Positions 1-64,000 of a stretch of 64,000 nucleotides of DNA are shown here, piece by piece. The notes under the pieces were generated by a model. That model saw only the letters and a list, made by a program, of their open reading frames with translations. It did not search any database and was not told the origin of the DNA. Each line of letters opens with the position of its first letter. The stretch's first letter is position 1. Location: the NCBI GenBank assembly GCA_003671025.1, contig QWPW01000016.1, forward strand, positions 1 through 64,000, written 5' to 3'. The stretch is from Planctomycetota bacterium. GTDB taxonomy: Bacteria > Planctomycetota > Phycisphaerae > Phycisphaerales > SM1A02. Both the position numbers and the translations under genes were made by a program.

Positions 1-1
1 G

Positions 2-97
2 TGCGCGCAAACGCGTTGGCACGCGGTGAGCGATGGCATCGTTGATGTGGTCGGGCTCACCGAGCACCTGCGCGCAGATGATCCACCGATTGTCCAC
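2..97 (-). CDS. Possible gene running off the left edge (partial, unidentified)
   Basis: A stop-free minus-strand frame opens at a GTG at 97 and runs past base 1. It reads about 32 residues beginning V-D-N-R-W-I-I-C-A and containing G-E-P-D-H-I-N-D. The third codon positions are mostly G or C, as in the neighbouring genes. It lies 45 bases downstream of the DUF1080 gene on the same strand, so it could be the next operon member. I do not recognise the family, the visible part is very short, and no clear ribosome binding site precedes the GTG. It could equally be noncoding. Confidence 0.28.
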   Translation of the reverse strand, partial: MDNRWIICAQVLGEPDHINDAIAHRVPTRLRA

Positions 98-142
98 GCG
101 TGCACAGGAGCCAACCGCGCGCGATGCGTGCGACACGCGCGT

Positions 143-1270
143 CTACTTTCGTTGCAACGACTCCGCACGCAGCACTGCGCAGGATTCACCCAAGACACGC
201 ACACGCGAGGGCACAGTGACACATGCGAACTGCGCGACACGCACTCCATCGAGAAGCGCTGCGCCTTCGCCCTCCATCCACAGCAACTCCACGATGCTTG
301 GTTTTGCCTTGTTTTCAGCCGAAATCTTGGGTTCAGGCGACGTCGATAGTGATGCGAGACGGGCTCCATCGTCCGCGAGCAGATCGACGCGAGCAGCTCC
401 TTCAATCTCAAGACGAACGCCGCGCGTCGTGGATGCAATGGTGGACTGCCATGCACAACGCTCGCCGCTTGAGCCGCTCACTTCATCGGCGAGCGCGCGC
501 CACTCGTGTATTCCGTGCTCGATGAGCATCGGCGTTTTGAAAGCCACTTCGCATGATGCGCCTCCATGAACTTGGAAGGCCAACACTCCCGCCACAGTTG
601 CGTCGAACCACTGCGCCGCGGCGACACCGTTCACCTTGGTGCGAATCCGCGGACCGATGCACTCAATTTCGTAACGATTCCATCCACCGAGTACGAACGC
701 TGCGCTTGCGGCTTCGTTCTCTGCAAGTGACGCGAGCCACGCACGACCGCACTCTTCGTACACGCCGCCCGACCATGCGCGCGATGAGGGATCGATTTCG
801 ATTTGCAGCCCGCCGATGGTCCACTGTGCTGCGTTCCCCTGGCCGACGTTCATGCGACGAGAGCGAATCTGGATCCCCGAGTTCATCGCCTCTGCGCGCG
901 GATTCTCCGCAGAACCGATGCGCACATCGACCGTGAGTGTGAAGTCACCGAGTTCGCGCGGGCTCACCAAGAAACCGTTGCGCGGAATCGGTCCGCGTCC
1001 AACCAAGGTGAGTTCCGCGGCAGATTCCTGCGGGTTTGCAAGAGCGTGCAGTTCAAATCGAGCATCGCCACCGACGACTTGCCACTGCGAAAACGTCATC
1101 ACGTCGAACAAGGGACGCGTATGGGCAATCGCTGTCGCCGCCGACAAGTTGTCTGGTGATGATGCCGAACTCGCCGTGCGCGATTCATCGTGACTCGTGG
1201 CGGGCGCGGCGCATCCGTTGAGGAACAGGATGCACGCAGCACAACGAATAGTCGCGGTGGCTTGAATCAT
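143..1270 (-). CDS. DUF1080 (3-keto-disaccharide hydrolase family) lipoprotein
   Basis: Predicted exported lipoprotein of about 375 residues with a concanavalin-like DUF1080 fold. The family is known for binding or hydrolysing sugars, including 3-keto-disaccharides, and is abundant in planctomycetes. The start at 1270 gives a signal peptide ending in a lipobox (L-N-G-C, about residue 19); a longer frame from 1333 would overlap the upstream gene and put extra residues before the signal. DUF1080 hallmarks are visible at about residues 55-230: GDFTLTVDVRIG, NSGIQIRS, WSGGVYEECGR, a W-N-R-Y-E-I segment and FQVHGG. The last 130 or so residues are a beta-rich extension I cannot assign. It follows a DUF1648 membrane gene on the same strand. 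Substrate is unknown. Confidence 0.82.
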   Translation of the reverse strand: MIQATATIRCAACILFLNGCAAPATSHDESRTASSASSPDNLSAATAIAHTRPLFDVMTFSQWQVVGGDARFELHALANPQESAAELTLVGRGPIPRNGFLVSPRELGDFTLTVDVRIGSAENPRAEAMNSGIQIRSRRMNVGQGNAAQWTIGGLQIEIDPSSRAWSGGVYEECGRAWLASLAENEAASAAFVLGGWNRYEIECIGPRIRTKVNGVAAAQWFDATVAGVLAFQVHGGASCEVAFKTPMLIEHGIHEWRALADEVSGSSGERCAWQSTIASTTRGVRLEIEGAARVDLLADDGARLASLSTSPEPKISAENKAKPSIVELLWMEGEGAALLDGVRVAQFACVTVPSRVRVLGESCAVLRAESLQRK

Positions 1271-1329
1271 GCGCGCATCGCAACAAACCCACGCATGCGC
1301 GTCAAGCACACCGCCTCGTGGCGCTAGGT

Positions 1330-1950
1330 TCAACTCACGGCGTTGTTGCTTGGGCGTGGGATCAGTCCCTCACGCATCGCCGCGTCGGTCAGTCGACGGG
1401 ATGTCGCAACCCAATAGAAGGGCAAGACACCGAGCACGCCGACAAGAAAGATGAACACCGGCCAAACCGCCACCGTCGCATCCTCGTGCACCGCCACCCG
1501 CCCCGTGCCCTCAACGATCCACACAAACAGAAACGTCATCAGCGCAAGCACCCACGCAAGAAATGTCTGCGTAGGCGCGACCACTGTCATGCGCCCCGCC
1601 ACCGACATCTTCACGAACAAATCTTTGCGCGGCACATTGACGAGCCCTGGCGTGTTGCGCACCAAGCTGCCCATCCAATAGGAAATGCCCCCGAGAAACG
1701 CGAGCATTACCAGCGAGATTCCCGGCAGCATCAACCACATCGCGATGCTCTTGTCGGCCCATCCATCGGGCTCGCCTGCGAAGTTGAAGTGAATGGGAAA
1801 GCGCTCGGGAAGCTGCGGATACCAATAGATCGCGCGCCACCACAGCACACCCTGACCAACCACCATCAGCCCCAGACAGAAGCGTCGCGTCGAACCAAAC
1901 TGTTTGACGAGTTGCATGAGGCTCATAGCACCAAGCATAGTTCGAAGCAT
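1330..1950 (-). CDS. DUF1648 domain membrane protein
   Basis: Integral membrane protein of 206 residues with four hydrophobic segments (about residues 22-44, 68-92, 120-145 and 158-184). Just after the first segment it has the DUF1648 signature Y-P-x-L-P-E-R-F-P-x-H-F-N-F-x-G-x-P-D-G-W, the same module that precedes the SdpI immunity domain in Gram-positive proteins. No SdpI domain follows here, so immunity is not implied. The start at 1950 lies 3 bases after the stop of the lytic transglycosylase gene, which indicates co-transcription. Later in-frame ATGs within the first 13 residues are also possible starts. The stop lies 59 bases before the DUF1080 start. Function unknown. Confidence 0.8.
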   Translation of the reverse strand: MLRTMLGAMSLMQLVKQFGSTRRFCLGLMVVGQGVLWWRAIYWYPQLPERFPIHFNFAGEPDGWADKSIAMWLMLPGISLVMLAFLGGISYWMGSLVRNTPGLVNVPRKDLFVKMSVAGRMTVVAPTQTFLAWVLALMTFLFVWIVEGTGRVAVHEDATVAVWPVFIFLVGVLGVLPFYWVATSRRLTDAAMREGLIPRPSNNAVS

Positions 1951-1953
1951 TCG

Positions 1954-3138
1954 TCAGTCGCGCAATCGAAGGCGATAGATATCGACTGCTTCGCGCATGT
2001 CTCCCGCGCGCGTGAGTGCCGCGGTGCCCTCGCCGCTGTACGCGTCGACATGATGCGGACCAACAATCGCTCCGCCGGCATCGTGCACAAAGACCAAGCG
2101 TGCGCGCCGCGGCTTCGCGGGGTCATGCGCGCGCGCGACCACAATCAGTATGGAACCCGGAGGATAAATCGACTGATCCGCCGCGCATGAATATCCCGCG
2201 ACCAGCTTCGCGCCGGGGATTCCCACTGCGGGCGGAAAGTCCTCGGCCAGACATTCAGTGAAGTAAACGACTCGCTGGTTTTCCAGCGCCGCAGCGAGCG
2301 CGGCATCAGGATTGAGTTCGGCTGCGCGCACGACATCACGCAGTGTGGATGTCTTCGCGTCGATCAAGCCGCGCGAAGCGAGTCCCTTGCCGAGACTCGT
2401 CCATGGTTTGCCGTTGGTCGCCACGCGCGTCATCGCGGTGGATTCGGTTCCTGCAAGACCCACTGTTTCGATGTTAAGACTCGCCGTGCCATTGGTCTCG
2501 ACCAGCGCCCACGCTAATGGCGAGTCGATCCATGCGAGCACCGATGTCAGCGCTTCGTCACTCGCAAGTAACTCGCTTCGTGAAGCGAGCGCGAGTTGCG
2601 GCGAGCGCGTGTGAAGGTTGGCGAAGAAGGGATAGCGAAACTTCTCATCACGCTGAAGCCGCACCGTCACGATCGGCGTGGCGTAACCCGTCATGAGTCC
2701 TAGGGGCGCGCCATCATCAACCGCCGCGGGCGAACCCACCGGGCGATACTCGATGAGTTCGAAGCTGTCATCGACGCCCTCTGCGAAGTCCTCCGCCGTC
2801 TTCGCGTTGGTGTAAATCTCCATCAACGCGACGACGTCTGCGCGCGCCGATGCGTCGGGGGTCGCGCGCGACGATGCACACGCCGCGAGAAACGACATGC
2901 GCTGTTCAAGGACCCGCTTGGGATAGAGCGCGGCGACGTCAATCGATTCGATCTCAACGCGCGCTTCTCTCTCGACACACGCCACCGACGCATCGGGCGG
3001 ATGCAGTGTTTGCTCGCCCAATGAAGTTAACTCAGTTGATTTCGTCGCGGGCTGCGATGGCGTGACCATCGCGGGCGTCGTCGACTTCACTGTGGAATCA
3101 CAGGCGCTCACGCACAGTGCGCCCAACATCGCCACCAT
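1954..3138 (-). CDS. mltA: MltA-type lytic murein transglycosylase lipoprotein with 3D domain
   Basis: Peptidoglycan-cleaving lipoprotein of about 394 residues. MltA enzymes cut the MurNAc-GlcNAc bond with formation of 1,6-anhydro-MurNAc. Visible MltA features are L-M-T-G-Y-A-T-P (about residue 147), V-E-T-N-G-T-A-S-L, NGKPWTSLGKGLASRGLI (about 245), and a C-terminal 3D domain at about 350-371 (VHDAGGAIVGPHHVDAYSG). The Asp of H-D-A-G-G-A-I corresponds to the family's catalytic Asp. I chose the ATG at 3138 because it places a lipobox (V-S-A-C) after a short signal peptide; the longer frame from 3231 overlaps the upstream gene's stop at 3185. It leads directly into the DUF1648 gene. It probably acts at the cell wall or outer membrane, supporting the presence of peptidoglycan. 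Confidence 0.85.
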   Translation of the reverse strand: MVAMLGALCVSACDSTVKSTTPAMVTPSQPATKSTELTSLGEQTLHPPDASVACVEREARVEIESIDVAALYPKRVLEQRMSFLAACASSRATPDASARADVVALMEIYTNAKTAEDFAEGVDDSFELIEYRPVGSPAAVDDGAPLGLMTGYATPIVTVRLQRDEKFRYPFFANLHTRSPQLALASRSELLASDEALTSVLAWIDSPLAWALVETNGTASLNIETVGLAGTESTAMTRVATNGKPWTSLGKGLASRGLIDAKTSTLRDVVRAAELNPDAALAAALENQRVVYFTECLAEDFPPAVGIPGAKLVAGYSCAADQSIYPPGSILIVVARAHDPAKPRRARLVFVHDAGGAIVGPHHVDAYSGEGTAALTRAGDMREAVDIYRLRLRD

Positions 3139-3184
3139 CGCACGCAACGAATGGCGTGCGATGGTTTTTGCCGCGCGCCACTGA

Positions 3185-3853
3185 TCATACTTCTGCAGCA
3201 ACCACTGGCCCCTTCGCGCAATACTTGCCACGACTGACTTGGGTGATCACCGCGGCGTTCACCAGCTGGCGCAGCGCGGAACTAATTTGCACCAAGAAGC
3301 CACCGTTCACCGCACGGTTGTTGCGCCGCGCCACACTCTCGGCGATTTCGGAAGGCGACATGACCACGCCGCGATCGCTCAACGTCGTGGCGACCTGCGT
3401 ACTAAGTGTTGGTTTGCCTTTGCGAGTCCCCATCACGCGTGCAGGGCGAGATCCTGGCTTGGGCCCGCGCTTCTTTCCCACCGTCACGGCCGGCTTCGGT
3501 CCTGGCTTCGCTCCTGGCTTCGGTCCTGGCTTCGCTGCTGACTTCGGTCCTGGCTTCGCTGCTGACTTCGGTCCTGGCTTCGTTCCTGTAGTGGAACTTG
3601 TAAGAGTTCCTGCACTGGCCCCGCCACCGAGTTGGACAATGTGTGCCTCGACGCCGGCGAGTTCGCTGCGTAGTGCGGCGGCGTACTTCACTAACTTAGG
3701 AAGCTCAGATTGTCGGCGCTGCAATTCTGCGGCCAACATCTGCGTCGAGATGGAATTGAGTTTCGCGCCTTGCTTCAAATCGGGTTTCACAGGCTTCGCG
3801 CTCGCGGAACCGATCGACTTCGACTTGCCCGACTTGGTCTTCTTGTTCTTCAT
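3185..3853 (-). CDS. Basic AT-hook-like repeat protein with C-terminal winged-helix-like domain
   Basis: Lysine-rich protein of 222 residues, start fixed by a good ribosome binding site (GAAGGA) ahead of the ATG at 3853. Order of parts: a basic tail of about 30 residues; a probable helical or coiled segment (about 35-85, with Q-R-R-Q-S-E-L-P-K-L); a disordered stretch of G-P-K-S-A-A-K-P repeats followed by K-K-R-G-P-K-P-G-S-R-P, which resembles AT-hook minor-groove binders; and a C-terminal domain of about 75 residues whose sequence (S-D-R-G-V-V-M-S-P-S-E-I-A-E, S-R-G-K-Y) suggests a winged helix. The middle is encoded by a 24 bp tandem repeat. A DNA-binding, nucleoid or regulatory role is inferred, not shown. 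Confidence 0.75.
   Translation of the reverse strand: MKNKKTKSGKSKSIGSASAKPVKPDLKQGAKLNSISTQMLAAELQRRQSELPKLVKYAAALRSELAGVEAHIVQLGGGASAGTLTSSTTGTKPGPKSAAKPGPKSAAKPGPKPGAKPGPKPAVTVGKKRGPKPGSRPARVMGTRKGKPTLSTQVATTLSDRGVVMSPSEIAESVARRNNRAVNGGFLVQISSALRQLVNAAVITQVSRGKYCAKGPVVAAEV
3492..3587 (-). repeat. 4 x 24 bp coding tandem repeat
   Basis: Four near-identical 24 bp units (3492-3515, 3516-3539, 3540-3563, 3564-3587) differ at only a few positions. Each encodes eight residues of the G-P-K-x-x-A-K-P type inside the basic AT-hook-like protein. The period is a multiple of three, so gain or loss of a unit changes protein length without breaking the frame. Confidence 0.9.
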
Positions 3854-4010
3854 GAGTTGATTCCTTCTACGGCTGTAATGGCAAACTAACAAACACGTGA
3901 GACGCGCCGCGATACTAACACAGGACGCATCGCCCATCGGCAGCATGGTCCAACTCGACTCGACTTGACTTCAGTTGCGCTTCCGGGGCGCAACGGCGAG
4001 AATTCTCCAC

Positions 4011-5450
4011 ATGATGCCGATCCTGCCCCGCCGCGAGTTTCTTGCCTCTGTCCCTGCAGTTCTGTCGTTGCCCGCATTTCTCCGCGAAGGAGCGACGCTC
4101 GCGCCCAATACCGCGGCCTCCGTGGTTCATAAGAGTCGACTCTCGCACGCTGCACCGCGCATCGCCATTATTGGTTGCGGCGGGCGCGGAGCCGACAACC
4201 TCAGCGATCTCTTGGGAGCCGGAGCCAACGTCGTCGCGCTGTGTGATGTGTTTGCCCCAGCGCGTGATGCCGCGCTCGCGCGACCTATGAGTGCCGCGAC
4301 CTTCAGCGACATGCGCGAACTGTTTGCACGCAGGACCGAACTCGCGCTCGACGGAGTCTTAGTTGCGACTCCCGATCACACCCATGCCTTCGCCACGGCC
4401 CTGGCTTTGCGCGCTGGGCTTCCTGTGTATTGCGAGAAGCCGCTCACGCACACGATTGCCGAATCGAAACGCATTCTCGAACTTGCCAACACCGCGCGTG
4501 TGCCCACACAAATGGGAACGCAGATTCACGCGACCGAAAACTATCGCCGCGTGGTCGAACTCATTCGCGCAGGTGCCATCGGTCGCGTCACCAGTTGTGA
4601 TTGTTGGGTCAACAAAGGTTGGTGCTGTGGCCCGACTGGTCCCGTGACCGCGCCGCCGAGCGGACTGAACTATGACTTATGGCTTGGGCCAGCTCAGAAC
4701 ACTCCTTATGTTGAATCGCTTCATCCCGCGAACTGGCGTAAGTACTGGGCCTTCGGCACGGGAACGCTCGGCGACATGGGATGTCACATGATGGATCTTC
4801 CCGTGTGGGCGTTGGGATTGACGCGCGACGCGCTGCGCACCGTCGAAGTGCACGCGGAAGTTGAACGCGTCGACAGCGTTGCCTGTCCCGAGTGGACCGA
4901 AGCATCGTGGGCATTTTCGCAGCCGGCGAAAAGTGGCGCCGCCGCAGGCACGGCGAGTGACCCGCTCATTCTGCGCTGGTTTGACAACGGTCGCATCTCG
5001 CCGACCGCGCAAGAACTGGGCGCGAAAGATAAGGCCGACTATCACGGTCGATTCAACATGGTGTTTCAAGGCAGCGAAGGATTCTTGTGGGCCAATTACG
5101 GCGAGCATCTCATCACCCCTAGTGCGTTAGCTGTCGCTGCAATGCCAAAGGTGGTTCCGATCGCGTCTTCACCAGGTCATCACCGCGAATGGCTCGACGC
5201 AATCACCGCGTGGCGTCGCGGAGAAAAGACCGACGACGCTCCGATGTGCGCGTTCTCGCGCTCGACAGTGCTCAACGAGATTGTGCTTTCGGGAACAGTC
5301 GCCGGCCGCGCTGGGCACGCCGTCACCTACGACTTCACCGAGCAATCGTTTGTCGGCGGCGATCCCATCCCCTCGTGGCAGCCGCAACCGCGCGAAGGTT
5401 GGTCGCTCACGAACGCCGATCTTGACGCGGTGCTCAACGCTAAAGTTTGA
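4011..5450 (+). CDS. Gfo/Idh/MocA-family oxidoreductase, Tat-exported
   Basis: NAD(P)-dependent sugar or polyol oxidoreductase of 479 residues. The ATG at 4011 gives an N-terminus with the twin-arginine motif P-R-R-E-F-L-A followed by a hydrophobic stretch, so export by the Tat system is likely; an upstream ATG at 3975 only adds unrelated residues. The Rossmann fold is seen at about 62-75 (I-A-I-I-G-C-G-G-R-G), with V-A-T-P-D-H-T-H and the family E-K-P-L-T motif (about 145). Farther on, the C-terminal alpha/beta domain shows T-L-G-D-M-G-C-H-M-M-D, typical of planctomycete members. Such exported oxidoreductases usually accompany sugar-degradation genes. The substrate cannot be read from sequence. 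Confidence 0.88.
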   Translation: MMPILPRREFLASVPAVLSLPAFLREGATLAPNTAASVVHKSRLSHAAPRIAIIGCGGRGADNLSDLLGAGANVVALCDVFAPARDAALARPMSAATFSDMRELFARRTELALDGVLVATPDHTHAFATALALRAGLPVYCEKPLTHTIAESKRILELANTARVPTQMGTQIHATENYRRVVELIRAGAIGRVTSCDCWVNKGWCCGPTGPVTAPPSGLNYDLWLGPAQNTPYVESLHPANWRKYWAFGTGTLGDMGCHMMDLPVWALGLTRDALRTVEVHAEVERVDSVACPEWTEASWAFSQPAKSGAAAGTASDPLILRWFDNGRISPTAQELGAKDKADYHGRFNMVFQGSEGFLWANYGEHLITPSALAVAAMPKVVPIASSPGHHREWLDAITAWRRGEKTDDAPMCAFSRSTVLNEIVLSGTVAGRAGHAVTYDFTEQSFVGGDPIPSWQPQPREGWSLTNADLDAVLNAKV

Positions 5451-5538
5451 GTGCGCGCAAAGATGATCACGTCGCTTCATTGCGACGAGTGCGGTCTGCG
5501 AGACTCGCTATCTTTCCAACTCGGAGACGTTCGACAGC

Positions 5539-5804
5539 ATGGGATTCATCAACGAACTCACTCAATTCGCCGTCAAAGGCAACGCGGTCGAATTTGTGCT
5601 GGTCGCGGTGTGCGCCTTCATGGTGTCAAGATGGTGATCAAGATGGTGATCAAGATGGTGATCAAGATGATGATCCAACTGATGAATAAGGTCATCTCGC
5701 TGCGCATAAGCAACGTGCGCTCCGCCGTTGAGGGCTTGCAATCAGCCGTGGATCTCAAGAAGGTAACCAGCTCAATCGATGGACTGAAGAAGCTCAGCGA
5801 CTGA
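5539..5804 (+). pseudogene. Frameshifted, internally deleted MscL-like gene
   Basis: The ATG at 5539 opens a frame reading M-G-F-I-N-E-L-T-Q-F-A-V-K-G-N-A-V, which is the N-terminal helix signature of the large-conductance mechanosensitive channel MscL. It passes straight into a single membrane helix (V-E-F-V-L-V-A-V-C-A-F-M-V) like MscL TM2 and stops at 5635-5637 after 32 residues. TM1 and the periplasmic loop are missing. In another frame, the coding reading continues after the frameshift as V-K-M-V-I-K repeats and then a helical tail ending at 5804. Adding one G near 5624 would join both parts into one protein of about 88 residues. A sequencing error, a true pseudogene or a small single-helix protein are all possible. 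Confidence 0.5.
5626..5673 (+). repeat. 4 x 12 bp tandem repeat
   Basis: Four copies of a 12 bp unit (tcaagatggtga; last copy has one change) at 5626-5637, 5638-5649, 5650-5661 and 5662-5673. In the MscL-like frame every unit ends in a stop codon; in the shifted frame they encode V-I-K-M repeats. The array sits exactly at the frame break of the MscL-like remnant. Confidence 0.93.
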
Positions 5805-5905
5805 TCGCTCCGTGATCAATAGCCATTCATTCCACAGAAACTTACGACTCGATCGCGACTAGTACGCGACAAACTCACGACAAACTCCGCCTTGCAAGAA
5901 CTCCT

Positions 5906-6553
5906 ATGAAACTCACCCAACTTGTTCGCACACTCTCTCTGTTCACCGTGGCTCTCGCACTTACTGCATGTTCGAAACCCTTAGGTGAACGCATGGGCGA
6001 GGCGCTCTCAGTGGTGCGCGGATTTCAGAACAGCGATCACGCCATCCCAACATTGGTCTTTGAAAACGCCAAGGGCATCGCGATTTTGCGTGAAGACAGC
6101 GGCGCGCTCATCATCGGTGGCGCGGGCGGCGAGGGAATCTTCATGAAGCGCGCAGGTCTGAGTTGGAGCGCGCCCGTCGCGGTGAACACCGGCAGCGCGA
6201 GCATTGGTTTGCAAGCGGGCGGACAGTCACGCGACATCATCATCGTGATGAACACCGACAACGAGGTTTCAAACTTTCTCGACAGCGGGCTCTACGGATT
6301 GGCCGAGGCGAGCGCCGTTGCCGGACCCGCGAAGACCGACCCTTACAACGCGGGCGGTCCCGTTCCCGCTACGTATTACTACATCCGCAGCAAGGGGCTG
6401 TTCGGCGGATTGTTGGTCGGCGGCGTCCACTTCAGCATCAGCGACAAGGTCAATCACGAAACCTACGGCGACAGCGCGACCATCGGTGACATTCTCCGCG
6501 ATAAGTATCCCGCTCCGGCCGGCGCTTCGGTGCTCTGGCAATCGCTCAATTGA
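5906..6553 (+). CDS. SYLF-domain (Ysc84 family) lipoprotein
   Basis: Exported lipoprotein of 215 residues. The N-terminus (M-K-L-T-Q-L then a hydrophobic run) ends with lipobox L-T-A-C at about residue 22. The rest is a SYLF/Ysc84 domain, a fold known to bind phosphoinositides in eukaryotes and found in many bacterial envelope lipoproteins. Hallmarks are F-E-N-A-K-G-I-A-I-L-R (about 52), a glycine-rich G-G-A-G-G-E-G, S-A-S-I-G-L-Q-A-G-G-Q-S-R-D-I-I-I-V-M (about 97), and K-G-L-F-G-G-L-L-V-G-G (about 163). The length is typical. It stands alone on the plus strand and converges with the glgP operon. A role in envelope lipid binding is inference. Confidence 0.85.
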   Translation: MKLTQLVRTLSLFTVALALTACSKPLGERMGEALSVVRGFQNSDHAIPTLVFENAKGIAILREDSGALIIGGAGGEGIFMKRAGLSWSAPVAVNTGSASIGLQAGGQSRDIIIVMNTDNEVSNFLDSGLYGLAEASAVAGPAKTDPYNAGGPVPATYYYIRSKGLFGGLLVGGVHFSISDKVNHETYGDSATIGDILRDKYPAPAGASVLWQSLN

Positions 6554-6570
6554 ATGTTCTGAGCCCCCGA

Positions 6571-6590
6571 GTGAATCCGTCATGATTCAC
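6571..6590. terminator. Small hairpin between convergent genes
   Basis: A perfect 7 bp inverted repeat (gtgaatc / gattcac) with a 6-base loop lies between the convergent stops of the SYLF gene (6553) and glgP (6599). There is no T-tract on either side, so intrinsic termination is uncertain. Confidence 0.3.
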
Positions 6591-6598
6591 GCACGCGC

Positions 6599-8899
6599 TC
6601 ACGCGAGATAGCAGCGCTGCGTGTATTCGCTCACCATGCGATGCGTCGAGAAGAAATCAGGAATCGTGGCCGCGCTCGTGAGTGCGCGCTTGATCCATTT
6701 GCGCGGCAGCTCGTCGCGCCCTCGATCGTAAAACTCAGGAACGATCTGCTTCTCCAGCAACGCGTACAACTTGGTGGCATCGCGCGTGTCGCGTGCCACC
6801 GCGGCGCCATGCGCGTCAGCTTCGTTGAACCCTTCATCGACCGCGCTGCCGATGCACCAACCGTTGGCGATCGCGCCGGTTCCGTCAACACCTGAGTCCT
6901 TGAAGCCTTCGGGCCACCATCCATCGAGAATCGAGCAATTCAATCCGCCGTGCGGAGGCGCTTTCATTCCGCTGGTGCCGCTCGCTTCGTGCGGACGAAT
7001 GGGATTGTTGAGCCACACATCGCAGCCAGACACCAATGCTCGTCCAACTTCCATGTCGTACTCTTCGATCAACACGACCTTGCCACGCAATGAAGGATGG
7101 CGCGTCATTTCGAAGACTTGCTGCGCGTGTTCTTGTCCACCCAAATCGCGCGGATGTGCTTTGCCTGCGAAGACAAATTGCACGGGACGCTTCGCGTTGT
7201 CCACGATCTTGGCCAATCGCGCGAGGTCGTGAAAGATCAGTGGCGCGCGCTTGTAGGTGGCGAAGCGTCGCGCAAATCCGATAGTGAGCGCGTCGGGATC
7301 AAGCATGGTCGCGCTCGCGTTGATGCCCGATGGATCTTCGCCCCGCCGCTGGGACGCACGCGCAAGTCGTTCGCGTGCGAAGCGCACCAACGAGCCGCGC
7401 AGGGTCGCGCGTAACTGCCAAAACGCCGCGGGATCTGCGTTGATCGCGCGCTTCCATCCGCGATTACGTGGCGTGTTCGCGCAGGGATCGAAGCCGCACG
7501 CCGAATTCCAAAACGTCTTCGCGCGCGGATCCAACCACGTCGCGGTATGAATACCGTTGGTCACATGTTCGATCGGGACATCAGTGGCCGAGACCTTCGC
7601 GCGCTTGACTCCGTACACCGACTTCCACATCTGCCGACTGACTTCGCCGTGCAACTTCGCGACCGCGTTGACTTTCGCCGCAAGTCGTAGACAGAGCACG
7701 GTCATGCATGCGGGTTCCTTTGCATCCTCGGGATGTTCGCGTGCGAGCGACTCAAGCTCGAGTCGCGAGATACCGCCCTTCGCTAAGACCCACGCGAGCT
7801 CGTGACAGAGCATGTCCATTCCGTATCGATCGTGTCCCGCCGCGACTGGCGTGTGGGTGGTGAACACCGTGCGCGCACGCACCGATTGCACCGCGTCGGC
7901 ATGCGACATGCCCTTCGCGCGGAACTCGGACAACATCTCCAACGCCGCAAACGCCGCGTGTCCTTCATTCAAATGGATCTTGCTGGGCGTGATGCCTAAT
8001 GCGCGCAATGCCAGCATGCCGCCAACGCCAAGCAACACTTGTTGACGCATGCGTAAATGCGGCTCGCCTTTGTACAAGCCTTCGGTGAGTGCGCGATCTT
8101 CGGGACGATTCTCCGCGAGATCCGCGTCGAGCAAATAGACTTTGGTTCGTCCCACATCCATGCGCAGCACTTTCGCGCGCACGAGCGATGAGCCCGAATG
8201 GTTGCCACCACTGGTGCCACCAATCAAACATTCGATCACGACGCCCGTGTCGACAATCGGCATGGTGCCGCGGTCGTACACGGGATAGAGCACCTTGGTC
8301 GATCCATCCGCACCGAACTGTTGCAGGTAGTAACCATGACGGTAGTAGAGGCCGACCGCGACCAAGGGAATGCCGAGATCACTCGCGCTCTTGAGATGGT
8401 CGCCCGCGAGCACTCCCAGTCCGCCCGAGTACTGCTGCACCGATTCGTGAATCGCATATTCCGAGCAAAAATAAGCAATACACGCGTGCGGATGCTGCGC
8501 CGCGCATGTTTGATCCCACCATGATTTCGATTCCATCGCGGCGGTCAACGCCGCGCGCGCGTTGATGAGCGCAGTGCGAAATCCTGGTTCTTCGCACGCG
8601 GCGGAGAGCGTGGCTGGACCGCTATACGCCAACACCGAAAGCGGCGAGTGCTTGGTCGCGTGCCACAGAACGGGATCAAGTGCGGCGAATGGTCGCTGCG
8701 CGATTTCATTCCACGACCACCACAGATTCATCGCCAACGCGCGCAATTGCGTGCGCGCTTCATCGGGAGTGATCGGCGCCACTTGTACGGCAACTGGCGT
8801 CTTCGGGGTTGCGTTGCGAGTCGATGTCTTCGCGCGTGGCGCGGGCGCGACGGACTTGCTGGGCATCGATTTTTTCACCACGCGTTTCGTTGGAGGCAT
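6599..8899 (-). CDS. glgP: Alpha-glucan (glycogen/maltodextrin) phosphorylase
   Basis: Pyridoxal-phosphate enzyme of 766 residues that removes glucose-1-phosphate from the non-reducing end of alpha-1,4-glucans. It belongs to the shorter bacterial type: an N-terminal DUF3417-like region (M-N-L-W-W-S-W-N-E, about 65), then the phosphorylase core with Y-F-C-S-E-Y-A-I-H-E-S and Y-S-G-G-L-G-V-L-A-G-D-H, and the PLP-binding lysine in the E-A-S-G-T-S-G-M-K-A motif (about 643), followed by N-G-G-L-N-like P-H-G-G-L-N-C-S-I-L-D-G-W-W. A Lys/Ala-rich tail of about 45 residues precedes the core. The ATG at 8899 is preferred over a GTG at 8923. It is the last gene of the amylase-malQ-glgP operon, 51 bases after malQ. 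Confidence 0.93.
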   Translation of the reverse strand: MPPTKRVVKKSMPSKSVAPAPRAKTSTRNATPKTPVAVQVAPITPDEARTQLRALAMNLWWSWNEIAQRPFAALDPVLWHATKHSPLSVLAYSGPATLSAACEEPGFRTALINARAALTAAMESKSWWDQTCAAQHPHACIAYFCSEYAIHESVQQYSGGLGVLAGDHLKSASDLGIPLVAVGLYYRHGYYLQQFGADGSTKVLYPVYDRGTMPIVDTGVVIECLIGGTSGGNHSGSSLVRAKVLRMDVGRTKVYLLDADLAENRPEDRALTEGLYKGEPHLRMRQQVLLGVGGMLALRALGITPSKIHLNEGHAAFAALEMLSEFRAKGMSHADAVQSVRARTVFTTHTPVAAGHDRYGMDMLCHELAWVLAKGGISRLELESLAREHPEDAKEPACMTVLCLRLAAKVNAVAKLHGEVSRQMWKSVYGVKRAKVSATDVPIEHVTNGIHTATWLDPRAKTFWNSACGFDPCANTPRNRGWKRAINADPAAFWQLRATLRGSLVRFARERLARASQRRGEDPSGINASATMLDPDALTIGFARRFATYKRAPLIFHDLARLAKIVDNAKRPVQFVFAGKAHPRDLGGQEHAQQVFEMTRHPSLRGKVVLIEEYDMEVGRALVSGCDVWLNNPIRPHEASGTSGMKAPPHGGLNCSILDGWWPEGFKDSGVDGTGAIANGWCIGSAVDEGFNEADAHGAAVARDTRDATKLYALLEKQIVPEFYDRGRDELPRKWIKRALTSAATIPDFFSTHRMVSEYTQRCYLA

Positions 8900-8950
8900 T
8901 GCAGAGAAGATAGTCGAACACACACGCCCTGCGCACCACCATTGACGCGC

Positions 8951-10399
8951 TCACATGCGCCCTGTCGCCTCGATCAACGCGTGCATCGCCGTCGCCAGCG
9001 AGTGACTCGCGGCCTTTGCATCCATGCGCCAACTCCATTGCCCTGCGCTCTGTCCAGGAAGATTCATGCGCGCGGACTTTCCTAGGCCGAGGATGTCTTG
9101 CATGGGAAGCACGGCCATCATCGCGGGCGATGCGAGCACGATGCGATTCATCACTTCATGAATGGGTCCGCGGCCGGCGTAGGCGCGAAACCGCGCGCGC
9201 TGCGTGGCATCGCGACCACTCCACCACTGCACTGAAGTTTCATTGTCGTGCGTGCCCGAGTAGGCCACGCAACGTGTGGGGTGATTGTGCGGCAAATCGC
9301 TTGATTTCCCGCTCCAAAATGCATTTTGCACGATGCGCAAACCTGCAAGTCCAAAGTCATCACGCAACGCGGCGACCGCGGGCGTGACCGCACCAAGATC
9401 TTCAGCGATGAGCGGCAGCGATGGAAACTTCTTCGCCAGCGCGGTGAGTAACGCGCGCCCTGGCGCTTTGCGCCATCGACCGACGCGCGCATCAGACGCG
9501 CCAAAGGGAATCTCATACGCCTGCGTCAATCCAATGAAGTGATCGATGCGCACGAGATCAAAACGTTCCGCCGCGCAAGCAATGCGCGCGGTCCACCACG
9601 CAAACTTGCTGGCGATGTGCGCATCCCATGCGTAATGCGGATGTCCCCACAGTTGTCCATCCGCCGAAAAATCGTCCGGAGGCACACCAGTCAGCACTGT
9701 GGGCTGGCCATCTTTACGCAAACGAAACAAAGGAGCGTTGGCGCGCGCGTCGGCGCTGTCTGCGGTCACGAAGATGGGCACATCACCTACGAGTGCAATC
9801 CCGCGCGATTGGCAATGCGCACGCAGCTGCGCCCACTGCGACGCGAGTTCAAACTGAATCCAACTATGCATCGCGCGCGCGGCGCTGTCGTCGGACGCGC
9901 CATGATCAAGCTCATGATCAAGCCCATGATCTAACCACGAAGTCAGCCACGCATTGCGCGCCACGAATTGTCGATAGCGCGCGCTGCGAAAGCCTCCCTT
10001 GCGCGCGAAGACTTGCGCAGCCTTGGCGTAACGCTCCATGCGAAATGCGCGCGAAGCAGGGAAATCGCAGGCGTTTCCGCTCATCGCGCGTCGCAGGCGC
10101 GGAGCCACCACCAGATCGCTCGCGCGCAACAGACCTTGCTTGACCAACGGTTGCAGCGCGAGAAATGTCGGCTCAATCGCAAAGCTCGAAGGCGATGAAT
10201 ACGGACTGTCGCCAAATCCTGTGGGACCGATGGGAAGCATTTGCCACACGGAAATCCCTGCGCGTGCAAGCCAATCCGCAAACGCGTGTGCGTTGCTGCC
10301 GAGGTCGCCGCTGCCATGCGCGCCAGGCAAACTCGTGATGTGCATGAGCACACCCGCGCGTCGAGTGGTGAGCAAGGGATGCGGAGGACGCTGTTGCAT
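8951..10399 (-). CDS. malQ: 4-alpha-glucanotransferase (amylomaltase)
   Basis: GH77 enzyme of 482 residues that transfers glucan chains between maltodextrins and releases glucose. Visible motifs are L-P-G-A-H-G-S-G-D-L-G (N-terminal), Y-S-S-P-S-S-F-A, the nucleophile Asp in R-I-D-H-F-I-G-L (about 286), the acid/base Glu in A-E-D-L-G (about 333) and the transition-state Asp in S-G-T-H-D-N-E-T-S (about 386). The length is normal for the bacterial type. A 12 bp triple repeat near codon 160 encodes L-D-H-G-L-D-H-E-L-D-H-G, a local insertion. It lies 33 bases after the amylase stop and before glgP, in the same operon. Cytoplasmic. Confidence 0.94.
   Translation of the reverse strand: MQQRPPHPLLTTRRAGVLMHITSLPGAHGSGDLGSNAHAFADWLARAGISVWQMLPIGPTGFGDSPYSSPSSFAIEPTFLALQPLVKQGLLRASDLVVAPRLRRAMSGNACDFPASRAFRMERYAKAAQVFARKGGFRSARYRQFVARNAWLTSWLDHGLDHELDHGASDDSAARAMHSWIQFELASQWAQLRAHCQSRGIALVGDVPIFVTADSADARANAPLFRLRKDGQPTVLTGVPPDDFSADGQLWGHPHYAWDAHIASKFAWWTARIACAAERFDLVRIDHFIGLTQAYEIPFGASDARVGRWRKAPGRALLTALAKKFPSLPLIAEDLGAVTPAVAALRDDFGLAGLRIVQNAFWSGKSSDLPHNHPTRCVAYSGTHDNETSVQWWSGRDATQRARFRAYAGRGPIHEVMNRIVLASPAMMAVLPMQDILGLGKSARMNLPGQSAGQWSWRMDAKAASHSLATAMHALIEATGRM
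9901..9936 (-). repeat. 3 x 12 bp in-frame repeat inside malQ
   Basis: Three 12 bp units (catgatcaagct type) at 9901-9912, 9913-9924 and 9925-9936, the last one diverged. On the coding strand they give three L-D-H-(G/E) units in MalQ. The period keeps the reading frame. Confidence 0.88.
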
Positions 10400-10432
10400 A
10401 GACGTATAAATACCTTGTTTACCCGTCTAGGT

Positions 10433-12916
10433 TTATCGCCGCGTTCCCACGAGAACTCGTGCGCCCAACGCGGGGACGATGACCGGCACACCGTCCACGA
10501 GAGGTGCGCGCGTGGCATCGCTCGGCGCAGAAACCTGCGTCTTTCCGCTGACAAACGCAGTGTTCCAGTTCCACCCTTGCACTTCGCGCGCGTCGATGGT
10601 GATGGGTTGCGTCTGCTCCGAGCCATTGAGCAGGACCAGCACGCGTTGGTCACCGTGCTCGCGCGCGAAGATCCACACGTCCTGCGCATCGAGTGTGGCC
10701 ACGCTGCGAAATGAACCCACTTGCAACGCGGGATGATCTCTGCGCAGCGCGATCATCGCGCGGTACTGCCCCAAGTGCGACGCATCGACGCGATCAAGTG
10801 GGTTGTCATACGGCTCAAGATCTTGCCACAGCATCGGCTTGCGAGAGACCGGATCATCGGAGCCCCACATGCCCGCTTCATCGCCGTACCAAATCATCGG
10901 TGCGCCGATGTAGGTCATTTGCAACAGCGCCAACAATCGCTGCCGTTGAAAGTCTTCTGCTGCAGGCTTACTTCCGTCATAGCGCGAGCCGTCGCGATCG
11001 TGATTGTTCTGGTCGTAGCCTCGATCAGGATTCTTGAGCATCGAGGCCACGCGATCAGTGTCATGGCTGTCGAGCAGGTTCATCAACGCGTAACTCGCTT
11101 GCGCGGGATAGGCCAAGCGCAACAGCGCGAGTCTGCGATCAAGCTCGCTCACGGTGATCTTGTCCGTCTGATTACCAATCCATGCCAACGCCGCGGTCGC
11201 GAAGGGATAGTTCATCACCGCGTCAAAGGTTGTTCCGTCGAACCACTCATCGGCGCGCGTCCACACTTCGCCGCTGATGAATGCGTCGGGGTTGATCGAC
11301 TTCACCAGCGTGCGCCACTGCTGCCAAAACGGTTTGGGGATTTCGTTGGGAACATCGAGCCGCCAACCATCGACGCCATCCGATGGATCGCCATCACCGT
11401 TGGGATCCATCCAACGACGCGTCACCGCGAAGAGATGGTCGCGCACTTGGTCACTGGCAAAACCACTGGAATTCTTGGCGAAAACGGGCAGTTGTCCAAA
11501 TCCAGCCCAACCGTCATAGACGAAAGGATCGAACGACTTCACGGCAAACCACGAAGCGAAACGCGAGCTCTTTCCCTGCGCACGAAGATCGAGAAAGGCA
11601 AGGTGTTGATCACCCACATGATTGAACACGCCGTCGATGATGAGCTTCATCCCCTGCTGGTGAAACTCGGCGATGAGCGCAAGGAATGCGCGATCACTCG
11701 CGGTCCAAGTCCATGAGCTCGGCGTCGCAAGATCTTCCTGCGCGGACGCGATTTCGAAATCACCTTTGACTCCAAAGTTGTCGTCGATGTGCACGAAACT
11801 GCGCGCGTCGTACTTGTGGTGACTCGCGCCTTCGAAGACGGGATTCAAGTACACCGCAGTCACACCGAGGTCGCGCAAGTATGGAATCGATGCTTGCAGT
11901 CCAGTGATGTCGCCGCCGTATTGACGCGTGAACGCGAACCACTGCCACATCGTTTGACCGTCGCGTCCTTCCCATGCGCTGGGCATCAACCAATCGCTGC
12001 GCCACGGCCGCGTCGGGTCGGGATCATTGCTCGCGTCTCCGTTGCGAAATCGATCGAGCATGATCTGGTACCAGACTGCGTGCTTGGTCCACTCAGGAGT
12101 GCGCAAACCCATCATTTCCTGCGGGGAAAGCGCAAATTCCTGCGCGTCGCGCCACGATGCGTCGCCATCATGCAGGGTGAACGAATACGTCGCGGGCTCA
12201 GTGAGCGCGGGAACCGTCGCTTCCCACCAATCAAACGGAATCAACTGAGCGACTCGTTGCATCGGAATCGACAACGCGCCGTCCTTGGTGTGGTCGATGT
12301 CGAGACTCACGCTGGTCACATCATCCATGCGCGTGCGATAGCGCACGCGTGTCGCCATGCTGCCGCTGTTGTCGACAGCACCCTGCAGCCACATCGCTCG
12401 TTGCGGATCATGCACGCACGCCGCGGCATCAACCATTCCGTCGCCAAGCGCACAGGGTTCACTCGCGTCTTGCGTCGATGAATCTAGCGTCAAAACGCTA
12501 TTGACCCCGCCTTGCCCGTCATCTTCGACGCGCGTGTTTGCAGGGTCATTCAGCCACGCGTTTCCATCGACGACAAACTTGTACAAGTGTGTTGCATCAG
12601 GCAACTCGAGGGTGACGCGGTAGACGCCATCGCCCATGCGCACCATCGGCGTGAGGACGGGGTTCCATCCGTTGAACGAGCCCGCCAATCCCACCGTCGT
12701 ACTTTGGCTCGGCGATGCAATTTTGCTCGACAAAACAAGGGAAAACGTCACTTGCCAATGATCCGCCTTGGATGAAATCGCTTCGATGGAACGAGGCAGC
12801 ATCGGGGCGACGATCAGTGACTCCGCGCCACGATCAAGCGGGCGCGTCACCGACTCACTCGCGCACGAGGGCACAAGAAACATTGCGGCCGCGCTGAGCA
12901 TCACGATTGAACGCAT
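10433..12916 (-). CDS. GH13 alpha-amylase family lipoprotein (cyclomaltodextrinase/neopullulanase-like)
   Basis: Exported glucan hydrolase of about 827 residues. The ATG at 12916 gives a signal peptide with lipobox V-P-S-C, so surface anchoring is likely. Order of parts: a CBM48/AMPK-like domain (G-L-A-G-S-F-N-G-W-N-P and Y-K-F-V-V-D-G, about 75-135); a second beta domain like the N domain of cyclomaltodextrinases (about 165-260); the GH13 barrel (Y-Q-I-M-L-D-R-F, then I-D-G-V-F-N-H-V-G) with nucleophile Asp in W-R-L-D-V-P (about 517), acid/base Glu in S-G-E-V-W (about 547) and Asp in S-H-D-T-D-R (about 618); and a C-terminal beta domain. First gene of the amylase-malQ-glgP operon, divergent from a sugar ABC importer. 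Exact substrate is unknown. Confidence 0.9.
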   Translation of the reverse strand: MRSIVMLSAAAMFLVPSCASESVTRPLDRGAESLIVAPMLPRSIEAISSKADHWQVTFSLVLSSKIASPSQSTTVGLAGSFNGWNPVLTPMVRMGDGVYRVTLELPDATHLYKFVVDGNAWLNDPANTRVEDDGQGGVNSVLTLDSSTQDASEPCALGDGMVDAAACVHDPQRAMWLQGAVDNSGSMATRVRYRTRMDDVTSVSLDIDHTKDGALSIPMQRVAQLIPFDWWEATVPALTEPATYSFTLHDGDASWRDAQEFALSPQEMMGLRTPEWTKHAVWYQIMLDRFRNGDASNDPDPTRPWRSDWLMPSAWEGRDGQTMWQWFAFTRQYGGDITGLQASIPYLRDLGVTAVYLNPVFEGASHHKYDARSFVHIDDNFGVKGDFEIASAQEDLATPSSWTWTASDRAFLALIAEFHQQGMKLIIDGVFNHVGDQHLAFLDLRAQGKSSRFASWFAVKSFDPFVYDGWAGFGQLPVFAKNSSGFASDQVRDHLFAVTRRWMDPNGDGDPSDGVDGWRLDVPNEIPKPFWQQWRTLVKSINPDAFISGEVWTRADEWFDGTTFDAVMNYPFATAALAWIGNQTDKITVSELDRRLALLRLAYPAQASYALMNLLDSHDTDRVASMLKNPDRGYDQNNHDRDGSRYDGSKPAAEDFQRQRLLALLQMTYIGAPMIWYGDEAGMWGSDDPVSRKPMLWQDLEPYDNPLDRVDASHLGQYRAMIALRRDHPALQVGSFRSVATLDAQDVWIFAREHGDQRVLVLLNGSEQTQPITIDAREVQGWNWNTAFVSGKTQVSAPSDATRAPLVDGVPVIVPALGARVLVGTRR

Positions 12917-12939
12917 CGCTTCATTTATACTCGCCATCG
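12917..12939. promoter_or_regulatory. Compact divergent promoter region of the glucan locus
   Basis: Only 23 bases separate the preferred amylase start (12916, minus) from the ATG at 12940 of the transporter gene (plus). The centre holds tttatact, which reads as a TATACT -10 box on the plus strand and TATAAA on the minus strand. Transcripts from these would be nearly leaderless, or the transporter may start at the later ATG at 12982. No matching -35 box or operator is obvious. Confidence 0.33.
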
Positions 12940-15333
12940 ATGATCTCAAGCGCATCTACAACGCGATGGACGGTTGGTCGCATGACGCGTCTGATGCTGG
13001 TCGTCATCGCCTCGTTGTTGGTGGTCGCGGCGTTTACCCGAGTTGCCTATCGCGGCATCACCGCTGCAAAACTCAACACGGGCGAAATCGAACTCACCGT
13101 GATGCACTGGTCGGGCGAAGGCGGACAAGAAGAAGATCGCATCGTCGAAGATTCGCTTCATGCGTTCGAAGCGGCGAATCCCGGAGTGCGCGTCAAGCGT
13201 CTCAACCCTGGCGACGCGGGCAGTTTCTACACCAAGTTGCAAACGATGATGGCTGCAGGAGACGCGCCTGACGTGTTCTATGTCGGCTACGAGGGACTGG
13301 CAAACTTCGCGAAGTTGGATCTGCTGCTGCCACTCGACAAGTTCGTTTCGCGCGAGAAAACCAGCGGTTTGAGCGATGCACTCGACCTCGATGCGTTCTA
13401 TCCGCAGACCGTCGATGCGTTTCGTTTCGACGGTCATCGCGTTGGGCAGGGAACGCTGTACGGCATTCCCAAAGACTTCACCACCGTCGGCTTCTACTGC
13501 AACAAGGATCTCTTTCGCGCTGCGGGCGTTCCCTTTCCTACGAGCGAGTGGACGTGGGATGAGTACATCGCCGCCGCACGCACGTTGGCCGCGTTGCCGG
13601 GAATCACCGGCAGCGAGTTCGTGACATGGCCCGTGATGGTGCGCACGTATTTGCGCACGCACGGGTGCGAAGTCATCAGCGACGATCTCGAATCCATTCG
13701 CGTGCAAGAGCCTGCGACGATCGCCGCACTGGAAACACTGCGTGCGTGGCGTCACGATGAAGTCAACACGCTCACCAGCGGCAAGAGCAAGATTGCCACG
13801 GGCGCGAGCGTGTTCCTCGGGGGCAAGGTCGCGATGGCGGGACCGTTTGGACGATGGGTGGTGCCGAGTTACCGCAACATTCCATCTTCGGAAAATGGTG
13901 GTTTTGACTGGGATTTCGTGCCACTTCCGCGCGGCAGCACGCGCGCGAATTGCGTGCTCACTGTGAGTTGGTCCATCGATAAGAACACGCGTCACCCCGA
14001 GGAATCATGGAAGTTAGTGAAGTGGCTCACTGACGCACGCAGTCAATCGGCGAACGCGCGGCTGGGCCTCGCCATCCCCACCATGAAGTCCATCGCAGAG
14101 AGTCCTGCGTTTCTCGACGCATCGTTGCCGCCGGCGAACAATCAGGGCTACCTCGATGCGATCCCTGACGCGACGGTGATCGGATGGCCTGCCGACGCGA
14201 CGTTTGAGCGCATTCTTGGATCCACCATGGATCAAGGACTCAAGTCTGGCGACCTGACGATGACCCAAGCGATTGCGCAGTTTCAATCGAGCTGGAACAC
14301 GCATGTGCAATTTGTTCCCGGTGGAGTGAATCCTCCGCGCGTGCCATGGAACATGTTGAGCGCGGGCGCGTTGTCGTTGTTGGGGTTGATCATCGCGGGC
14401 GCGGCGTGGTTGTGGTGGCGCGGGTCGAGCAGTCGCAATGCGCGCGCCGAAGAACGCGCGGGATTTCTCCTCGCATCGCCGTGGTTGCTGGGATTCCTGG
14501 TTTTCATGGCGTTTCCGATCGCGATGTCCTTCGTGCTCTCGCTCACCAACTGGCGCGGAAACGGCCCGCTCTCGAGTGCTGATTGGGTGGGCGTGGACAA
14601 CTACGCGCAGTTGCTGTGGCGCGACGCGCGATTTCACACCGCCGCAAAGGTGACTGCGTACTACGCGTTGCTTGCGGTTCCGCTGGGACAAGTGTTGGCG
14701 TTGGGCGCTGCAATCGTCATGACTCAGAAAGTTCGCGGCATCGCACTCTTTCGCGCCGCGTGGTATCTCCCGAGCGTGCTTGCGGGCGTGGGCGTTTCGA
14801 TTTTGTGGCGATGGATCTTTGACTCGCAAGGCGGTCTGATCAATCGCGTGCTCGAAAGTGTGGGCATCCCTGGCCCCGAGTGGTTTGGCAAAGATGCCGC
14901 GCTGTTTGGTCCACCTGCGTTTGCGATCATGAGTTGTTGGCTGGTGGGCGGATCGATGATGATTTATCTCGCGGGCTTGCAGCAGATCCCGCGCGAGTTG
15001 TACGAAGCCGCGCACATCGATGGCGCGAATTCATGGCGACGCTTTCGCACCATCACTCTGCCCATGCTCTCGCCGGTGATTCTGTTCAACCTGATCATGG
15101 CAGTCATCGCCAGCTTCCAAGTCTTCACGCAAGCATTTGTGATGACCGGCGGCGAGCCGGGCGATCTCACGCGCTTCTACGTGCTCTACCTCTTTAACAA
15201 AGCGTTCGAGCTCTACGACATGGGCTACGCCAGTGCGATGGCGTGGATTCTGCTCGTGGTTGTGTTGGTGTTCACCGCGTTGATCCTGCGCAGCAGTGCA
15301 CGCATGGTCTATTACGAATCGCTGCGAAAATAG
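12940..15333 (+). CDS. Sugar ABC importer: solute-binding protein fused to MalF-type permease
   Basis: Single 797-residue protein combining two normally separate parts. An N-terminal membrane segment (about 26-48) is followed by an extracytoplasmic solute-binding domain of family 1 type (about 55-455; for example V-M-H-W-S-G-E-G-G, G-D-A-P-D-V-F-Y-V, W-T-W-D-E-Y-I-A-A-A). After a helix near 468-490 comes a MalF/UgpA-like permease of six helices starting A-G-F-L-L-A-S-P-W-L-L-G-F and carrying the EAA loop E-L-Y-E-A-A-H-I-D-G-A (about 685) that docks on the ATPase. The binding domain is thus tethered to the pore. It precedes a MalG-like permease (1-base gap) and a MalK-like ATPase. Maltodextrin is the inferred substrate from the divergent amylase operon. 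An ATG at 12982 is an alternative start. Confidence 0.9.
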   Translation: MISSASTTRWTVGRMTRLMLVVIASLLVVAAFTRVAYRGITAAKLNTGEIELTVMHWSGEGGQEEDRIVEDSLHAFEAANPGVRVKRLNPGDAGSFYTKLQTMMAAGDAPDVFYVGYEGLANFAKLDLLLPLDKFVSREKTSGLSDALDLDAFYPQTVDAFRFDGHRVGQGTLYGIPKDFTTVGFYCNKDLFRAAGVPFPTSEWTWDEYIAAARTLAALPGITGSEFVTWPVMVRTYLRTHGCEVISDDLESIRVQEPATIAALETLRAWRHDEVNTLTSGKSKIATGASVFLGGKVAMAGPFGRWVVPSYRNIPSSENGGFDWDFVPLPRGSTRANCVLTVSWSIDKNTRHPEESWKLVKWLTDARSQSANARLGLAIPTMKSIAESPAFLDASLPPANNQGYLDAIPDATVIGWPADATFERILGSTMDQGLKSGDLTMTQAIAQFQSSWNTHVQFVPGGVNPPRVPWNMLSAGALSLLGLIIAGAAWLWWRGSSSRNARAEERAGFLLASPWLLGFLVFMAFPIAMSFVLSLTNWRGNGPLSSADWVGVDNYAQLLWRDARFHTAAKVTAYYALLAVPLGQVLALGAAIVMTQKVRGIALFRAAWYLPSVLAGVGVSILWRWIFDSQGGLINRVLESVGIPGPEWFGKDAALFGPPAFAIMSCWLVGGSMMIYLAGLQQIPRELYEAAHIDGANSWRRFRTITLPMLSPVILFNLIMAVIASFQVFTQAFVMTGGEPGDLTRFYVLYLFNKAFELYDMGYASAMAWILLVVVLVFTALILRSSARMVYYESLRK

Positions 15334-15334
15334 C

Positions 15335-16201
15335 ATGAAACGACGATTGCTCGCTGATTCGATCTTGTGGTTCGTGCTCATTGTGGGCACGGTGATGTTT
15401 GTATTTCCGCTGTGGTGGATGACGGTGGTGAGCCTCGAGACTCCGCAGCGCGCCGAGGCTGCCATCACCGGCAGCGCGGGCATCGCGCTCTATCCGCCCA
15501 ACCCACAAGTGGCCAACTACGCTCAGGCGATTCGCGAAACCGGCAGCACGCCGTGGATGGGTTTCGTCGACGCGCTCTCCAACTCGATCGTCATCACTGT
15601 GGTGGTTGTGCTCGCAACGGTGCTCTCTTCGAGTCTTGTGGGATACGCGTTAGCACGACTGCGCTTTCGTGGAAGTCGCGCGATGTTTCTGGTCATGCTC
15701 GCGACCATGATGTTGCCCGGTCAGGTGACGATGATTCCGCTCTTCTTGTTGTTCCGCGAGTTCGGATGGATCGACACCATCTTGCCCTTGGTCGTGCCAG
15801 CGTTTTTTGGCAACGCGTTTTTCATCTTCATGTATCGACAGTTCATCGCGCAGATCCCTGAGTCGCTGGTGGAAGCGGCGCGCATCGATGGTCTCGGTCA
15901 CCTCGCGATTTGGTGGCGCATCATTCTTCCGCTCTGTCGTCCCGTCACCGCGATTTGCGCGGTCTTCACTTTCATCGGAACGTGGAATGATTTTCTCGCG
16001 CCGCTGATCTATCTCCACTCGGATGAGCAAGCAACGCTCGCAGTCGCGCTCAACGGCTTCAAGAATCAATACGGCGGATTGGAAGATGTGCATCTGCTCA
16101 TGGCGCTTTCGGTGCTCACCATGATTCCTTGCATTGTGCTGTTTATCGCGGCGCAGAAGGCATTTGTCGAAGGGCTCGCGAGCGGAGCGGTCAAGGGTTA
16201 A
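15335..16201 (+). CDS. Carbohydrate ABC transporter permease (MalG-like)
   Basis: Inner-membrane permease of 288 residues with six predicted helices. The EAA docking loop reads E-S-L-V-E-A-A-R-I-D-G-L-G (about 178-190), followed by I-I-L-P-L-C-R-P. The ATG at 15335 lies one base after the upstream stop codon (15331-15333), a tight coupling; an upstream in-frame extension to 15296 would overlap that gene and is rejected. It should pair with the permease half of the preceding fusion protein to form the pore, with the downstream MalK-type ATPase. Confidence 0.93.
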   Translation: MKRRLLADSILWFVLIVGTVMFVFPLWWMTVVSLETPQRAEAAITGSAGIALYPPNPQVANYAQAIRETGSTPWMGFVDALSNSIVITVVVVLATVLSSSLVGYALARLRFRGSRAMFLVMLATMMLPGQVTMIPLFLLFREFGWIDTILPLVVPAFFGNAFFIFMYRQFIAQIPESLVEAARIDGLGHLAIWWRIILPLCRPVTAICAVFTFIGTWNDFLAPLIYLHSDEQATLAVALNGFKNQYGGLEDVHLLMALSVLTMIPCIVLFIAAQKAFVEGLASGAVKG

Positions 16202-16202
16202 G

Positions 16203-16246
16203 CAGGGTTTGATCAGGGTTTGATCACGGCTTGATCACGGGTTGAT
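16203..16246 (+). repeat. 4 x 11 bp tandem repeat upstream of the ATPase gene
   Basis: Four 11 bp units of the type cagggtttgat / cacgg(c/g)ttgat (16203-16213, 16214-16224, 16225-16235, 16236-16246) begin 2 bases after the permease stop and end 47 bases before the ATPase start. All contain ttgat. The period is close to one DNA helical turn and the array is noncoding, so it might be a protein-binding array or a simple repeat expansion. Confidence 0.85.
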
Positions 16247-16293
16247 GGTCAGACTCATGCTCAAAGCATGCGATCGACAGACGGAGATTACTT

Positions 16294-17487
16294 ATGGCAA
16301 CAGTCACACTCGCTCAAGTCAGCAAGATGTACGACGGTGGCGTGCGCGCCGTTGATGCGATCGACCTCGCCATTAACCATGGCGAATTCTGCGTACTCGT
16401 TGGTCCCTCCGGTTGCGGCAAGAGCACGACGCTGCGCATGATCGCGGGTCTTGAAGAGATCACCGACGGTGTTCTCGAGATCGATGGCGCGCGCGTGAAT
16501 GATCTTCCTGCGAAAGACCGCGACATCGCGTTCGTCTTTCAGAACTACGCGCTCTATCCACACTTGACCGTGGCACAGAACGTTGCGTTTGGTTTGGAGC
16601 AGCGACGCGCGCACGGCAATCCCTTGCGCGCGATGCTCACTGGTCAACGCGACGCCCGCGGGCGCGAGAGTGCGCACATCGCGCAACGCGTGCGCGAGGT
16701 ATCGTCCACGTTAGGCCTCGATGAACTGCTGACGCGCTATCCGCGCGAACTCTCGGGTGGACAACGACAACGCGTCGCCGTCGGGCGTGCCATCGCGCGC
16801 AACCCCAAGGTGTTCTTGTTCGACGAGCCACTCTCGAATCTCGATGCACGCCTGCGCCTCGAAACACGCACGCAATTGCGTCTGCTTCATCGACGCCTGA
16901 GCGCCACCATCGTCTACGTCACTCATGATCAGGAAGAGGCGATGACGCTCGCGGACCGACTGGTGGTGATGCATCAAGGGCGCGTGCAGCAGAACTCAAC
17001 CGCGCAGATTGCCTATGAAACCCCTGCAAATCGCTTCGTCGCGGCCTTCATTGGCACGCCGCCGATGAATCTCATCGATGGCCATTTCGCGCACGGGACA
17101 TTTGAGTCTCACGGCGTGTCACTTCCGCTCCCCGCGCGTTGGCCCTCGTTGATCAATCAATCGAAACCATGCGCGCTGGGATTTCGACCCGATCGCGCTC
17201 GCATCGAGCGCGCGACCGCGCACGACGGTGCACACTCTGTGTCCGCTGGTGCAAAGATCAACGCGCGTGTCGTCGCAGTCGAACGACTCGGCGACCGTAC
17301 CGACATCGCGATGGAAGTCGCAAGAGAGAGCGCGATGAACGGCGGACAGACCCGACTCGTCGCGCGCGTGAACGCCGATGAAGCCGAGCACATGCGTGAA
17401 GGTGACGAGGTTCGAGTTCTCGTCGATACCGCGCATGTGCATCTGTTTGAGCCTGGTGAGTGCGGCGCGCGTATCACTGCGTCGTGA
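16294..17487 (+). CDS. Sugar ABC transporter ATP-binding protein (MalK/UgpC type)
   Basis: ATPase of 397 residues that powers the upstream permeases. Walker A is G-P-S-G-C-G-K-S-T (about 37), the Q-loop lies in F-V-F-Q-N-Y-A-L-Y-P, the ABC signature is L-S-G-G-Q-R-Q-R-V (about 152), Walker B is V-F-L-F-D-E-P-L-S-N-L-D, and the switch His is in Y-V-T-H-D-Q-E-E-A. A C-terminal regulatory/TOBE region (about 235-397) is present, as in MalK. An insertion of about 25 residues (A-H-G-N-P-L-R-A-M-L-T-G-Q) sits between the Q-loop and the signature. A ribosome binding site (ggag) precedes the ATG. The last 14 bases overlap the convergent PAP2 gene tail-to-tail. Confidence 0.93.
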   Translation: MATVTLAQVSKMYDGGVRAVDAIDLAINHGEFCVLVGPSGCGKSTTLRMIAGLEEITDGVLEIDGARVNDLPAKDRDIAFVFQNYALYPHLTVAQNVAFGLEQRRAHGNPLRAMLTGQRDARGRESAHIAQRVREVSSTLGLDELLTRYPRELSGGQRQRVAVGRAIARNPKVFLFDEPLSNLDARLRLETRTQLRLLHRRLSATIVYVTHDQEEAMTLADRLVVMHQGRVQQNSTAQIAYETPANRFVAAFIGTPPMNLIDGHFAHGTFESHGVSLPLPARWPSLINQSKPCALGFRPDRARIERATAHDGAHSVSAGAKINARVVAVERLGDRTDIAMEVARESAMNGGQTRLVARVNADEAEHMREGDEVRVLVDTAHVHLFEPGECGARITAS

Positions 17488-18202
17488 CGGTGTGATCGCG
17501 CGCAGCCGTCTCAATGCGCGCGACGCGGGCAAACGCGATGGGCGCGCTCGCCGCGAAGTATCGCCGCCACACGTGTATCGAAGCGCAACCGAAAGACCCA
17601 CCCAGCGCCAACCCGGCAAGGACGTCGCTCAAGTAATGCGCAAGAAGGGCACAGCGCGTGAGTGCGCCGACGAGGCCAACTGCGAAAAACAACAAGCGCG
17701 CGCGAGGAAACGCCAGCGCGAGCACCATCGCCCCCGCACCGAATGTGGTGGCGTGGCCGCTGGGAAAACTGTTGTAATGATGAGTGAACGACCACGGCTC
17801 AAAGCCGAATCGCTCTGTCTCGAAGAACAGCGCTGGCCGCGTTTTCCCGACTAAAACCTTGATCACGTTGGCCAGGACTCCGCTTGTACCCACGGCGATG
17901 AGCATCAACGCCGCCCAGCGCGCGAGGTTATGTCGGCGCATGAGTGCAGCGATCACAAAAACAATTGCTGCGGAACCGAGCCACCACTGCCCTTCACCGG
18001 TTTCGGTGATAAGCCGCAGAATCATGAACTGTGCCGGGTTGTATGCCCACGCGATTCGGGCCACTGGAACATCAAGCGTCAGATGAGTCACGACAACGAT
18101 CACGCTGATCACAGCCGCGAAAACAAACACCCGCGTCAACGATGTTTGAACGGGTGATCGACTCGATGTTGATCTCGCTGCGATGGCCGGCTCGTCACCC
18201 AC
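17474..18202 (-). CDS. PAP2-family membrane phosphatase
   Basis: Membrane phosphatase of 242 residues with about six helices. The three PAP2 motifs are present: K-V-L-V-G-K-T-R-P (KX6RP, about 113-121), P-S-G-H (about 145) and R-C-A-L-L-A-H-Y-L-S-D (RX5HX3D, about 185). PAP2 enzymes remove phosphate from lipid pyrophosphates such as undecaprenyl pyrophosphate or from phosphatidic acid. It overlaps the upstream flippase gene by 8 bases, so the two are translated together; a role in recycling the carrier lipid used by the flippase is a reasonable inference. The 3' end overlaps the ABC ATPase gene by 14 bases. Confidence 0.9.
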   Translation of the reverse strand: MGDEPAIAARSTSSRSPVQTSLTRVFVFAAVISVIVVVTHLTLDVPVARIAWAYNPAQFMILRLITETGEGQWWLGSAAIVFVIAALMRRHNLARWAALMLIAVGTSGVLANVIKVLVGKTRPALFFETERFGFEPWSFTHHYNSFPSGHATTFGAGAMVLALAFPRARLLFFAVGLVGALTRCALLAHYLSDVLAGLALGGSFGCASIHVWRRYFAASAPIAFARVARIETAARDHTVTTQ

Positions 18203-19628
18203 GTTTCTTCCTCACGAGTCGTAGGCCAATGATGGACATCGCAACCAGCGCAAGCAACATCATGAGCAACACTTCAATGGTGAGGCTCGTCGTCGAACGC
18301 TCGGGGTAATAGTGGCGCATCGACCACTGCACCAAAGAAGCAATCACAAGCGATGCGCTGCCAATGATGGCCGCGGGCAAAAGCGCGCGCGCGATTTCTC
18401 GCCACGAGGATTCGGTCGCTACTCGCGCATGAGGAAGGCAATAGATCAGCGAGGACAACATCGCGAGCGCGACGGCCGCCGCGAACCAAATCACCCCACC
18501 CATCTGCGCACCAAGCGTGCCCAGCGTCACCATGATTCCTAGGCGCCAGAGCAACGAAACGCGATCGATGTGCGGACGACCAATCGCCCAGAAGATTGCT
18601 CCGCAACATGCGGTGATGGACGAGATCGCGGCGGTCAACGCGAGTAACGACATCAGTCCCGGCGCGCCGGCGTAGCGCGGTCCGTAGAGCATGGTGGGCA
18701 ACGCGTCGTCGAGCACAATCACTGCCGCAGTGATAGGCATGATGAGCGCCGCCACGCCGCCGAGGCTGCGCAACCACGCGGCGCGCAAGCGTGGTACGTC
18801 TTCACGAATCTGCGCGTATGCCGGCGTGAGCACGGTGCCCAACACGGGCAACGCGATTTCGTTGGGCAGTGAAGACAACTGATTCGCCAACCCGTAAACA
18901 CCCAGCACCCCCAGTCCAGAGATGCGACCGAGCACCAATGCTGGCACCTGCCTGCTCAGCGTGATCAAGAATGGCACACCGGCCGCTTTGGCAGCAAACC
19001 CGCGCAATTCGGCCAGTGCCGGCTCATCGCGAGTGAAATCAAGTCGCTGCGCAATGAGGATCCAACCGGCGAGACTCGTTGCCGCAGCGCTGGCGACAAA
19101 TGCGAGCGCGAGCGCCGTCGCTCCGAGTCCAAACCATGCACCGGCAATCGCGCAACTCACTTGCGCCGCGGCTCCCACCATGATCGTGACCGCACCAGCC
19201 TTGAAACGCAGCGCGCGGCGAGCGGACGCGATCCACGGATTCTCGAAGCCGCGCATGAGTGAGGCGATCGACACGACGCGCACCATGTTGGAAAGTGCGG
19301 GGTCCTCGAAATACCACGCCACGATCGGCGCGACCAGAAACACCACCATCGCGATCACCGCACCGCGCACGACGGTGATCTTGAAGGCGCTCCCGAGAAA
19401 TCGGGGTTCGTCACCGCGCTTGGATTGAATTAACGCTTGCTCGATGCCGACGAACGAGAACGACTCGATGAAACCAATCACGATCATGGTGGCGGCGATT
19501 TGTCCGAACGCTTCGGGCGCGAGCATCCGTGTAAGCACAAGGCTCGACGCAAAACGCAATCCGCGATCGGTCCCTCGCGCCAGCAGCTGCCAACTCACGC
19601 CGTGCAAAGTTTGACGACCAATAGACAT
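18195..19628 (-). CDS. Wzx-type polysaccharide flippase / oligosaccharide transporter
   Basis: Multi-spanning membrane protein of 477 residues with 12-14 predicted helices, of the MOP/PST flippase superfamily (Wzx, MATE-like fold). The N-terminus is typical: G-V-S-W-Q-L-L-A-R-G-T-D-R-G, L-V-L-T-R-M-L-A-P-E-A-F-G and F-V-G-I-E-Q-A-L-I-Q. Members move lipid-linked sugar repeat units across the inner membrane for exopolysaccharide, capsule or O-antigen. No glycosyltransferase or polymerase is adjacent, so the glycan is unknown. It overlaps the PAP2 gene by 8 bases. The start at 19628 leaves a 145-base gap to the next gene. Confidence 0.87.
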   Translation of the reverse strand: MSIGRQTLHGVSWQLLARGTDRGLRFASSLVLTRMLAPEAFGQIAATMIVIGFIESFSFVGIEQALIQSKRGDEPRFLGSAFKITVVRGAVIAMVVFLVAPIVAWYFEDPALSNMVRVVSIASLMRGFENPWIASARRALRFKAGAVTIMVGAAAQVSCAIAGAWFGLGATALALAFVASAAATSLAGWILIAQRLDFTRDEPALAELRGFAAKAAGVPFLITLSRQVPALVLGRISGLGVLGVYGLANQLSSLPNEIALPVLGTVLTPAYAQIREDVPRLRAAWLRSLGGVAALIMPITAAVIVLDDALPTMLYGPRYAGAPGLMSLLALTAAISSITACCGAIFWAIGRPHIDRVSLLWRLGIMVTLGTLGAQMGGVIWFAAAVALAMLSSLIYCLPHARVATESSWREIARALLPAAIIGSASLVIASLVQWSMRHYYPERSTTSLTIEVLLMMLLALVAMSIIGLRLVRKKRG

Positions 19629-19773
19629 CGAGGGGAGATTCTACCGCGTCATGCGTGCTCGCGATTGCGCGCGAGTCTGTGCGTCCTTGTGCACACACTC
19701 GCACATGAGTCGTGTTGCGCAACCGATGAAGATCACGTCAATTCGCGGGGATTCAGCGCAATTCGAGAATCAG

Positions 19774-22443
19774 TCAACTCCATGCATTCAAGAGCAGTGC
19801 CAAGTCCGCTCCACCGACGATGCTGTCGCCGTTGAGGTCAGCAGCGCAACCGCTGCAACTTCCCCACGCGTTGAGCAACGCCGCAAGATCGGCGCCGTTG
19901 ACCACGCCGTCGCCGTTGATGTCACCCATCTGAACTTCACACACATCAGGAATGAGGTTGCCATTGCTGTCGCTCGCGCTCGGTGGTGCGATCACGATGG
20001 CGGTCGCGCTGGGCGCATCACTGGGATAAATGCGATAGGTGCGTTCGGTGTATCCCGTGCCGAGGTTGTAGCCGTTCACGGTCGAGCTGCTGTTGGCGCT
20101 TGAGGCCAACACTGCGCGACCATCTCCCGAAGCGCACATCGAGTGTGGCGACGTCAGCATCGCGCCGTTCTCCACGTCCCACACGCCCAGCGCAACACCA
20201 GCGGCGCTGTAGCGCAGGATGCCTTGCTCGGTTGCGCTGCCCACGAGGAACGAGCCATCGCTCTGCGCAAACATGCCGCGAAACTGCGGTGCTGCGGCCG
20301 TCGCGTCCACCAATACGCTCGCGCTGTTCACTGGCCACGCATGACGACTGATCACTCCGCCCGAATACGAAACCAACGCATCGCGCGTGCCATCAGTGAG
20401 CGTGCGAAACACGAGATCGCGCGCGTCGCTGCTCAGGCCAGTCGCCACGAAAGTCGCAGAAATCGTGCCGTTTGCGGCGAGAAGCAGCACTCGGCCATCA
20501 GTGAGCAACACCGCGAGTTGACCACTTGGCGCGAGCGCGATCGCACTCGCCGCTGCAGGAAGTTCCACCGACCACACACTCGCCGAAACATCATTCACAC
20601 GATGAAGCGCGTAGATGCGCGTGCCCACGGAGGCGTAGAGACGACCATCGCCACCGATCGCCAAATCGCTCGCAGGCGCGAGCCCGCACGCGACGGTGCG
20701 ACGAACGACACCCGAACGCGGATCGAGTTCACGCAACATCGAGTCGCCAGCGCTGGCCACCCAACGCGAGCGCGAACCTTGCAAGGCGACGAAATCAGTG
20801 ACGCCACTTCCCGTGCATGACTCGCATGCATCGAGGCGGCCATCGCGCGAGATGTCACGGTTCATGTCTGCACGAATGTCTACGGAATCCGCGATGCCAT
20901 TGCCATCGCAATCAACTTCGCACGCATCTAATACGAAGTCGCCGTTGTGGTCGATGGTCGCATCGAGTGCGATCTCCAATGAGTCTGGCGAACCGTTCGC
21001 GTTGCAATCGGCTTCGCATACATCAGGATGAAGATCATTGTCCAAGTCAACGAGCAGCCCGAGCGCGATCTCTACGGGGTCGGTCACTCCGTTGCTGTTG
21101 CAGTCTTGGCATGCATCAAGAATGCCATCGCTGTTGCCGTCGAGTGCGCTGTTTCCCGCGATTTCCTCGGCATCCGCGACTCCGTCGTCATCGCAATCGG
21201 TGGCGAGGCACGGCGCGTTCACCAAAAAATTCTCGATGTTCGCCGCGGTAACGCTGTGGAATCGCAAGTCGATGTTAGAGCTCGCGCCTTGCACCACATG
21301 GCAGTAGCTCATGATGGTGCCACGCTCGATCGTTCCACTCGCGCATGCGTCGAGGCCATAGTCATGTGTGTGATAGGTGCCGAGGTTGTGCCCGAGTTCA
21401 TGCGCGAGCACATTGACATCCCAGTTGCCGGGGTTGGTGACGATCGCATCGGCAAATGTTCCGACCATGTACCCGTTCACGGAGTAGCCGTAATCCATGC
21501 ACGCGGCGTTGAGCCACGCCACGCCGCCGTACGGCAAATTGCGGCGGCCGCTGAGGAACGTGAAGAGATCGCGTTGCACTCCTGTGCCGTTCTCATTCCA
21601 GTAGTCGCGAAAGGGACCGAGCGGATCAGAGTCGTTGAAGAGATCCGCCGCGTCGGTTTGCAATCGAACGTAGGAGACGCGAATCGACGCATCGCAATCA
21701 CGGCGATAGATCGCGCTCACAGCGCCGACGAGCGTGCTGAGATACTCAGTCGCGCTGACGGAATCGTGGAAGATGTTGTAGTAGTCGTAGTCGGTGTCGA
21801 TGGCGAGCTCGACCACGCGGCGCGCGCCCGGAGGAACACTGCCAAATCCTGCGACGCCGCCGCTCTCATTGTTGTCATGCACATGTGCGCCGCCACACGA
21901 AGGAACATCAGGCGCGCTGGTGCCGCTGCTGCGCACGAATTCGCAGAGCCCCGCGCACAATCCTGACGACTCGTTGTTGATGCGGCGCATCGTGAAGAGA
22001 CCGCGGCCTTCGCCGAGATCGATGATCGCGTTGACACCAGTCGTACCAATGCCCAAGTACACGCTCGAGTGGTCGACGCCTTCGACAGAGCCTTCGAAGT
22101 GAACAACGCCATGCAGCGCATTGGTGAGCGTCGCCGAGAGCGCGCGTTTCGAAACACCACTCTCCACGCGCGCGTCACTCGTCACCGCGCGAACACGATG
22201 GAGTGACAGGGTCACGAGGCCAAGATCGGCCACCGAAATTTGCACACGCGCGCGCTCTGTCTCATGCGCAAGCAACGCACTGTGGAGCGATGCAGCGATT
22301 TCGAATCCGCGATCGTGCCCGACAAACCATTCGGTCGGCAGCGCGGCGACTTCCGCACGCTCTGCGCGCGGCGCGATCAACGTCGGCTTGATTTCAGGAG
22401 CGGCCAGCAGCGCCATCAACACGCAAGGAATCGAAATGAGCAT
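19774..22443 (-). CDS. Secreted reprolysin-like zinc metalloprotease with dockerin-like tail
   Basis: Exported protease of 889 residues. A short signal peptide starts the protein, followed by a propeptide-like region (about 20-205) and a metzincin catalytic domain: zinc motif H-E-L-G-H-N-L-G-T-Y-H (about 348) and a Met-turn in G-T-I-M-S-Y-C-H (about 378). Next come Asp-rich repeats resembling thrombospondin type-3 calcium-binding units (D-C-D-D-D-G-V-A-D, C-N-S-N-G-V-T-D, D-C-D-G-N-G-I-A-D; about 400-545), then a beta-propeller-like region (about 555-830), and a paired dockerin-like tail (G-D-I-N-G-D-G-V-V-N-G-A-D-L and A-D-L-N-G-D-S-I-V-G-G-A-D-L, each ending L-L-N-A-W). Calcium binding by the tail is expected. 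Target unknown. Confidence 0.9.
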   Translation of the reverse strand: MLISIPCVLMALLAAPEIKPTLIAPRAERAEVAALPTEWFVGHDRGFEIAASLHSALLAHETERARVQISVADLGLVTLSLHRVRAVTSDARVESGVSKRALSATLTNALHGVVHFEGSVEGVDHSSVYLGIGTTGVNAIIDLGEGRGLFTMRRINNESSGLCAGLCEFVRSSGTSAPDVPSCGGAHVHDNNESGGVAGFGSVPPGARRVVELAIDTDYDYYNIFHDSVSATEYLSTLVGAVSAIYRRDCDASIRVSYVRLQTDAADLFNDSDPLGPFRDYWNENGTGVQRDLFTFLSGRRNLPYGGVAWLNAACMDYGYSVNGYMVGTFADAIVTNPGNWDVNVLAHELGHNLGTYHTHDYGLDACASGTIERGTIMSYCHVVQGASSNIDLRFHSVTAANIENFLVNAPCLATDCDDDGVADAEEIAGNSALDGNSDGILDACQDCNSNGVTDPVEIALGLLVDLDNDLHPDVCEADCNANGSPDSLEIALDATIDHNGDFVLDACEVDCDGNGIADSVDIRADMNRDISRDGRLDACESCTGSGVTDFVALQGSRSRWVASAGDSMLRELDPRSGVVRRTVACGLAPASDLAIGGDGRLYASVGTRIYALHRVNDVSASVWSVELPAAASAIALAPSGQLAVLLTDGRVLLLAANGTISATFVATGLSSDARDLVFRTLTDGTRDALVSYSGGVISRHAWPVNSASVLVDATAAAPQFRGMFAQSDGSFLVGSATEQGILRYSAAGVALGVWDVENGAMLTSPHSMCASGDGRAVLASSANSSSTVNGYNLGTGYTERTYRIYPSDAPSATAIVIAPPSASDSNGNLIPDVCEVQMGDINGDGVVNGADLAALLNAWGSCSGCAADLNGDSIVGGADLALLLNAWS

Positions 22444-22917
22444 GCATCAAAGGTACACCTAGATTGCGGTCAGGCGAGTCGCACTTGCGAGATTAACGCA
22501 CTCGGAAAACATTTCCTGACTGCCGCGGTCGCAGTGACGGCTTGCTGCATGGAATCGGACTGTGCCACAAGTCACGCAGTGATCGTCGCGGGGACGATCC
22601 TGATGCAGTTTCTGTCATGCCTTATCTTCTTTGGTTGAATGTTTGTCGGGACCACGCCTCAGACGAAGCGTTACTGCAAGTGCGTCGTCTTCGCGAACTT
22701 CAGCCTCGTGGCAAGGGCGCGAAGGCGCGCTATCAAGCGAAGCGCTCAGCGGCGTTTTCGTGAAAAATCAATCCTTTGGCGCACGATCTCTACCCCACGG
22801 CGGCGCTGGCGTGCCTCGTAATTTTTATGCAGAAACCCCGAGAAATAAAGCGATTTTTGGTCTCGGACCTCAGCCGCAATTTCCACGGAAGTCTTCGCCC
22901 AATAGAAGTTTCACGCG
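22444..22917. other. Intergenic region, no supported gene
   Basis: 474 bases between the sulfatase stop (22918) and the metalloprotease start (22443), both on the minus strand. It must hold the protease promoter. A 60-codon plus-strand frame at 22639-22821 is very basic and unlike anything I know, so it is not called. A 6 bp inverted repeat (ccgaga/tctcgg, 22838-22866) surrounds an AT-rich loop. I see no tRNA or known RNA motif. Confidence 0.6.
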
Positions 22918-24438
22918 TCACTTCGCGCCTGGAGACACGATCGGTGTGGCGCGCCCCACCTCGCGCCGATTGGCGCCCTTGCGTTTGGTTAGCGCGTCGC
23001 CAAGATCCGCGCGCGCGGCTTCCACGTGAACCATGATTGCGGCCACGATCTCAGGGCGACTCGCCGCGAGATCATGCGTCTCGGCGGGGTCATGCTCGAG
23101 ATCAAACAACGCGAGTGGAGTCTCGTGTTCAACGTATGGCGCGCTCAATCCTGCGGCTCCGCCAGGCTTGCCATCGAGCGTACGCGAGCGACGGGGCAAG
23201 CTCAGTTTCCATGCACCCATGCGCACCGCTTCGAGATGATTGGCGTGGTAGTAAAAGTAAAACGCTTCGTGCGAAGGTTGAGCATCGCCGCGACAACTCC
23301 ACACCGCGCGTGCGTCCTTGCCGTCGATAGGACAACTCTCGCTTGGCGCAGTCGCGTGCACAATCGCTTGCATGGACGCGAAGAGATCGATGGTCATCCA
23401 CGGAACACTGCTCACGCCACCCGCTGGAATGTGGCCAGGCCAACGCATGATGCAAGGGACGCGCACGCCACCTTCGAAGCATGTGCCTTTCCCTTCGCGC
23501 AATCCGCCGGTCGAGCCCGCGTCACTTCCTAGTGCGAGCCATGGACCGTTGTCGCTGGTGAACATCACGATGGTGTTGCTCGCGACTCCATGTTGCTCGA
23601 GCGTGCGCATCACTTCGCCAACCGACCAATCGATCTCGCGCATCACTGCGGCGTAGAGTTCGGCTCTTGTTTGCGGCGTGAAGCTGCTCCCCGCGGCGAT
23701 CGGTGCATGGGGCTGAGGATGGGCCAAGTATGCGAAAAATGGCTGTTTTCGTGCCGAAGCGCGCGCGATGAAGTCATTGATGCGCCCCGTGAGTCGACGC
23801 GTCAGCGCGCCTTGCGCTTCCATCGTCTCCACGCGTTCCACGATCGTCGCGCCGTCGTAGAGAGGCAACGCAGGAAACGAATTGTCGATCGCTTGCGCGC
23901 CGTGACGCAACGGCCACATGTCGTTTGAATAGGGAATGCCCAAGAACTCATCGAACCCATGCTTGGTCGGATTGAACTCGGGCAAGTGACCAAGGTGCCA
24001 CTTTCCTGCGATGCATGTCGCGTAACCTTGCGTGTGCAACATCTCGCCGAGCGTGCGCTCTTGCGCTGCGATGCCAATCTTCGCATCAGGAAACAGTGCG
24101 CCGCTGATACCGATGCGATTGGGATAGCAACCAGTCAAGAGCGCGGCGCGCGAGGCACTGCACACTGGCTGTGCGGTGTAGAAGTTGGTGAAACGCGCGC
24201 CCTGCAGCGCCAATTGCGCAAGATTCGGCATCTGTGTCGTGTACGTGGGAGGCGTCGTTCCTTCGAGCGCGAAGCCGGGAACATCGCCCCAACCCATGTC
24301 ATCGCAATTGATCACGACGAGATTCGGCGGCGCTTCTGATGCTGCAGAAATCGGCGGCGTCGCGAGCGTGGTTCTCGTCACCAACACTGCAATAGTCAGT
24401 GCAAGTTGCCCGACGACTGCGCGTGAATATCGCTTCAT
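22918..24438 (-). CDS. Sulfatase (arylsulfatase family), exported
   Basis: Sulfate-ester hydrolase of 506 residues with an N-terminal signal peptide. The formylglycine site is C-S-A-S-R (about residue 93) in P-V-C-S-A-S-R-A-A-L-L-T-G, where the Cys is oxidised by a maturase encoded elsewhere. The metal-binding N-terminus is V-I-N-C-D-D-M-G-W-G-D. Further family signatures are A-G-K-W-H-L-G-H, D-N-G-P-W and G-G-L-R-E-G-K-G-T-C-F-E-G-G-V-R-V-P. Length and order match arylsulfatase A-like enzymes, numerous in planctomycetes that degrade sulfated polysaccharides. It is divergent from the DUF1549/DUF1553 gene with 61 bases between them. The sugar or aryl substrate is unknown. Confidence 0.92.
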   Translation of the reverse strand: MKRYSRAVVGQLALTIAVLVTRTTLATPPISAASEAPPNLVVINCDDMGWGDVPGFALEGTTPPTYTTQMPNLAQLALQGARFTNFYTAQPVCSASRAALLTGCYPNRIGISGALFPDAKIGIAAQERTLGEMLHTQGYATCIAGKWHLGHLPEFNPTKHGFDEFLGIPYSNDMWPLRHGAQAIDNSFPALPLYDGATIVERVETMEAQGALTRRLTGRINDFIARASARKQPFFAYLAHPQPHAPIAAGSSFTPQTRAELYAAVMREIDWSVGEVMRTLEQHGVASNTIVMFTSDNGPWLALGSDAGSTGGLREGKGTCFEGGVRVPCIMRWPGHIPAGGVSSVPWMTIDLFASMQAIVHATAPSESCPIDGKDARAVWSCRGDAQPSHEAFYFYYHANHLEAVRMGAWKLSLPRRSRTLDGKPGGAAGLSAPYVEHETPLALFDLEHDPAETHDLAASRPEIVAAIMVHVEAARADLGDALTKRKGANRREVGRATPIVSPGAK

Positions 24439-24455
24439 TCACTCAAGATACCCAC

Positions 24456-24471
24456 CGATGCGCTTGCATCG
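24456..24471. promoter_or_regulatory. Palindrome between divergent sulfatase and DUF1549/1553 genes
   Basis: Perfect 6 bp inverted repeat cgatgc-gctt-gcatcg, centred in the 61-base divergent intergenic region. It could be an operator or a chance hairpin; no regulator gene is nearby. Confidence 0.25.
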
Positions 24472-24499
24472 ACGAGCATCGCGTTGATAATAGGTTTTG

Positions 24500-26818
24500 A
24501 TGACGGAGATCAATGCACTGCCACCGATCGACTCGAAGCGTTCGACGCGCGTCGCCGCCGTTTCGCTCGCAGTCATGAGCATCGCGTTACTCACGATGCT
24601 CGACGGTCACGCCGCGTCGATGAGAGCAGCAGTGCCATCGGTGAATGGAGCGATGGTGGTAAACCAGCCCGCCATCACCGCGATTCCACGCGAGCCATAC
24701 GCCGCAAGACCATTGCCAGAAAAAACCGCGCGCGGTTCATCGCACTGGGCGTATCAACCGCTGCCCGCGACGATTGCGCCACCATCAGTCGCAAGCACCT
24801 CCACTGATGGCGCGACTTCGTGGCCGCGCAATGAGATCGACCTGTTTGTGTTGGCACGATTGCAACGCGATGGATTGCAACCCGCGCCGACTGCAGATCG
24901 ACGCACGCTCTTGCGCCGCGCGTATCTCGATCTCGTTGGTGTTCCGCCGACAGTCGAACAAGTCAACTCGTTTCTTGAAGATCACACGGAGGGCGCATAC
25001 GCGCGTCGCATCGATCTTCTGTTGGACTCGCCGATGTATGGCCAACGTTGGGGACGGCATTGGCTCGATGTCGCGCGCTACGCCGACTCCAACGGCGTTG
25101 ATGAAAACATCGCGTACGCCAACGCGTTTCACTACCGCGACTATGTGATCGGCGCGTTCAATCGCGATCTTCCCTTCAACGAGTTTCTGGTGGAACAAAT
25201 CGCTGGCGACCTCCTCGGCGAAGTTGCCAATCCGACTGCGGAGGACGATGTGCGCACGCGCGACCGCATCGCTGCACTCGGGTTTCTCGCGCTCGGCCCC
25301 AAGATGCTCGCGGAGCCTGACAAGGAGAAAGAGCGCGTCGATGTCATTGACGAGCAAATCGATGTCGTCACCAAAGCCTTCTTAGGACAGACGATTGCTT
25401 GCGCGCGTTGCCACGATCACAAATTCGATCCCATCTCGCACGCTGATTATTTCGCGATTTCCGGCGTGTTTCGCAGTGTTTCGACGTTTGACGACATTGC
25501 CACGGTTGGTCATGTGGCGCAGCGACCGTTGGCGACACTCGCCGAAATCTCGCGACTCGAATCATGGCGCGCGCACGCGAAGAAACTTGATCAGACGCGT
25601 GACGACGCGCGCAAAGAGCTACGACTGGCTGAAAAGCCGCGAGCCCTGGCGCGACTGACGAATGCGCTCGCGGATTCGCAAGCGCGCTTTGGACACAACA
25701 TCGTCGTCACCGCATCACACGAAGTGAAACAACCGCTTGCGCAACGCGACGCGCTCGCTCTCGCTTTCGCAACCCGAGAACAGCACGAAAGCACGCGGCC
25801 TCCCGAACCCGCGCGCGCGTTGGTGGTGAAAGAAAGCAAAGTCGACGAGACCGCGATTCATGATCGCGGTGATCACATGTCGCCCGTGGGTGAGGTCATC
25901 GCTCGCGCCGTTCCCGCGATGTTTGAGCGCTCGCTCGCCGGACCAACGTTTCCCGCCGATGCCAGTGGTCGATTGGAACTCGCGCGTTGGATGGCCAACG
26001 CCGACAATCCGCTCACCGCGCGCGTCGCGGTCAATCGCCTGTGGACGTGGCATTTCGGCACGGGAATTGTCGATACTCCCAGCAATTTCGGCATTCTCGG
26101 GAGCAAGCCGAGCCATCCCGAGTTGCTCGACTTTCTCGCGCGACAATTCACGCTCGACGGTTGGAGCATGAAGGCGATGCACCGCTTCATCATGAATAGC
26201 GCGACGTACCAACAATCAAGCTCGACGCTGGTCGCGTTGCCCACGACAGATCCGGACAATCGTTTGCTCTCGCGATTCCCTCGACGACGTGTCGAAGCGG
26301 AAATCATTCGCGACTCGGTGCTTTCTACATCGGGTGCGCTCGATGTTTCGATCGGCGGCACGTTGCTGAGCAGTGGCGATCACGAATACGTCACCAATGA
26401 TCAATCGGGAAACTCAGCGCGCTACGACAGCTTGCGTCGAGCCGTCTATCTCCCGGTGATTCGCAACGCGATGTTCGGTCTGTTTACCGCGTTTGATTAT
26501 CCCGATGCCAGTGCGCCGGTGGACTGTCGTCCGCGCACGGTGGTCGCGCCGCAAGCGCTCTTCTTTATGAACGCTCCGTTCGTTGAGGAGGCCGCGAAGC
26601 GTCTCGTGCAAACGATGGTCGCGCGCAGTGCAGATAGTGATGCGCATGTGCGCGATGCATTTCGACTCACGCTCGCGCGCGATCCTGATCTACGCGAACA
26701 CGATGATTCGCGGGCCTTTCTTGCGGATCTCGCGCGCGACGGATTGTCCAACCAAGACGCGCTGGTCCGTCTCTGTCATGCATTGCTTTCGACCAACGAG
26801 TTCGTCACCATGGAGTAA
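24500..26818 (+). CDS. DUF1549/DUF1553 protein (PSD family, no cytochrome module)
   Basis: Planctomycete-specific protein of 772 residues with a probable N-terminal signal or anchor (about 17-40). The DUF1549 domain (about 110-320) starts at N-E-I-D-L-F-V-L-A-R-L and contains W-L-D-V-A-R-Y-A-D-S-N-G and the motif C-A-R-C-H-D-H-K-F-D-P-I, a CXXCH site that could bind haem c. DUF1553 (about 450-750) shows R-G-D-H, L-E-L-A-R-W-M-A-N-A-D-N-P-L-T-A-R-V-A-V-N-R and W-T-W-H-F-G-T-G-I-V. The usual N-terminal cytochrome (PSC1) domain is absent, unlike the 1239-residue paralogue at 48121-51840. The ATG at 24500 follows a TTG that could also initiate. Followed by a DUF1501 gene, the usual partner. Biochemical function is unknown. 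Confidence 0.9.
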   Translation: MTEINALPPIDSKRSTRVAAVSLAVMSIALLTMLDGHAASMRAAVPSVNGAMVVNQPAITAIPREPYAARPLPEKTARGSSHWAYQPLPATIAPPSVASTSTDGATSWPRNEIDLFVLARLQRDGLQPAPTADRRTLLRRAYLDLVGVPPTVEQVNSFLEDHTEGAYARRIDLLLDSPMYGQRWGRHWLDVARYADSNGVDENIAYANAFHYRDYVIGAFNRDLPFNEFLVEQIAGDLLGEVANPTAEDDVRTRDRIAALGFLALGPKMLAEPDKEKERVDVIDEQIDVVTKAFLGQTIACARCHDHKFDPISHADYFAISGVFRSVSTFDDIATVGHVAQRPLATLAEISRLESWRAHAKKLDQTRDDARKELRLAEKPRALARLTNALADSQARFGHNIVVTASHEVKQPLAQRDALALAFATREQHESTRPPEPARALVVKESKVDETAIHDRGDHMSPVGEVIARAVPAMFERSLAGPTFPADASGRLELARWMANADNPLTARVAVNRLWTWHFGTGIVDTPSNFGILGSKPSHPELLDFLARQFTLDGWSMKAMHRFIMNSATYQQSSSTLVALPTTDPDNRLLSRFPRRRVEAEIIRDSVLSTSGALDVSIGGTLLSSGDHEYVTNDQSGNSARYDSLRRAVYLPVIRNAMFGLFTAFDYPDASAPVDCRPRTVVAPQALFFMNAPFVEEAAKRLVQTMVARSADSDAHVRDAFRLTLARDPDLREHDDSRAFLADLARDGLSNQDALVRLCHALLSTNEFVTME

Positions 26819-26876
26819 GCGAGGCGCACGGCCGGTCGGCCGCCGCATCAATCAATTCCCCTGCTGAAAGAAATTT

Positions 26877-28310
26877 GTGCTCTGCAACAACCGCCACACA
26901 CCACTCACTCGTCGCGCCGCGCTGGTCGATCTCGCGGCGGGCTTCGGATCGATCGCGCTTGCGGGACTGCTCGCGCGTACGGGTATTGCTGATGGCGTGA
27001 GTCGTGACGTGACTGCTGGTGCGGATGGTGGCAAGCTAGGTTTGCCCCACTATCTTCCGCGCGCGAAGCGAGTGATCTTTCTCTTCATGCACGGCGGTCC
27101 ATCGCAAGTCGACACCTTTGATTACAAGCCCCTGCTTACACGCGATCATGGCAAGCCGCTTCCGTTCGCGAAGCCGCGCGTGCAATTCGCCAAGACTGGA
27201 AGTTTGCTCGCGAGTCCGTGGAAGTTTCGTCAGTACGGACAGTCGGGCGCGTGGGTCAGCGATCTCTTTCCCAATGTTGCGCGCATGGTCGACGACCTCT
27301 GCTTTGTGAAGAGTTTGCATGGATCAAATCCCGCACACGGCGGCGCGCTGCTCAAGATTCATACCGGCAGCGACACCTTCATTCGTCCTTCGATGGGCTC
27401 GTGGGTTTCCTACGGACTCGGCACAGAGAACGACAATCTCCCCGCGTTCATCACCATTTGCCCCACCCTCGGTCATGGCGGAGTGAACAACTTTTCCAGC
27501 GGGTTTTTGCCTGCGTGGACCCATGGAACTCCTATCGGTCATGCTGGAGTTCCTGCATCGAGCGCGCAGTTTGAACACATGACTGCGGGACTTCCGCGCG
27601 AGTTGCAACGCAAGGAGTTGGACTTCTTGCAGAAGCTCAACGCGCAGCACCAGAATGCGCAGGGCAGTGACAGCGCGCTCGAAGGACGCATCGCCAGTTT
27701 TGAATTGGCGTTTCGCATGCAAGCCACTGCGCCGGCGGTGATGGACCTGCAAGGCGAGAGCGACGCGACGAAGCAGCTCTATGGCATCGACGAGAAGAAG
27801 ACCGAAAATTTCGGCCGACAGTGCTTGCTCGCGCGACGCTTCGCGCAAGCGGGTGTCCGCTTCGTGCAAGTCACCCACAGTTACAAGTGGGATCAGCATG
27901 GCAACTTGCGCGCCGAACACACGAGTAACGCCGCTGAAGTCGACAAGCCCATCGCAGGATTGCTGCAAGACCTCAAGGCGCATGGCATGTTGGAAGACAC
28001 GCTGGTCTTGTGGGGCGGCGAATTCGGCCGCACCCCTACTGCCCAAGATGGCGAAGATGGCCGCGATCACAATCCGCACGGCTTCACCATGTTCATGGCT
28101 GGCGGCGGCGTGAAAGCAGGCTTTTCCTACGGTGAAACCGATGATTACGGCTATTACGCCACAGTCAACAAGGTCGATGTGCCCGACCTTCATGCCACGA
28201 TTTTGGCGTTGATGGGCATCGATCATGAGCGCCTCATCTATCGCCACGGCGGCCGCGATCATCGACTCACCGATGTCAAGGGACGCGTGGTCAGTGATCT
28301 CTTTGCCTGA
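26877..28310 (+). CDS. DUF1501 protein
   Basis: Protein of 477 residues of the DUF1501 family, whose fold is related to the sulfatase/alkaline phosphatase superfamily. It starts with GTG at 26877 (L-C-N-N-R-H-T-P-L-T-R-R-A-A-L), a Tat-like N-terminus. Family hallmarks are V-I-F-L-F-M-H-G-G-P-S-Q-V-D-T-F-D-Y-K, S-L-H-G-S-N-P-A-H-G-G-A, Q-C-L-L-A-R-R-F-A-Q-A-G-V-R-F-V-Q-V, the W-G-G-E-F-G-R-T-P motif (about 378) and D-H-N-P-H-G-F. It lies 58 bases after the DUF1549/DUF1553 gene, the standard planctomycete pairing, so both probably act together outside the cytoplasm. The reaction is unknown. Confidence 0.92.
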   Translation: MLCNNRHTPLTRRAALVDLAAGFGSIALAGLLARTGIADGVSRDVTAGADGGKLGLPHYLPRAKRVIFLFMHGGPSQVDTFDYKPLLTRDHGKPLPFAKPRVQFAKTGSLLASPWKFRQYGQSGAWVSDLFPNVARMVDDLCFVKSLHGSNPAHGGALLKIHTGSDTFIRPSMGSWVSYGLGTENDNLPAFITICPTLGHGGVNNFSSGFLPAWTHGTPIGHAGVPASSAQFEHMTAGLPRELQRKELDFLQKLNAQHQNAQGSDSALEGRIASFELAFRMQATAPAVMDLQGESDATKQLYGIDEKKTENFGRQCLLARRFAQAGVRFVQVTHSYKWDQHGNLRAEHTSNAAEVDKPIAGLLQDLKAHGMLEDTLVLWGGEFGRTPTAQDGEDGRDHNPHGFTMFMAGGGVKAGFSYGETDDYGYYATVNKVDVPDLHATILALMGIDHERLIYRHGGRDHRLTDVKGRVVSDLFA

Positions 28311-28419
28311 GCGAATTGCACTCGTTCTCAAAAATTCTGTTGCGACGCGCGATGGCGTGAAGTAGGGTTGCTTGCGACGGGGGCCTTCCACTCCAACAGT
28401 TGTGCACGAGGATCACCGT

Positions 28420-31131
28420 ATGAAACCAGTCGCAAACGTCCGAACCCCGTTGTCGGAGGCGCCGATCATTTGGGCGCTTGCAAGCGGAATCTTCGCCACC
28501 GTCGCCGCCCCTGCCTTGGCGCAAAACTTCGTTCACTTCGAGAGCCCGCATATTCATCCGCTGGAAATGACTCCAGATGGAGCGCGACTACTCGCAGTCA
28601 ACACCGTCGATGCGCGCCTTGAAGTGTTCGACGTGCTCAGCAGCGCGCCGTACTTGCAACACGCGGGTTCGATTGTGGTGGGACTCGAACCTGTTTCCGT
28701 TCGAGCGCGCAACAACAACGAGATCTGGGTCGTCAATCACGTTTCCGATTCGGTCAGCATCATCAATCTCAGCACGATGTCGGTGCGCGCGACGATTCTG
28801 ACCGGCGACGAGCCATGCGATGTGGTCTTCGCGGGTCCGCGTGAACGCGCGTTTGTCAGCGTTTCGCAACTCAATCGCATCGAGGTCTACAACCCCAACG
28901 CACTCGCGACCGCGCCCACGCTGATCAGTTTGAGCGGCGAAGATCCGCGCGCACTCGCCACCGATGGCACGCGCGTGTACGCGGCGATTGCTGAGTGCGG
29001 CAACGACACCACCATCATTCCCGAGATCGTTGTTTCATCGTCGGTGAACCCATACGCCGGTGATCCCAATCCGCCGCCAAACGCGGGTACTGGCTTTTCG
29101 CCGCCGATTGCCGCAGGAAATCCCACTGCGCCGCGTGCAGGACTCATCGTGCGCAAAGACAGCGCGGGCGTGTGGCGCGATTCCAACAACGCGAACTGGT
29201 CGGCCGCGGTGACGTGGAATGTCAACGGAAACGACATGGCCGTCATCAACGCCACCTCGCTTGCAGTGACCTACGCCAAAGGACTGATGACTACACCAAC
29301 GGGCATCGCGATGACGCCCGATGGTCGCGTGATCAGCGTCGGTACCGAAGCGAAGAATGAGCTGCGTTTTGAGCCCAATGTGAAGGGAATCTTCGTGCGC
29401 AGTGAGGCGGCGATTCTTCCCGCGGGCGGCACGCTCGTTTCATCACGCAGCGATCTCAACCCCCACCTCACGTACACGACGTCGAGCATTCCTCTGATGC
29501 AACGCATGCTCGCAGTCGGTGATCCACGCGGAGTGGTGAGCAGTGCTGATGGCACACGCGCGTACGCGACTGGACTTGGCTCTTCCAATATCGTGTCGTT
29601 CTCACTGAGCAACGGAGCGCGACTTGGACTGTGCTCGGTTGGTGAAGGACCCACTGGAATCGTGCTTGATTCGGCGCACGGAAAGTTGTTCACGCTCAAT
29701 CGCTTCGGTGCATCGATCTCTATCGTGGCCGAATCATCGATGACTCAACTCGCGGAGATCGCGTTCTTTGATCCAACACCAACTGTCGTGCGCAACGGTC
29801 GTCCCTTGTTGTTCGATACCCACATCGCCTCGGGGTTAGGTCAAGCGTCCTGTGCCAGTTGTCACATCGATGCGCGCATGGATCAACTCTCGTGGGACCT
29901 TGGTGATCCATCGGGCAGCGTGAAACTCTTCAATGAGTTGTGCAATCTCGGCCTTCCCGGTCAAGGCGGCGCGTGCGGCAATTGGCATCCGATGAAGGGT
30001 GCGATGGCGACACAAACATTGATTGGTCTCGCTGGAACTGAGCCGTTTCACTGGCGTGGCGATCGCAATGACTTCGGCGAATTTGCGCACGCGGCGACTT
30101 CACTGCTCGGTGCTGACACTGATTTCACACCCACGGAAATGGCGCGCTTCGAGAATTACCTCGCGACCATTTCGTTTCCCCCAAACCCCAATCGCAATCT
30201 CAACGGCTCACTCAAGACCAGCCTGGGCAATGGAAATCCCACGACGGGTTTGACGCTGTTCACTTCGGGCAACCTCGACTTCGTGCAGTGCGTCACTTGC
30301 CACACGCTCCCTACTGGCGGGAGCGGAAGCATCATCAGCGGCAATCTGCTCGCCGAACCGCAGAGCATGAAGGTTCCCCAGCTGCGCAACATGTTGGAGA
30401 AGACGGGATACGACTCGTCATCGAGCGCGACTAACAATCGTGGATTCGGCTACACGCACGATGGCGCGACTCCAACGCTGTTTGATTTCTTCAAGCTCGC
30501 GGTGTTCAACTTTGCCACCGGCGCTGCGGGTGATCAACAACGGCGCGATGTCTCGGCATTCATGCTCTCGTTCGATACGGGCACGCACGCGTCGGTCGGT
30601 GCGCAGGCAACGATGGGTGGTATCGCATCCAACGGTGCGACGCGACGCGATCAACTTCTCGCGATCGCCGTGGCGGGCAGTGCGCAACTCATCGCGCGAA
30701 AGCCGCAGGGATCGATTGAAGTCGGCTATCTCTATCAAAGTGGCTCGTTTCAAACTGATGTTGCGGGAACGACCACAACACTCGCCGCATTGGATGCGGC
30801 TGCTGCTGCGGGCAATCCTGTGACCTACACATTGGTGCCCAACGGAACGGGACTGCGCGCGATTGATCGCGACGGTGATGGATTCCGCGATGGTGATGAA
30901 CGCGCGCAATGCAGTAATCCTGCGGATCCGACCAGCATTCCTGGCGCAACCTGTCGCGCCAACATCGCGGGTGGAACGGGTGCGGGCGATGTCGCAATTG
31001 TCGATGGCGCCGACCTTGCCGCACTGCTGAACGCGTGGGGCACTTCGGGAATCGCGGATCTCAACTGCGACACGTTTGTTGACGGCGCGGATCTTTCCAT
31101 CATGCTCAACTCGTGGGGCGTCTGTCCGTAA
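28420..31131 (+). CDS. Secreted beta-propeller / c-type cytochrome protein with dockerin-like tail
   Basis: Exported protein of 903 residues; the ATG at 28420 has a good ribosome binding site (gagga) and begins a signal peptide ending near A-P-A-L-A-Q. Residues of about 40-440 form a YncE-like seven-bladed propeller (V-N-H-V-S-D-S-V-S-I-I-N-L, T-P-D-G-R-V-I-S-V). Two haem c motifs follow, C-A-S-C-H (about 488) and C-V-T-C-H (about 622), within a region like the di-haem peroxidase/MauG group. A paired dockerin-like tail (V-D-G-A-D-L-A-A-L-L-N-A-W-G and V-D-G-A-D-L-S-I-M-L-N-S-W-G) ends the protein. It follows the DUF1549/DUF1501 pair after about 110 bases and could be its redox partner; this is inference. 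Confidence 0.85.
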   Translation: MKPVANVRTPLSEAPIIWALASGIFATVAAPALAQNFVHFESPHIHPLEMTPDGARLLAVNTVDARLEVFDVLSSAPYLQHAGSIVVGLEPVSVRARNNNEIWVVNHVSDSVSIINLSTMSVRATILTGDEPCDVVFAGPRERAFVSVSQLNRIEVYNPNALATAPTLISLSGEDPRALATDGTRVYAAIAECGNDTTIIPEIVVSSSVNPYAGDPNPPPNAGTGFSPPIAAGNPTAPRAGLIVRKDSAGVWRDSNNANWSAAVTWNVNGNDMAVINATSLAVTYAKGLMTTPTGIAMTPDGRVISVGTEAKNELRFEPNVKGIFVRSEAAILPAGGTLVSSRSDLNPHLTYTTSSIPLMQRMLAVGDPRGVVSSADGTRAYATGLGSSNIVSFSLSNGARLGLCSVGEGPTGIVLDSAHGKLFTLNRFGASISIVAESSMTQLAEIAFFDPTPTVVRNGRPLLFDTHIASGLGQASCASCHIDARMDQLSWDLGDPSGSVKLFNELCNLGLPGQGGACGNWHPMKGAMATQTLIGLAGTEPFHWRGDRNDFGEFAHAATSLLGADTDFTPTEMARFENYLATISFPPNPNRNLNGSLKTSLGNGNPTTGLTLFTSGNLDFVQCVTCHTLPTGGSGSIISGNLLAEPQSMKVPQLRNMLEKTGYDSSSSATNNRGFGYTHDGATPTLFDFFKLAVFNFATGAAGDQQRRDVSAFMLSFDTGTHASVGAQATMGGIASNGATRRDQLLAIAVAGSAQLIARKPQGSIEVGYLYQSGSFQTDVAGTTTTLAALDAAAAAGNPVTYTLVPNGTGLRAIDRDGDGFRDGDERAQCSNPADPTSIPGATCRANIAGGTGAGDVAIVDGADLAALLNAWGTSGIADLNCDTFVDGADLSIMLNSWGVCP

Positions 31132-31204
31132 TTGAGTGGCCACAATTAACTCGCCGCGCGACAGAACTTTCTCGCGCGGACCCATCAAGAAATGTTCGAC
31201 ATGC

Positions 31205-31236
31205 GCGCGCCTTGCACATCAAAGTGCAGGGCGCGC
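31205..31236. terminator. Strong hairpin between convergent genes
   Basis: A 13 bp stem with one G-T wobble (gcgcgccttgcac pairing with gtgcagggcgcgc) and a 6-base loop lies in the 130-base gap between the convergent stops of the propeller-cytochrome gene (31131) and the exporter gene (31262). Position and stability suggest a shared bidirectional terminator. There is only a weak T-run after it. Confidence 0.6.
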
Positions 31237-31261
31237 TGCTTTGATGCAACGCTGTGATCAG

Positions 31262-32569
31262 TCACACATTTCGCGGCGAAGGAACGATCGCGTTGGCGAT
31301 CAAGAGCCCCGCCGCAAGCGATGCTCCGATGATCATCGCACTCACTGCGGTGTTGAGTCCTGCGGCGGTGTCGCTCGCAATAAGCCCTTGTACGCCGCGA
31401 AATCCGATGCTTCCTGGAAGCAACAGACCTAAGCCCGGCAACACGATGGCGAGTGTTGGTCGATGTCGCCATCGCGCGTAGAGATTGCCTCCCACACCAA
31501 CGATGGTCGCGGCGAGACAGGGCACGAGCACGGGATCAACCAACGCGCGCGAAGTTTCTGCGGCGAGCCAACCGAATACGCACGCGGCCAACACCACTGG
31601 CGCACGCGCAAGACGCGCCTGCAACGCCACGGTCATTCCCGCCGCGATAGCCATGGTCCCAATGATGCGCTCGATGTGGTCTTGCGTCGGAGTACTCGCC
31701 TGAAGTGGCGTGACCACAGTGCCGACGAGGTCGAGCGCGCTCGCAATGCGTGCGCCGATCGCGGTGCCCATGCCCACCACAACCAGCGTCGTCACTGCGC
31801 CCATGAAGCGCGCACTTCCCGACGCGAGATTGCGCGTGGAGAGTTCACTCATTGCGGTGGCCAGCGCAAGTCCCGGAAGCAACGTCACCACGCCCGCGAG
31901 TGAGACGATGCTGAGCGAGATGGAAACGCCTTGCGATGCGAGCAACGCCACGATGCACGCCGAGACAAACATTGCAACCGCCGCGCCGCCGAACTCGCTG
32001 AGCAGTTCGCGCTCGCGTCGACCGCGTGCCAATGCGAGTGCGGCTCCGACCGTGAATCCCACAGGAAATGCCCCGAGCATTTCACGCCACGAGCCGCCCA
32101 GAAACTGGGCGGCACCCGCAGAAAACAAGGCATATCCCAAGCAGATGACCAACGTGCTCGCCGAGCGTCGACGCGCTTGTACCGAGAGCAACGCCGCCAC
32201 TCCGCCCGGCGCATCAAGTTCACCGCATACAACTTTGTCGGCCACGCGATAGGTCGCTTCGAGCAACGCGAGTTTCGGTGAGCCAGGGTCGACGCGAAAG
32301 TTGGTCACGCGCTGCGCGCCGGGTAACCCAACACTGATGTTGATCGAAGTCGGCGTTGCATAGACATACACCTCGAGGCCCAGTCGCTGCGCACAACTCA
32401 CAACCAGTCCCTCGAGTTGATGCGAAGGCGTGCCTGCTTCATGGAGCATGCGTGCCAGCAGCGCGACAAATCGTTCCGATGAAGGCAGCGCGCGATCCGC
32501 TGCGGCGCGCTGTACAAGTGCCTCAGAAGAAGATGTGCTGTGGCTCTCATTGGAGCGTCGGCGTCGCAT
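31262..32569 (-). CDS. Threonine/serine exporter family protein (ThrE-like)
   Basis: Membrane protein of about 435 residues joining the two halves of the ThrE family: an N-terminal DUF1212 part (M-L-H-E-A-G-T-P-S-H-Q-L-E, then Y-V-Y-A-T-P-T-S-I-N-I-S-V) with five helices, and a C-terminal DUF3815-like part with five more (P-G-S-I-G-F-R-G-V-Q-G near the end). The family exports threonine and serine by proton antiport in Corynebacterium. The ATG at 32569 is preferred because the longer frame to 32671 only adds an Arg-rich leader; an ATG at 32629 is also possible. It stands alone on the minus strand. The transported substrate is inferred from the family only. Confidence 0.85.
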   Translation of the reverse strand: MRRRRSNESHSTSSSEALVQRAAADRALPSSERFVALLARMLHEAGTPSHQLEGLVVSCAQRLGLEVYVYATPTSINISVGLPGAQRVTNFRVDPGSPKLALLEATYRVADKVVCGELDAPGGVAALLSVQARRRSASTLVICLGYALFSAGAAQFLGGSWREMLGAFPVGFTVGAALALARGRRERELLSEFGGAAVAMFVSACIVALLASQGVSISLSIVSLAGVVTLLPGLALATAMSELSTRNLASGSARFMGAVTTLVVVGMGTAIGARIASALDLVGTVVTPLQASTPTQDHIERIIGTMAIAAGMTVALQARLARAPVVLAACVFGWLAAETSRALVDPVLVPCLAATIVGVGGNLYARWRHRPTLAIVLPGLGLLLPGSIGFRGVQGLIASDTAAGLNTAVSAMIIGASLAAGLLIANAIVPSPRNV

Positions 32570-32869
32570 GGGCGGAATGTAGCGTTGCCTTGGGGGCGGC
32601 GAACGAACGGAGCCTCGACGACGCGCGCCCATCGTCAAGCGCGAGCTCAAGCAGGAAGCGACCACACACACGCTTAAATCGCTTTAAAACAAGGTGAATG
32701 CGACGATTCTCGCAACGCCTCCTCACGCGACTTTACCGTAACTGACTACGCCCCCAACCCGAGAACCTCGCAAGATCGGCGCTCGTCGATCTTGGGTTGA
32801 ACCGGTAGCGAACTTGAGTTTGCCGCAGATTCAGTTTGGTTTGGCACGAAATGGAAGTAGGCTCTGTGC

Positions 32870-34462
32870 ATGCTTATCGATGCCCTGCTCTTTGCGATGT
32901 TAGCCACCAACTCATCAACCTCGAAGGTTGACGTTTCCAAATCCAACATCGCGGAGACCACCCAATGCGTATGGGTTCATCTGAGCGACAAAGTGATTCC
33001 TGCTGGCGGCGTGCGTCCCGAACACACACCGCTCACCGAGCGTGCATTGGCGCGACGAAAGCTTCGCCGCGGCGACGCAGGCATCGTTGATGCACGTGAC
33101 CTTCCCATCGACGGCGCGCGCATCACTGCGCTCATCGCTGCAGGCGCCGAGATTCGCACCCAGAGTCGCTGGCTCAACGCAGTCGCCGTTGCAGCAACTG
33201 CGCGCGAAGTTCGCGCCATCGCACGACTGCCCTTCGTACGCGCAGTGCATCCGATGCATGCGACGCGCAGTGATCTTCCGCGCAACGAAAGTCCCCTCGG
33301 CGGCGAGGGTGGAGTTGCCGCCACCGATTACGGCCTATCGCGCGATCAACTGGTGCAAATCGGAGTCCCCGCAATGCACGCGCGCGGCTTTCGCGGCGCG
33401 GGAGTGCTCATCGGCATTCTCGACACGGGCTTCAATCGCATTCACGATGCGTTTCACTCGGTCGATCATCCGCTCGATGTGATTGCGGAATGGGATTTCA
33501 TTTCAAACGACAACAACACCGGCATCGAAGCGGGCGACGACAGCGAGCAGCACAAGCACGGCACATGGATTCTGGGCACGCTCGCGGCGTACATCCCCGG
33601 CGCACTGGTGGGCAGCGCGTATGAAGCACAATTCGTGCTCGCGAAGACGGAAGTTGTTCCAACTGAGACCGCGATCGAAGAAGACTATTACGTCGCCGGA
33701 CTTGAGTTCGTCGAAGCGCAAGGCGCCGATCTAGCGACGAGCTCACTGGGCTACATCGATTGGTACACGCCGGAGCAACTCGACGGCCTCACCGCAGTAA
33801 CCACCCGCGCGGTCAACATCGCGACTGCCAATGGCATGATCTGTCTCACCGCCGCAGGCAACTCGGGACACGATGAAGACAGCGCCACCAATCACATGCT
33901 CGCGCCTGCCGATGCCTTGCAAGGAATCAGTTGCGGCGCGGCTAATGCAGACGAGTCCATCGCAGGTTTTTCCTCTGATGGTCCTTCTGCTGACGGGCGC
34001 ATCAAACCCGAAGTGCTCGCACGCGGAGTTGCGGTCGCAACGATCAACTCGACCAACGCAACGACGTTCGCGGCTCTGAGTGGCACCAGTCTTTCGACGC
34101 CACTCATCGCGGGCGCGACGGCACTCGTTCTCCAAGCACGACCTGAGTTCACCGTGACTTCGATGCGCAGCGCGCTCTTCACAACTGCAAGCGACATGCT
34201 CGCCAACGGAACTCACGATCCTCTGTTTGTCCGCGGATTCGGCATGATTTCGGCGATGCGCGCCGCGCAAACGAATCGCGCCATCGCCGACATCAACCTC
34301 GATGGCATTGTTGATGCCGCGGACTTGACGCAGTTACTCGGGGCGTGGGGACCGTGTTCGGAGTTGGATATCGCACACAACTCTTGCGCCGGCGACCTCA
34401 ACGGCGACGGACTGGTTTCCGCTGCAGACTTGGCCGTGATGCTCGATGCATGGGGAATCTGA
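32870..34462 (+). CDS. Subtilisin-like (S8) serine protease with dockerin-like tail
   Basis: Secreted serine protease of 530 residues. A short hydrophobic N-terminus is followed by a propeptide of about 120 residues with the I9-like pattern (W-V-H-L-S-D-K, A-R-R-K-L-R-R). The catalytic triad is visible: Asp in G-I-L-D-T-G-F (about 184), His in H-K-H-G-T-W-I-L-G-T (about 229) and Ser in L-S-G-T-S-L-S-T-P-L-I-A-G (about 405), with the oxyanion Asn in T-A-A-G-N-S-G. The tail has two dockerin-like units (A-D-I-N-L-D-G-I-V-D-A-A-D-L and G-D-L-N-G-D-G-L-V-S-A-A-D-L, each ending A-W-G). It is a lone plus-strand gene converging on the SIMPL gene. Its target is unknown. Confidence 0.92.
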   Translation: MLIDALLFAMLATNSSTSKVDVSKSNIAETTQCVWVHLSDKVIPAGGVRPEHTPLTERALARRKLRRGDAGIVDARDLPIDGARITALIAAGAEIRTQSRWLNAVAVAATAREVRAIARLPFVRAVHPMHATRSDLPRNESPLGGEGGVAATDYGLSRDQLVQIGVPAMHARGFRGAGVLIGILDTGFNRIHDAFHSVDHPLDVIAEWDFISNDNNTGIEAGDDSEQHKHGTWILGTLAAYIPGALVGSAYEAQFVLAKTEVVPTETAIEEDYYVAGLEFVEAQGADLATSSLGYIDWYTPEQLDGLTAVTTRAVNIATANGMICLTAAGNSGHDEDSATNHMLAPADALQGISCGAANADESIAGFSSDGPSADGRIKPEVLARGVAVATINSTNATTFAALSGTSLSTPLIAGATALVLQARPEFTVTSMRSALFTTASDMLANGTHDPLFVRGFGMISAMRAAQTNRAIADINLDGIVDAADLTQLLGAWGPCSELDIAHNSCAGDLNGDGLVSAADLAVMLDAWGI

Positions 34463-34473
34463 TTTACGCACAC

Positions 34474-34525
34474 GCTCGCTTTCGCGCATGCTTGCTCGCT
34501 TTCGCGCATGCTTGCTCGCTTTCGC
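34474..34525. repeat. 20 bp tandem repeat between convergent genes
   Basis: About 2.6 copies of a 20 bp unit (ttcgcgcatgcttgctcgct at 34481-34500 and 34501-34520, with partial copies either side). It fills most of the 63-base gap between the stops of the protease gene (34462) and the SIMPL gene (34526). It contains the palindrome gcatgc in each unit. Confidence 0.85.
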
Positions 34526-35359
34526 TCAGCGAATCGCAAACTCCAGCGTCACCACGATGCGGCCGGTCTTCTCAATCGAATCGGTGTCGGAGATGCCCTG
34601 GTCACTTGATGCATCTTCGCCGCGCGCGACGATTTGAAACACGCCTTGCGACGCGCTGACGAGCGCACCGACGCTGCTGCCTGATCCACGCGCAAGAGTC
34701 TGCGCGCGCTCGTACGCGTTCGCGGTCGCTTGCTCGAGCAATTGCAGTTTGGCCGCTTCAATTCCGCTCACGGTGTATTTCACGGCCCGACTGCTCACCT
34801 CGAAGCCTTCTTTGACCAGCGCGCCCGTCACCTCATTGGACAGCGTTTCCAAGAGTTCGAGTTTCGTCGATCGCACCGTGACCGACTGCGACAAGTCATA
34901 CGCCTCGAGCGTTGACGTCGAGTAGCCCTTGTCATCACGCTTGTAGTCTTTGGAAATGGAGACACGGCCCATCGACAGGTCTGACTCCTGAAAACCCTTG
35001 GAAAGCACGTATTTCCGCAGTGCGTTTAACGAACTTTCGCGCTGCGCGTCTGCGTCTCCCAACGTCAACGCACGCCCAGAAACACTTCCTGTCCACGAGC
35101 CTTGATCGCTGACGAGGTCGATCCCCGCAACGCCTTTCACGCGAATGACGTTGTCCTGCTTCATCGTGCTCAATGCCCGACCGAGCTGTTCGCTCGCACC
35201 CAACACTCCAAACGCGAGAGCGACTCCGAGCAAGAAGATGCCCGTGCCTGGTTGCGCAACCCATCGCGCGCAACTGGCCAACACGCCTCGTGAGACTGGA
35301 CCATCATTCGCTCCACCGTTGTTCGTTCCGTGCGTGTCACGAGATTGCGATGCAGACAT
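34526..35359 (-). CDS. SIMPL-domain (DUF541) membrane-anchored protein
   Basis: Protein of 277 residues. The ATG at 35359 has a strong ribosome binding site (AAGGAG, 6 bases upstream). A polar N-terminus is followed by one membrane anchor (about 38-62, G-I-F-L-L-G-V-A-L-A-F-G-V-L-G). The SIMPL/DUF541 domain (about 70-277) shows I-R-V-K-G-V-A, L-S-M-G-R-V-S-I-S, Y-D-L-S-Q-S-V-T-V-R-S and A-Y-E-R-A-Q-T-L-A. The domain is named from a mouse signalling protein; bacterial members such as BP26 of Brucella and E. coli YggE are periplasmic and form oligomeric assemblies, with a role in stress tolerance proposed. Alone in its transcription unit as far as can be seen. Confidence 0.88.
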   Translation of the reverse strand: MSASQSRDTHGTNNGGANDGPVSRGVLASCARWVAQPGTGIFLLGVALAFGVLGASEQLGRALSTMKQDNVIRVKGVAGIDLVSDQGSWTGSVSGRALTLGDADAQRESSLNALRKYVLSKGFQESDLSMGRVSISKDYKRDDKGYSTSTLEAYDLSQSVTVRSTKLELLETLSNEVTGALVKEGFEVSSRAVKYTVSGIEAAKLQLLEQATANAYERAQTLARGSGSSVGALVSASQGVFQIVARGEDASSDQGISDTDSIEKTGRIVVTLEFAIR

Positions 35360-35519
35360 GTCGGCTCCTTGAGTTGTGTTCGATTGCATGACAGACAACG
35401 GTGCGCACGACACCGCGCGCAACCGTGCGCGCCTTCCCGTTGTCTTCCATGAGTGGACCGATCGATGTCAATCGGCGGGCGTAGATCGGTCAAACCGTTC
35501 GTTGCGCGCGAAAGTTTTT

Positions 35520-37199
35520 TCAGCGCGCGCTTTCGCCCAGTTGCACAGGCGTTGGCGGCGCGTCGATCGGCGCAGCCACGGCGTCGCGCGCGCTCTCCAA
35601 ACGCACCAGCATTGATGCCAAAACCTCAGAAAACAGCGGGTTTTCGCTGTGATTGGTCATCTCGTCGGGATCCGCGTGCAGGTCGTAAAGTTCAAGCAGC
35701 GGAGCGCCAGACGCTCCCACAAGGTCGACGAAGCGAATCAACTTGTAGCGGTCGGTGGCCACGCCCTCATGACGCGGAACAGTGTGCGGACCCTTGGACT
35801 CTTCGAAGCGGTAGTACACGGCATCGCGAAACGATGCGCTCTTGCTCGCGGGTTCGCGCAACAACCCAACCATACTCTTGCCTTGCACGTCGCTTGGAAC
35901 AGTGACGCCCGCGGCCTCGAGAAACGTTGGCGCGAAATCGAGGTTCTGCACCATCGCGTTGGACACGCTTCCCGCAGCGATCACATTCGGCCAACGCACG
36001 AGCAGTGGCATGCGAAAACTCTCTTCGTACATCCATCGCTTGTCGAACCAACCGTGTTCACCGAGGAACCAACCTTGATCACTGGTGTAGATGACGATGG
36101 TGTTCGCGGCGAGGCCAAGCGTGTCGAGTTCGGCCAGGATCGCTGCCACCGAGTCGTCTACGCCTTGGGCGGTGCGCAGGTAATCCTTGGCGTAACGCTG
36201 AAATTTCCATTCCGTCACTTGATGCGGAGTCATCATGGGAAAGCGTGCCGCGAGCGCTTGGTTTTCCGCTGCGTAAGCCGCGCGAATCGTCTCACGCACC
36301 GACAAGGGCACGCGCGCGAGTTCGTTCTCCATCCACGTTTCTTGCGGGATTTCTGCATCGCCGTTCACCAGCGCGACACCCGAAACCTTGAGGTCGTAGT
36401 TCCATGAGAGATCGCGATTCACTTGCATTCGTTGCATCGCGCTGGCGCGGCTACGGCCAACCCATGTGTCGAACAATGTGCTCGGCGGAGTGATCGTGGC
36501 ATCGCGAAAGAGTTGCAGATGACGCTGCGTGGGCATCCAATTGCGATGCGGTGCTTTGTGATGAATGAGCAACGCGAACGGCTGCGATGTGCGTGCATCG
36601 TCACGCACGCCACCGCTGGAATCGGACTTCGCCAACGCGCGCAACCGTTCAATAGCGCGATCATGAATGATGTCGGTGACATGACCTTCGCGCACGATGC
36701 GCACACCATCGGTGATGAACGTGGGATTCCAGTAATCGCCTTGACCGACCAACACATCGAAGTGATCAAACCCGGTCGGATCACTGCCGAGATGCCACTT
36801 GCCCACGACTTCGGTGCGATATCCCGCGGCCTGTAAGAGTTTGGGAAATGTCTGTTGCGTCGAATCGAACGATTTCTCGTTGGTCGCGAATCCATTGCGA
36901 TGACTGTGCTTGCCCGTGAGCATGACTGCACGCGATGGACCGCAGATCGCGTTGGTCACACTGGCGCGATCAAAGCGAATGCCTTCACGCGCAATGCGAT
37001 CGATCCCCGGCGTGGTCACAAGTCCAGGAGCAATCGACGCGCCGTAGCACGAAATTGCCTGTTTTCCGTGGTCATCCGACATGATGAACACGATGTTGGG
37101 CCGTGTGATTGCGGGAGGCTCGAGTGGAGCTGCTGCGTCACCTCCGCGCGAAGTCGAGGTGGCGATCAGGGCAACGAGTCCAGTGAGAAGCACGCGCAT
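35520..37199 (-). CDS. Sulfatase (N-acetylglucosamine-6-sulfatase / choline-sulfatase-like), exported
   Basis: Sulfate-ester hydrolase of about 559 residues with a signal peptide. The formylglycine site is C-G-P-S-R (about 88) in A-I-C-G-P-S-R-A-V-M-L-T-G-K. The metal site begins P-N-I-V-F-I-M-S-D-D-H-G; others are V-V-G-K-W-H-L-G-S-D-P-T-G-F-D, Y-T-S-D-Q-G-W-F-L-G-E-H-G-W-F-D-K-R and Y-E-E-S-F-R-M-P-L-L-V-R-W-P. The C-terminal part (Y-K-L-I-R-F, L-Y-D-L-H-A-D-P-D-E) matches the DUF4976 domain found in glycan sulfatases. The ATG at 37199 is preferred to the GTG at 37205. It follows the S9 peptidase gene by about 57 bases on the same strand. Confidence 0.92.
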   Translation of the reverse strand: MRVLLTGLVALIATSTSRGGDAAAPLEPPAITRPNIVFIMSDDHGKQAISCYGASIAPGLVTTPGIDRIAREGIRFDRASVTNAICGPSRAVMLTGKHSHRNGFATNEKSFDSTQQTFPKLLQAAGYRTEVVGKWHLGSDPTGFDHFDVLVGQGDYWNPTFITDGVRIVREGHVTDIIHDRAIERLRALAKSDSSGGVRDDARTSQPFALLIHHKAPHRNWMPTQRHLQLFRDATITPPSTLFDTWVGRSRASAMQRMQVNRDLSWNYDLKVSGVALVNGDAEIPQETWMENELARVPLSVRETIRAAYAAENQALAARFPMMTPHQVTEWKFQRYAKDYLRTAQGVDDSVAAILAELDTLGLAANTIVIYTSDQGWFLGEHGWFDKRWMYEESFRMPLLVRWPNVIAAGSVSNAMVQNLDFAPTFLEAAGVTVPSDVQGKSMVGLLREPASKSASFRDAVYYRFEESKGPHTVPRHEGVATDRYKLIRFVDLVGASGAPLLELYDLHADPDEMTNHSENPLFSEVLASMLVRLESARDAVAAPIDAPPTPVQLGESAR

Positions 37200-37256
37200 C
37201 AACACACGGTAGCGCAGAAGAAACCGAATCGGCGTCGCACGTCGCTCCTCCGCAAC

Positions 37257-39851
37257 TCACTCCGTCAAGTGCTGCCACAAGAACTGCGCGCGCCTCGCGT
37301 TGCCGTACTCGCTCTCCGCGCTGCCGTGGCCTGCTTGGGGAATCACCAATAGTTCAAAGTCTTTGTTTGCGTCAATCAACTTCTGTGCGACTTGCATCGT
37401 GGTCGCAGGGTCAACGTTTTCATCGAGCCCACCGACGACCAACATCAACGCGCCGTCGAGCTTCGCCGCATCGACCATGTTGGAGTTGCGCGCGTAACTC
37501 TCGTCAACAGGCCAACCCATCCACTGCTCGTTCCACCAGATCTTGTCCATGCGATTGTCGTGGCAACCGCAATCGGCCACGGCGACGCGATAGAAGTCTG
37601 CGTGATCAAGCACCGCGCGCATGGCGTTCTGACCACCCGCGCTTCCGCCGAAGATGCCGACATGATCAAGATCGACTGACGCATCGTGCGAGGCCAACGC
37701 GCGCATCCACGCGATTCGATCGGGAAACCCCGCGTCTTTGAGGTTTTTCCAACAGACATCGTGAAACGCCTTCGATCGCCAGTTGGTGCCCATGCCATCG
37801 ATCTGCACCACGATCGCGCCCATCTCGGCGTACTCGCGCGAGCGGCCGCGCAGCGCAAACCACTTGGGCACATGATGATCATGCGGCCCTGCGTAGATGT
37901 TCTCGATGACGGGATACTTCTTTGCTGGATCAAAATCGCTCGGGCGATAGACGAGACCCCATATGTCCGTGACGCCATCACGACCCTTTGCAACGAACGG
38001 CCTCGGCGCGCGCCAACCTGCGGCGATCATGGCGCGCGCGTCGCCAGCGCCGAGCTCCGCAATCACCATTCCATCGCTCGTGCGACGCATCTCATAGACG
38101 GGAGGAATGTCCGCGCACGCACGCACGCAAATCAACGCAGTGCGATCTGGCGAAAATTCAACGCGACACGTTCCGTCGCCGCTGGTGAGCATCACCATCG
38201 ATCCCGTATCGAGCGAGACACGCGCGAAATGCTCGTGATACGGATCTTGCGTCGCATCGCGCCCCGCGAGACGAATGTCGATCGTGCGCGCAGACTCATC
38301 AATGTGCTCCACGCTCTTCACGACCCACGCGCCTTGAGTGACTTGTCGCTTCACCGCTCCCGTCGCGACGTCGATGAGCCACAGATGATTCCATCCATCG
38401 CGCTCACTCATCCACAGCAACTCGCCTGAGCTGTCGAGCCAATGCATCCAGATCTTGTTGGTGTAATCAACGAATGTCTGGCTCGACTCACTCGCAATTG
38501 TGCGCGTCGTTCCTGTCGCGAGATCGAGCGCAATCACTTGCACCATCTGATGACCGCGCTGGTTGTACCGCAGCGCAACCTCGCGATTTCCCGGCAAAAA
38601 ACGTTCGACGTCGAGCGACCATGGATTCGCAAACGCGCTCTGATCGACCGCGATCTCCCGCACCGTCACGCCGTGCGTTGCATGCGCGTCTGCCGTGACT
38701 GTGAAGAGATGCGGCACGCGAGAATCGATGTCGTCGCCAGGCTTGAAGTAGCCGAACGTCCGCAGCTTCGGTTGCAACTGATCGTGAGGAGCGGCCTCCA
38801 CCAAGTGCACATCGCGGCGCGCAGCGCGCTTCACGCGCATCGCCACGATCGCATCGCGCGCAGGAGAAATGACCTGCTCTCCGAAGTATCCATCGTCGCT
38901 GTTTCCATCGGTCGTGCGAAACACTTCGTTGCCGTCAACACGCATGACCAGATTCGCGCCCTCATGCGAAAGAACGAACGCGGGAAGTCCGTCGCTTTGC
39001 AACGCGACAACTGCATCGGGTTGCGCATCGCCGTCGCGTGCGCGCGGCGTCTCGACTGATTGTTCCGCGGCGGCGTCATCACGAAGCACCACTGTCTGCG
39101 TGACATCATTGGCAATCGCGTGCCCAAGTTCGCGGCCCTTCACCGTTCGCACCAACCAAGCATGACCGCTGAAGGTGTGTTGCTCGCGCGAAGCACCCGC
39201 GGCGATGACGCCATACGAGCGCGTGTTCTTCTCCATATTGATCCAAAAAATTTCCACTGGCTCCGCGAGGCGATTCTCAAACACAATCGCACTCGACGCG
39301 CCTCCTGCGCGACTGCGCTGCGTGCCTTGCTTGAGTGGCATCACAAACAACGCGCGCGCGGACTCGTCGGCATCGTCAACGATTGCACCGCCGAGCACGC
39401 ACACGATTGGCGCGGCGCGGCCTTCGATGTCGAGCGCAACGCGATCATCGTGCACCGCAACACCGCGCACAGGCAATCGCGTCGGCGTGACAGGCGTCGT
39501 GGCTCCCTCGCTCAGCAGCGACGCGACGGCGAGGTGATCAAATAACGGGATTCGTGCGGTTTCGCTGGGTTTTGCGCCATCAATAAGCCACCACTCGCGC
39601 TCACCCGTGACCTGCGTGTGCGCGAACCAGAGCCGCGACGAGTCGATCCACGTCTGCGCGCCCACGGGGTCGTGATACAGCCGCGTTTGTTCGTCGATAC
39701 GCGTTCGCGCGAGTGCCACGCGCTCTCGCATCGCGTCGAGCGTGACTTCGCCCGCGTTGACCCTTGCGTCGACCCTTGCGTCCACCCTTGCGTTGACTAT
39801 CGAGATGGCGAATGAACATGACATCCAAATCAGGAGTGAGAGACGCATCAT
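37257..39851 (-). CDS. S9 family peptidase (dipeptidyl-peptidase IV-like)
   Basis: Exported serine peptidase of 864 residues. The signal region is unusual: directly after the hydrophobic stretch comes N-A-R-V-D-A-R-V-D-A-R-V-N-A, encoded by a 12 bp tandem repeat. A DPP-IV N-terminal beta-propeller (about 60-600; W-M-S-E-R-D-G-W-N-H-L-W) is followed by an alpha/beta hydrolase domain with nucleophile Ser in G-I-F-G-G-S-A-G-G-Q (about 734), Asp in G-G-L-D-E-N-V-D-P (about 812) and His in Q-A-G-H-G-S (about 846). The expected tyrosine of the oxyanion hole is in Y-A-G-P-H-D-H. These enzymes release dipeptides or cut after proline. The second ATG at 39848 is an equally possible start. Confidence 0.92.
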   Translation of the reverse strand: MMRLSLLIWMSCSFAISIVNARVDARVDARVNAGEVTLDAMRERVALARTRIDEQTRLYHDPVGAQTWIDSSRLWFAHTQVTGEREWWLIDGAKPSETARIPLFDHLAVASLLSEGATTPVTPTRLPVRGVAVHDDRVALDIEGRAAPIVCVLGGAIVDDADESARALFVMPLKQGTQRSRAGGASSAIVFENRLAEPVEIFWINMEKNTRSYGVIAAGASREQHTFSGHAWLVRTVKGRELGHAIANDVTQTVVLRDDAAAEQSVETPRARDGDAQPDAVVALQSDGLPAFVLSHEGANLVMRVDGNEVFRTTDGNSDDGYFGEQVISPARDAIVAMRVKRAARRDVHLVEAAPHDQLQPKLRTFGYFKPGDDIDSRVPHLFTVTADAHATHGVTVREIAVDQSAFANPWSLDVERFLPGNREVALRYNQRGHQMVQVIALDLATGTTRTIASESSQTFVDYTNKIWMHWLDSSGELLWMSERDGWNHLWLIDVATGAVKRQVTQGAWVVKSVEHIDESARTIDIRLAGRDATQDPYHEHFARVSLDTGSMVMLTSGDGTCRVEFSPDRTALICVRACADIPPVYEMRRTSDGMVIAELGAGDARAMIAAGWRAPRPFVAKGRDGVTDIWGLVYRPSDFDPAKKYPVIENIYAGPHDHHVPKWFALRGRSREYAEMGAIVVQIDGMGTNWRSKAFHDVCWKNLKDAGFPDRIAWMRALASHDASVDLDHVGIFGGSAGGQNAMRAVLDHADFYRVAVADCGCHDNRMDKIWWNEQWMGWPVDESYARNSNMVDAAKLDGALMLVVGGLDENVDPATTMQVAQKLIDANKDFELLVIPQAGHGSAESEYGNARRAQFLWQHLTE
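39754..39797 (-). repeat. 3.7 x 12 bp in-frame repeat in the S9 peptidase signal region
   Basis: Units gcgttgaccctt, gcgtcgaccctt and gcgtccaccctt plus a partial copy (39754-39797). On the coding strand they give A-R-V-(D/N) repeats just after the signal peptide of the S9 peptidase. Confidence 0.9.
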
Positions 39852-39925
39852 GGGTGCACTCTAGTTGTTCGAAATCGATGCGCGCCCCTTGGGCTGAGTC
39901 AAGAGTCGGCGTCTGCAAGTACAGT

Positions 39926-40915
39926 GTGGTGGTGACTGCGCGCGATGTTCTTCAACAAGCTCAAGTTTGCGAGAGTGCCTGCATTCCTGCGGCAAATGAT
40001 GATCGCCTCGCGCGCTTCGCCGGTGGCGCTCCTTGGCATCGACGGTTGCGCGACGTGCTGGAGATTGCCAACACTCCGTTGCGTCACGTGCAAGACGCGC
40101 TGCGCTTTCCCAACAGCCAAGCACGCATGAGCCGACGCATCGGCGAGCAACTCGTGCAGGGAAATCCCATCGTCGTCTTCTCAGCACCGAAAACTGCTTC
40201 CACGAGCATCGCCTCGGCGCTTGATCGCAGTGTTGGTCTCGACACGGTGAAGGTGCACATGGTGCAGCCCGAACATTTCTGGCACGGCCCGCTGCAACGC
40301 AAGACTGCGCCCGATGGATTGCTTCGTCATCGCGCAATCGAACAAGTTCCATCACGCGAGTTACTGTTCGACACTGGTCGATCACTGCGCGTGGTCTCAG
40401 TCGTGCGCGAACCTGTTGCCTTCAACCTCAGCAATTACACCTACTTCGGTCGCGCGTATTGGATGCGGTCGATTTGGAGAAGCGCGCCGTGGATGGACAC
40501 GGCTCGGCTGATGAAGCACTTTCTCGCTTCGTTTCCCCACGAATCATCGAGTTTGTGGTGGGAGCATGAATTCGCGCGCAGCACGGGAATCAATCTGTTG
40601 CGCGAAGGGTTCGACTGCGCGCGCGGATGGCAGCGCTACCAACGCGGCCGCTTCGACTGCCTGGTGATTCGTGCCGACATTTCCGACGCGGCGAAACGCG
40701 AGGCACTGTGCGCATGGACCGGCGTCGATGTGTCGCCGATCGAACGCGAGAACAGCAACGACACGCAGTCCGCTCCGGGCGTTTATGAACGACTGAAACG
40801 CGCGATGCGCGGTCAAGCTGCGTACGTCGATGCGATGTTGGACTTGCCATCCATGCAAGTGTTCTACAGCGCTGAACACCGCGCCGCGCTGCGAGCGCGT
40901 TGGATGGACGCGTGA
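39926..40915 (+). CDS. Sulfotransferase-like / putative capsular polysaccharide synthesis protein
   Basis: Protein of about 329 residues. A nucleotide-binding loop like the 5'-phosphosulfate site of sulfotransferases is visible (V-V-F-S-A-P-K-T-A-S-T-S-I, about 82-94), and a second segment V-V-S-V-V-R-E-P-V-A-F-N-L-S-N-Y (about 160-175) resembles the 3'-phosphate site. This pattern matches the family annotated as putative capsular polysaccharide synthesis protein. The donor would be PAPS; the acceptor is unknown. The start is unclear: three adjacent GTGs at 39926-39934 are used here because longer frames overlap the divergent S9 gene. A second frame from ATG 39945 also looks coding for about 35 codons, so a frameshift near the N-terminus is possible. 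Confidence 0.68.
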   Translation: MVVTARDVLQQAQVCESACIPAANDDRLARFAGGAPWHRRLRDVLEIANTPLRHVQDALRFPNSQARMSRRIGEQLVQGNPIVVFSAPKTASTSIASALDRSVGLDTVKVHMVQPEHFWHGPLQRKTAPDGLLRHRAIEQVPSRELLFDTGRSLRVVSVVREPVAFNLSNYTYFGRAYWMRSIWRSAPWMDTARLMKHFLASFPHESSSLWWEHEFARSTGINLLREGFDCARGWQRYQRGRFDCLVIRADISDAAKREALCAWTGVDVSPIERENSNDTQSAPGVYERLKRAMRGQAAYVDAMLDLPSMQVFYSAEHRAALRARWMDA

Positions 40916-40990
40916 CGTACGTGAGGCACGGCGTGATGCACGCGTAACGATTCGCGTCATTGCGCGAAGTCAAGCACGCGCGTGATCAAC

Positions 40991-41686
40991 TCACTTGCGT
41001 TGCGCGCCGCCGTACAAGATCCAGCCCATTGCCGCGCGATCTTCTTCGGTCCACTCTTGGCCCCACATGTATTGATTGATCGGCTTCCACTGCGCCTCCG
41101 CGAGTTTCTCGAGGCGCGTGTGCTGTGCGCGATCTTCCGCGGTGGCCGTTCCGTCGGCGAGCCTTTCGCCGAAGGGGCGCAGTTCGGCCATGATTTGCAC
41201 GTAGCGCGAAGTGATGCGTCGAAACGCCGCGAATTTGCTGCTCTGCGCGAGCTTTTTGAACGGCTCGACGCCCTCAACGACGACGACTTCGCCTTTGACC
41301 GCGCCCGCACTACTCGTGTTCGAGGCAACGGGAGTGAGCGGCGCGGGAATGTCGAGTGTCCGAGGCGCGGAGTCGGCGACGCGCGGGGCGTTGCTCGTAC
41401 TCGTGCTGCTCGGCGGCGAAGAGTTAGAGCCTTGTGAGATTGCAACTTCTGCAGCCGTCGCGGCAGTCGAAGCCTTTGCGACTACTGGCGCACTCGTCAC
41501 GGCGGATTCTGCGGCAACAGGCTGCTCCGGCGCGATTGCGCCCGAGCTTCCAGGAACGCCGCTCGCGTAGTTTCGATCGTCACCGCACGCGACGAGCAGG
41601 GTCATGACACTCGCAGCAGCGATCGTGCATGCACACCGACGTGCTCTGGTTGTTGTCAACGATCGACCGACCTGCGCATTCATCAT
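40991..41686 (-). CDS. Lipoprotein of unknown function, translationally coupled to a pseudopilin
   Basis: Predicted lipoprotein of about 231 residues with lipobox L-V-A-C after the hydrophobic stretch I-A-A-A-S-V-M-T-L. A low-complexity Ala/Ser/Pro/Thr region (about 40-125) links it to a C-terminal helical domain of about 100 residues (V-E-P-F-K-K-L-A-Q-S-S-K-F-A-A-F-R-R, Q-W-K-P-I-N-Q-Y-M-W-G-Q-E-W). I do not recognise this domain. The ATG at 41686 overlaps the stop of the pseudopilin gene by one base, and a second ATG follows at 41683. The coupling suggests that the two proteins work together. Confidence 0.7.
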   Translation of the reverse strand: MMNAQVGRSLTTTRARRCACTIAAASVMTLLVACGDDRNYASGVPGSSGAIAPEQPVAAESAVTSAPVVAKASTAATAAEVAISQGSNSSPPSSTSTSNAPRVADSAPRTLDIPAPLTPVASNTSSAGAVKGEVVVVEGVEPFKKLAQSSKFAAFRRITSRYVQIMAELRPFGERLADGTATAEDRAQHTRLEKLAEAQWKPINQYMWGQEWTEEDRAAMGWILYGGAQRK

Positions 41687-42579
41687 CACTGGAACATTCC
41701 CGGAGCAAGATGGCGGCGCAACCATTCGTAATCGGGGCCGGGCCAGTAGACGTTGTTCTGTGGCAGCGTCATGTAGTAATCAACCTCGGTCTGCTTCGCG
41801 ACGATCTTCTGCGACAACACCGAACCATCGGCGAGCGAGAAGTTGAAATACCCAGGATGCCATGCGCCGATCTTGTCCACCCAAATCGCATTGCCTGACA
41901 CATCGATGCCGAAGCCGTTGATGTTGTAGCCGCGATGGTCGTATTCCAAACTGGTAACGATCGTCTCCGAGGGCAGCGGAATCTTGCCCATGGTGTTCAC
42001 TTGCCAATTCGGCGGACCGTTCCACATGAAGCCTTCGCCCGTGGAAATGAACGAATTAAACGAGTAGGTGCGCATGCGCGTGGTGCCGAGCGCAGTGGTA
42101 GCACCTGAAGGCGGCGATGGATATGGATCGAACGGACTCTTGTACATCGCGAACGACCCGATGTACTTCCACAAGCGGCCGTTCTTGAGATGCGTTTCGG
42201 TTTCCGCAATAGTTCCCGATGGTGTGCTGACCCAGTCCCATGGATTGCGATCAGTGTCGACGCCGATGAATCGGCCGTCGTGATCGGAGAAGTACGAGAC
42301 GAACGCCATGTTGAGTTGGCGTTGATTGGAAAGACACACGGTGGAACGCGCTTGCCGCTGAACTTGCGGAATCGCAATGAGCACCATCGAGACGATGAGC
42401 GAGATGATCGCGATCACCACCAGCAATTCGACCAAGGTGAATCCGAGCGCGCGATGAAGCGCGAGTTTGCACTGACTGGTGCTGCTCGATTTGCTCGGTG
42501 AGTGAGTGATGACGGTGCGAGCGCTGCAACGATTCGCTGCTTGCTTGACCGACCGCGTTCGAGGGTGCGAAGGCTTCAT
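41686..42579 (-). CDS. Prepilin-type pseudopilin (N-methylation/cleavage domain) protein
   Basis: Exported protein of about 297 residues with a long polar leader of about 45 residues and then the prepilin peptidase motif and helix G-F-T-L-V-E-L-L-V-V-I-A-I-I. Cleavage would be after Gly and the Glu at +5 is present. The rest resembles the planctomycete DUF1559-type pseudopilins: C-L-S-N-Q-R-Q-L-N-M-A near the start and H-P-G-Y-F-N-F-S-L-A-D-G-S-V near the end (the HxnDG pattern). Dozens of paralogues usually occur per planctomycete genome and their role is not established. The ATG at 42579 is chosen; an upstream frame extends to 42606. Confidence 0.88.
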   Translation of the reverse strand: MKPSHPRTRSVKQAANRCSARTVITHSPSKSSSTSQCKLALHRALGFTLVELLVVIAIISLIVSMVLIAIPQVQRQARSTVCLSNQRQLNMAFVSYFSDHDGRFIGVDTDRNPWDWVSTPSGTIAETETHLKNGRLWKYIGSFAMYKSPFDPYPSPPSGATTALGTTRMRTYSFNSFISTGEGFMWNGPPNWQVNTMGKIPLPSETIVTSLEYDHRGYNINGFGIDVSGNAIWVDKIGAWHPGYFNFSLADGSVLSQKIVAKQTEVDYYMTLPQNNVYWPGPDYEWLRRHLAPGMFQ

Positions 42580-42780
42580 GCCATAGTTTGGCTCGAAGCC
42601 GCACACGGGTCAATACCTGATGGGCGGCCTGCGAGAATTCATTGTTGGGACTTGCAGGTTCAGGGACGCGTGAGGGGCGCACGCGACCATGACGCGATGC
42701 ACCCGCGCGCCCAACACTCGCGCGAGCGCGCGACCTCGCCGTTGGCCGCTGATCGAGTGTTTCGCCTTCTGTCAGGCGAC

Positions 42781-44526
42781 TCAGCGCGCGGCGCACCATG
42801 CTCGCCAACAACTGCGAATTGCCCCATGAAAGCGCGTCGCATACGCCGGTGCATCGAGCAATACCGAAGCTTGCAGCCCCGCACGCATCCCCTCGCGAAT
42901 CGTCTGTAGCGCGGCTCGATCCTGCGCGAGTTTCGTTGCCACGGCGACGAATTCGTCGGCGTTTTGCGCGATAAATTCCGCTCGATCGGCAGCACGCAGC
43001 AGACTTGCGCCAACACGTGCGCCGTGACGATCGCCTTCAAGCACCACCACAGGCACACCCATCCACAACGCTTCGCAGGTCGTGGTCGTGCCGTTGTACG
43101 GAGTCGCGTCGAGCGCGACATGAATGCGTCCGTACAACGCCAGATGCTCCTCAACCGTGCTAGTGAACGAGATCGCGTCGATGCGTTCCGCCGCAATGCC
43201 ACCTTGATGCAATCGAGCGAGAACGTGTCGCTTGTTTGACTCGTCGGCCATCGATTTTGATTTCAGTAACAAGCGCGAGTTCGGCACTGCGTCGAGCACG
43301 CGACGCCACAACTCGATCGTTTCTGCGTTGACCTTGGAGGTGAGATTGAATGAGCCGAAAGTAATCGGCGCGTCCGCGGGCGGCATCACTGGAGTCGGCG
43401 CATTGAGCGGCGGCGCGTAACAGAGAAAGCATGGATCGATGCGCAGGAGTCGTTCGCTGCACATCGCCTCGGAACCTGTGGGATCAGTGATCGAATCGAC
43501 GAGCCGCCAATCAATCGACGGATGACCGGTGGTGTTGGGATATCCAATCGCAGTGATGATGACTGGCGCGGGTTTTCGATCGAGCGCGCTGAGACGTCCG
43601 CACGCGGTATGCGCGGCGAGATCGATGAGCACATCAATCTTGCGCTCACGAATGCATCGGTCGAGCGTGCTGTCATCCATCGATGCCACTTCAATCCACT
43701 CATCGGTGAGCGATTGAAACTGTTTGCTCATCGCGTCGTTTGGAGTCGGTGCTGAGGTAGCGAAGACGATCAACGCCACGCCCTCGGGCTTGTGCGCGAA
43801 GAACGGCTGCGCGAAGTAGCCCACCGAATGTGTGCGCAAATCGCCCGAAAGAACGCCAATTCGCAGCGCTCGCTCCGCATCGGCGGCGGGTCGCGGCGGC
43901 GCGGGCAGCGAGGTCACGACCGTGCGGAAGCGTCGATGCGCGTCAGCAATTTCTTGTGGCGCACGCGAGGTGTAGTTGAGCGCGAGCAAATGCAACGAGC
44001 GAAGCACCGCGTCGTTGGGTGCGCGGGCAATCGCACGCTCCATCACGTCGATTGCCTCGTCGAGTTGATCCGCGCTTTCGAGGATGGTGGCCAAGCAACG
44101 GGCCATCTCGCTCCAATCGCCGCGCAGCGCGACACCGGTGCGCGCCGCATGAATCGCGGCATCCGAGTGATGAAGAAAACTTTCCGCCAGCGCTAGGCCC
44201 ATCCACCCACGCACTTCGTTGCCATCGAGTTGGGTGGCAGTGCGAAACTCTGCGGCGGCATCGGCGTTGCGTTGCGCGTTGAGCAACGCAAATCCGAGAT
44301 TGACGCGGTAGCCCACGATCTTGGGCGCCATCGCGACTGCGCGCGAAAGATGCTGCAGCGACTCCTCATGATTTCCCTGAAACGCGAGCAGCGAACTGAG
44401 CACTTGCAGACCTTCGAGCATCTGCGGCTGGCGGCGCACGAACGCTCGCACCGACGCGACTGCCTCGTCAAGCCGACCTTCGCGCGCGATACTCATCGCT
44501 TTTTGCAGCACAGTTTCGTTGGACAT
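42781..44526 (-). CDS. TPR protein with O-GlcNAc-transferase-like GT41 domain
   Basis: Protein of 581 residues without signal peptide, so cytoplasmic. The N-terminal 190 residues form about five tetratricopeptide repeats (for example M-L-E-G-L-Q-V-L-S-S-L-L-A-F-Q-G-N and V-N-L-G-F-A-L-L-N-A-Q). The C-terminal part is a GT41 catalytic domain, related to eukaryotic OGT: I-G-V-L-S-G-D-L-R-T-H-S-V-G-Y-F (about 222), I-D-L-A-A-H-T, I-G-Y-P-N-T-T-G, F-G-S-F-N-L-T-S-K-V, and the UDP-binding D-A-T-P-Y-N-G-T-T-T-T-C-E-A-L-W-M-G-V-P-V-V (about 483). It should transfer a sugar from a nucleotide donor to protein Ser/Thr or Asn. It lies between the SerB-SerA gene and the pseudopilin gene on the same strand; a target is not indicated. 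Confidence 0.88.
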   Translation of the reverse strand: MSNETVLQKAMSIAREGRLDEAVASVRAFVRRQPQMLEGLQVLSSLLAFQGNHEESLQHLSRAVAMAPKIVGYRVNLGFALLNAQRNADAAAEFRTATQLDGNEVRGWMGLALAESFLHHSDAAIHAARTGVALRGDWSEMARCLATILESADQLDEAIDVMERAIARAPNDAVLRSLHLLALNYTSRAPQEIADAHRRFRTVVTSLPAPPRPAADAERALRIGVLSGDLRTHSVGYFAQPFFAHKPEGVALIVFATSAPTPNDAMSKQFQSLTDEWIEVASMDDSTLDRCIRERKIDVLIDLAAHTACGRLSALDRKPAPVIITAIGYPNTTGHPSIDWRLVDSITDPTGSEAMCSERLLRIDPCFLCYAPPLNAPTPVMPPADAPITFGSFNLTSKVNAETIELWRRVLDAVPNSRLLLKSKSMADESNKRHVLARLHQGGIAAERIDAISFTSTVEEHLALYGRIHVALDATPYNGTTTTCEALWMGVPVVVLEGDRHGARVGASLLRAADRAEFIAQNADEFVAVATKLAQDRAALQTIREGMRAGLQASVLLDAPAYATRFHGAIRSCWRAWCAAR

Positions 44527-44637
44527 GAGATTTATCGCAGAGCCGTGTGCAACTTTCGTCGCAGGTGAATTCGCAGAGAAACCTGCGGCGACGCGCAGAC
44601 TAGCGAAGCGACGCGAGCAACGCGCATCGCGCTGAAC

Positions 44638-46527
44638 TCAGTAGAGCACGCGAAATCGAATCGTCCCCGACACCGCGCGCAACTCGTCAACCACCGCGTC
44701 GTCATAGGTCTTGTTCACATCGGTGACCACGTATCCCGTCGCATCATCGGTGCGCAACGATTGACCAAGGATGTTGATCTTGCGTCGCGCCAGAATCGAG
44801 TTGATCTGCGCGAGCACGCCGGGCTGATTGCGATGGAGATGCAAGAATCGATGCGCGCGCGGAGTCGGAGGAAGCGCGATGTTGGGAAGATTGACGCTCC
44901 CCGCCGTCGAACCCGCATTGACCGACTCGATGAGTCGATCGGCGACAAACATGCCGATTCCCTGCTGCGCCTCGGCGGTTGATCCACCGATGTGCGCCGT
45001 GAGCAACACGTTGGGGATGCCTCGCAGCGGACAATCGAACGGTTCCTTGTTCGAGTTGGGCTCGACAGGAAACACATCCACCGCCGCGCCACCAAGATGT
45101 CCGCTGCGCACACTGCGCGCGAGCGCGTCGAGATCGACGATGTGCCCGCGCGAGAGATTGACCAACAGCGCACCCGCACGCATCTTCTTGAGTTCACGTT
45201 CGCTAATGAGATGGGTGTTCTCGCGACGACCATCGACATGCACGCTGACGACATCGCTCTTGCTCAGAAGATCGCTCAGACTCTTCGCCTTGCGCGCGTT
45301 GCCCAGCGGCATCACTTGCGCCGAGTCGTGATAAAGCACCTGCATTCCCATCGCTTCGGCCAACACCGAGAGCTGCGAACCGATGTGGCCGTAACCGATG
45401 ATTCCTAGGGTTTTCCCGCGCATTTCGCGGCATCCCTGCGCGCTCTTGCGCCACGCGCCTGCGTGCAACACGCGATCCGATTCGACGGCACGACGCAACA
45501 ACATCACGATCTCACCGATGGCCAACTCCACCACGCTGCGGGTGTTGGAGTAGGGCGCGTTGAACACCGCGACGCCGCGCGCACTCGCGGCGGCGAGGTC
45601 AACTTGCTCCGTGCCAATGCAGAAACAACCGATCGCGAGCAATCGATCTGCAGCGGCGAGCGTTGCCGCACTCACCTGCGTCTTGGAACGAATGCCCAGC
45701 AACGACACGCCGCGCAACGCTCGCGTGAGTTCTTCGTGCGGCAACGCGTCGGAGAGCGTCTCCACCTTGTAGCCCTCTTCGCGCAAACGTTCCGCTGCGT
45801 CGGCGTGAATGTTTTCCAGCAGCAACGCGACCATGCGCGACTTGGGATAACTCGGCGCGCCGGGAAGATCGTAAATCCACAGCAATTCATCGACGCTGCG
45901 CACCACGCGATCCGCGCGCGCGACCACATTTTCGCGTTCGATGTTTTCGCAGTACGCGACAAACTCGTGCGCCGCACCGTGATCGCGAATCTCGCAGTCA
46001 GTCGCGCCATCGCCCACCGCAACAATGCGTCCCTTGAGCTTGAGCGCGCGCACCGCGTCGGCCTTTCCTCGGGGTTTTGCCAGCGGAGACTTGCGGTCGT
46101 AGTTGATGACCACGCCATCTTTGTTCCACACCAAGTCGTTGGCCACGATGTGGTCCGGCGCGATGCCAAGCTCAGCACATACAGGCACCACGTAATCACG
46201 AAAGCCCGAGCTCACCACATAGATGCGTGAGGCGTTCTTCTTGATCGCCGCTTTGTTGCGCCGAAAACTCGGGGCCAATCGCGCTTTGAGCAACTTGACC
46301 ACCGCCGCAACATGCGCGCGCGTGATGTGTAACTGGTCCAAGCGGCGCGACAAACTCTCGTCGATGCCGATGCGCCCTTCCATGCCGTCGCGCGTGATGC
46401 CTTCGATGGCCAAGATCTTGCGTTCACGATCCGCGTCGTCGGCGAGCGACAACTTGGCAATCTCATCGAGGCCCTCTGCGGCAACGATGGTCGAATCGAA
46501 GTCAAGCACAATGATGGTGTCAGGCAT
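44638..46527 (-). CDS. serA: Phosphoserine phosphatase / 3-phosphoglycerate dehydrogenase fusion
   Basis: Bifunctional serine biosynthesis enzyme of 629 residues. Residues 1-215 are a HAD phosphatase (SerB-like) with D-F-D-S-T-I-V (about 9-15), V-V-S-S-G-F and G-D-G-A-T-D. Residues of about 225-545 are D-3-phosphoglycerate dehydrogenase: NAD fold G-I-I-G-Y-G-H-I-G-S, catalytic Arg in N-L-S-R-G-H-I-V-D, Glu in V-F-P-V-E-P and His in L-T-A-H-I-G-G-S-T. A C-terminal ACT domain (H-R-N-Q-P-G-V-L-A-Q-I-N-S-I-L) probably senses L-serine. The fusion joins the first and last steps of the pathway; the transaminase SerC is not in the window. Confidence 0.93.
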   Translation of the reverse strand: MPDTIIVLDFDSTIVAAEGLDEIAKLSLADDADRERKILAIEGITRDGMEGRIGIDESLSRRLDQLHITRAHVAAVVKLLKARLAPSFRRNKAAIKKNASRIYVVSSGFRDYVVPVCAELGIAPDHIVANDLVWNKDGVVINYDRKSPLAKPRGKADAVRALKLKGRIVAVGDGATDCEIRDHGAAHEFVAYCENIERENVVARADRVVRSVDELLWIYDLPGAPSYPKSRMVALLLENIHADAAERLREEGYKVETLSDALPHEELTRALRGVSLLGIRSKTQVSAATLAAADRLLAIGCFCIGTEQVDLAAASARGVAVFNAPYSNTRSVVELAIGEIVMLLRRAVESDRVLHAGAWRKSAQGCREMRGKTLGIIGYGHIGSQLSVLAEAMGMQVLYHDSAQVMPLGNARKAKSLSDLLSKSDVVSVHVDGRRENTHLISERELKKMRAGALLVNLSRGHIVDLDALARSVRSGHLGGAAVDVFPVEPNSNKEPFDCPLRGIPNVLLTAHIGGSTAEAQQGIGMFVADRLIESVNAGSTAGSVNLPNIALPPTPRAHRFLHLHRNQPGVLAQINSILARRKINILGQSLRTDDATGYVVTDVNKTYDDAVVDELRAVSGTIRFRVLY

Positions 46528-46569
46528 GCGCAGAAGAGTAGCAACCGTGTCGCGTCGCTCCCGTCACGA

Positions 46570-48117
46570 TCAAGCCATGATCCCATGCACGACTTCACCT
46601 TTGACATCGGTGAGTCGATAGTCACGGCCCTGCGCGCGATAGACGATGCGCTTGTGATCGAGACCAAGCAAGTGCAGCAGCGTTGCGTGCAAATCATGCA
46701 CTTCGACGGGGTTTTCCACGATGTTGTAGGAGAAGTCGTCGGTCTTGCCCCACGAAACACCGGGCTTGATTCCGCCACCCGCGGCCCACACGCTGAAGCA
46801 ACGCGGGTGATGATCGCGACCGTAATTCTCGCGCGAGAGTTGCCCTTGGCTGTACACGGTGCGACCGAATTCGCCGGCCCACAGCACCAACGTGTCATCG
46901 AGCAAACCACGACGCTTGAGATCAGTGACGAGCGCGGCTTGCGCTTGATCGACTGCCTTCGCCTGCGCGCTCAACTCGCCAGGAAGATTTCCGTGCTGAT
47001 CCCATCCGCGCATGTACAGCTGGATGAAACGCACATCGCGTTCGGCCAAGCGACGCGCCAACAAACAATTGGCCGCGAATGATCCAGGCTTGTGCACGTC
47101 TGGGCCATACATCTCGAGCGTGGCCGCATCTTCGGTGGAGAAGTCGGTGAGCTCGGGCACCGACATCTGCATGCGATACGCCATCTCATGTTGCGCCACG
47201 CGCGCGCGCACTTCAGGATCGAGACTCTCGGCGAACTCTTCTTCGTTGAGTTGTCCTACAAGATCGAGCATGCGGCGACGATCTTCACGCGACACGCCAT
47301 CAGGGTCGCGCAAGTACAGCACGGGATCACGACCCGAACGCAAACGACATCCTTGATGCTCGCTCGGCAGAAATCCGCTGCCCCAGAAGCGCGCGCTCAG
47401 CGCTTGCATGTTGCCGATGCCTTGGGTGATCATCACGACAAAACTAGGCAAATTCGAGTTCATGCTGCCCAACCCGTAGCTCATCCACGAACCGAAACTC
47501 GGTCGTCCTGGTTGCTCACTTCCGGTTTGGAAGAAGGTGATGCCAGGCTCGTGATTGATCGCTTGCGTGTGCATCGAGTTGATGAAGCACAGCTCTTTGG
47601 CCACGCTGCCCGTGTGCGGCAACAACTCGGAGAGATAGACGCCGTCTTCGTTGTTGGCGTGGCGATCGAAACGAAACTTCGTGGGTGCGACAGGAAAGCG
47701 CGACTGACCACTGGTCATGGTGGTGATGCGTTGCCCGTTGCGAATCGACGCAGGAAGTTCTTCGTTGAAACGCGCGTCGAGCTGCGGCTTGTAGTCATAG
47801 AGATCAAGCTGACTCGGCGCGCCTTCCATGTGCAGATAGATGACGCGCTTCGCTTTCGGTGCGAAGTGAGGACCGGGAGTGAATCCCGCAGGAAGTCCAT
47901 CGACTCCTAACACTGGGCCTTGCGCTGCACTGGCCGCGCCTGTCCCCATCAACTGCGACAACGCGATGCCGCCAAGACCCGCGCCGATGGTCGACGCCAT
48001 CGAACCAAAGAAGCGTCGACGCGTGAGATTGAGCAGATACTCTTCGAGTCCATCAGCGGGCGTTGCCGAGATGGAGCGCGAGGAAGGCATCGAAGAGTGA
48101 GATTCGCGACTCGACAT
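46570..48117 (-). CDS. DUF1501 protein, Tat-exported
   Basis: DUF1501-family protein of 515 residues with a longer N-terminus than the first copy and a twin-arginine signal (L-T-R-R-R-F-F-G-S) near residue 32 followed by a hydrophobic stretch. Family motifs are R-V-I-Y-L-H-M-E-G-A-P-S-Q-L-D-L-Y-D-Y-K, S-M-H-T-Q-A-I-N-H-E-P-G, N-C-L-L-A-R-R-L-A-E-R-D-V-R-F-I-Q and W-A-G-E-F-G-R-T (about 413). The start is 3 bases after the stop of the PSD1 giant gene, so the two are co-transcribed and probably act together. About 45 bases separate it from the SerB-SerA gene. Confidence 0.92.
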   Translation of the reverse strand: MSSRESHSSMPSSRSISATPADGLEEYLLNLTRRRFFGSMASTIGAGLGGIALSQLMGTGAASAAQGPVLGVDGLPAGFTPGPHFAPKAKRVIYLHMEGAPSQLDLYDYKPQLDARFNEELPASIRNGQRITTMTSGQSRFPVAPTKFRFDRHANNEDGVYLSELLPHTGSVAKELCFINSMHTQAINHEPGITFFQTGSEQPGRPSFGSWMSYGLGSMNSNLPSFVVMITQGIGNMQALSARFWGSGFLPSEHQGCRLRSGRDPVLYLRDPDGVSREDRRRMLDLVGQLNEEEFAESLDPEVRARVAQHEMAYRMQMSVPELTDFSTEDAATLEMYGPDVHKPGSFAANCLLARRLAERDVRFIQLYMRGWDQHGNLPGELSAQAKAVDQAQAALVTDLKRRGLLDDTLVLWAGEFGRTVYSQGQLSRENYGRDHHPRCFSVWAAGGGIKPGVSWGKTDDFSYNIVENPVEVHDLHATLLHLLGLDHKRIVYRAQGRDYRLTDVKGEVVHGIMA

Positions 48118-48120
48118 GAT

Positions 48121-51100
48121 TCAGTCCTTCACAATCGTGGCGTCGCTCGAAAGCACTGCGTTGGCTAGCAGTGTCCATGCGGCAAGTTCGGCGGAGTCCA
48201 TGTCGGCAGCGACGGGCGTCGCTCCCACAGCAAGAAACTGGGCGGCTTCGGCGGGAGCAGCAACGTAACGCGCGCGATTTTGTTCGAGCATTTCCCGCAT
48301 TGAATCGATCGTCGCACGTGATGGCCTCACGCCCGTCGCGCGGCGGAAGAGCAACTCGAGGCGCGCCGCGTCATCGTTGCTCTCGCGCAGCGTGCGCTCC
48401 GCAGCGCCGCGTGCTGCTTCGACAAACTGTGGATCGTTCCACAACGCCAATGCTTGCAGCGGCGTGTTGGTGATCAGACGTCGCGTGGCACAGAACTCGC
48501 GCGTTGGTGCATCAAAGGTCAACATCGTTGGCGGTGGCGCGGCGCGTTTCCAATAGGTGTAGAGACTGCGTCGCCACAGATCATCACCCATGCCCTGCTC
48601 ATACACGCGCGTGTTGGATCCCAACATCGCGATTTCTTGCCACAACCCTTCGGGCTGATACGGCTTCACACTCGGGCCGCCGACTTTCTCGCGCAACAGT
48701 CCACCGACATACAGCGCTTGATCGCGAATCTGTTCCGCACTCAATCGACTGCGCGGAAAATACGAGAGCAAGCGATTGCTTGGGTCGGCCACTGCAAGTT
48801 CGCTGCGTACACGCGACGACTGGCGATAGGTGGCACTCGTCACGATGTCGCGCACGAGTTCGCGCATGTTCCAACCACCATTGCGAAAGCGCACTGCGAG
48901 GTAATCGAGCAGTGCTTCGTTGGTGGGCCATTCGCCCTGCATGCCGAAGTCATCGCTGGTGCGCACGATGCCATTTCCAAACATCGTCTCCCACACACGA
49001 TTGACGGTGACGCGCGCGGTGAGCGGATTTTCCGCAGAAACAATCCATTGCGCGAGACCGAGTCGATTCTGCGGTGCGCCCTCGGGCAGTGCGCCGAGCA
49101 CTTTGGGAACGGCGCGCGACACCGGTCGGTTCATGTCCGTTTGGTCGTAGGCCCCGCGCGTTTGCACGTACGTCGGCCGCGCCATCGCGCTCTCTTTCAT
49201 CACCATGGTCTTAGGCGTCGTCGCGAGCAAGGTATTGCGCTCGACTGCTACAGCATCGATCTTCGCCGCGGCGGCGATGTAGCTCGGAGAAAACCGAATA
49301 CGCCACGCGTTGGTCGCAGCCTCGCGCACTTCGGGACGAACGCTTTCGTCGCTGCCGATGAGCGCGACCATGCGCGGATCAAACACGCCGTCACGAGGCA
49401 ACGCGCGATGAAAGAACGCTGCGTTGCCGCCAGTATTGACGACCTTGCACACCAGAAAGTTTTCGCCCGCGACGAGATGCAACGAGACGCGATCTTGATC
49501 CGGGGCGACGGAGCGCGGCTCAACAGTTTCGTGCACTTTCACGCCGTTGAGATAGACCATGAGGCCGTCGTCGCTGCCGAACGAAAGTTCGATGGTGCGC
49601 GCGTCAGGTGAGTAGATCTGTCGCCCGATGAATTCGCAGCCAACACTCGCCGCAAGTCCGACCGCTTGCGCTTCGAGCACTGTCGGGGCAAAGCGCCACG
49701 CATCAGACGCTGCTTCGGTGCCGAATTTTTCGCCGCGAACGAAGCGCGTTGCCGACTCCGGTCCGTAGTTTGTCGTGTACGCGGCGCCACTCTCACCGAA
49801 GAACGGGCCAACGATGTACCAACCGCTGGTCGCTTCTGGCAGTCTTGCCAGCGCGGCTTCGCTTGCTTGCATCGGCGTGACGCGCACGCGACCGAACATG
49901 TGCTGGTCGTAGGGCGAGTCGTAATTGAGTGTGATGCGCAGTTCGGTCCCGCCATCAAAACCGAAGGGCTTTTCCGCGGCAAAGAACGCAGTGCGCGAGC
50001 CTTCGACTTCGTGCGAGCGCACGGCCCACTGACGACCTTCGCCCTTGGTGAGCGCGTTGACCACGTGGAAGTCGCCGTTCTCTTGCTCGTAGTCGGCCCA
50101 GGCCCAAACGAGGTTGACCTTCTCAGTTTGCGCAGGATCACGCAGCGAAATCGCCTCGACCTCAATCGAGTCGAGCACAGCGTTTCCGTTGGGTGCGCGT
50201 CCCACGCGATTCTGCGCGTGCGTCGCGTCGGTCAGTGCTTCGAGCATGATCAAGCGCATGTCGCGTGCGTCGGTTCGCAACACGATGGTGTGTTCATCAC
50301 GCGCAGGACTGGTGCCCGAGGCCAGCACGGAGCCATCGGCTTGCGCAGTAAGCGTTGCGCCGTCGCGACTGTGCGCCGAGGTGATCGTGACAGGCACAGC
50401 ATGAACACCTGCGCGCGTGTCGGCGACGAATAGCGCGAGGTCGGCCTTCTCCGCTTCGCCCGCACCATCTTGCTCGGCGCGAGCGCGCGCTTCTGCCTGC
50501 GCCAAGATGGCCAAGCGCGGTGCGTCTTCTGGACGAGGAACATCAATCGACGGTTCCAGTGCGCGGTACGCATCGGGCAGCTGTGAATAAATGCCCGGTT
50601 CTTCATTCGAGTTGAAGAAAGCGACCAGCGAGTAGAAGTCCTCGGTGGTGACTGGATCAAACTTGTGGTCGTGGCAACGCGCGCAACCAACCGACAAACC
50701 GAGAAACGCAGCGCCGGTCGTGTTCACACGATCCACCGCGTATTCGAGGCGATATTCCTCGTCGATGGCGCCGCCCTCATCGCTGGTGACGTGGGCACGA
50801 TTGAATCCGCTGGCCACCAACTGATCGACCGTCGCGTTGGGAATAAGATCGCCCGCGAGCTGCTCGATGATGAATTGGTCGTAGGGCTTGTTGCTGCGAA
50901 ACGCGTTGATGACCCAGTCGCGCCACAGCCACATCTGACGTCCCGCGTCCATGTGAATACCGCTGGTGTCGGCATAGCGCGCGATGTCGAGCCACGGAAC
51001 CGCCATGCGCTCCGCGTGACGTGAGGCGTAGGGCTCCTCCGTCATCAATCGTTGCACCAACTGCTCGTAGCGGTCGGGCGAAACGTCGGCGAGATACGCG

Positions 51101-51840
51101 TCAGTTTCCGCGGGCGTGGGCGGAAGTCCTGTCAAATCGAGGAACACGCGACGCAGCAGCGACGAGTCATCGGTGGGCGTGCTCGGCGCCACGCCCGCGC
51201 GTTCCATGGACGCCAAGACAAAGCGATCGATGTCGTTGCGTGGCCACTCACTGTCGCGTAGTGCTGGAATTTGCGCGGTTTGCGGCGGCGAGAAGGCCCA
51301 GTGCGATTCGTAACTTGCGCCCTCTTCGATCCAACGTCGCAGCAGCGCTTGCTCATCAGTCGAGAGCGGACGCTTCGCGCTCTCGGGCGTTGGCATCATC
51401 ACATCGGGGTCATGCGAGGAAATGCGCATCCACAGTTGACTCGCCTGCGCGTCGTAGGGAACGATTGCCGCTCCGTCCTCGCGCGGCGCAATCGCTTCTT
51501 CGCGAATGTCCAAACGCAGCGACGCTTGTTGCTTCGCGCGATCAGGCCCGTGACAGAGAAAGCAACGGTCGGAAAGAATCGGACGAATGTCGCGGCCGTA
51601 ACGCACGGGTTCTTGCTGAGCTAAAGACGCGAGCGCGTCAGATGCAGCAGGCGAGTGATTCAGCGCCACAACTGCGAGAGCCGAAAGCGGAAGTCGGCTA
51701 TTCGACGAGTTGTCCGAAATGCGCTGTACCTGGTTCGATTCATCGCTGTCCTGCACGGCACAGTTTGATCTCACAACTCGGCCCGCCAATACCGCCGCGA
51801 TGATCGTGACGAAGACGAACGGGATTCGAAATGGTGGCAC
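48121..51840 (-). CDS. PSD1 giant protein: cytochrome c + DUF1549 + DUF1553
   Basis: Large exported protein of 1239 residues, starting with GTG at 51840 and a hydrophobic signal. A planctomycete cytochrome c domain (PSC1) lies at about 75-185 with haem motif C-F-L-C-H (93-97). DUF1549 follows (about 205-420; W-L-D-I-A-R-Y-A-D-T-S-G, G-C-A-R-C-H-D-H-K-F-D-P). A central insert of about 450 residues (about 425-880) includes beta-rich segments such as G-W-Y-I-V-G-P-F and S-D-D-G-L-M-V-Y-L-N-G-V-K, resembling carbohydrate-binding or PA14-like modules. DUF1553 (about 925-1205) shows R-L-G-L-A-Q-W-I-V-S-A-E-N-P-L-T-A-R-V-T-V-N-R. It is followed by the DUF1501 gene. The family's reaction is unknown; a redox role with haem is plausible. 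Confidence 0.92.
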   Translation of the reverse strand: MPPFRIPFVFVTIIAAVLAGRVVRSNCAVQDSDESNQVQRISDNSSNSRLPLSALAVVALNHSPAASDALASLAQQEPVRYGRDIRPILSDRCFLCHGPDRAKQQASLRLDIREEAIAPREDGAAIVPYDAQASQLWMRISSHDPDVMMPTPESAKRPLSTDEQALLRRWIEEGASYESHWAFSPPQTAQIPALRDSEWPRNDIDRFVLASMERAGVAPSTPTDDSSLLRRVFLDLTGLPPTPAETDAYLADVSPDRYEQLVQRLMTEEPYASRHAERMAVPWLDIARYADTSGIHMDAGRQMWLWRDWVINAFRSNKPYDQFIIEQLAGDLIPNATVDQLVASGFNRAHVTSDEGGAIDEEYRLEYAVDRVNTTGAAFLGLSVGCARCHDHKFDPVTTEDFYSLVAFFNSNEEPGIYSQLPDAYRALEPSIDVPRPEDAPRLAILAQAEARARAEQDGAGEAEKADLALFVADTRAGVHAVPVTITSAHSRDGATLTAQADGSVLASGTSPARDEHTIVLRTDARDMRLIMLEALTDATHAQNRVGRAPNGNAVLDSIEVEAISLRDPAQTEKVNLVWAWADYEQENGDFHVVNALTKGEGRQWAVRSHEVEGSRTAFFAAEKPFGFDGGTELRITLNYDSPYDQHMFGRVRVTPMQASEAALARLPEATSGWYIVGPFFGESGAAYTTNYGPESATRFVRGEKFGTEAASDAWRFAPTVLEAQAVGLAASVGCEFIGRQIYSPDARTIELSFGSDDGLMVYLNGVKVHETVEPRSVAPDQDRVSLHLVAGENFLVCKVVNTGGNAAFFHRALPRDGVFDPRMVALIGSDESVRPEVREAATNAWRIRFSPSYIAAAAKIDAVAVERNTLLATTPKTMVMKESAMARPTYVQTRGAYDQTDMNRPVSRAVPKVLGALPEGAPQNRLGLAQWIVSAENPLTARVTVNRVWETMFGNGIVRTSDDFGMQGEWPTNEALLDYLAVRFRNGGWNMRELVRDIVTSATYRQSSRVRSELAVADPSNRLLSYFPRSRLSAEQIRDQALYVGGLLREKVGGPSVKPYQPEGLWQEIAMLGSNTRVYEQGMGDDLWRRSLYTYWKRAAPPPTMLTFDAPTREFCATRRLITNTPLQALALWNDPQFVEAARGAAERTLRESNDDAARLELLFRRATGVRPSRATIDSMREMLEQNRARYVAAPAEAAQFLAVGATPVAADMDSAELAAWTLLANAVLSSDATIVKD

Positions 51841-52531
51841 GAGTTAAGTGTAACCCAAGGCCGCTTCGCTCCAAACGGTTCATGGTCGATGATCGCGCAT
51901 TCGCTGTCGTCTTCAACAAGTCCATTGCCTGCAGTGACTGACGGTGAGTGAGACAGCCAAGGGTCAACCCATGGACGAGTGACCGATCACCAGACCCGTG
52001 CCTTGGACTGGTTCATGAACTCAGCTTCCATCATGGACAGCGGAGAACGCAGCGCCGCGCGCCATGAATCGAGTTGCGGCACTCCCCTCAAATCGCTGCA
52101 TACCCCAGTAAAACAGCCACAAACGCGCAATGGCTCCATCGGATGATCGCGCTTTGTACTGGCGACATGGACGACGACGAACGCGCGAAGCCCCGTCGCC
52201 TTCTTGCGGAAGCCAAACATCGCAACAGTCCGAATATCCGACAGTTACCCAGAATTCGCGCTGTTTGCGCGCAGAGAACACGCCTCAACGATCTCTTCTC
52301 ATTGACGGTGCGAACTGTCAAGCATGCTCGAACAATGCCCGGGCGGAGGCATTGGAAAAGGGATCTCCTAGGTAATCGCCTGGGCTGGTTCGCGCGGAGG
52401 CGGAACCGCTGCGTGTGACCAGTACTTGAAATGGCTAAGTTCGAGCATTCAATCGGCTGTGCGAGATTCCCCTCGCCAGCCGATTGTCATTTTTGAGCAC
52501 TGCGTATGAGCACTGCGATTAGGCACTGCGT
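51841..52531. other. Long intergenic region without a supported protein gene
   Basis: About 690 bases between the PSD1 start (51840) and the helicase stop (52532), both minus strand. Several short frames are open on both strands (for example 52074-52418 plus, 114 codons), but none has a recognisable product and they overlap each other. The plus strand ends in a strong hairpin with a T-run (52450-52494), so a plus-strand RNA is possible. No RNase P, tmRNA, SRP or tRNA signature was seen. Confidence 0.6.
52450..52494 (+). terminator. Terminator-like hairpin with T-run
   Basis: Outer arms caatcggct (52450-52458) and agccgattg (52478-52486) pair perfectly over 9 bp; inside them gcgag and ctcgc form a second stem. 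The plus strand continues with tcattttt (52487-52494). This fits a Rho-independent terminator reading plus-strand transcription. It also lies about 45 bases beyond the minus-strand helicase stop, but no T-run follows on that side. Confidence 0.65.
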
Positions 52532-52533
52532 TT
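52495..52533. repeat. 3 x 13 bp tandem repeat at the helicase 3' end
   Basis: Units gagcactgcgtat, gagcactgcgatt and aggcactgcgttt (52495-52507, 52508-52520, 52521-52533) run into the TAA stop codon of the AddA-like gene (52532-52534). A diverged fourth unit may continue inside the gene. Confidence 0.8.
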
Positions 52534-55500
52534 ACGCACCGTGCGCCGGACGCGTGAGCTCGACGACTTCACCGCGATCCACAAACAGCAGCGTTGCACG
52601 CACGTTCTCTCGCGGAACACGCCACAGCTGCGCGACCGCATCGCAGTACGCGAACAGTTGTTCGCGGTATCCCGCGACCTTCTGCTCGAATTGCGCGCCC
52701 TGCTGATTCTTCGCGCCCGTCTTGTAGTCGAGCACGACCGCGCCGATCACCACGCCTTCGCGTTTCTCGAGGACGAGCCGATCGATGCGTCCGTGCACCA
52801 GCGCGCCGTCTGGATGCGCCACGACATAAGGAAACTCGTTGAGCACTTCGTCTTCATCACCCACGCGCAGCGCCTGTGCGATCGAGTTAGGCTCGTGCGC
52901 AACCGAGACGATGTGCGCGAGCAACGCAGCAACATCTTGACGTTGGTCTGCGCTGATGGGCTGCATCTTCTCAATCGATGCGCGAGTCGCCGCGCGCTGG
53001 ATCAATTGCGCGTGATTCAACTTTCCTCGTCGCGCTCTCGTGTCATTGGCCGCGCGTGCCGCTTCGACATCGCTTGCGCACGGCTCGTCGCCGCCAACGA
53101 GATCCTCCATGCTGCGCACTTCGCGGAAGCATTCATGCACGAGCACGCCGCGCACCGCAATGTCGTCATCGCTGAACGGATCGAGCGCCCAAAGCGGCGC
53201 AGTTGTGGACTTACTCGCACTGCGTTGCGCTTGGTTTCCCTGCACATTTACTGGTGTTTCATGCGTTGAAGGGGAAGCAGTGCGCCCGCCTCGACCTCCA
53301 CTTGCTGAACGCACAATCTCGCCCAGCGGCGTCTCTCTCTGACTCTTGGTCGCTGGGGAATCTGCGGCGCGCCCGTGTTCGACCGTGCTGCTCTGCGCCT
53401 CGGTCACGAGTTGAGTTTTTGTTGTTGTTGTGCCTTCATGCACCACCGACCAAAACGGTATCGCCGACGAAATGCGCGCGTGAGCCAACGCGTCGGCGAA
53501 GTCTGGCACCCGATCAACCACGCGTGAAAGCGTCATGTTGGTTGCGGGGTCGTGCACGGGGTCCGTCCCCGCGTCCGCAGCGACGATCGCATTGCGCAAC
53601 AACTTGCACGCCGTCGGCGTCGCTTGTGTCTCCTTGAGTTGCACGATGAGATGAAGTCCATGTCGCGCGCGTGTGAGCGAGACATACAACGTCGAGAGAT
53701 CGTCGAGCATTCGGCGACGGCGCCCATCACGCGCGAACACCTCAAACTCGGGAATCCAACGGCGAATGTGCTCGTTCACGCTGGGCGCCACCAACTGCGG
53801 CGGACGGGTCGCGTCGGTCGCGATCATCTCCCAACCACTCGCGATGCCGCCCCACGCAGTGCGAGTTCCACTGAGCGAAGGAAGAATCACCTCATCAAAC
53901 TCGAGCCCCTTCGATTTGTGAATCGTCATCACGCGAATCCGCGCTGAACTGCTGGAATCGCCGCGATCCGACTCCACCAGTTCGAGATACTCGGTGAGTC
54001 GCGCTGGTGGTGCCTTGGAATATTCATCGGCAATCTCCACCAAGCGCGCCAGGCGCGACGCATCACGCGCAGTGACTCCTTGTTTGATGACCTGTGCCAC
54101 CAAACCCTGCAAAAACTCGGGAAATCCGCGATCCGCGATCTGCGCGCGCATCGTTCGCGCGAGACTCTGCGCGTGCGCGTTCGCCACGCGACGATGCGCG
54201 CGCGTCGCTTCCTCACCCACAGCGTCGCCTTCAAGCGGCGCCAATTTGGTGACATGCGCCATCGCGTCGCGAGAGACAAGAAAGTGCGCCACGCGATCGG
54301 TGGGATCGTCAATCAAACGCAGCAGCGCCATCACGCCCACCACTGCCGCGGAGTCAAGCAACGTCGAAGCACCTTCGTCGCTTGCGGAGATTCCACGCGT
54401 CTTCAGTTGCGCAACGATGTCGGCGACTTCGCGGTTGGTGCGCGCGAGCACACCAATGGAACGCGTCGCATCCGCCGCATGAATCCGCGCGGCAATCTCC
54501 GCAGCGCAAACTGTGGCGGTCAATTCGTTCGCGACCGCTGCGGCGTTGGCATCGATGCTCGCATCACCGTCAACTGAGTTTGTCGCGTCCGAGTTTGCAC
54601 TCGTGTCGGTCGCGACGTCCGCGCTCGCGGTCTCGGGCTCATCGTCTGACTCAGCTTCGTCCTCATCGACTCCGCAGGCGTAGGCGTGAATCGCACCCGG
54701 AAGATCTCGCGCGGCGTGATGAGTTGTGAATCGCCACTGCGCCACCGCGCGCGAAAGCGGATTTTCGCTGCATGCGAGATCAATCTTCTCCGCTTCAAGA
54801 AAGGGCAATGCGTCGGCGAGATCGCCGCGATCACTCTCTTTCGCCAACGGCACAAGCGTCTTCTTGAGGTCACCAAAAAGCATGTTCACGAAACGCATCA
54901 ACAGCGGCGAAGAACGGTAGCTGTAATGCAGCGACTCCGCTTCTCCCAGCGAATTGGCGTAATTGTCGCTGATGTGATCGATCAACCCGGGCGTGCCGCC
55001 GCGCCATCCATAAATGGATTGCTTGGGATCGCCGACGAGAAGAAAGCGTCCACGCGCCGCGTCGCCTTGCGCATTCGAGCCCACGTCTGATGCGAGCACC
55101 GCGTTGATGATCGGTCGCAGCGCTTTGAACTGTTCCACCGAAGTGTCTTGCGCTTCATCGATGGCGAGATCGCGAAAGTCCACCAGTAACGCGCGACCGA
55201 GTGCCTCGGCGTTCGCAACCGCGCTGCCTTTACGCACGGCTGCTTGCGACACACGCATGCCAATGTCGCTGAAGGTGAAGAGTCCGGCGTCGCGCTGCTT
55301 CTCGCGCAATGCCTTATCGATGTCGGGCATGATGCCCAGCACACCATCGATGCGACGAAGCTGGCTTGCGATCAAGTGGCTGCACAACTGCGCGCCGAGT
55401 TGCACAGCGAGCTCTTGCAGTGCCAGGTCGGCGGTGGCTTTGCTAAATGATTGGCCCTTCGCCGCGCTGTGCAACATCTTGCTCTGTGCCGCGTCACCAA

Positions 55501-56338
55501 ACTTTCCCGTGCGCAAGCTTTCGCTCACCGCGACACGCGCCTTCTCCCATGATTTATTAGCTCCGCCTTTTTTTGTCTGCGGCAGCGGCGCATTCATGAA
55601 CGCGGTGACCAGCTCGTCGAGTTGTTCGTGCGCGAGACACTCGACTCGCGGCAGGCGCTTCAGCCAACGCCAAACTGTCTCTGTGACGCATTCGTCGCTT
55701 GCCATCGTCGCGCGATACACCTCAAGAACACTCGACCCGCCACCACCGCGTGGACCGTTGGTCGATCCGAACAATCCACCGATCGCGTCGGTCACCGAAG
55801 GCTTTGGCGCGCCATCCTCCAACAGATTGAGCAACTCGTGCGCGTCCTTCTTCGCGAGAATGCTGGCGGCAACCGTCGCGCGCAACGCCTTCATTTCTGC
55901 GTCGCTTCCGATGGTCCACTCAGGCGGAAGGTCGAGTTCGTCGGGAAGCGCACGCGCGATGTTGTGGAAAAATCCATCGATGGTGCCAATCGACAATCGA
56001 GGCAACGCGACGCACAGCGCATCGAGAACCGCTTGGTATTCCTCCGCCGTCGCGGGACCAGTTGCGCTGGCAAACTCATCGCGTTTCTCCTCATAGAGCG
56101 CGCCCTCCGCCGCATGCAAGAGCACGCGACCGAGGATCTCCGCTGCGGCCTTACGGGTGAAGGTCAATGCGAGAATGCGTTCGGGTTGCGCCGCAATGTC
56201 CTCACGAGCGCCCGCACGAACACGCGCAAGACACCATGCAAGAATGCGATTGGCCAACAGCCACGTTTTGCCCGAGCCTGCGTTGGCGATCACGATGGTG
56301 CGTTGCGGGAGGTTGCTGTGATTGATCGTCGCGCTCAT
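52532..56338 (-). CDS. AddA-like UvrD/RecB-type helicase-nuclease
   Basis: DNA repair protein of 1268 residues. SF1A helicase motifs: Walker A A-N-A-G-S-G-K-T (about 18-25), motif Ia L-T-F-T-R-K-A-A-A-E, Walker B L-A-I-D-E-A-Q-D (about 393-400), motif III G-D-P-K-Q-S-I-Y-G-W-R-G, motif V I-H-K-S-K-G-L-E-F and motif VI Y-V-S-L-T-R-A-R-H (about 886). An acidic low-complexity insert (about 555-605) separates the halves. The C-terminal RecB-family nuclease shows G-R-I-D-R-L-V and the D-Y-K-T-G active site (about 1203). With the AddB-like partner it should process double-strand breaks for recombination. Its ATG overlaps the partner's stop by 4 bases. Confidence 0.93.
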   Translation of the reverse strand: MSATINHSNLPQRTIVIANAGSGKTWLLANRILAWCLARVRAGAREDIAAQPERILALTFTRKAAAEILGRVLLHAAEGALYEEKRDEFASATGPATAEEYQAVLDALCVALPRLSIGTIDGFFHNIARALPDELDLPPEWTIGSDAEMKALRATVAASILAKKDAHELLNLLEDGAPKPSVTDAIGGLFGSTNGPRGGGGSSVLEVYRATMASDECVTETVWRWLKRLPRVECLAHEQLDELVTAFMNAPLPQTKKGGANKSWEKARVAVSESLRTGKFGDAAQSKMLHSAAKGQSFSKATADLALQELAVQLGAQLCSHLIASQLRRIDGVLGIMPDIDKALREKQRDAGLFTFSDIGMRVSQAAVRKGSAVANAEALGRALLVDFRDLAIDEAQDTSVEQFKALRPIINAVLASDVGSNAQGDAARGRFLLVGDPKQSIYGWRGGTPGLIDHISDNYANSLGEAESLHYSYRSSPLLMRFVNMLFGDLKKTLVPLAKESDRGDLADALPFLEAEKIDLACSENPLSRAVAQWRFTTHHAARDLPGAIHAYACGVDEDEAESDDEPETASADVATDTSANSDATNSVDGDASIDANAAAVANELTATVCAAEIAARIHAADATRSIGVLARTNREVADIVAQLKTRGISASDEGASTLLDSAAVVGVMALLRLIDDPTDRVAHFLVSRDAMAHVTKLAPLEGDAVGEEATRAHRRVANAHAQSLARTMRAQIADRGFPEFLQGLVAQVIKQGVTARDASRLARLVEIADEYSKAPPARLTEYLELVESDRGDSSSSARIRVMTIHKSKGLEFDEVILPSLSGTRTAWGGIASGWEMIATDATRPPQLVAPSVNEHIRRWIPEFEVFARDGRRRRMLDDLSTLYVSLTRARHGLHLIVQLKETQATPTACKLLRNAIVAADAGTDPVHDPATNMTLSRVVDRVPDFADALAHARISSAIPFWSVVHEGTTTTKTQLVTEAQSSTVEHGRAADSPATKSQRETPLGEIVRSASGGRGGRTASPSTHETPVNVQGNQAQRSASKSTTAPLWALDPFSDDDIAVRGVLVHECFREVRSMEDLVGGDEPCASDVEAARAANDTRARRGKLNHAQLIQRAATRASIEKMQPISADQRQDVAALLAHIVSVAHEPNSIAQALRVGDEDEVLNEFPYVVAHPDGALVHGRIDRLVLEKREGVVIGAVVLDYKTGAKNQQGAQFEQKVAGYREQLFAYCDAVAQLWRVPRENVRATLLFVDRGEVVELTRPAHGA

Positions 56339-59300
56339 TCGTCGCCTCCACGATTGTCTGAGGCGCCGTCGCCGAAGCCATCATCACTCTCGTCGAGTCC
56401 GCGCAAACCAACGCCCCAAATCTGCGCGAGCGGATCATCGCTGCGCACGGGAACGCCTGGTGCTGGTGTGAACTCTCCCGCTATCACTGCGGCCACAACT
56501 TCTTCTGCGCGTGTACGCGCGCTCGCCATTTCGTCATCGGTGCACTTGAGGAACTCGAACTTACTCTGTGCCTCGTGCGGCGCGAGAATCACGTAGCCCA
56601 AGTGATCCGATTCAACGTTGATTTCACCGGATGGACCAAGTCCCGCCAAATCTGAAAGGCGCAGCGACTTGAGCAACTCGCGGTAGAGCGGCAACTGCAA
56701 GTCGATCCATTTCTTGTTCTTGCCTCGCCCCGCGCGATGCGTGGCAGTCGGCGATTTTCCTTTGGCCGAAGTCTTGTAGTCGAGTGTGCGCCACTTGCCG
56801 GTGTGCTGATTTTGATCCACGCGATCAATGCGCCCCCGCAAGAACAGCCCATTTTCATCGGGGAAAATAGGCGGTTTGAACCTCGGCGAAACATCCTCAT
56901 TACCCGGAGTCTCTTTCGATGTCCGCTCATCAAACTTGATCTCGATGAATCGCACCTTCCATCCATCGGTCGCCTCTTTGGCTTGCAGTACTGCGAAGCG
57001 ATTGAGTCGTCGGCGCGCCAACTCGATCTGCACATGAACGGCCGACGGAGGGTTCTTGGCAAACTTCTCGGCGACATGGCGGTCAAGAATGCGCGACAGC
57101 GATTGCGAAATCTCATTCGCATCAGTCGTTGGTCTCAGTTGCCGCGCTTCCTCGCGGCCCCACTGCTCGAGCACGCCGTGCACCAGATTTCCGAAACCGC
57201 CAGGACTCAACTCTTGCGCGTGTTCGTCGACGACGTTGAGACCCAATCGCGAATCGCATTTGAGTTGAAAGAGATAAGGACACTCCAAGTAGGTCTTGAA
57301 TGTGGTGACGGAAATCCCGCTCCACACGCTTCCGGAAATCGCGGGCTTGATGGGAAACTTCGCGCGTGCGAGTTGATCCGCTTCACTTTGCGCGTTGTTC
57401 GACGCAAGCGACGGCGACTCCTTGACCTCCGTGAAAAGTTTCACCACGCGGGGAGCGAGTTCGTCGCGCGCAACGCGCAGCAAGAATCGCGAAGGACGCA
57501 TCGGGTCGCCAGCAGCGCTATGACGCGCGACGATGAAGGAGAGACTTGCGCTGTGCACAGAACCTAGCGCGTCACGACGAGCGTTGGTACGCGCGATGAT
57601 GCCATCGAGAATCCACGCGTCACGCGCGGCACGCCGCTGCGACGAGATCATCCCCAGTTTCACGCGCAGATCGTCGGGCAATATCGTGTCTTGCACCGTG
57701 CCTTCTGGAATCAACCCGTCGTTGAAGCCCGCGAGGATGATGTGCGGTTCATCCGCAAGACCTGCGTCGAGCCATCCAATGATTCCCAGGCCTTCGTCGG
57801 TTGACTCGAGACGCACTTCGGTCGATTCGAGTTGCGCGACGAGCAAGCGCAGCGCGTCGCTCGCGTCCATCTTCGACGTGAATTGCTTGGGTGTGTTCGC
57901 GAGATCGGCAAGCGCGCGATCAAGTGCGCGCACCGAGCGAACGCGCTCGCTGGCGGTTGCACCGAGGCGATTGTCGCCCACGATTCCACTCAACGTCTCA
58001 CGAATCGGCCGCGCCCACTCGTGCGCTGCACGCGACTGTTGCAGTAGCGCGAGAAGTTCTTTCACCGCGCTCTGCACGGTGGCAAATCCGTTCTTCAAAT
58101 GTTTCTCACCCACGGCTGCATCGCGCCAATCGGTCGGCATCGCCTCGGCGCGATAGCGGGTGACGATGCAATCCGCGTCGCTGATTCCTTTGTCTTGCAA
58201 CGCGGTATCAACATCGGGATGACGCACGAAGTTCGCGAGCGCGCTGCATGAATTCTCGCTCAACAACTCGGCGATGCGCGCGAGCAGGCTGCCCAACCGC
58301 GTCGCGAGAAACGCGCGCTTGTCGCGTTGCACCACGCTGATTCCTCGGGCAATCAGCGCGCCCTCCACTCCGCGCCGCATGTCTTCGTTGGGTGCCATCA
58401 CCACGAGTTCATCGGAGCGAACCGTCGCCTCCACGCCCGCGGTCGCGCGTGTGTGCTTGAGCGATTCGATTTCGCTAATCACGCGTTGACCCACATCAAG
58501 CGGACTCGACGCCACATGAATGGAGCCGCTTGGAAGAAGATCCGTGGTGAACGCGCGCTCGCTCCACACCTTGGGCAAAGGAAAGCCTTCGCCGTCAATC
58601 TCTTCGTTTGCGTGCACGCACACGTCTACCTCGCAGCCAAGTTCGCGCAATCGTGCGAGCAGCAGTCGATGCACGGGTTCAGGATCCGCAAGCAGCACCA
58701 CCACGCGCTCAGCGCCGCCGCGAAAGATGCGCGGCGCGGTGAGCGCGGACGAATCCTCGCCCGTTGCAGCGAGCGCGGCAACGACCGCATCACGCGCGCA
58801 CACATCGCGATCGATGCACTGCGCGGCGGCAATGCGATCGAGCCACGCAGTTTCGAGTTGCGCCAACGTGCGCCATTGCAATTCGCGTCGTGAGAATTCC
58901 CCAGCAATCGCGGCATTTTCCGTCGATTTCGGCGCTTCCAGTTGCGCGGCGATTTGCGCGAAGGACTGGCATGCGCTTGCCGCGTCGCGCATCAATCGCG
59001 CCAGTCGTCGCGTCAGTGCGTCCATCTCCGAGGACGTGATTTTGTCCGTGGAAGGAGCGAGCAACGATCGCAGCGCACCACGCGCGTCTGAATTCTTCGC
59101 CAGAAAGTCGCTGACGGTCTCTCGCCATGCGACCAGCGTTGCGAGATCGCTGAGCTGTTCGCGATGAGGCTGCACAAAGCGCGCGGCGAACATCTTCGCG
59201 GTGACGATCGACGGCGCGGCCAGCGGAAGCTTTGCCTCTCGCGCGCGCTGCAACAGTTGACGCTCGATGCCGTGCGCCAGTGTTGCACCGGGGATCAGCA

Positions 59301-59403
59301 CGAACGTGCGTTCAAAATCAAACGGCGCACCAACGTGTCCTTCCACAATTGCCTCAACCATGGCGTGCGAGAGTGGCAGCGCGTTGTTGAGTCGTCGAAT
59401 CAC
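56335..59403 (-). CDS. AddB-like PD-(D/E)XK nuclease subunit
   Basis: Partner of the AddA-like helicase, about 1022 residues. I chose the GTG at 59403 because it lies just after the upstream gene's stop and gives a family-like start (I-R-R-L-N-N-A-L-P-L-S-H-A); ATG 59361 is an alternative, and the frame up to 59802 overlaps another gene. The helicase-like part is degenerate: where AddB of Bacillus has a Walker A, here there is I-P-G-A-T-L-A-H-G-I-E. The C-terminal nuclease is intact (G-R-I-D-R-V-D, L-D-Y-K-T-S about 876, L-Q-L-P-L-Y-R). One Cys of the AddB iron-sulfur site is present (E-C-P-Y-L-F, about 708), but I see no C-terminal Cys cluster. The stop overlaps the AddA start. Confidence 0.88.
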   Translation of the reverse strand: MIRRLNNALPLSHAMVEAIVEGHVGAPFDFERTFVLIPGATLAHGIERQLLQRAREAKLPLAAPSIVTAKMFAARFVQPHREQLSDLATLVAWRETVSDFLAKNSDARGALRSLLAPSTDKITSSEMDALTRRLARLMRDAASACQSFAQIAAQLEAPKSTENAAIAGEFSRRELQWRTLAQLETAWLDRIAAAQCIDRDVCARDAVVAALAATGEDSSALTAPRIFRGGAERVVVLLADPEPVHRLLLARLRELGCEVDVCVHANEEIDGEGFPLPKVWSERAFTTDLLPSGSIHVASSPLDVGQRVISEIESLKHTRATAGVEATVRSDELVVMAPNEDMRRGVEGALIARGISVVQRDKRAFLATRLGSLLARIAELLSENSCSALANFVRHPDVDTALQDKGISDADCIVTRYRAEAMPTDWRDAAVGEKHLKNGFATVQSAVKELLALLQQSRAAHEWARPIRETLSGIVGDNRLGATASERVRSVRALDRALADLANTPKQFTSKMDASDALRLLVAQLESTEVRLESTDEGLGIIGWLDAGLADEPHIILAGFNDGLIPEGTVQDTILPDDLRVKLGMISSQRRAARDAWILDGIIARTNARRDALGSVHSASLSFIVARHSAAGDPMRPSRFLLRVARDELAPRVVKLFTEVKESPSLASNNAQSEADQLARAKFPIKPAISGSVWSGISVTTFKTYLECPYLFQLKCDSRLGLNVVDEHAQELSPGGFGNLVHGVLEQWGREEARQLRPTTDANEISQSLSRILDRHVAEKFAKNPPSAVHVQIELARRRLNRFAVLQAKEATDGWKVRFIEIKFDERTSKETPGNEDVSPRFKPPIFPDENGLFLRGRIDRVDQNQHTGKWRTLDYKTSAKGKSPTATHRAGRGKNKKWIDLQLPLYRELLKSLRLSDLAGLGPSGEINVESDHLGYVILAPHEAQSKFEFLKCTDDEMASARTRAEEVVAAVIAGEFTPAPGVPVRSDDPLAQIWGVGLRGLDESDDGFGDGASDNRGGDE

Positions 59404-59494
59404 ACGTTTATCTGTACCAGTTTGATTGACGCAACACGACTCCAACGTTTGTGAGCGCCCGAGGAAATCGCGTTGCGTAATTGAACGGTTGCCG

Positions 59495-60634
59495 TCAGCG
59501 CTCGCGCGCGTCGCGCAGCGCTTTATGACAGGCAACGCAACTCGCCGAGAGCGCGCGCAGTGCCTCGCCTGATTCGGCTTCCCGCGCAGAAACTCGGCCT
59601 TTCTCTGCGGCGGCGATGACGCTTTCGAATGTTGCGGCCCTCGCAACGCTTTCGGCAAGATGGCGTTGGAACAGCGCGCGTTGCTGATCGCTCCAGCGCA
59701 CGCGTTCGACTCCGCCGCTTGCCGAGTGGACCGCCGATGAGTCATCCGCCGCATCAAGCGTGAGCGTGCGCAAACGATCCGCCAAGAGTGATGCGTCCGC
59801 AAGCGGCGAATGCGCGTTCACCGAATCAGACTCCGCGCTGCTCGCAATCACTCCGCTCGGCTGCCCGTGCTTGAGCCGATCCAGTATCTCGTCCAACTCC
59901 ACCATCGCATCAACCAGATTGCTGCCGCGTGTAATCGCAGGAAACTCGTCGCGCGCCGCATCAATCTGCGCGTTCGACATGACCGCCGAGTTGGCCACAC
60001 ACGACCACAATCCTGGGTAACCCGCTGCCGTGCCCGAGACTTTCATGCGCGCCGCGGCTTGCGCTTGACTGAACCAACCCAAGGAGACTGCGATCGCGCC
60101 TGCCGCAGCGGCGCTGCGATGCTTGCCGTGATGGCAATGAATATAGATCGGCTTCGCGAGGTCGCGCACAGCGCGCACGAGTTCTGCTTTGCGCGCGTCG
60201 TCGAAACCGTCGTAGCCGATGGGCAGATGAACGATGCGCAAGCCGACGGCGCCCGCGCGCGCGAGATCGGGCGTCGCACCATCGACCGAGATGATGGTCT
60301 TGATTCCGAGTGCCACCAACGACTCAAATCCAGCTGCGCCCTCAGGGACGCTGCCAGAAATCAGCTCGCGGTTGAACGCGACAACGTTGCGTAATCCCGC
60401 GAAATCATGGGGGTTTTCATCGTCGGCGCTCGGGACCGTGAGCGCTGCAACAGTGATGCGTGGCGCGAGCGCATGGTCGACTTCCTGCGCGCGCGCGGGC
60501 GTGTTCTGCCCATCATCGTTTGTCTGCATGCGCATCCCGAAACTCATCGTGAACAACACAAGCAGCAGCAATGCGCTGCACGCACCGTCCGAAAACCGCG
60601 CACGCAATTGCGCGCAGCACAATCGAATCTTCAT
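59495..60634 (-). CDS. Exported PTP-like phosphatase with C-terminal haem c motif
   Basis: Protein of 379 residues with a signal or anchor segment (about 18-34, A-L-L-L-L-V-L-F-T-M-S-F-G). A dual-specificity phosphatase-like domain follows (about 85-205): S-G-S-V-P-E-G-A-A-G-F-E-S-L, I-K-T-I-I-S-V-D-G-A-T-P-D, H-L-P-I-G-Y-D-G, and the CX5R catalytic loop H-C-H-H-G-K-H-R-S-A (Cys about 165). The C-terminus ends with helical segments and C-V-A-C-H-K (about 366), a single haem c motif as in cytochrome c'-like proteins. The ATG at 60634 gives the signal peptide; a longer start at 60658 is less likely. The combination suggests an envelope redox-linked phosphatase, but function is not shown. Divergent from the patatin gene. 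Confidence 0.85.
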   Translation of the reverse strand: MKIRLCCAQLRARFSDGACSALLLLVLFTMSFGMRMQTNDDGQNTPARAQEVDHALAPRITVAALTVPSADDENPHDFAGLRNVVAFNRELISGSVPEGAAGFESLVALGIKTIISVDGATPDLARAGAVGLRIVHLPIGYDGFDDARKAELVRAVRDLAKPIYIHCHHGKHRSAAAAGAIAVSLGWFSQAQAAARMKVSGTAAGYPGLWSCVANSAVMSNAQIDAARDEFPAITRGSNLVDAMVELDEILDRLKHGQPSGVIASSAESDSVNAHSPLADASLLADRLRTLTLDAADDSSAVHSASGGVERVRWSDQQRALFQRHLAESVARAATFESVIAAAEKGRVSAREAESGEALRALSASCVACHKALRDARER

Positions 60635-60691
60635 CGTGGTCGTCCATCGTGGCAGCACATCGCGAGTCTACCTTTCGCTACTCTTCGCCGC

Positions 60692-61876
60692 ATGAACGCA
60701 CGCTTCACTTGGACTTCGTCACACTCGCTCACCACCGCGGTTTCGCTTGCGGTTCTGCTCACGATGGGATGCGCCCGCAGTCGCGTTGTGCAGACTGATG
60801 AAGTCCTTGTGGCCGAAGGCGACGCGCGTAAGGCTGCGTTGAAAGCGGATGCCATGATCACCGGTCGCGCGATGATCGAGCGCGTGCTGCGCAGCGAAGG
60901 TGACGATCGCACCATTGATGTGCTCATCATTTCTGGCGGTGGCGATTTCGGCGCGTTTGGTGCGGCGTTCTTGCGCGGATGGAGCGAGATCGAAGGCGAC
61001 GGCGCGATGCCTCTCTTTGATGGCGTCACCGGTGTGAGCACGGGCGCGTTGATCGCGCCGTTTGCGTTCCTTGGAACCAAAGCGGACTTGCTCGAGTGCG
61101 AGAATCTCTATCGCAATCCCAAGTCTGATTGGGTGCGCACGCGCGGGCCGCTCTTCTTCATGCCCGACAACGAGAGCTTCGCGGAAGTTCCTGGTTTAGA
61201 GCGCGAATTGCGCAGCAGCGTCTCCAAGGAGCGCATCGAACGCATTGCCGCACAGGGCGAGCAAGGGCGCGCGCTCTTCGTGAACACCACTGATCTCGAT
61301 CAAGGATGCGTGCATCCCTTCGAACTCACCACTGCCGCGAAACTCGCATGCAAGACTGGCGATTACGAGCGCGTGTACAAGATTCTCCTCGCGTCCGCGG
61401 GAATTCCTGGCGCGTTTCCTCCGCGCGAAATCGACGGCACGCTCTACGCCGACGGCGGAATCACCTCCAACATCTTGTACGGCGGGCTGGTCAAGCGCGA
61501 GCAAACCGCGATGTATCGCTTCAACCAACTCATGCCTGATGAGCCGAAGTTGAAGATGCGCTACTGGGTGCTGCTCAACAATCAAGCGCGCACGCTGCCG
61601 CACACCACGCAGCCCACGTGGCCTGATGTGATTGCGCGCAGCATCGACATTTCAATTCGCGCTTCGACGCTCACTTCGCTGCGCCACCTCTACTCGTTTG
61701 CCGAAGTGTTGTCGCTTCATGGCGACGGCGAAGTCGAAGTGCGTTGGATCGGCATTCCCAACGAATGGCGCGCGCCTGTTGAAGGCATCTTCGAAAAAGA
61801 AACGATGAACAACCTTGCCGACCTCGGCTACACCATGGGCAAGGATCCATCGGTCTGGAACTCCGAAGCGCCGTGA
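60692..61876 (+). CDS. Patatin-like phospholipase lipoprotein
   Basis: Predicted lipoprotein of 394 residues; the ATG at 60692 starts a signal peptide with lipobox T-M-G-C (about residue 26), while the open frame farther upstream lies over the divergent phosphatase gene. Patatin features: oxyanion loop S-G-G-G-D-F-G-A-F-G (about 80-89), nucleophile Ser in G-V-S-T-G (about 113) and Asp in D-G-G (about 253). Patatins hydrolyse lipid acyl esters with a Ser-Asp dyad. Location in the outer membrane or periplasm is inferred from the lipobox. The gene converges with the FG-GAP/dockerin gene with only 22 bases between stops. Confidence 0.9.
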   Translation: MNARFTWTSSHSLTTAVSLAVLLTMGCARSRVVQTDEVLVAEGDARKAALKADAMITGRAMIERVLRSEGDDRTIDVLIISGGGDFGAFGAAFLRGWSEIEGDGAMPLFDGVTGVSTGALIAPFAFLGTKADLLECENLYRNPKSDWVRTRGPLFFMPDNESFAEVPGLERELRSSVSKERIERIAAQGEQGRALFVNTTDLDQGCVHPFELTTAAKLACKTGDYERVYKILLASAGIPGAFPPREIDGTLYADGGITSNILYGGLVKREQTAMYRFNQLMPDEPKLKMRYWVLLNNQARTLPHTTQPTWPDVIARSIDISIRASTLTSLRHLYSFAEVLSLHGDGEVEVRWIGIPNEWRAPVEGIFEKETMNNLADLGYTMGKDPSVWNSEAP

Positions 61877-61898
61877 TTTCGCGGGGATTCGCGCACGA

Positions 61899-63800
61899 CT
61901 AACTCCAACGTGCCAGCAACATGGCGAGGTCCGACGCGCCAGTCATGCCGTCTTCATCGAAGTCAACACCGTTGCTGCCCCATGCCGAAAGCAGGATGGT
62001 CAAATCACTCGCGCCCACGATTCCGTTGTGATCGAGATCACATTGCCGAGCGTCAAACTCCCTGAGATCAGCGTGACCAACGACGCTGTCGCCATCGAAG
62101 TCGAAGATCGCATGAATGGGCGCGAATGTCTGCGCCATGCTTTCGATCAACTTCACGCGTTCACTGCTTGAGAGCACGCCGTTCCTGTTCTCATCACCGA
62201 GAGATTCCGGCGGCCACAGCGGCCAAACTTGACCGGCGGGAAGATTGGTGAGTTGACGAGTGGCGCCCGCGAGTGCGCCCGCCTTGGGAAACGTCACCGT
62301 CAATGAATCAAGCGACATCTGCGTGCCCAGACCGATGTGTTGTCGGTACGAACTCTGGCTCTTGTAGTCGCTGCCTGCCGCAACTTCGCGCCAAAACTTG
62401 CGTCCCTGCGACACCGCAATCAAGCGCGTGCCCAGCGCATGCGTGTTCGCGCCGCGTCCTTTCACGTCAAACATGATTGATTGATTCGCGCTCTGCGCGG
62501 CGGTGCCGTTGATGTAGAGACGCAGCAACGCCGCGCGATCTTGCACCAAGAGATCGATATCGCCATCGCGATCCACATCACCTTGCGCGACGCAATAGGT
62601 GTCGTTGGGATCAGCGAGTCCAAGACCGAGTGCCACATTGGTGAGGGGCCACGCGCCATCGTTGCGAAAGTAAAAGTTGAGCGAGGGAATCATCGCGCCG
62701 ACGAAGAGGTCGAGGTCGCCGTCGTTGTCGCCGTCCAAAAACGTCGAGCCCCAACAGGTTGAGAAACACTCCACGCCTGCGTTGGCCGCATCATCAAAAA
62801 AGTTGAGTCCCGAGTCATTCGCGCGCAAGAGAAAGTTTCCCAACTGAACGTTGGGAACGTAAATCTCTGGCGCGCCATCACCATTGAGATCGCCGTACGA
62901 CGTGCCCATCGCGTCAGCCGACACGTTGGCGCGACAATCGACGTCTTCGAAAAAAGTTCCATTGCCGTTGTTGCGATAGAGCCGGTTGAAGTGCGGGTTC
63001 GCTGAGCCCTTGTCATTGGCGACGTACATGTCCGCGTCGCCGTCGAGATCGATATCGCACCACGTCACCATGAACGCGGGAAACATCACGTTGTCCACTC
63101 CCAGCGTTCCCGCGACTTCGGTAAACGACGTGCCATTGTTGTTGCGCCACAGTTTGTTGCGCGTGAGATTCGCGTTGGTGCCCGAGCGATTGGCCACCGC
63201 GAGATCAATCCAACCGTCGCCGTTGTAATCGCCCCAGGCACAGCCAGCGCCCGCGCCAACACCGGTGATTCCCGATGCCGCAGCAACATCGACAAACGCC
63301 CACGCATTCGACGACGTGCTGTCATTGCGCAGCAACACTGTTGCCTTGAGCCAACGCGTGACTGCAAGATCGAGATCACCATCGGCATCGAAATCACCGG
63401 CGGCGATTCCTGATGCTTTCAAGATCACGCCGAGTCCCGTCTCCGCGCTCACATCGCTGAACTGACCCGCGCCGCCGTTGCGAAAAAATCCCAAGCGATC
63501 CTTGGCATTGCCCGTGCACACGATGTCGTCATCGCCATCGCCATCGAGATCGACCACCGCGACGCCGCAACCGAATTGCCCCAGTCCGCCGAACTCACCT
63601 TGCGAGACGAAGTAACTCACGCCGCGCGCGACGGCCTCGTTGGCAAACGTTTGCGCGCACGCTTGCTGGTTGATCATGGCGAGGGTTGTGGCGAGAGTTA
63701 TGGCGAGGGTTGTCGAAACTGCAAAGGCAGCGATAGATCGAGCGCGCTGCCATGCGAACGCCCAAATCGTGCTACGAAGATGCGCCTTAAAGAAGGACAT
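61899..63800 (-). CDS. FG-GAP/VCBS propeller protein with ASPIC/UnbV domain and dockerin-like tail
   Basis: Secreted protein of 633 residues with a signal peptide containing a repeated T-L-A motif encoded by a 12 bp repeat. FG-GAP-type repeats (about 75-430) carry calcium-loop patterns such as D-L-D-G-D-G-D-D-D-I and D-F-D-A-D-G-D-L-D-L, forming a predicted beta-propeller. An ASPIC/UnbV domain follows (about 445-520; G-A-N-T-H-A-L-G-T-R-L, S-S-Y-R-Q-H-I-G-L-G). The tail has an EF-hand-like segment (D-E-N-R-N-G-V-L-S-S-S-E), then dockerin-like units (D-L-D-H-N-G-I-V-G-A-S-D-L and D-F-D-E-D-G-M-T-G-A-S-D-L). An extracellular binding or adhesion role is likely; no catalytic motif is seen. Confidence 0.9.
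   Translation of the reverse strand: MSFFKAHLRSTIWAFAWQRARSIAAFAVSTTLAITLATTLAMINQQACAQTFANEAVARGVSYFVSQGEFGGLGQFGCGVAVVDLDGDGDDDIVCTGNAKDRLGFFRNGGAGQFSDVSAETGLGVILKASGIAAGDFDADGDLDLAVTRWLKATVLLRNDSTSSNAWAFVDVAAASGITGVGAGAGCAWGDYNGDGWIDLAVANRSGTNANLTRNKLWRNNNGTSFTEVAGTLGVDNVMFPAFMVTWCDIDLDGDADMYVANDKGSANPHFNRLYRNNGNGTFFEDVDCRANVSADAMGTSYGDLNGDGAPEIYVPNVQLGNFLLRANDSGLNFFDDAANAGVECFSTCWGSTFLDGDNDGDLDLFVGAMIPSLNFYFRNDGAWPLTNVALGLGLADPNDTYCVAQGDVDRDGDIDLLVQDRAALLRLYINGTAAQSANQSIMFDVKGRGANTHALGTRLIAVSQGRKFWREVAAGSDYKSQSSYRQHIGLGTQMSLDSLTVTFPKAGALAGATRQLTNLPAGQVWPLWPPESLGDENRNGVLSSSERVKLIESMAQTFAPIHAIFDFDGDSVVGHADLREFDARQCDLDHNGIVGASDLTILLSAWGSNGVDFDEDGMTGASDLAMLLARWS
63676..63711 (-). repeat. 3 x 12 bp in-frame repeat in a signal peptide
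   Basis: Units atggcgagggtt, gtggcgagagtt and atggcgagggtt at 63676-63711. On the coding strand they encode (T/I)-T-L-A repeats in the hydrophobic core of the FG-GAP protein's signal peptide. The period keeps the frame. Confidence 0.88.
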
Positions 63801-63979
63801 GCACGCCTCGCCGAGAATTGCCGCTGAACCCGCATCACAAAGGCGTGATGCCGCTGCAGAAACCTAGCGCGACTTTTCGCCTTTGCAAGAGATTATTTGA
63901 GTTCTCGCCCTCAATCGTCGCGAGTTCGATCGTCGCCGATATTGTGCGCGATCTTATTTCCGTCTCTCAAGGAATCTCC

Positions 63980-64000
63980 ATGCCCTCGCACATCGACTCA
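63980..64000 (+). CDS. Start of a gene running off the right edge (partial)
   Basis: An ATG at 63980 preceded by a fitting ribosome binding site (aagga, about 7 bases upstream) starts M-P-S-H-I-D-S before the window ends. The 180 bases between it and the divergent FG-GAP gene (63800) would hold both promoters. Nothing can be said about the product. Confidence 0.45.

Follow-up and report, generated by a model that had tools for sequence, protein, structure and literature searches.

A solute-binding domain fused in frame to a MalF-type permease in a Planctomycetota bacterium, probably part of a malto-oligosaccharide importer with one tethered binding domain

Free binding proteins are normally present in large excess over the importers that they serve, and a sugar importer in which the binding protein forms one chain with the permease is reportedly encoded by Bdellovibrio bacteriovorus. 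As its title and citing text describe it, this system (Licht et al., 2019, Res Microbiol 170:1–12, cited in PMC9045158 and PMC7756565) is an importer of maltose/maltodextrin in which a single MalE domain is joined to MalF, and in a review that cites it the MalE-MalF fusion is referred to as transport-competent. An excerpt of PMC9045158 gives a 30–50-fold excess of maltose-binding protein over importer in E. coli, and excerpts of PMC8276074 and PMC11212667 hold general background only. The protein studied here resembles MalEF-GK2 of Licht et al. (2019) in having one sugar-binding domain in one chain with a MalF-type subunit; within this comparison, which is with title and citing text rather than with sequence, its own features are a binding domain like those of Lmo0181 and AbnE, a SugA-like core and an occurrence in several Planctomycetota families. 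A sugar importer with a fused binding domain is already known, and the Planctomycetota case extends the theme; the original prediction was mostly right, but its view that such a tether is unusual for sugar importers has to be qualified in the light of this precedent and of the frequency of the fusion in the present lineage. Among the matches listed in the open-access full-text literature, no account of fusions in Planctomycetota or Abditibacteriota was recognised.

The permease fold, the EAA loops and a MalK with an OB/TOBE domain are shared with E. coli MalFGK2, whereas the binding protein, free as MalE in that system, is here fused in what would be the position of the TM1-TM2 loop, and the P2 loop is absent. 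As in E. coli MalF, there are eight helices if the N-terminal one is counted, and the second superposes on MalF TM2 in the predicted model. SugA of the mycobacterial trehalose importer LpqY-SugABC, in which LpqY is a separate lipoprotein, is the closest relative of the permease core among solved structures, but the helix that precedes the core of the fused chain has no match there. Binding domains tethered to the permease chain are also described, in the excerpts available, for OpuA and GlnPQ. The binding domain of the present protein, unlike theirs, matches SBP_bac_1 and SBP_bac_8 alone at E ≤ 0.001 in Pfam and not the osmolyte or polar amino-acid families. OpuA and GlnPQ are homodimers with two or four binding domains, in contrast with the single domain that a heterodimer would provide here.

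In the window (the whole 64,000-nucleotide stretch of DNA that was analysed), the forward-strand frame from 12907 to 15333 is stop-free throughout in the ORF listing and contains the gene for the fused solute-binding protein and MalF-type permease, located at 12940–15333 (+) from ORF, Pfam and orthologue alignment. In-frame ATGs occur at 12940 and 12982, giving proteins of 797 and 783 aa, respectively, with the stop ending at 15333, and the choice of start codon between the two is uncertain. Both Pfam domains are found on the one protein (SBP_bac_1, E 1.5e-38, residues 69–369; BPD_transp_1, E 2.4e-14, residues 604–784), the order along the chain being N-terminal helix, family-1 sugar-binding domain, second helix and six-helix MalF/SugA-type permease. 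The MalG- and MalK-like partners that had been anticipated are both encoded downstream, the former by a MalG/UgpE-type permease gene of 288 aa with an EAA loop (15335–16201, +; Pfam, NCBIfam, motif scan) and the latter by a MalK/UgpC-type ATPase gene with an OB/TOBE C-terminal domain (16294–17487, +; Pfam, NCBIfam). The helical region of this ATPase, which is 397 aa long, seems by eye to be about 20 residues longer than in usual MalK proteins.

Genes of alpha-glucan metabolism lie upstream on the opposite strand, namely a GH13 alpha-amylase-family enzyme with a CBM48/AMPK1_CBM domain, oriented divergently from the fused gene (10433–12955, −; ORF, Pfam, NCBIfam), a GH77 4-alpha-glucanotransferase or MalQ (8951–10399, −; Pfam, NCBIfam) and an alpha-glucan/maltodextrin-type phosphorylase (6599–8923, −; ORF; TIGR02094, E 2.6e-205). 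Because the divergent GH13 ORF begins at 12955, the longest ORFs of this enzyme and of the fused gene overlap, and therefore the start of one or the other or both must be shorter; later in-frame GH13 ATGs at 12937 and 12916, noted by eye, are likelier starts. The two genes thus begin back to back, no more than about 70 bases apart (12916–12982). Close divergent starts of this kind recur at several orthologous loci, which makes it likely that both genes share a regulatory region.

The features of a CUT1 importer were found at this locus: a family-1 sugar-binding protein (SBP_bac_1; fold matches to sugar-binding proteins), two distinct permease subunits, each with an EAA loop (BPD_transp_1 and EAA motifs in both) and a MalK-type ATPase with an OB/TOBE domain (ABC_tran, OB_MalK, TOBE and TOBE_2 above cut-off). 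The fused protein is most probably the large subunit of EF-G-K2, a heterodimeric type I ABC importer (CUT1 class) that serves malto-oligosaccharides and has one tethered binding domain per complex. Gene neighbours and fold together point to maltodextrin as the substrate, and the complex would have a 1:1:2 composition of EF, G and K. It is rather unlikely that the same fused design carries another sugar (an arabino-, trehalose- or other oligosaccharide), the starch genes being mere neighbours. In a profile search the binding domain was nearest by sequence to the arabino-oligosaccharide binder AbnE (E 2.3e-68) and the permease core is nearest to the trehalose permease SugA, but the best fold match of the binding domain was Lmo0181, a cycloalternan-binding protein that binds an alpha-glucan ring (5f7v_A, Z 45.2, rmsd 2.3, 384 aligned), and a phosphorylase gene lies in the window. 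The next 49 fold matches, at Z 37–41, were mostly sugar-binding proteins, with maltose binders near Z 39–40.

Neighbouring genes at 35 fused loci, counted among ORFs of at least 150 aa at E 1e-10 on contigs many of which end early, also argue against another sugar, GH13 homologues being present at 26 of them and GH77 homologues at 17. Of these GH13 genes, 22 were on the opposite strand (one a fragment, and one only 25% identical and 2.9 kb away) and 4 on the same strand. A MalG homologue was found beside 34 of the 35 loci, the exception being L084, and a MalK homologue beside 23, a number that includes one fragment and one protein of only 33% identity. Neither GH13 nor GH77 homologues were detected next to L084, L085, L091 and L095. 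In the window's own genome, two Pfam searches revealed no other family-1 sugar-type binding protein; SBP_bac_1 and SBP_bac_8 agreed in their two matches, one being the fused gene and the other a presumably ferric-type protein of 541 aa. Another permease pair of this genome, on contig C1 beside an apparent phosphate-binding protein, was read as Pst phosphate transport; further permease genes of the genome lie on contigs C11, C23 and C67.

For a malto-oligosaccharide importer of this kind, the helix after the binding domain, and perhaps also the helix before it, would hold the domain outside the membrane, such that each complex would have a single binding domain of its own, present at a very high local concentration. 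By analogy with MalEFGK2, the tethered domain would capture an oligosaccharide, close and dock on its own EF/G cavity, whereupon binding of ATP to the MalK dimer would open the docked domain and release the sugar into the channel. After release, the domain would swing back while remaining part of the complex, and a fused binding domain that works without leaving its complex is a reasonable proposal. Oligosaccharides would be made or trimmed by the divergent GH13 enzyme and processed inside the cell by the GH77 enzyme and the phosphorylase. A lineage that conserves one tethered domain per complex, in a class that also has unfused systems, offers natural comparisons concerning the purpose of binding-protein excess, and a one-piece receptor-transporter would be convenient for cryo-EM and single-molecule work.

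The position of the binding domain between two membrane segments, part of the original prediction, is supported by an AlphaFold2 model of the full-length protein built from 34 rows and numbered from 12982 (mean pLDDT 83.5, pTM 0.78), which has a helix at 2–30, the binding domain to 443, a 12-residue linker, a helix at 456–480 and a helical core at 485–772. In agreement with the predicted ratio of one binding domain per permease chain, a single SBP_bac_1/SBP_bac_8 match and a single BPD_transp_1 match were present. On the forward strand, these elements correspond to an N-terminal hydrophobic helix, a signal anchor or signal peptide without a lipobox (12985–13071, +; AlphaFold2, hydropathy), an extracytoplasmic solute-binding domain of family 1, SBP_bac_1 (13087–14310, +; Pfam, AlphaFold2, match to 5f7v_A), a short proline-rich linker that ends in PW in most aligned orthologues (14311–14346, +; orthologue alignment, AlphaFold2), the second membrane helix or TM2, which tethers the binding domain (14347–14421, +; AlphaFold2), and a permease core of six helices that lacks a P2 loop (14434–15297, +; Pfam, match to SugA 7caf_A). 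The last contains an EAA loop, the expected contact of MalK (15004–15075, +; motif scan). Since this loop has to point towards the ATPase, the binding domain would be placed on the outer, extracytoplasmic side.

Post-synthetic cleavage of the chain within the linker that precedes TM2, which would free the binding protein and leave the 1:1 ratio unfixed, is very unlikely. Indirect indications in its favour come from the N-termini. Those of six of seven fused Abditibacteriota proteins look by eye like cleavable signal peptides (L197 being unclear). Among 77 fused Planctomycetota proteins, 36 show a crude AxA pattern close to where the first helix ends, so that signal cleavage may take place there. 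No lipobox was found in any of these 77, all of them proteins whose first helix was detected; in 9 fused rows the hydropathy scan found no such helix. Cleavage at an N-terminal signal would, however, still leave the TM2 tether, and because the Abditibacteriota N-termini look cleavable, the helix after the binding domain can be regarded as the tether that is shared. Cleavage in the linker is further opposed by the retention, in aligned orthologues, of a hydrophobic helix at this place, mostly preceded by PW, and with a freed domain there would be nothing to preserve either TM2 or the one continuous frame.

Foldseek and VIA matches of the full-length model were dominated by the binding domain. 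For a separate AlphaFold2 model of helix 2 and the core (mean pLDDT 80.8), the best fold match was SugA of LpqY-SugABC (7caf_A, Z 25.6, rmsd 2.3, 277 aligned), and matches to E. coli MalF were at Z 19.6–23.2 (rmsd 4.0–4.7, 290–304 aligned). In the nine MalF rows listed, the alignment starts at model residue 12–18, equivalent to MalF 36–41 and inside model helix 2, whereas SugA alignments start at model residue 40–48, i.e., at the core; these ranges give the first and last aligned residues only, from a model without helix 1 and a program trained with MalF structures. Because the MalF alignments start inside model helix 2, and from the limits of MalF TM2, the tethering helix would stand where MalF TM2 stands, which would place the binding domain at the position of the short TM1-TM2 loop of MalF, with the N-terminal helix probably in the position of MalF TM1. 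No counterpart of the MalF P2 loop was present in this model, residues 15–323 of which span MalF 38–505 (4ki0_F), and only 28 residues separate model helices 40–75 and 104–136, the site of that loop. In NCBIfam, the protein stayed below the cut-offs of the E. coli-type MalF equivalog PRK10999 (68 versus 392 bits) and of UgpA (96.3 versus 335). The permease is therefore of the MalF class, as predicted, but nearer in sequence and fold to SugA/UgpA than to E. coli MalF. According to an excerpt of PMC3654945, eight-helix MalF arose from a six-helix precursor by insertions or fusion, an origin that fits the layout of the fused protein.

The fusion of binding domain to permease was confirmed. One stop-free frame encodes both Pfam domains in one protein, and the stretch 14340–14460, where a missed stop or frameshift would have refuted the original prediction, contains neither and encodes a membrane helix common to aligned orthologues. 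Codon-position differences against 8 orthologues were lowest at position 2 in the binding, junction and permease parts alike, with a weak contrast in the TM2 stretch (0.515/0.369/0.534 at positions 1/2/3). In a whole-genome search, stop-free near full-length matches (residues ≤46 to ≥794 of 797; three candidates scored per genome, the count being a lower bound) were found in at least 50 of the 298 class genomes, that of the window among them, and the same architecture is therefore present in at least 49 other Phycisphaerae; among the matches listed, the proteins of the other 49 were 37–78% identical to the fused protein. A draw of 392 genomes from across the phylum also yielded near full-length one-frame matches (model position ≤61 to ≥780 of 784) in 14 that lie outside the class. 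Because such matches recur in other genomes, and in view of the codon-position signal across the gene, joining of two genes by a missed stop, a frameshift or a chimaeric assembly is practically out of the question and was discarded.

Six further class genomes gave partial or split matches (G269, G106, G080, G216, G047 and G024), that of G080 with an internal stop. Among the best 80 named contig loci, a set that overlaps the 298 class genomes and gives a count that is not independent of theirs, both domains were in one ORF at 35 and not at the other 45, the latter including Bacillota and Chloroflexota. The fused loci were labelled mostly as Planctomycetota or a group thereof, with a few labelled otherwise or unlabelled (L067 as 'Bacteroidia'; L083 and L091 unplaced). 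Besides orthologues, there are further Planctomycetota loci with fused proteins whose binding domains have diverged, and the fused family extends over several families of the phylum. A tethered binding domain is common in this lineage and no oddity. A tblastn match in Paenibacillus (H13), fusion-like at first, proved to be two genes 39 bases apart.

For trees of the permease, rows with at least 380 residues before the permease were scored as fused, and those with a permease match of fewer than 255 residues or more than 93% identical (ungapped) to a kept row were dropped. In a tree of 156 rows, fused proteins alone make up clade A, to which the window's protein belongs (70 rows), and likewise clade B (16 rows); in a tree of 166 rows, support was 96 for clade A, 77 for clade B and 100 for the seven fused Abditibacteriota rows (L192, L195, L197–L200 and L203). 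Independent fusion in clades A and B was considered and withdrawn, placement of A and B together being not rejected (p-AU 0.653) and even 7.65 log units better, and the fusion may have had a single origin in Planctomycetota. Either tree contains at least five changes of the fused/unfused label, with L168, cut by a contig end, counted as fused. In Abditibacteriota (class of the genome concerned), 28 of 28 genomes gave matches at E ≤ 1e-60, mostly to the permease alone, and of ten loci retrieved six were fused and four contained two genes, L192 being the seventh fused case.

Some MalG partners of other fused importers contain an extracytoplasmic insert of about 230–370 residues between the first two helices (L041, L045, L048, L051 and L055–L059; L051 belongs to clade A and L055 is not a tree row). 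By a simple motif, which allowed the spacing to be measured in 54 of 69 rows of clade A, 6 of 16 of clade B, 18 of 25 unfused Planctomycetota and 26 of 42 other unfused rows, 230–350 residues separate these helices in the six clade B rows as opposed to about 47 in most of clade A, where outliers of 183 and 356 occur. In five partners scanned, the insert had no Pfam match beyond the permease domain, and a five-row profile had no sequence match in the PDB. Some unfused loci show wide spacing too (5 of 18 in Planctomycetota at ≥161; 5 of 26 elsewhere at ≥159), as does L051 in clade A, and it therefore does not distinguish fused systems. The wide conserved distribution of the fusion, the position of its binding domain and the modified MalG partner in clade B are the points worth keeping.

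Taken further, Planctomycetota and Abditibacteriota might repeatedly have made or inherited an importer with one binding domain at the MalF TM1-TM2 loop, the domain having been swapped or having diverged many times for different sugars, with the MalG of clade B also bearing a large extracytoplasmic domain; this proposal is tentative and somewhat less probable than its opposite. If true, it would represent a general alternative to the strategy of excess free binding protein, and clade B would have an importer in which both permease chains bear extracytoplasmic domains.

Elsewhere in the window, at 19774–22443 (−), a large protein is encoded in which a metallopeptidase-like HELGHNLG motif, calcium-repeat-like stretches and a dockerin-like C-terminus were noted by eye.
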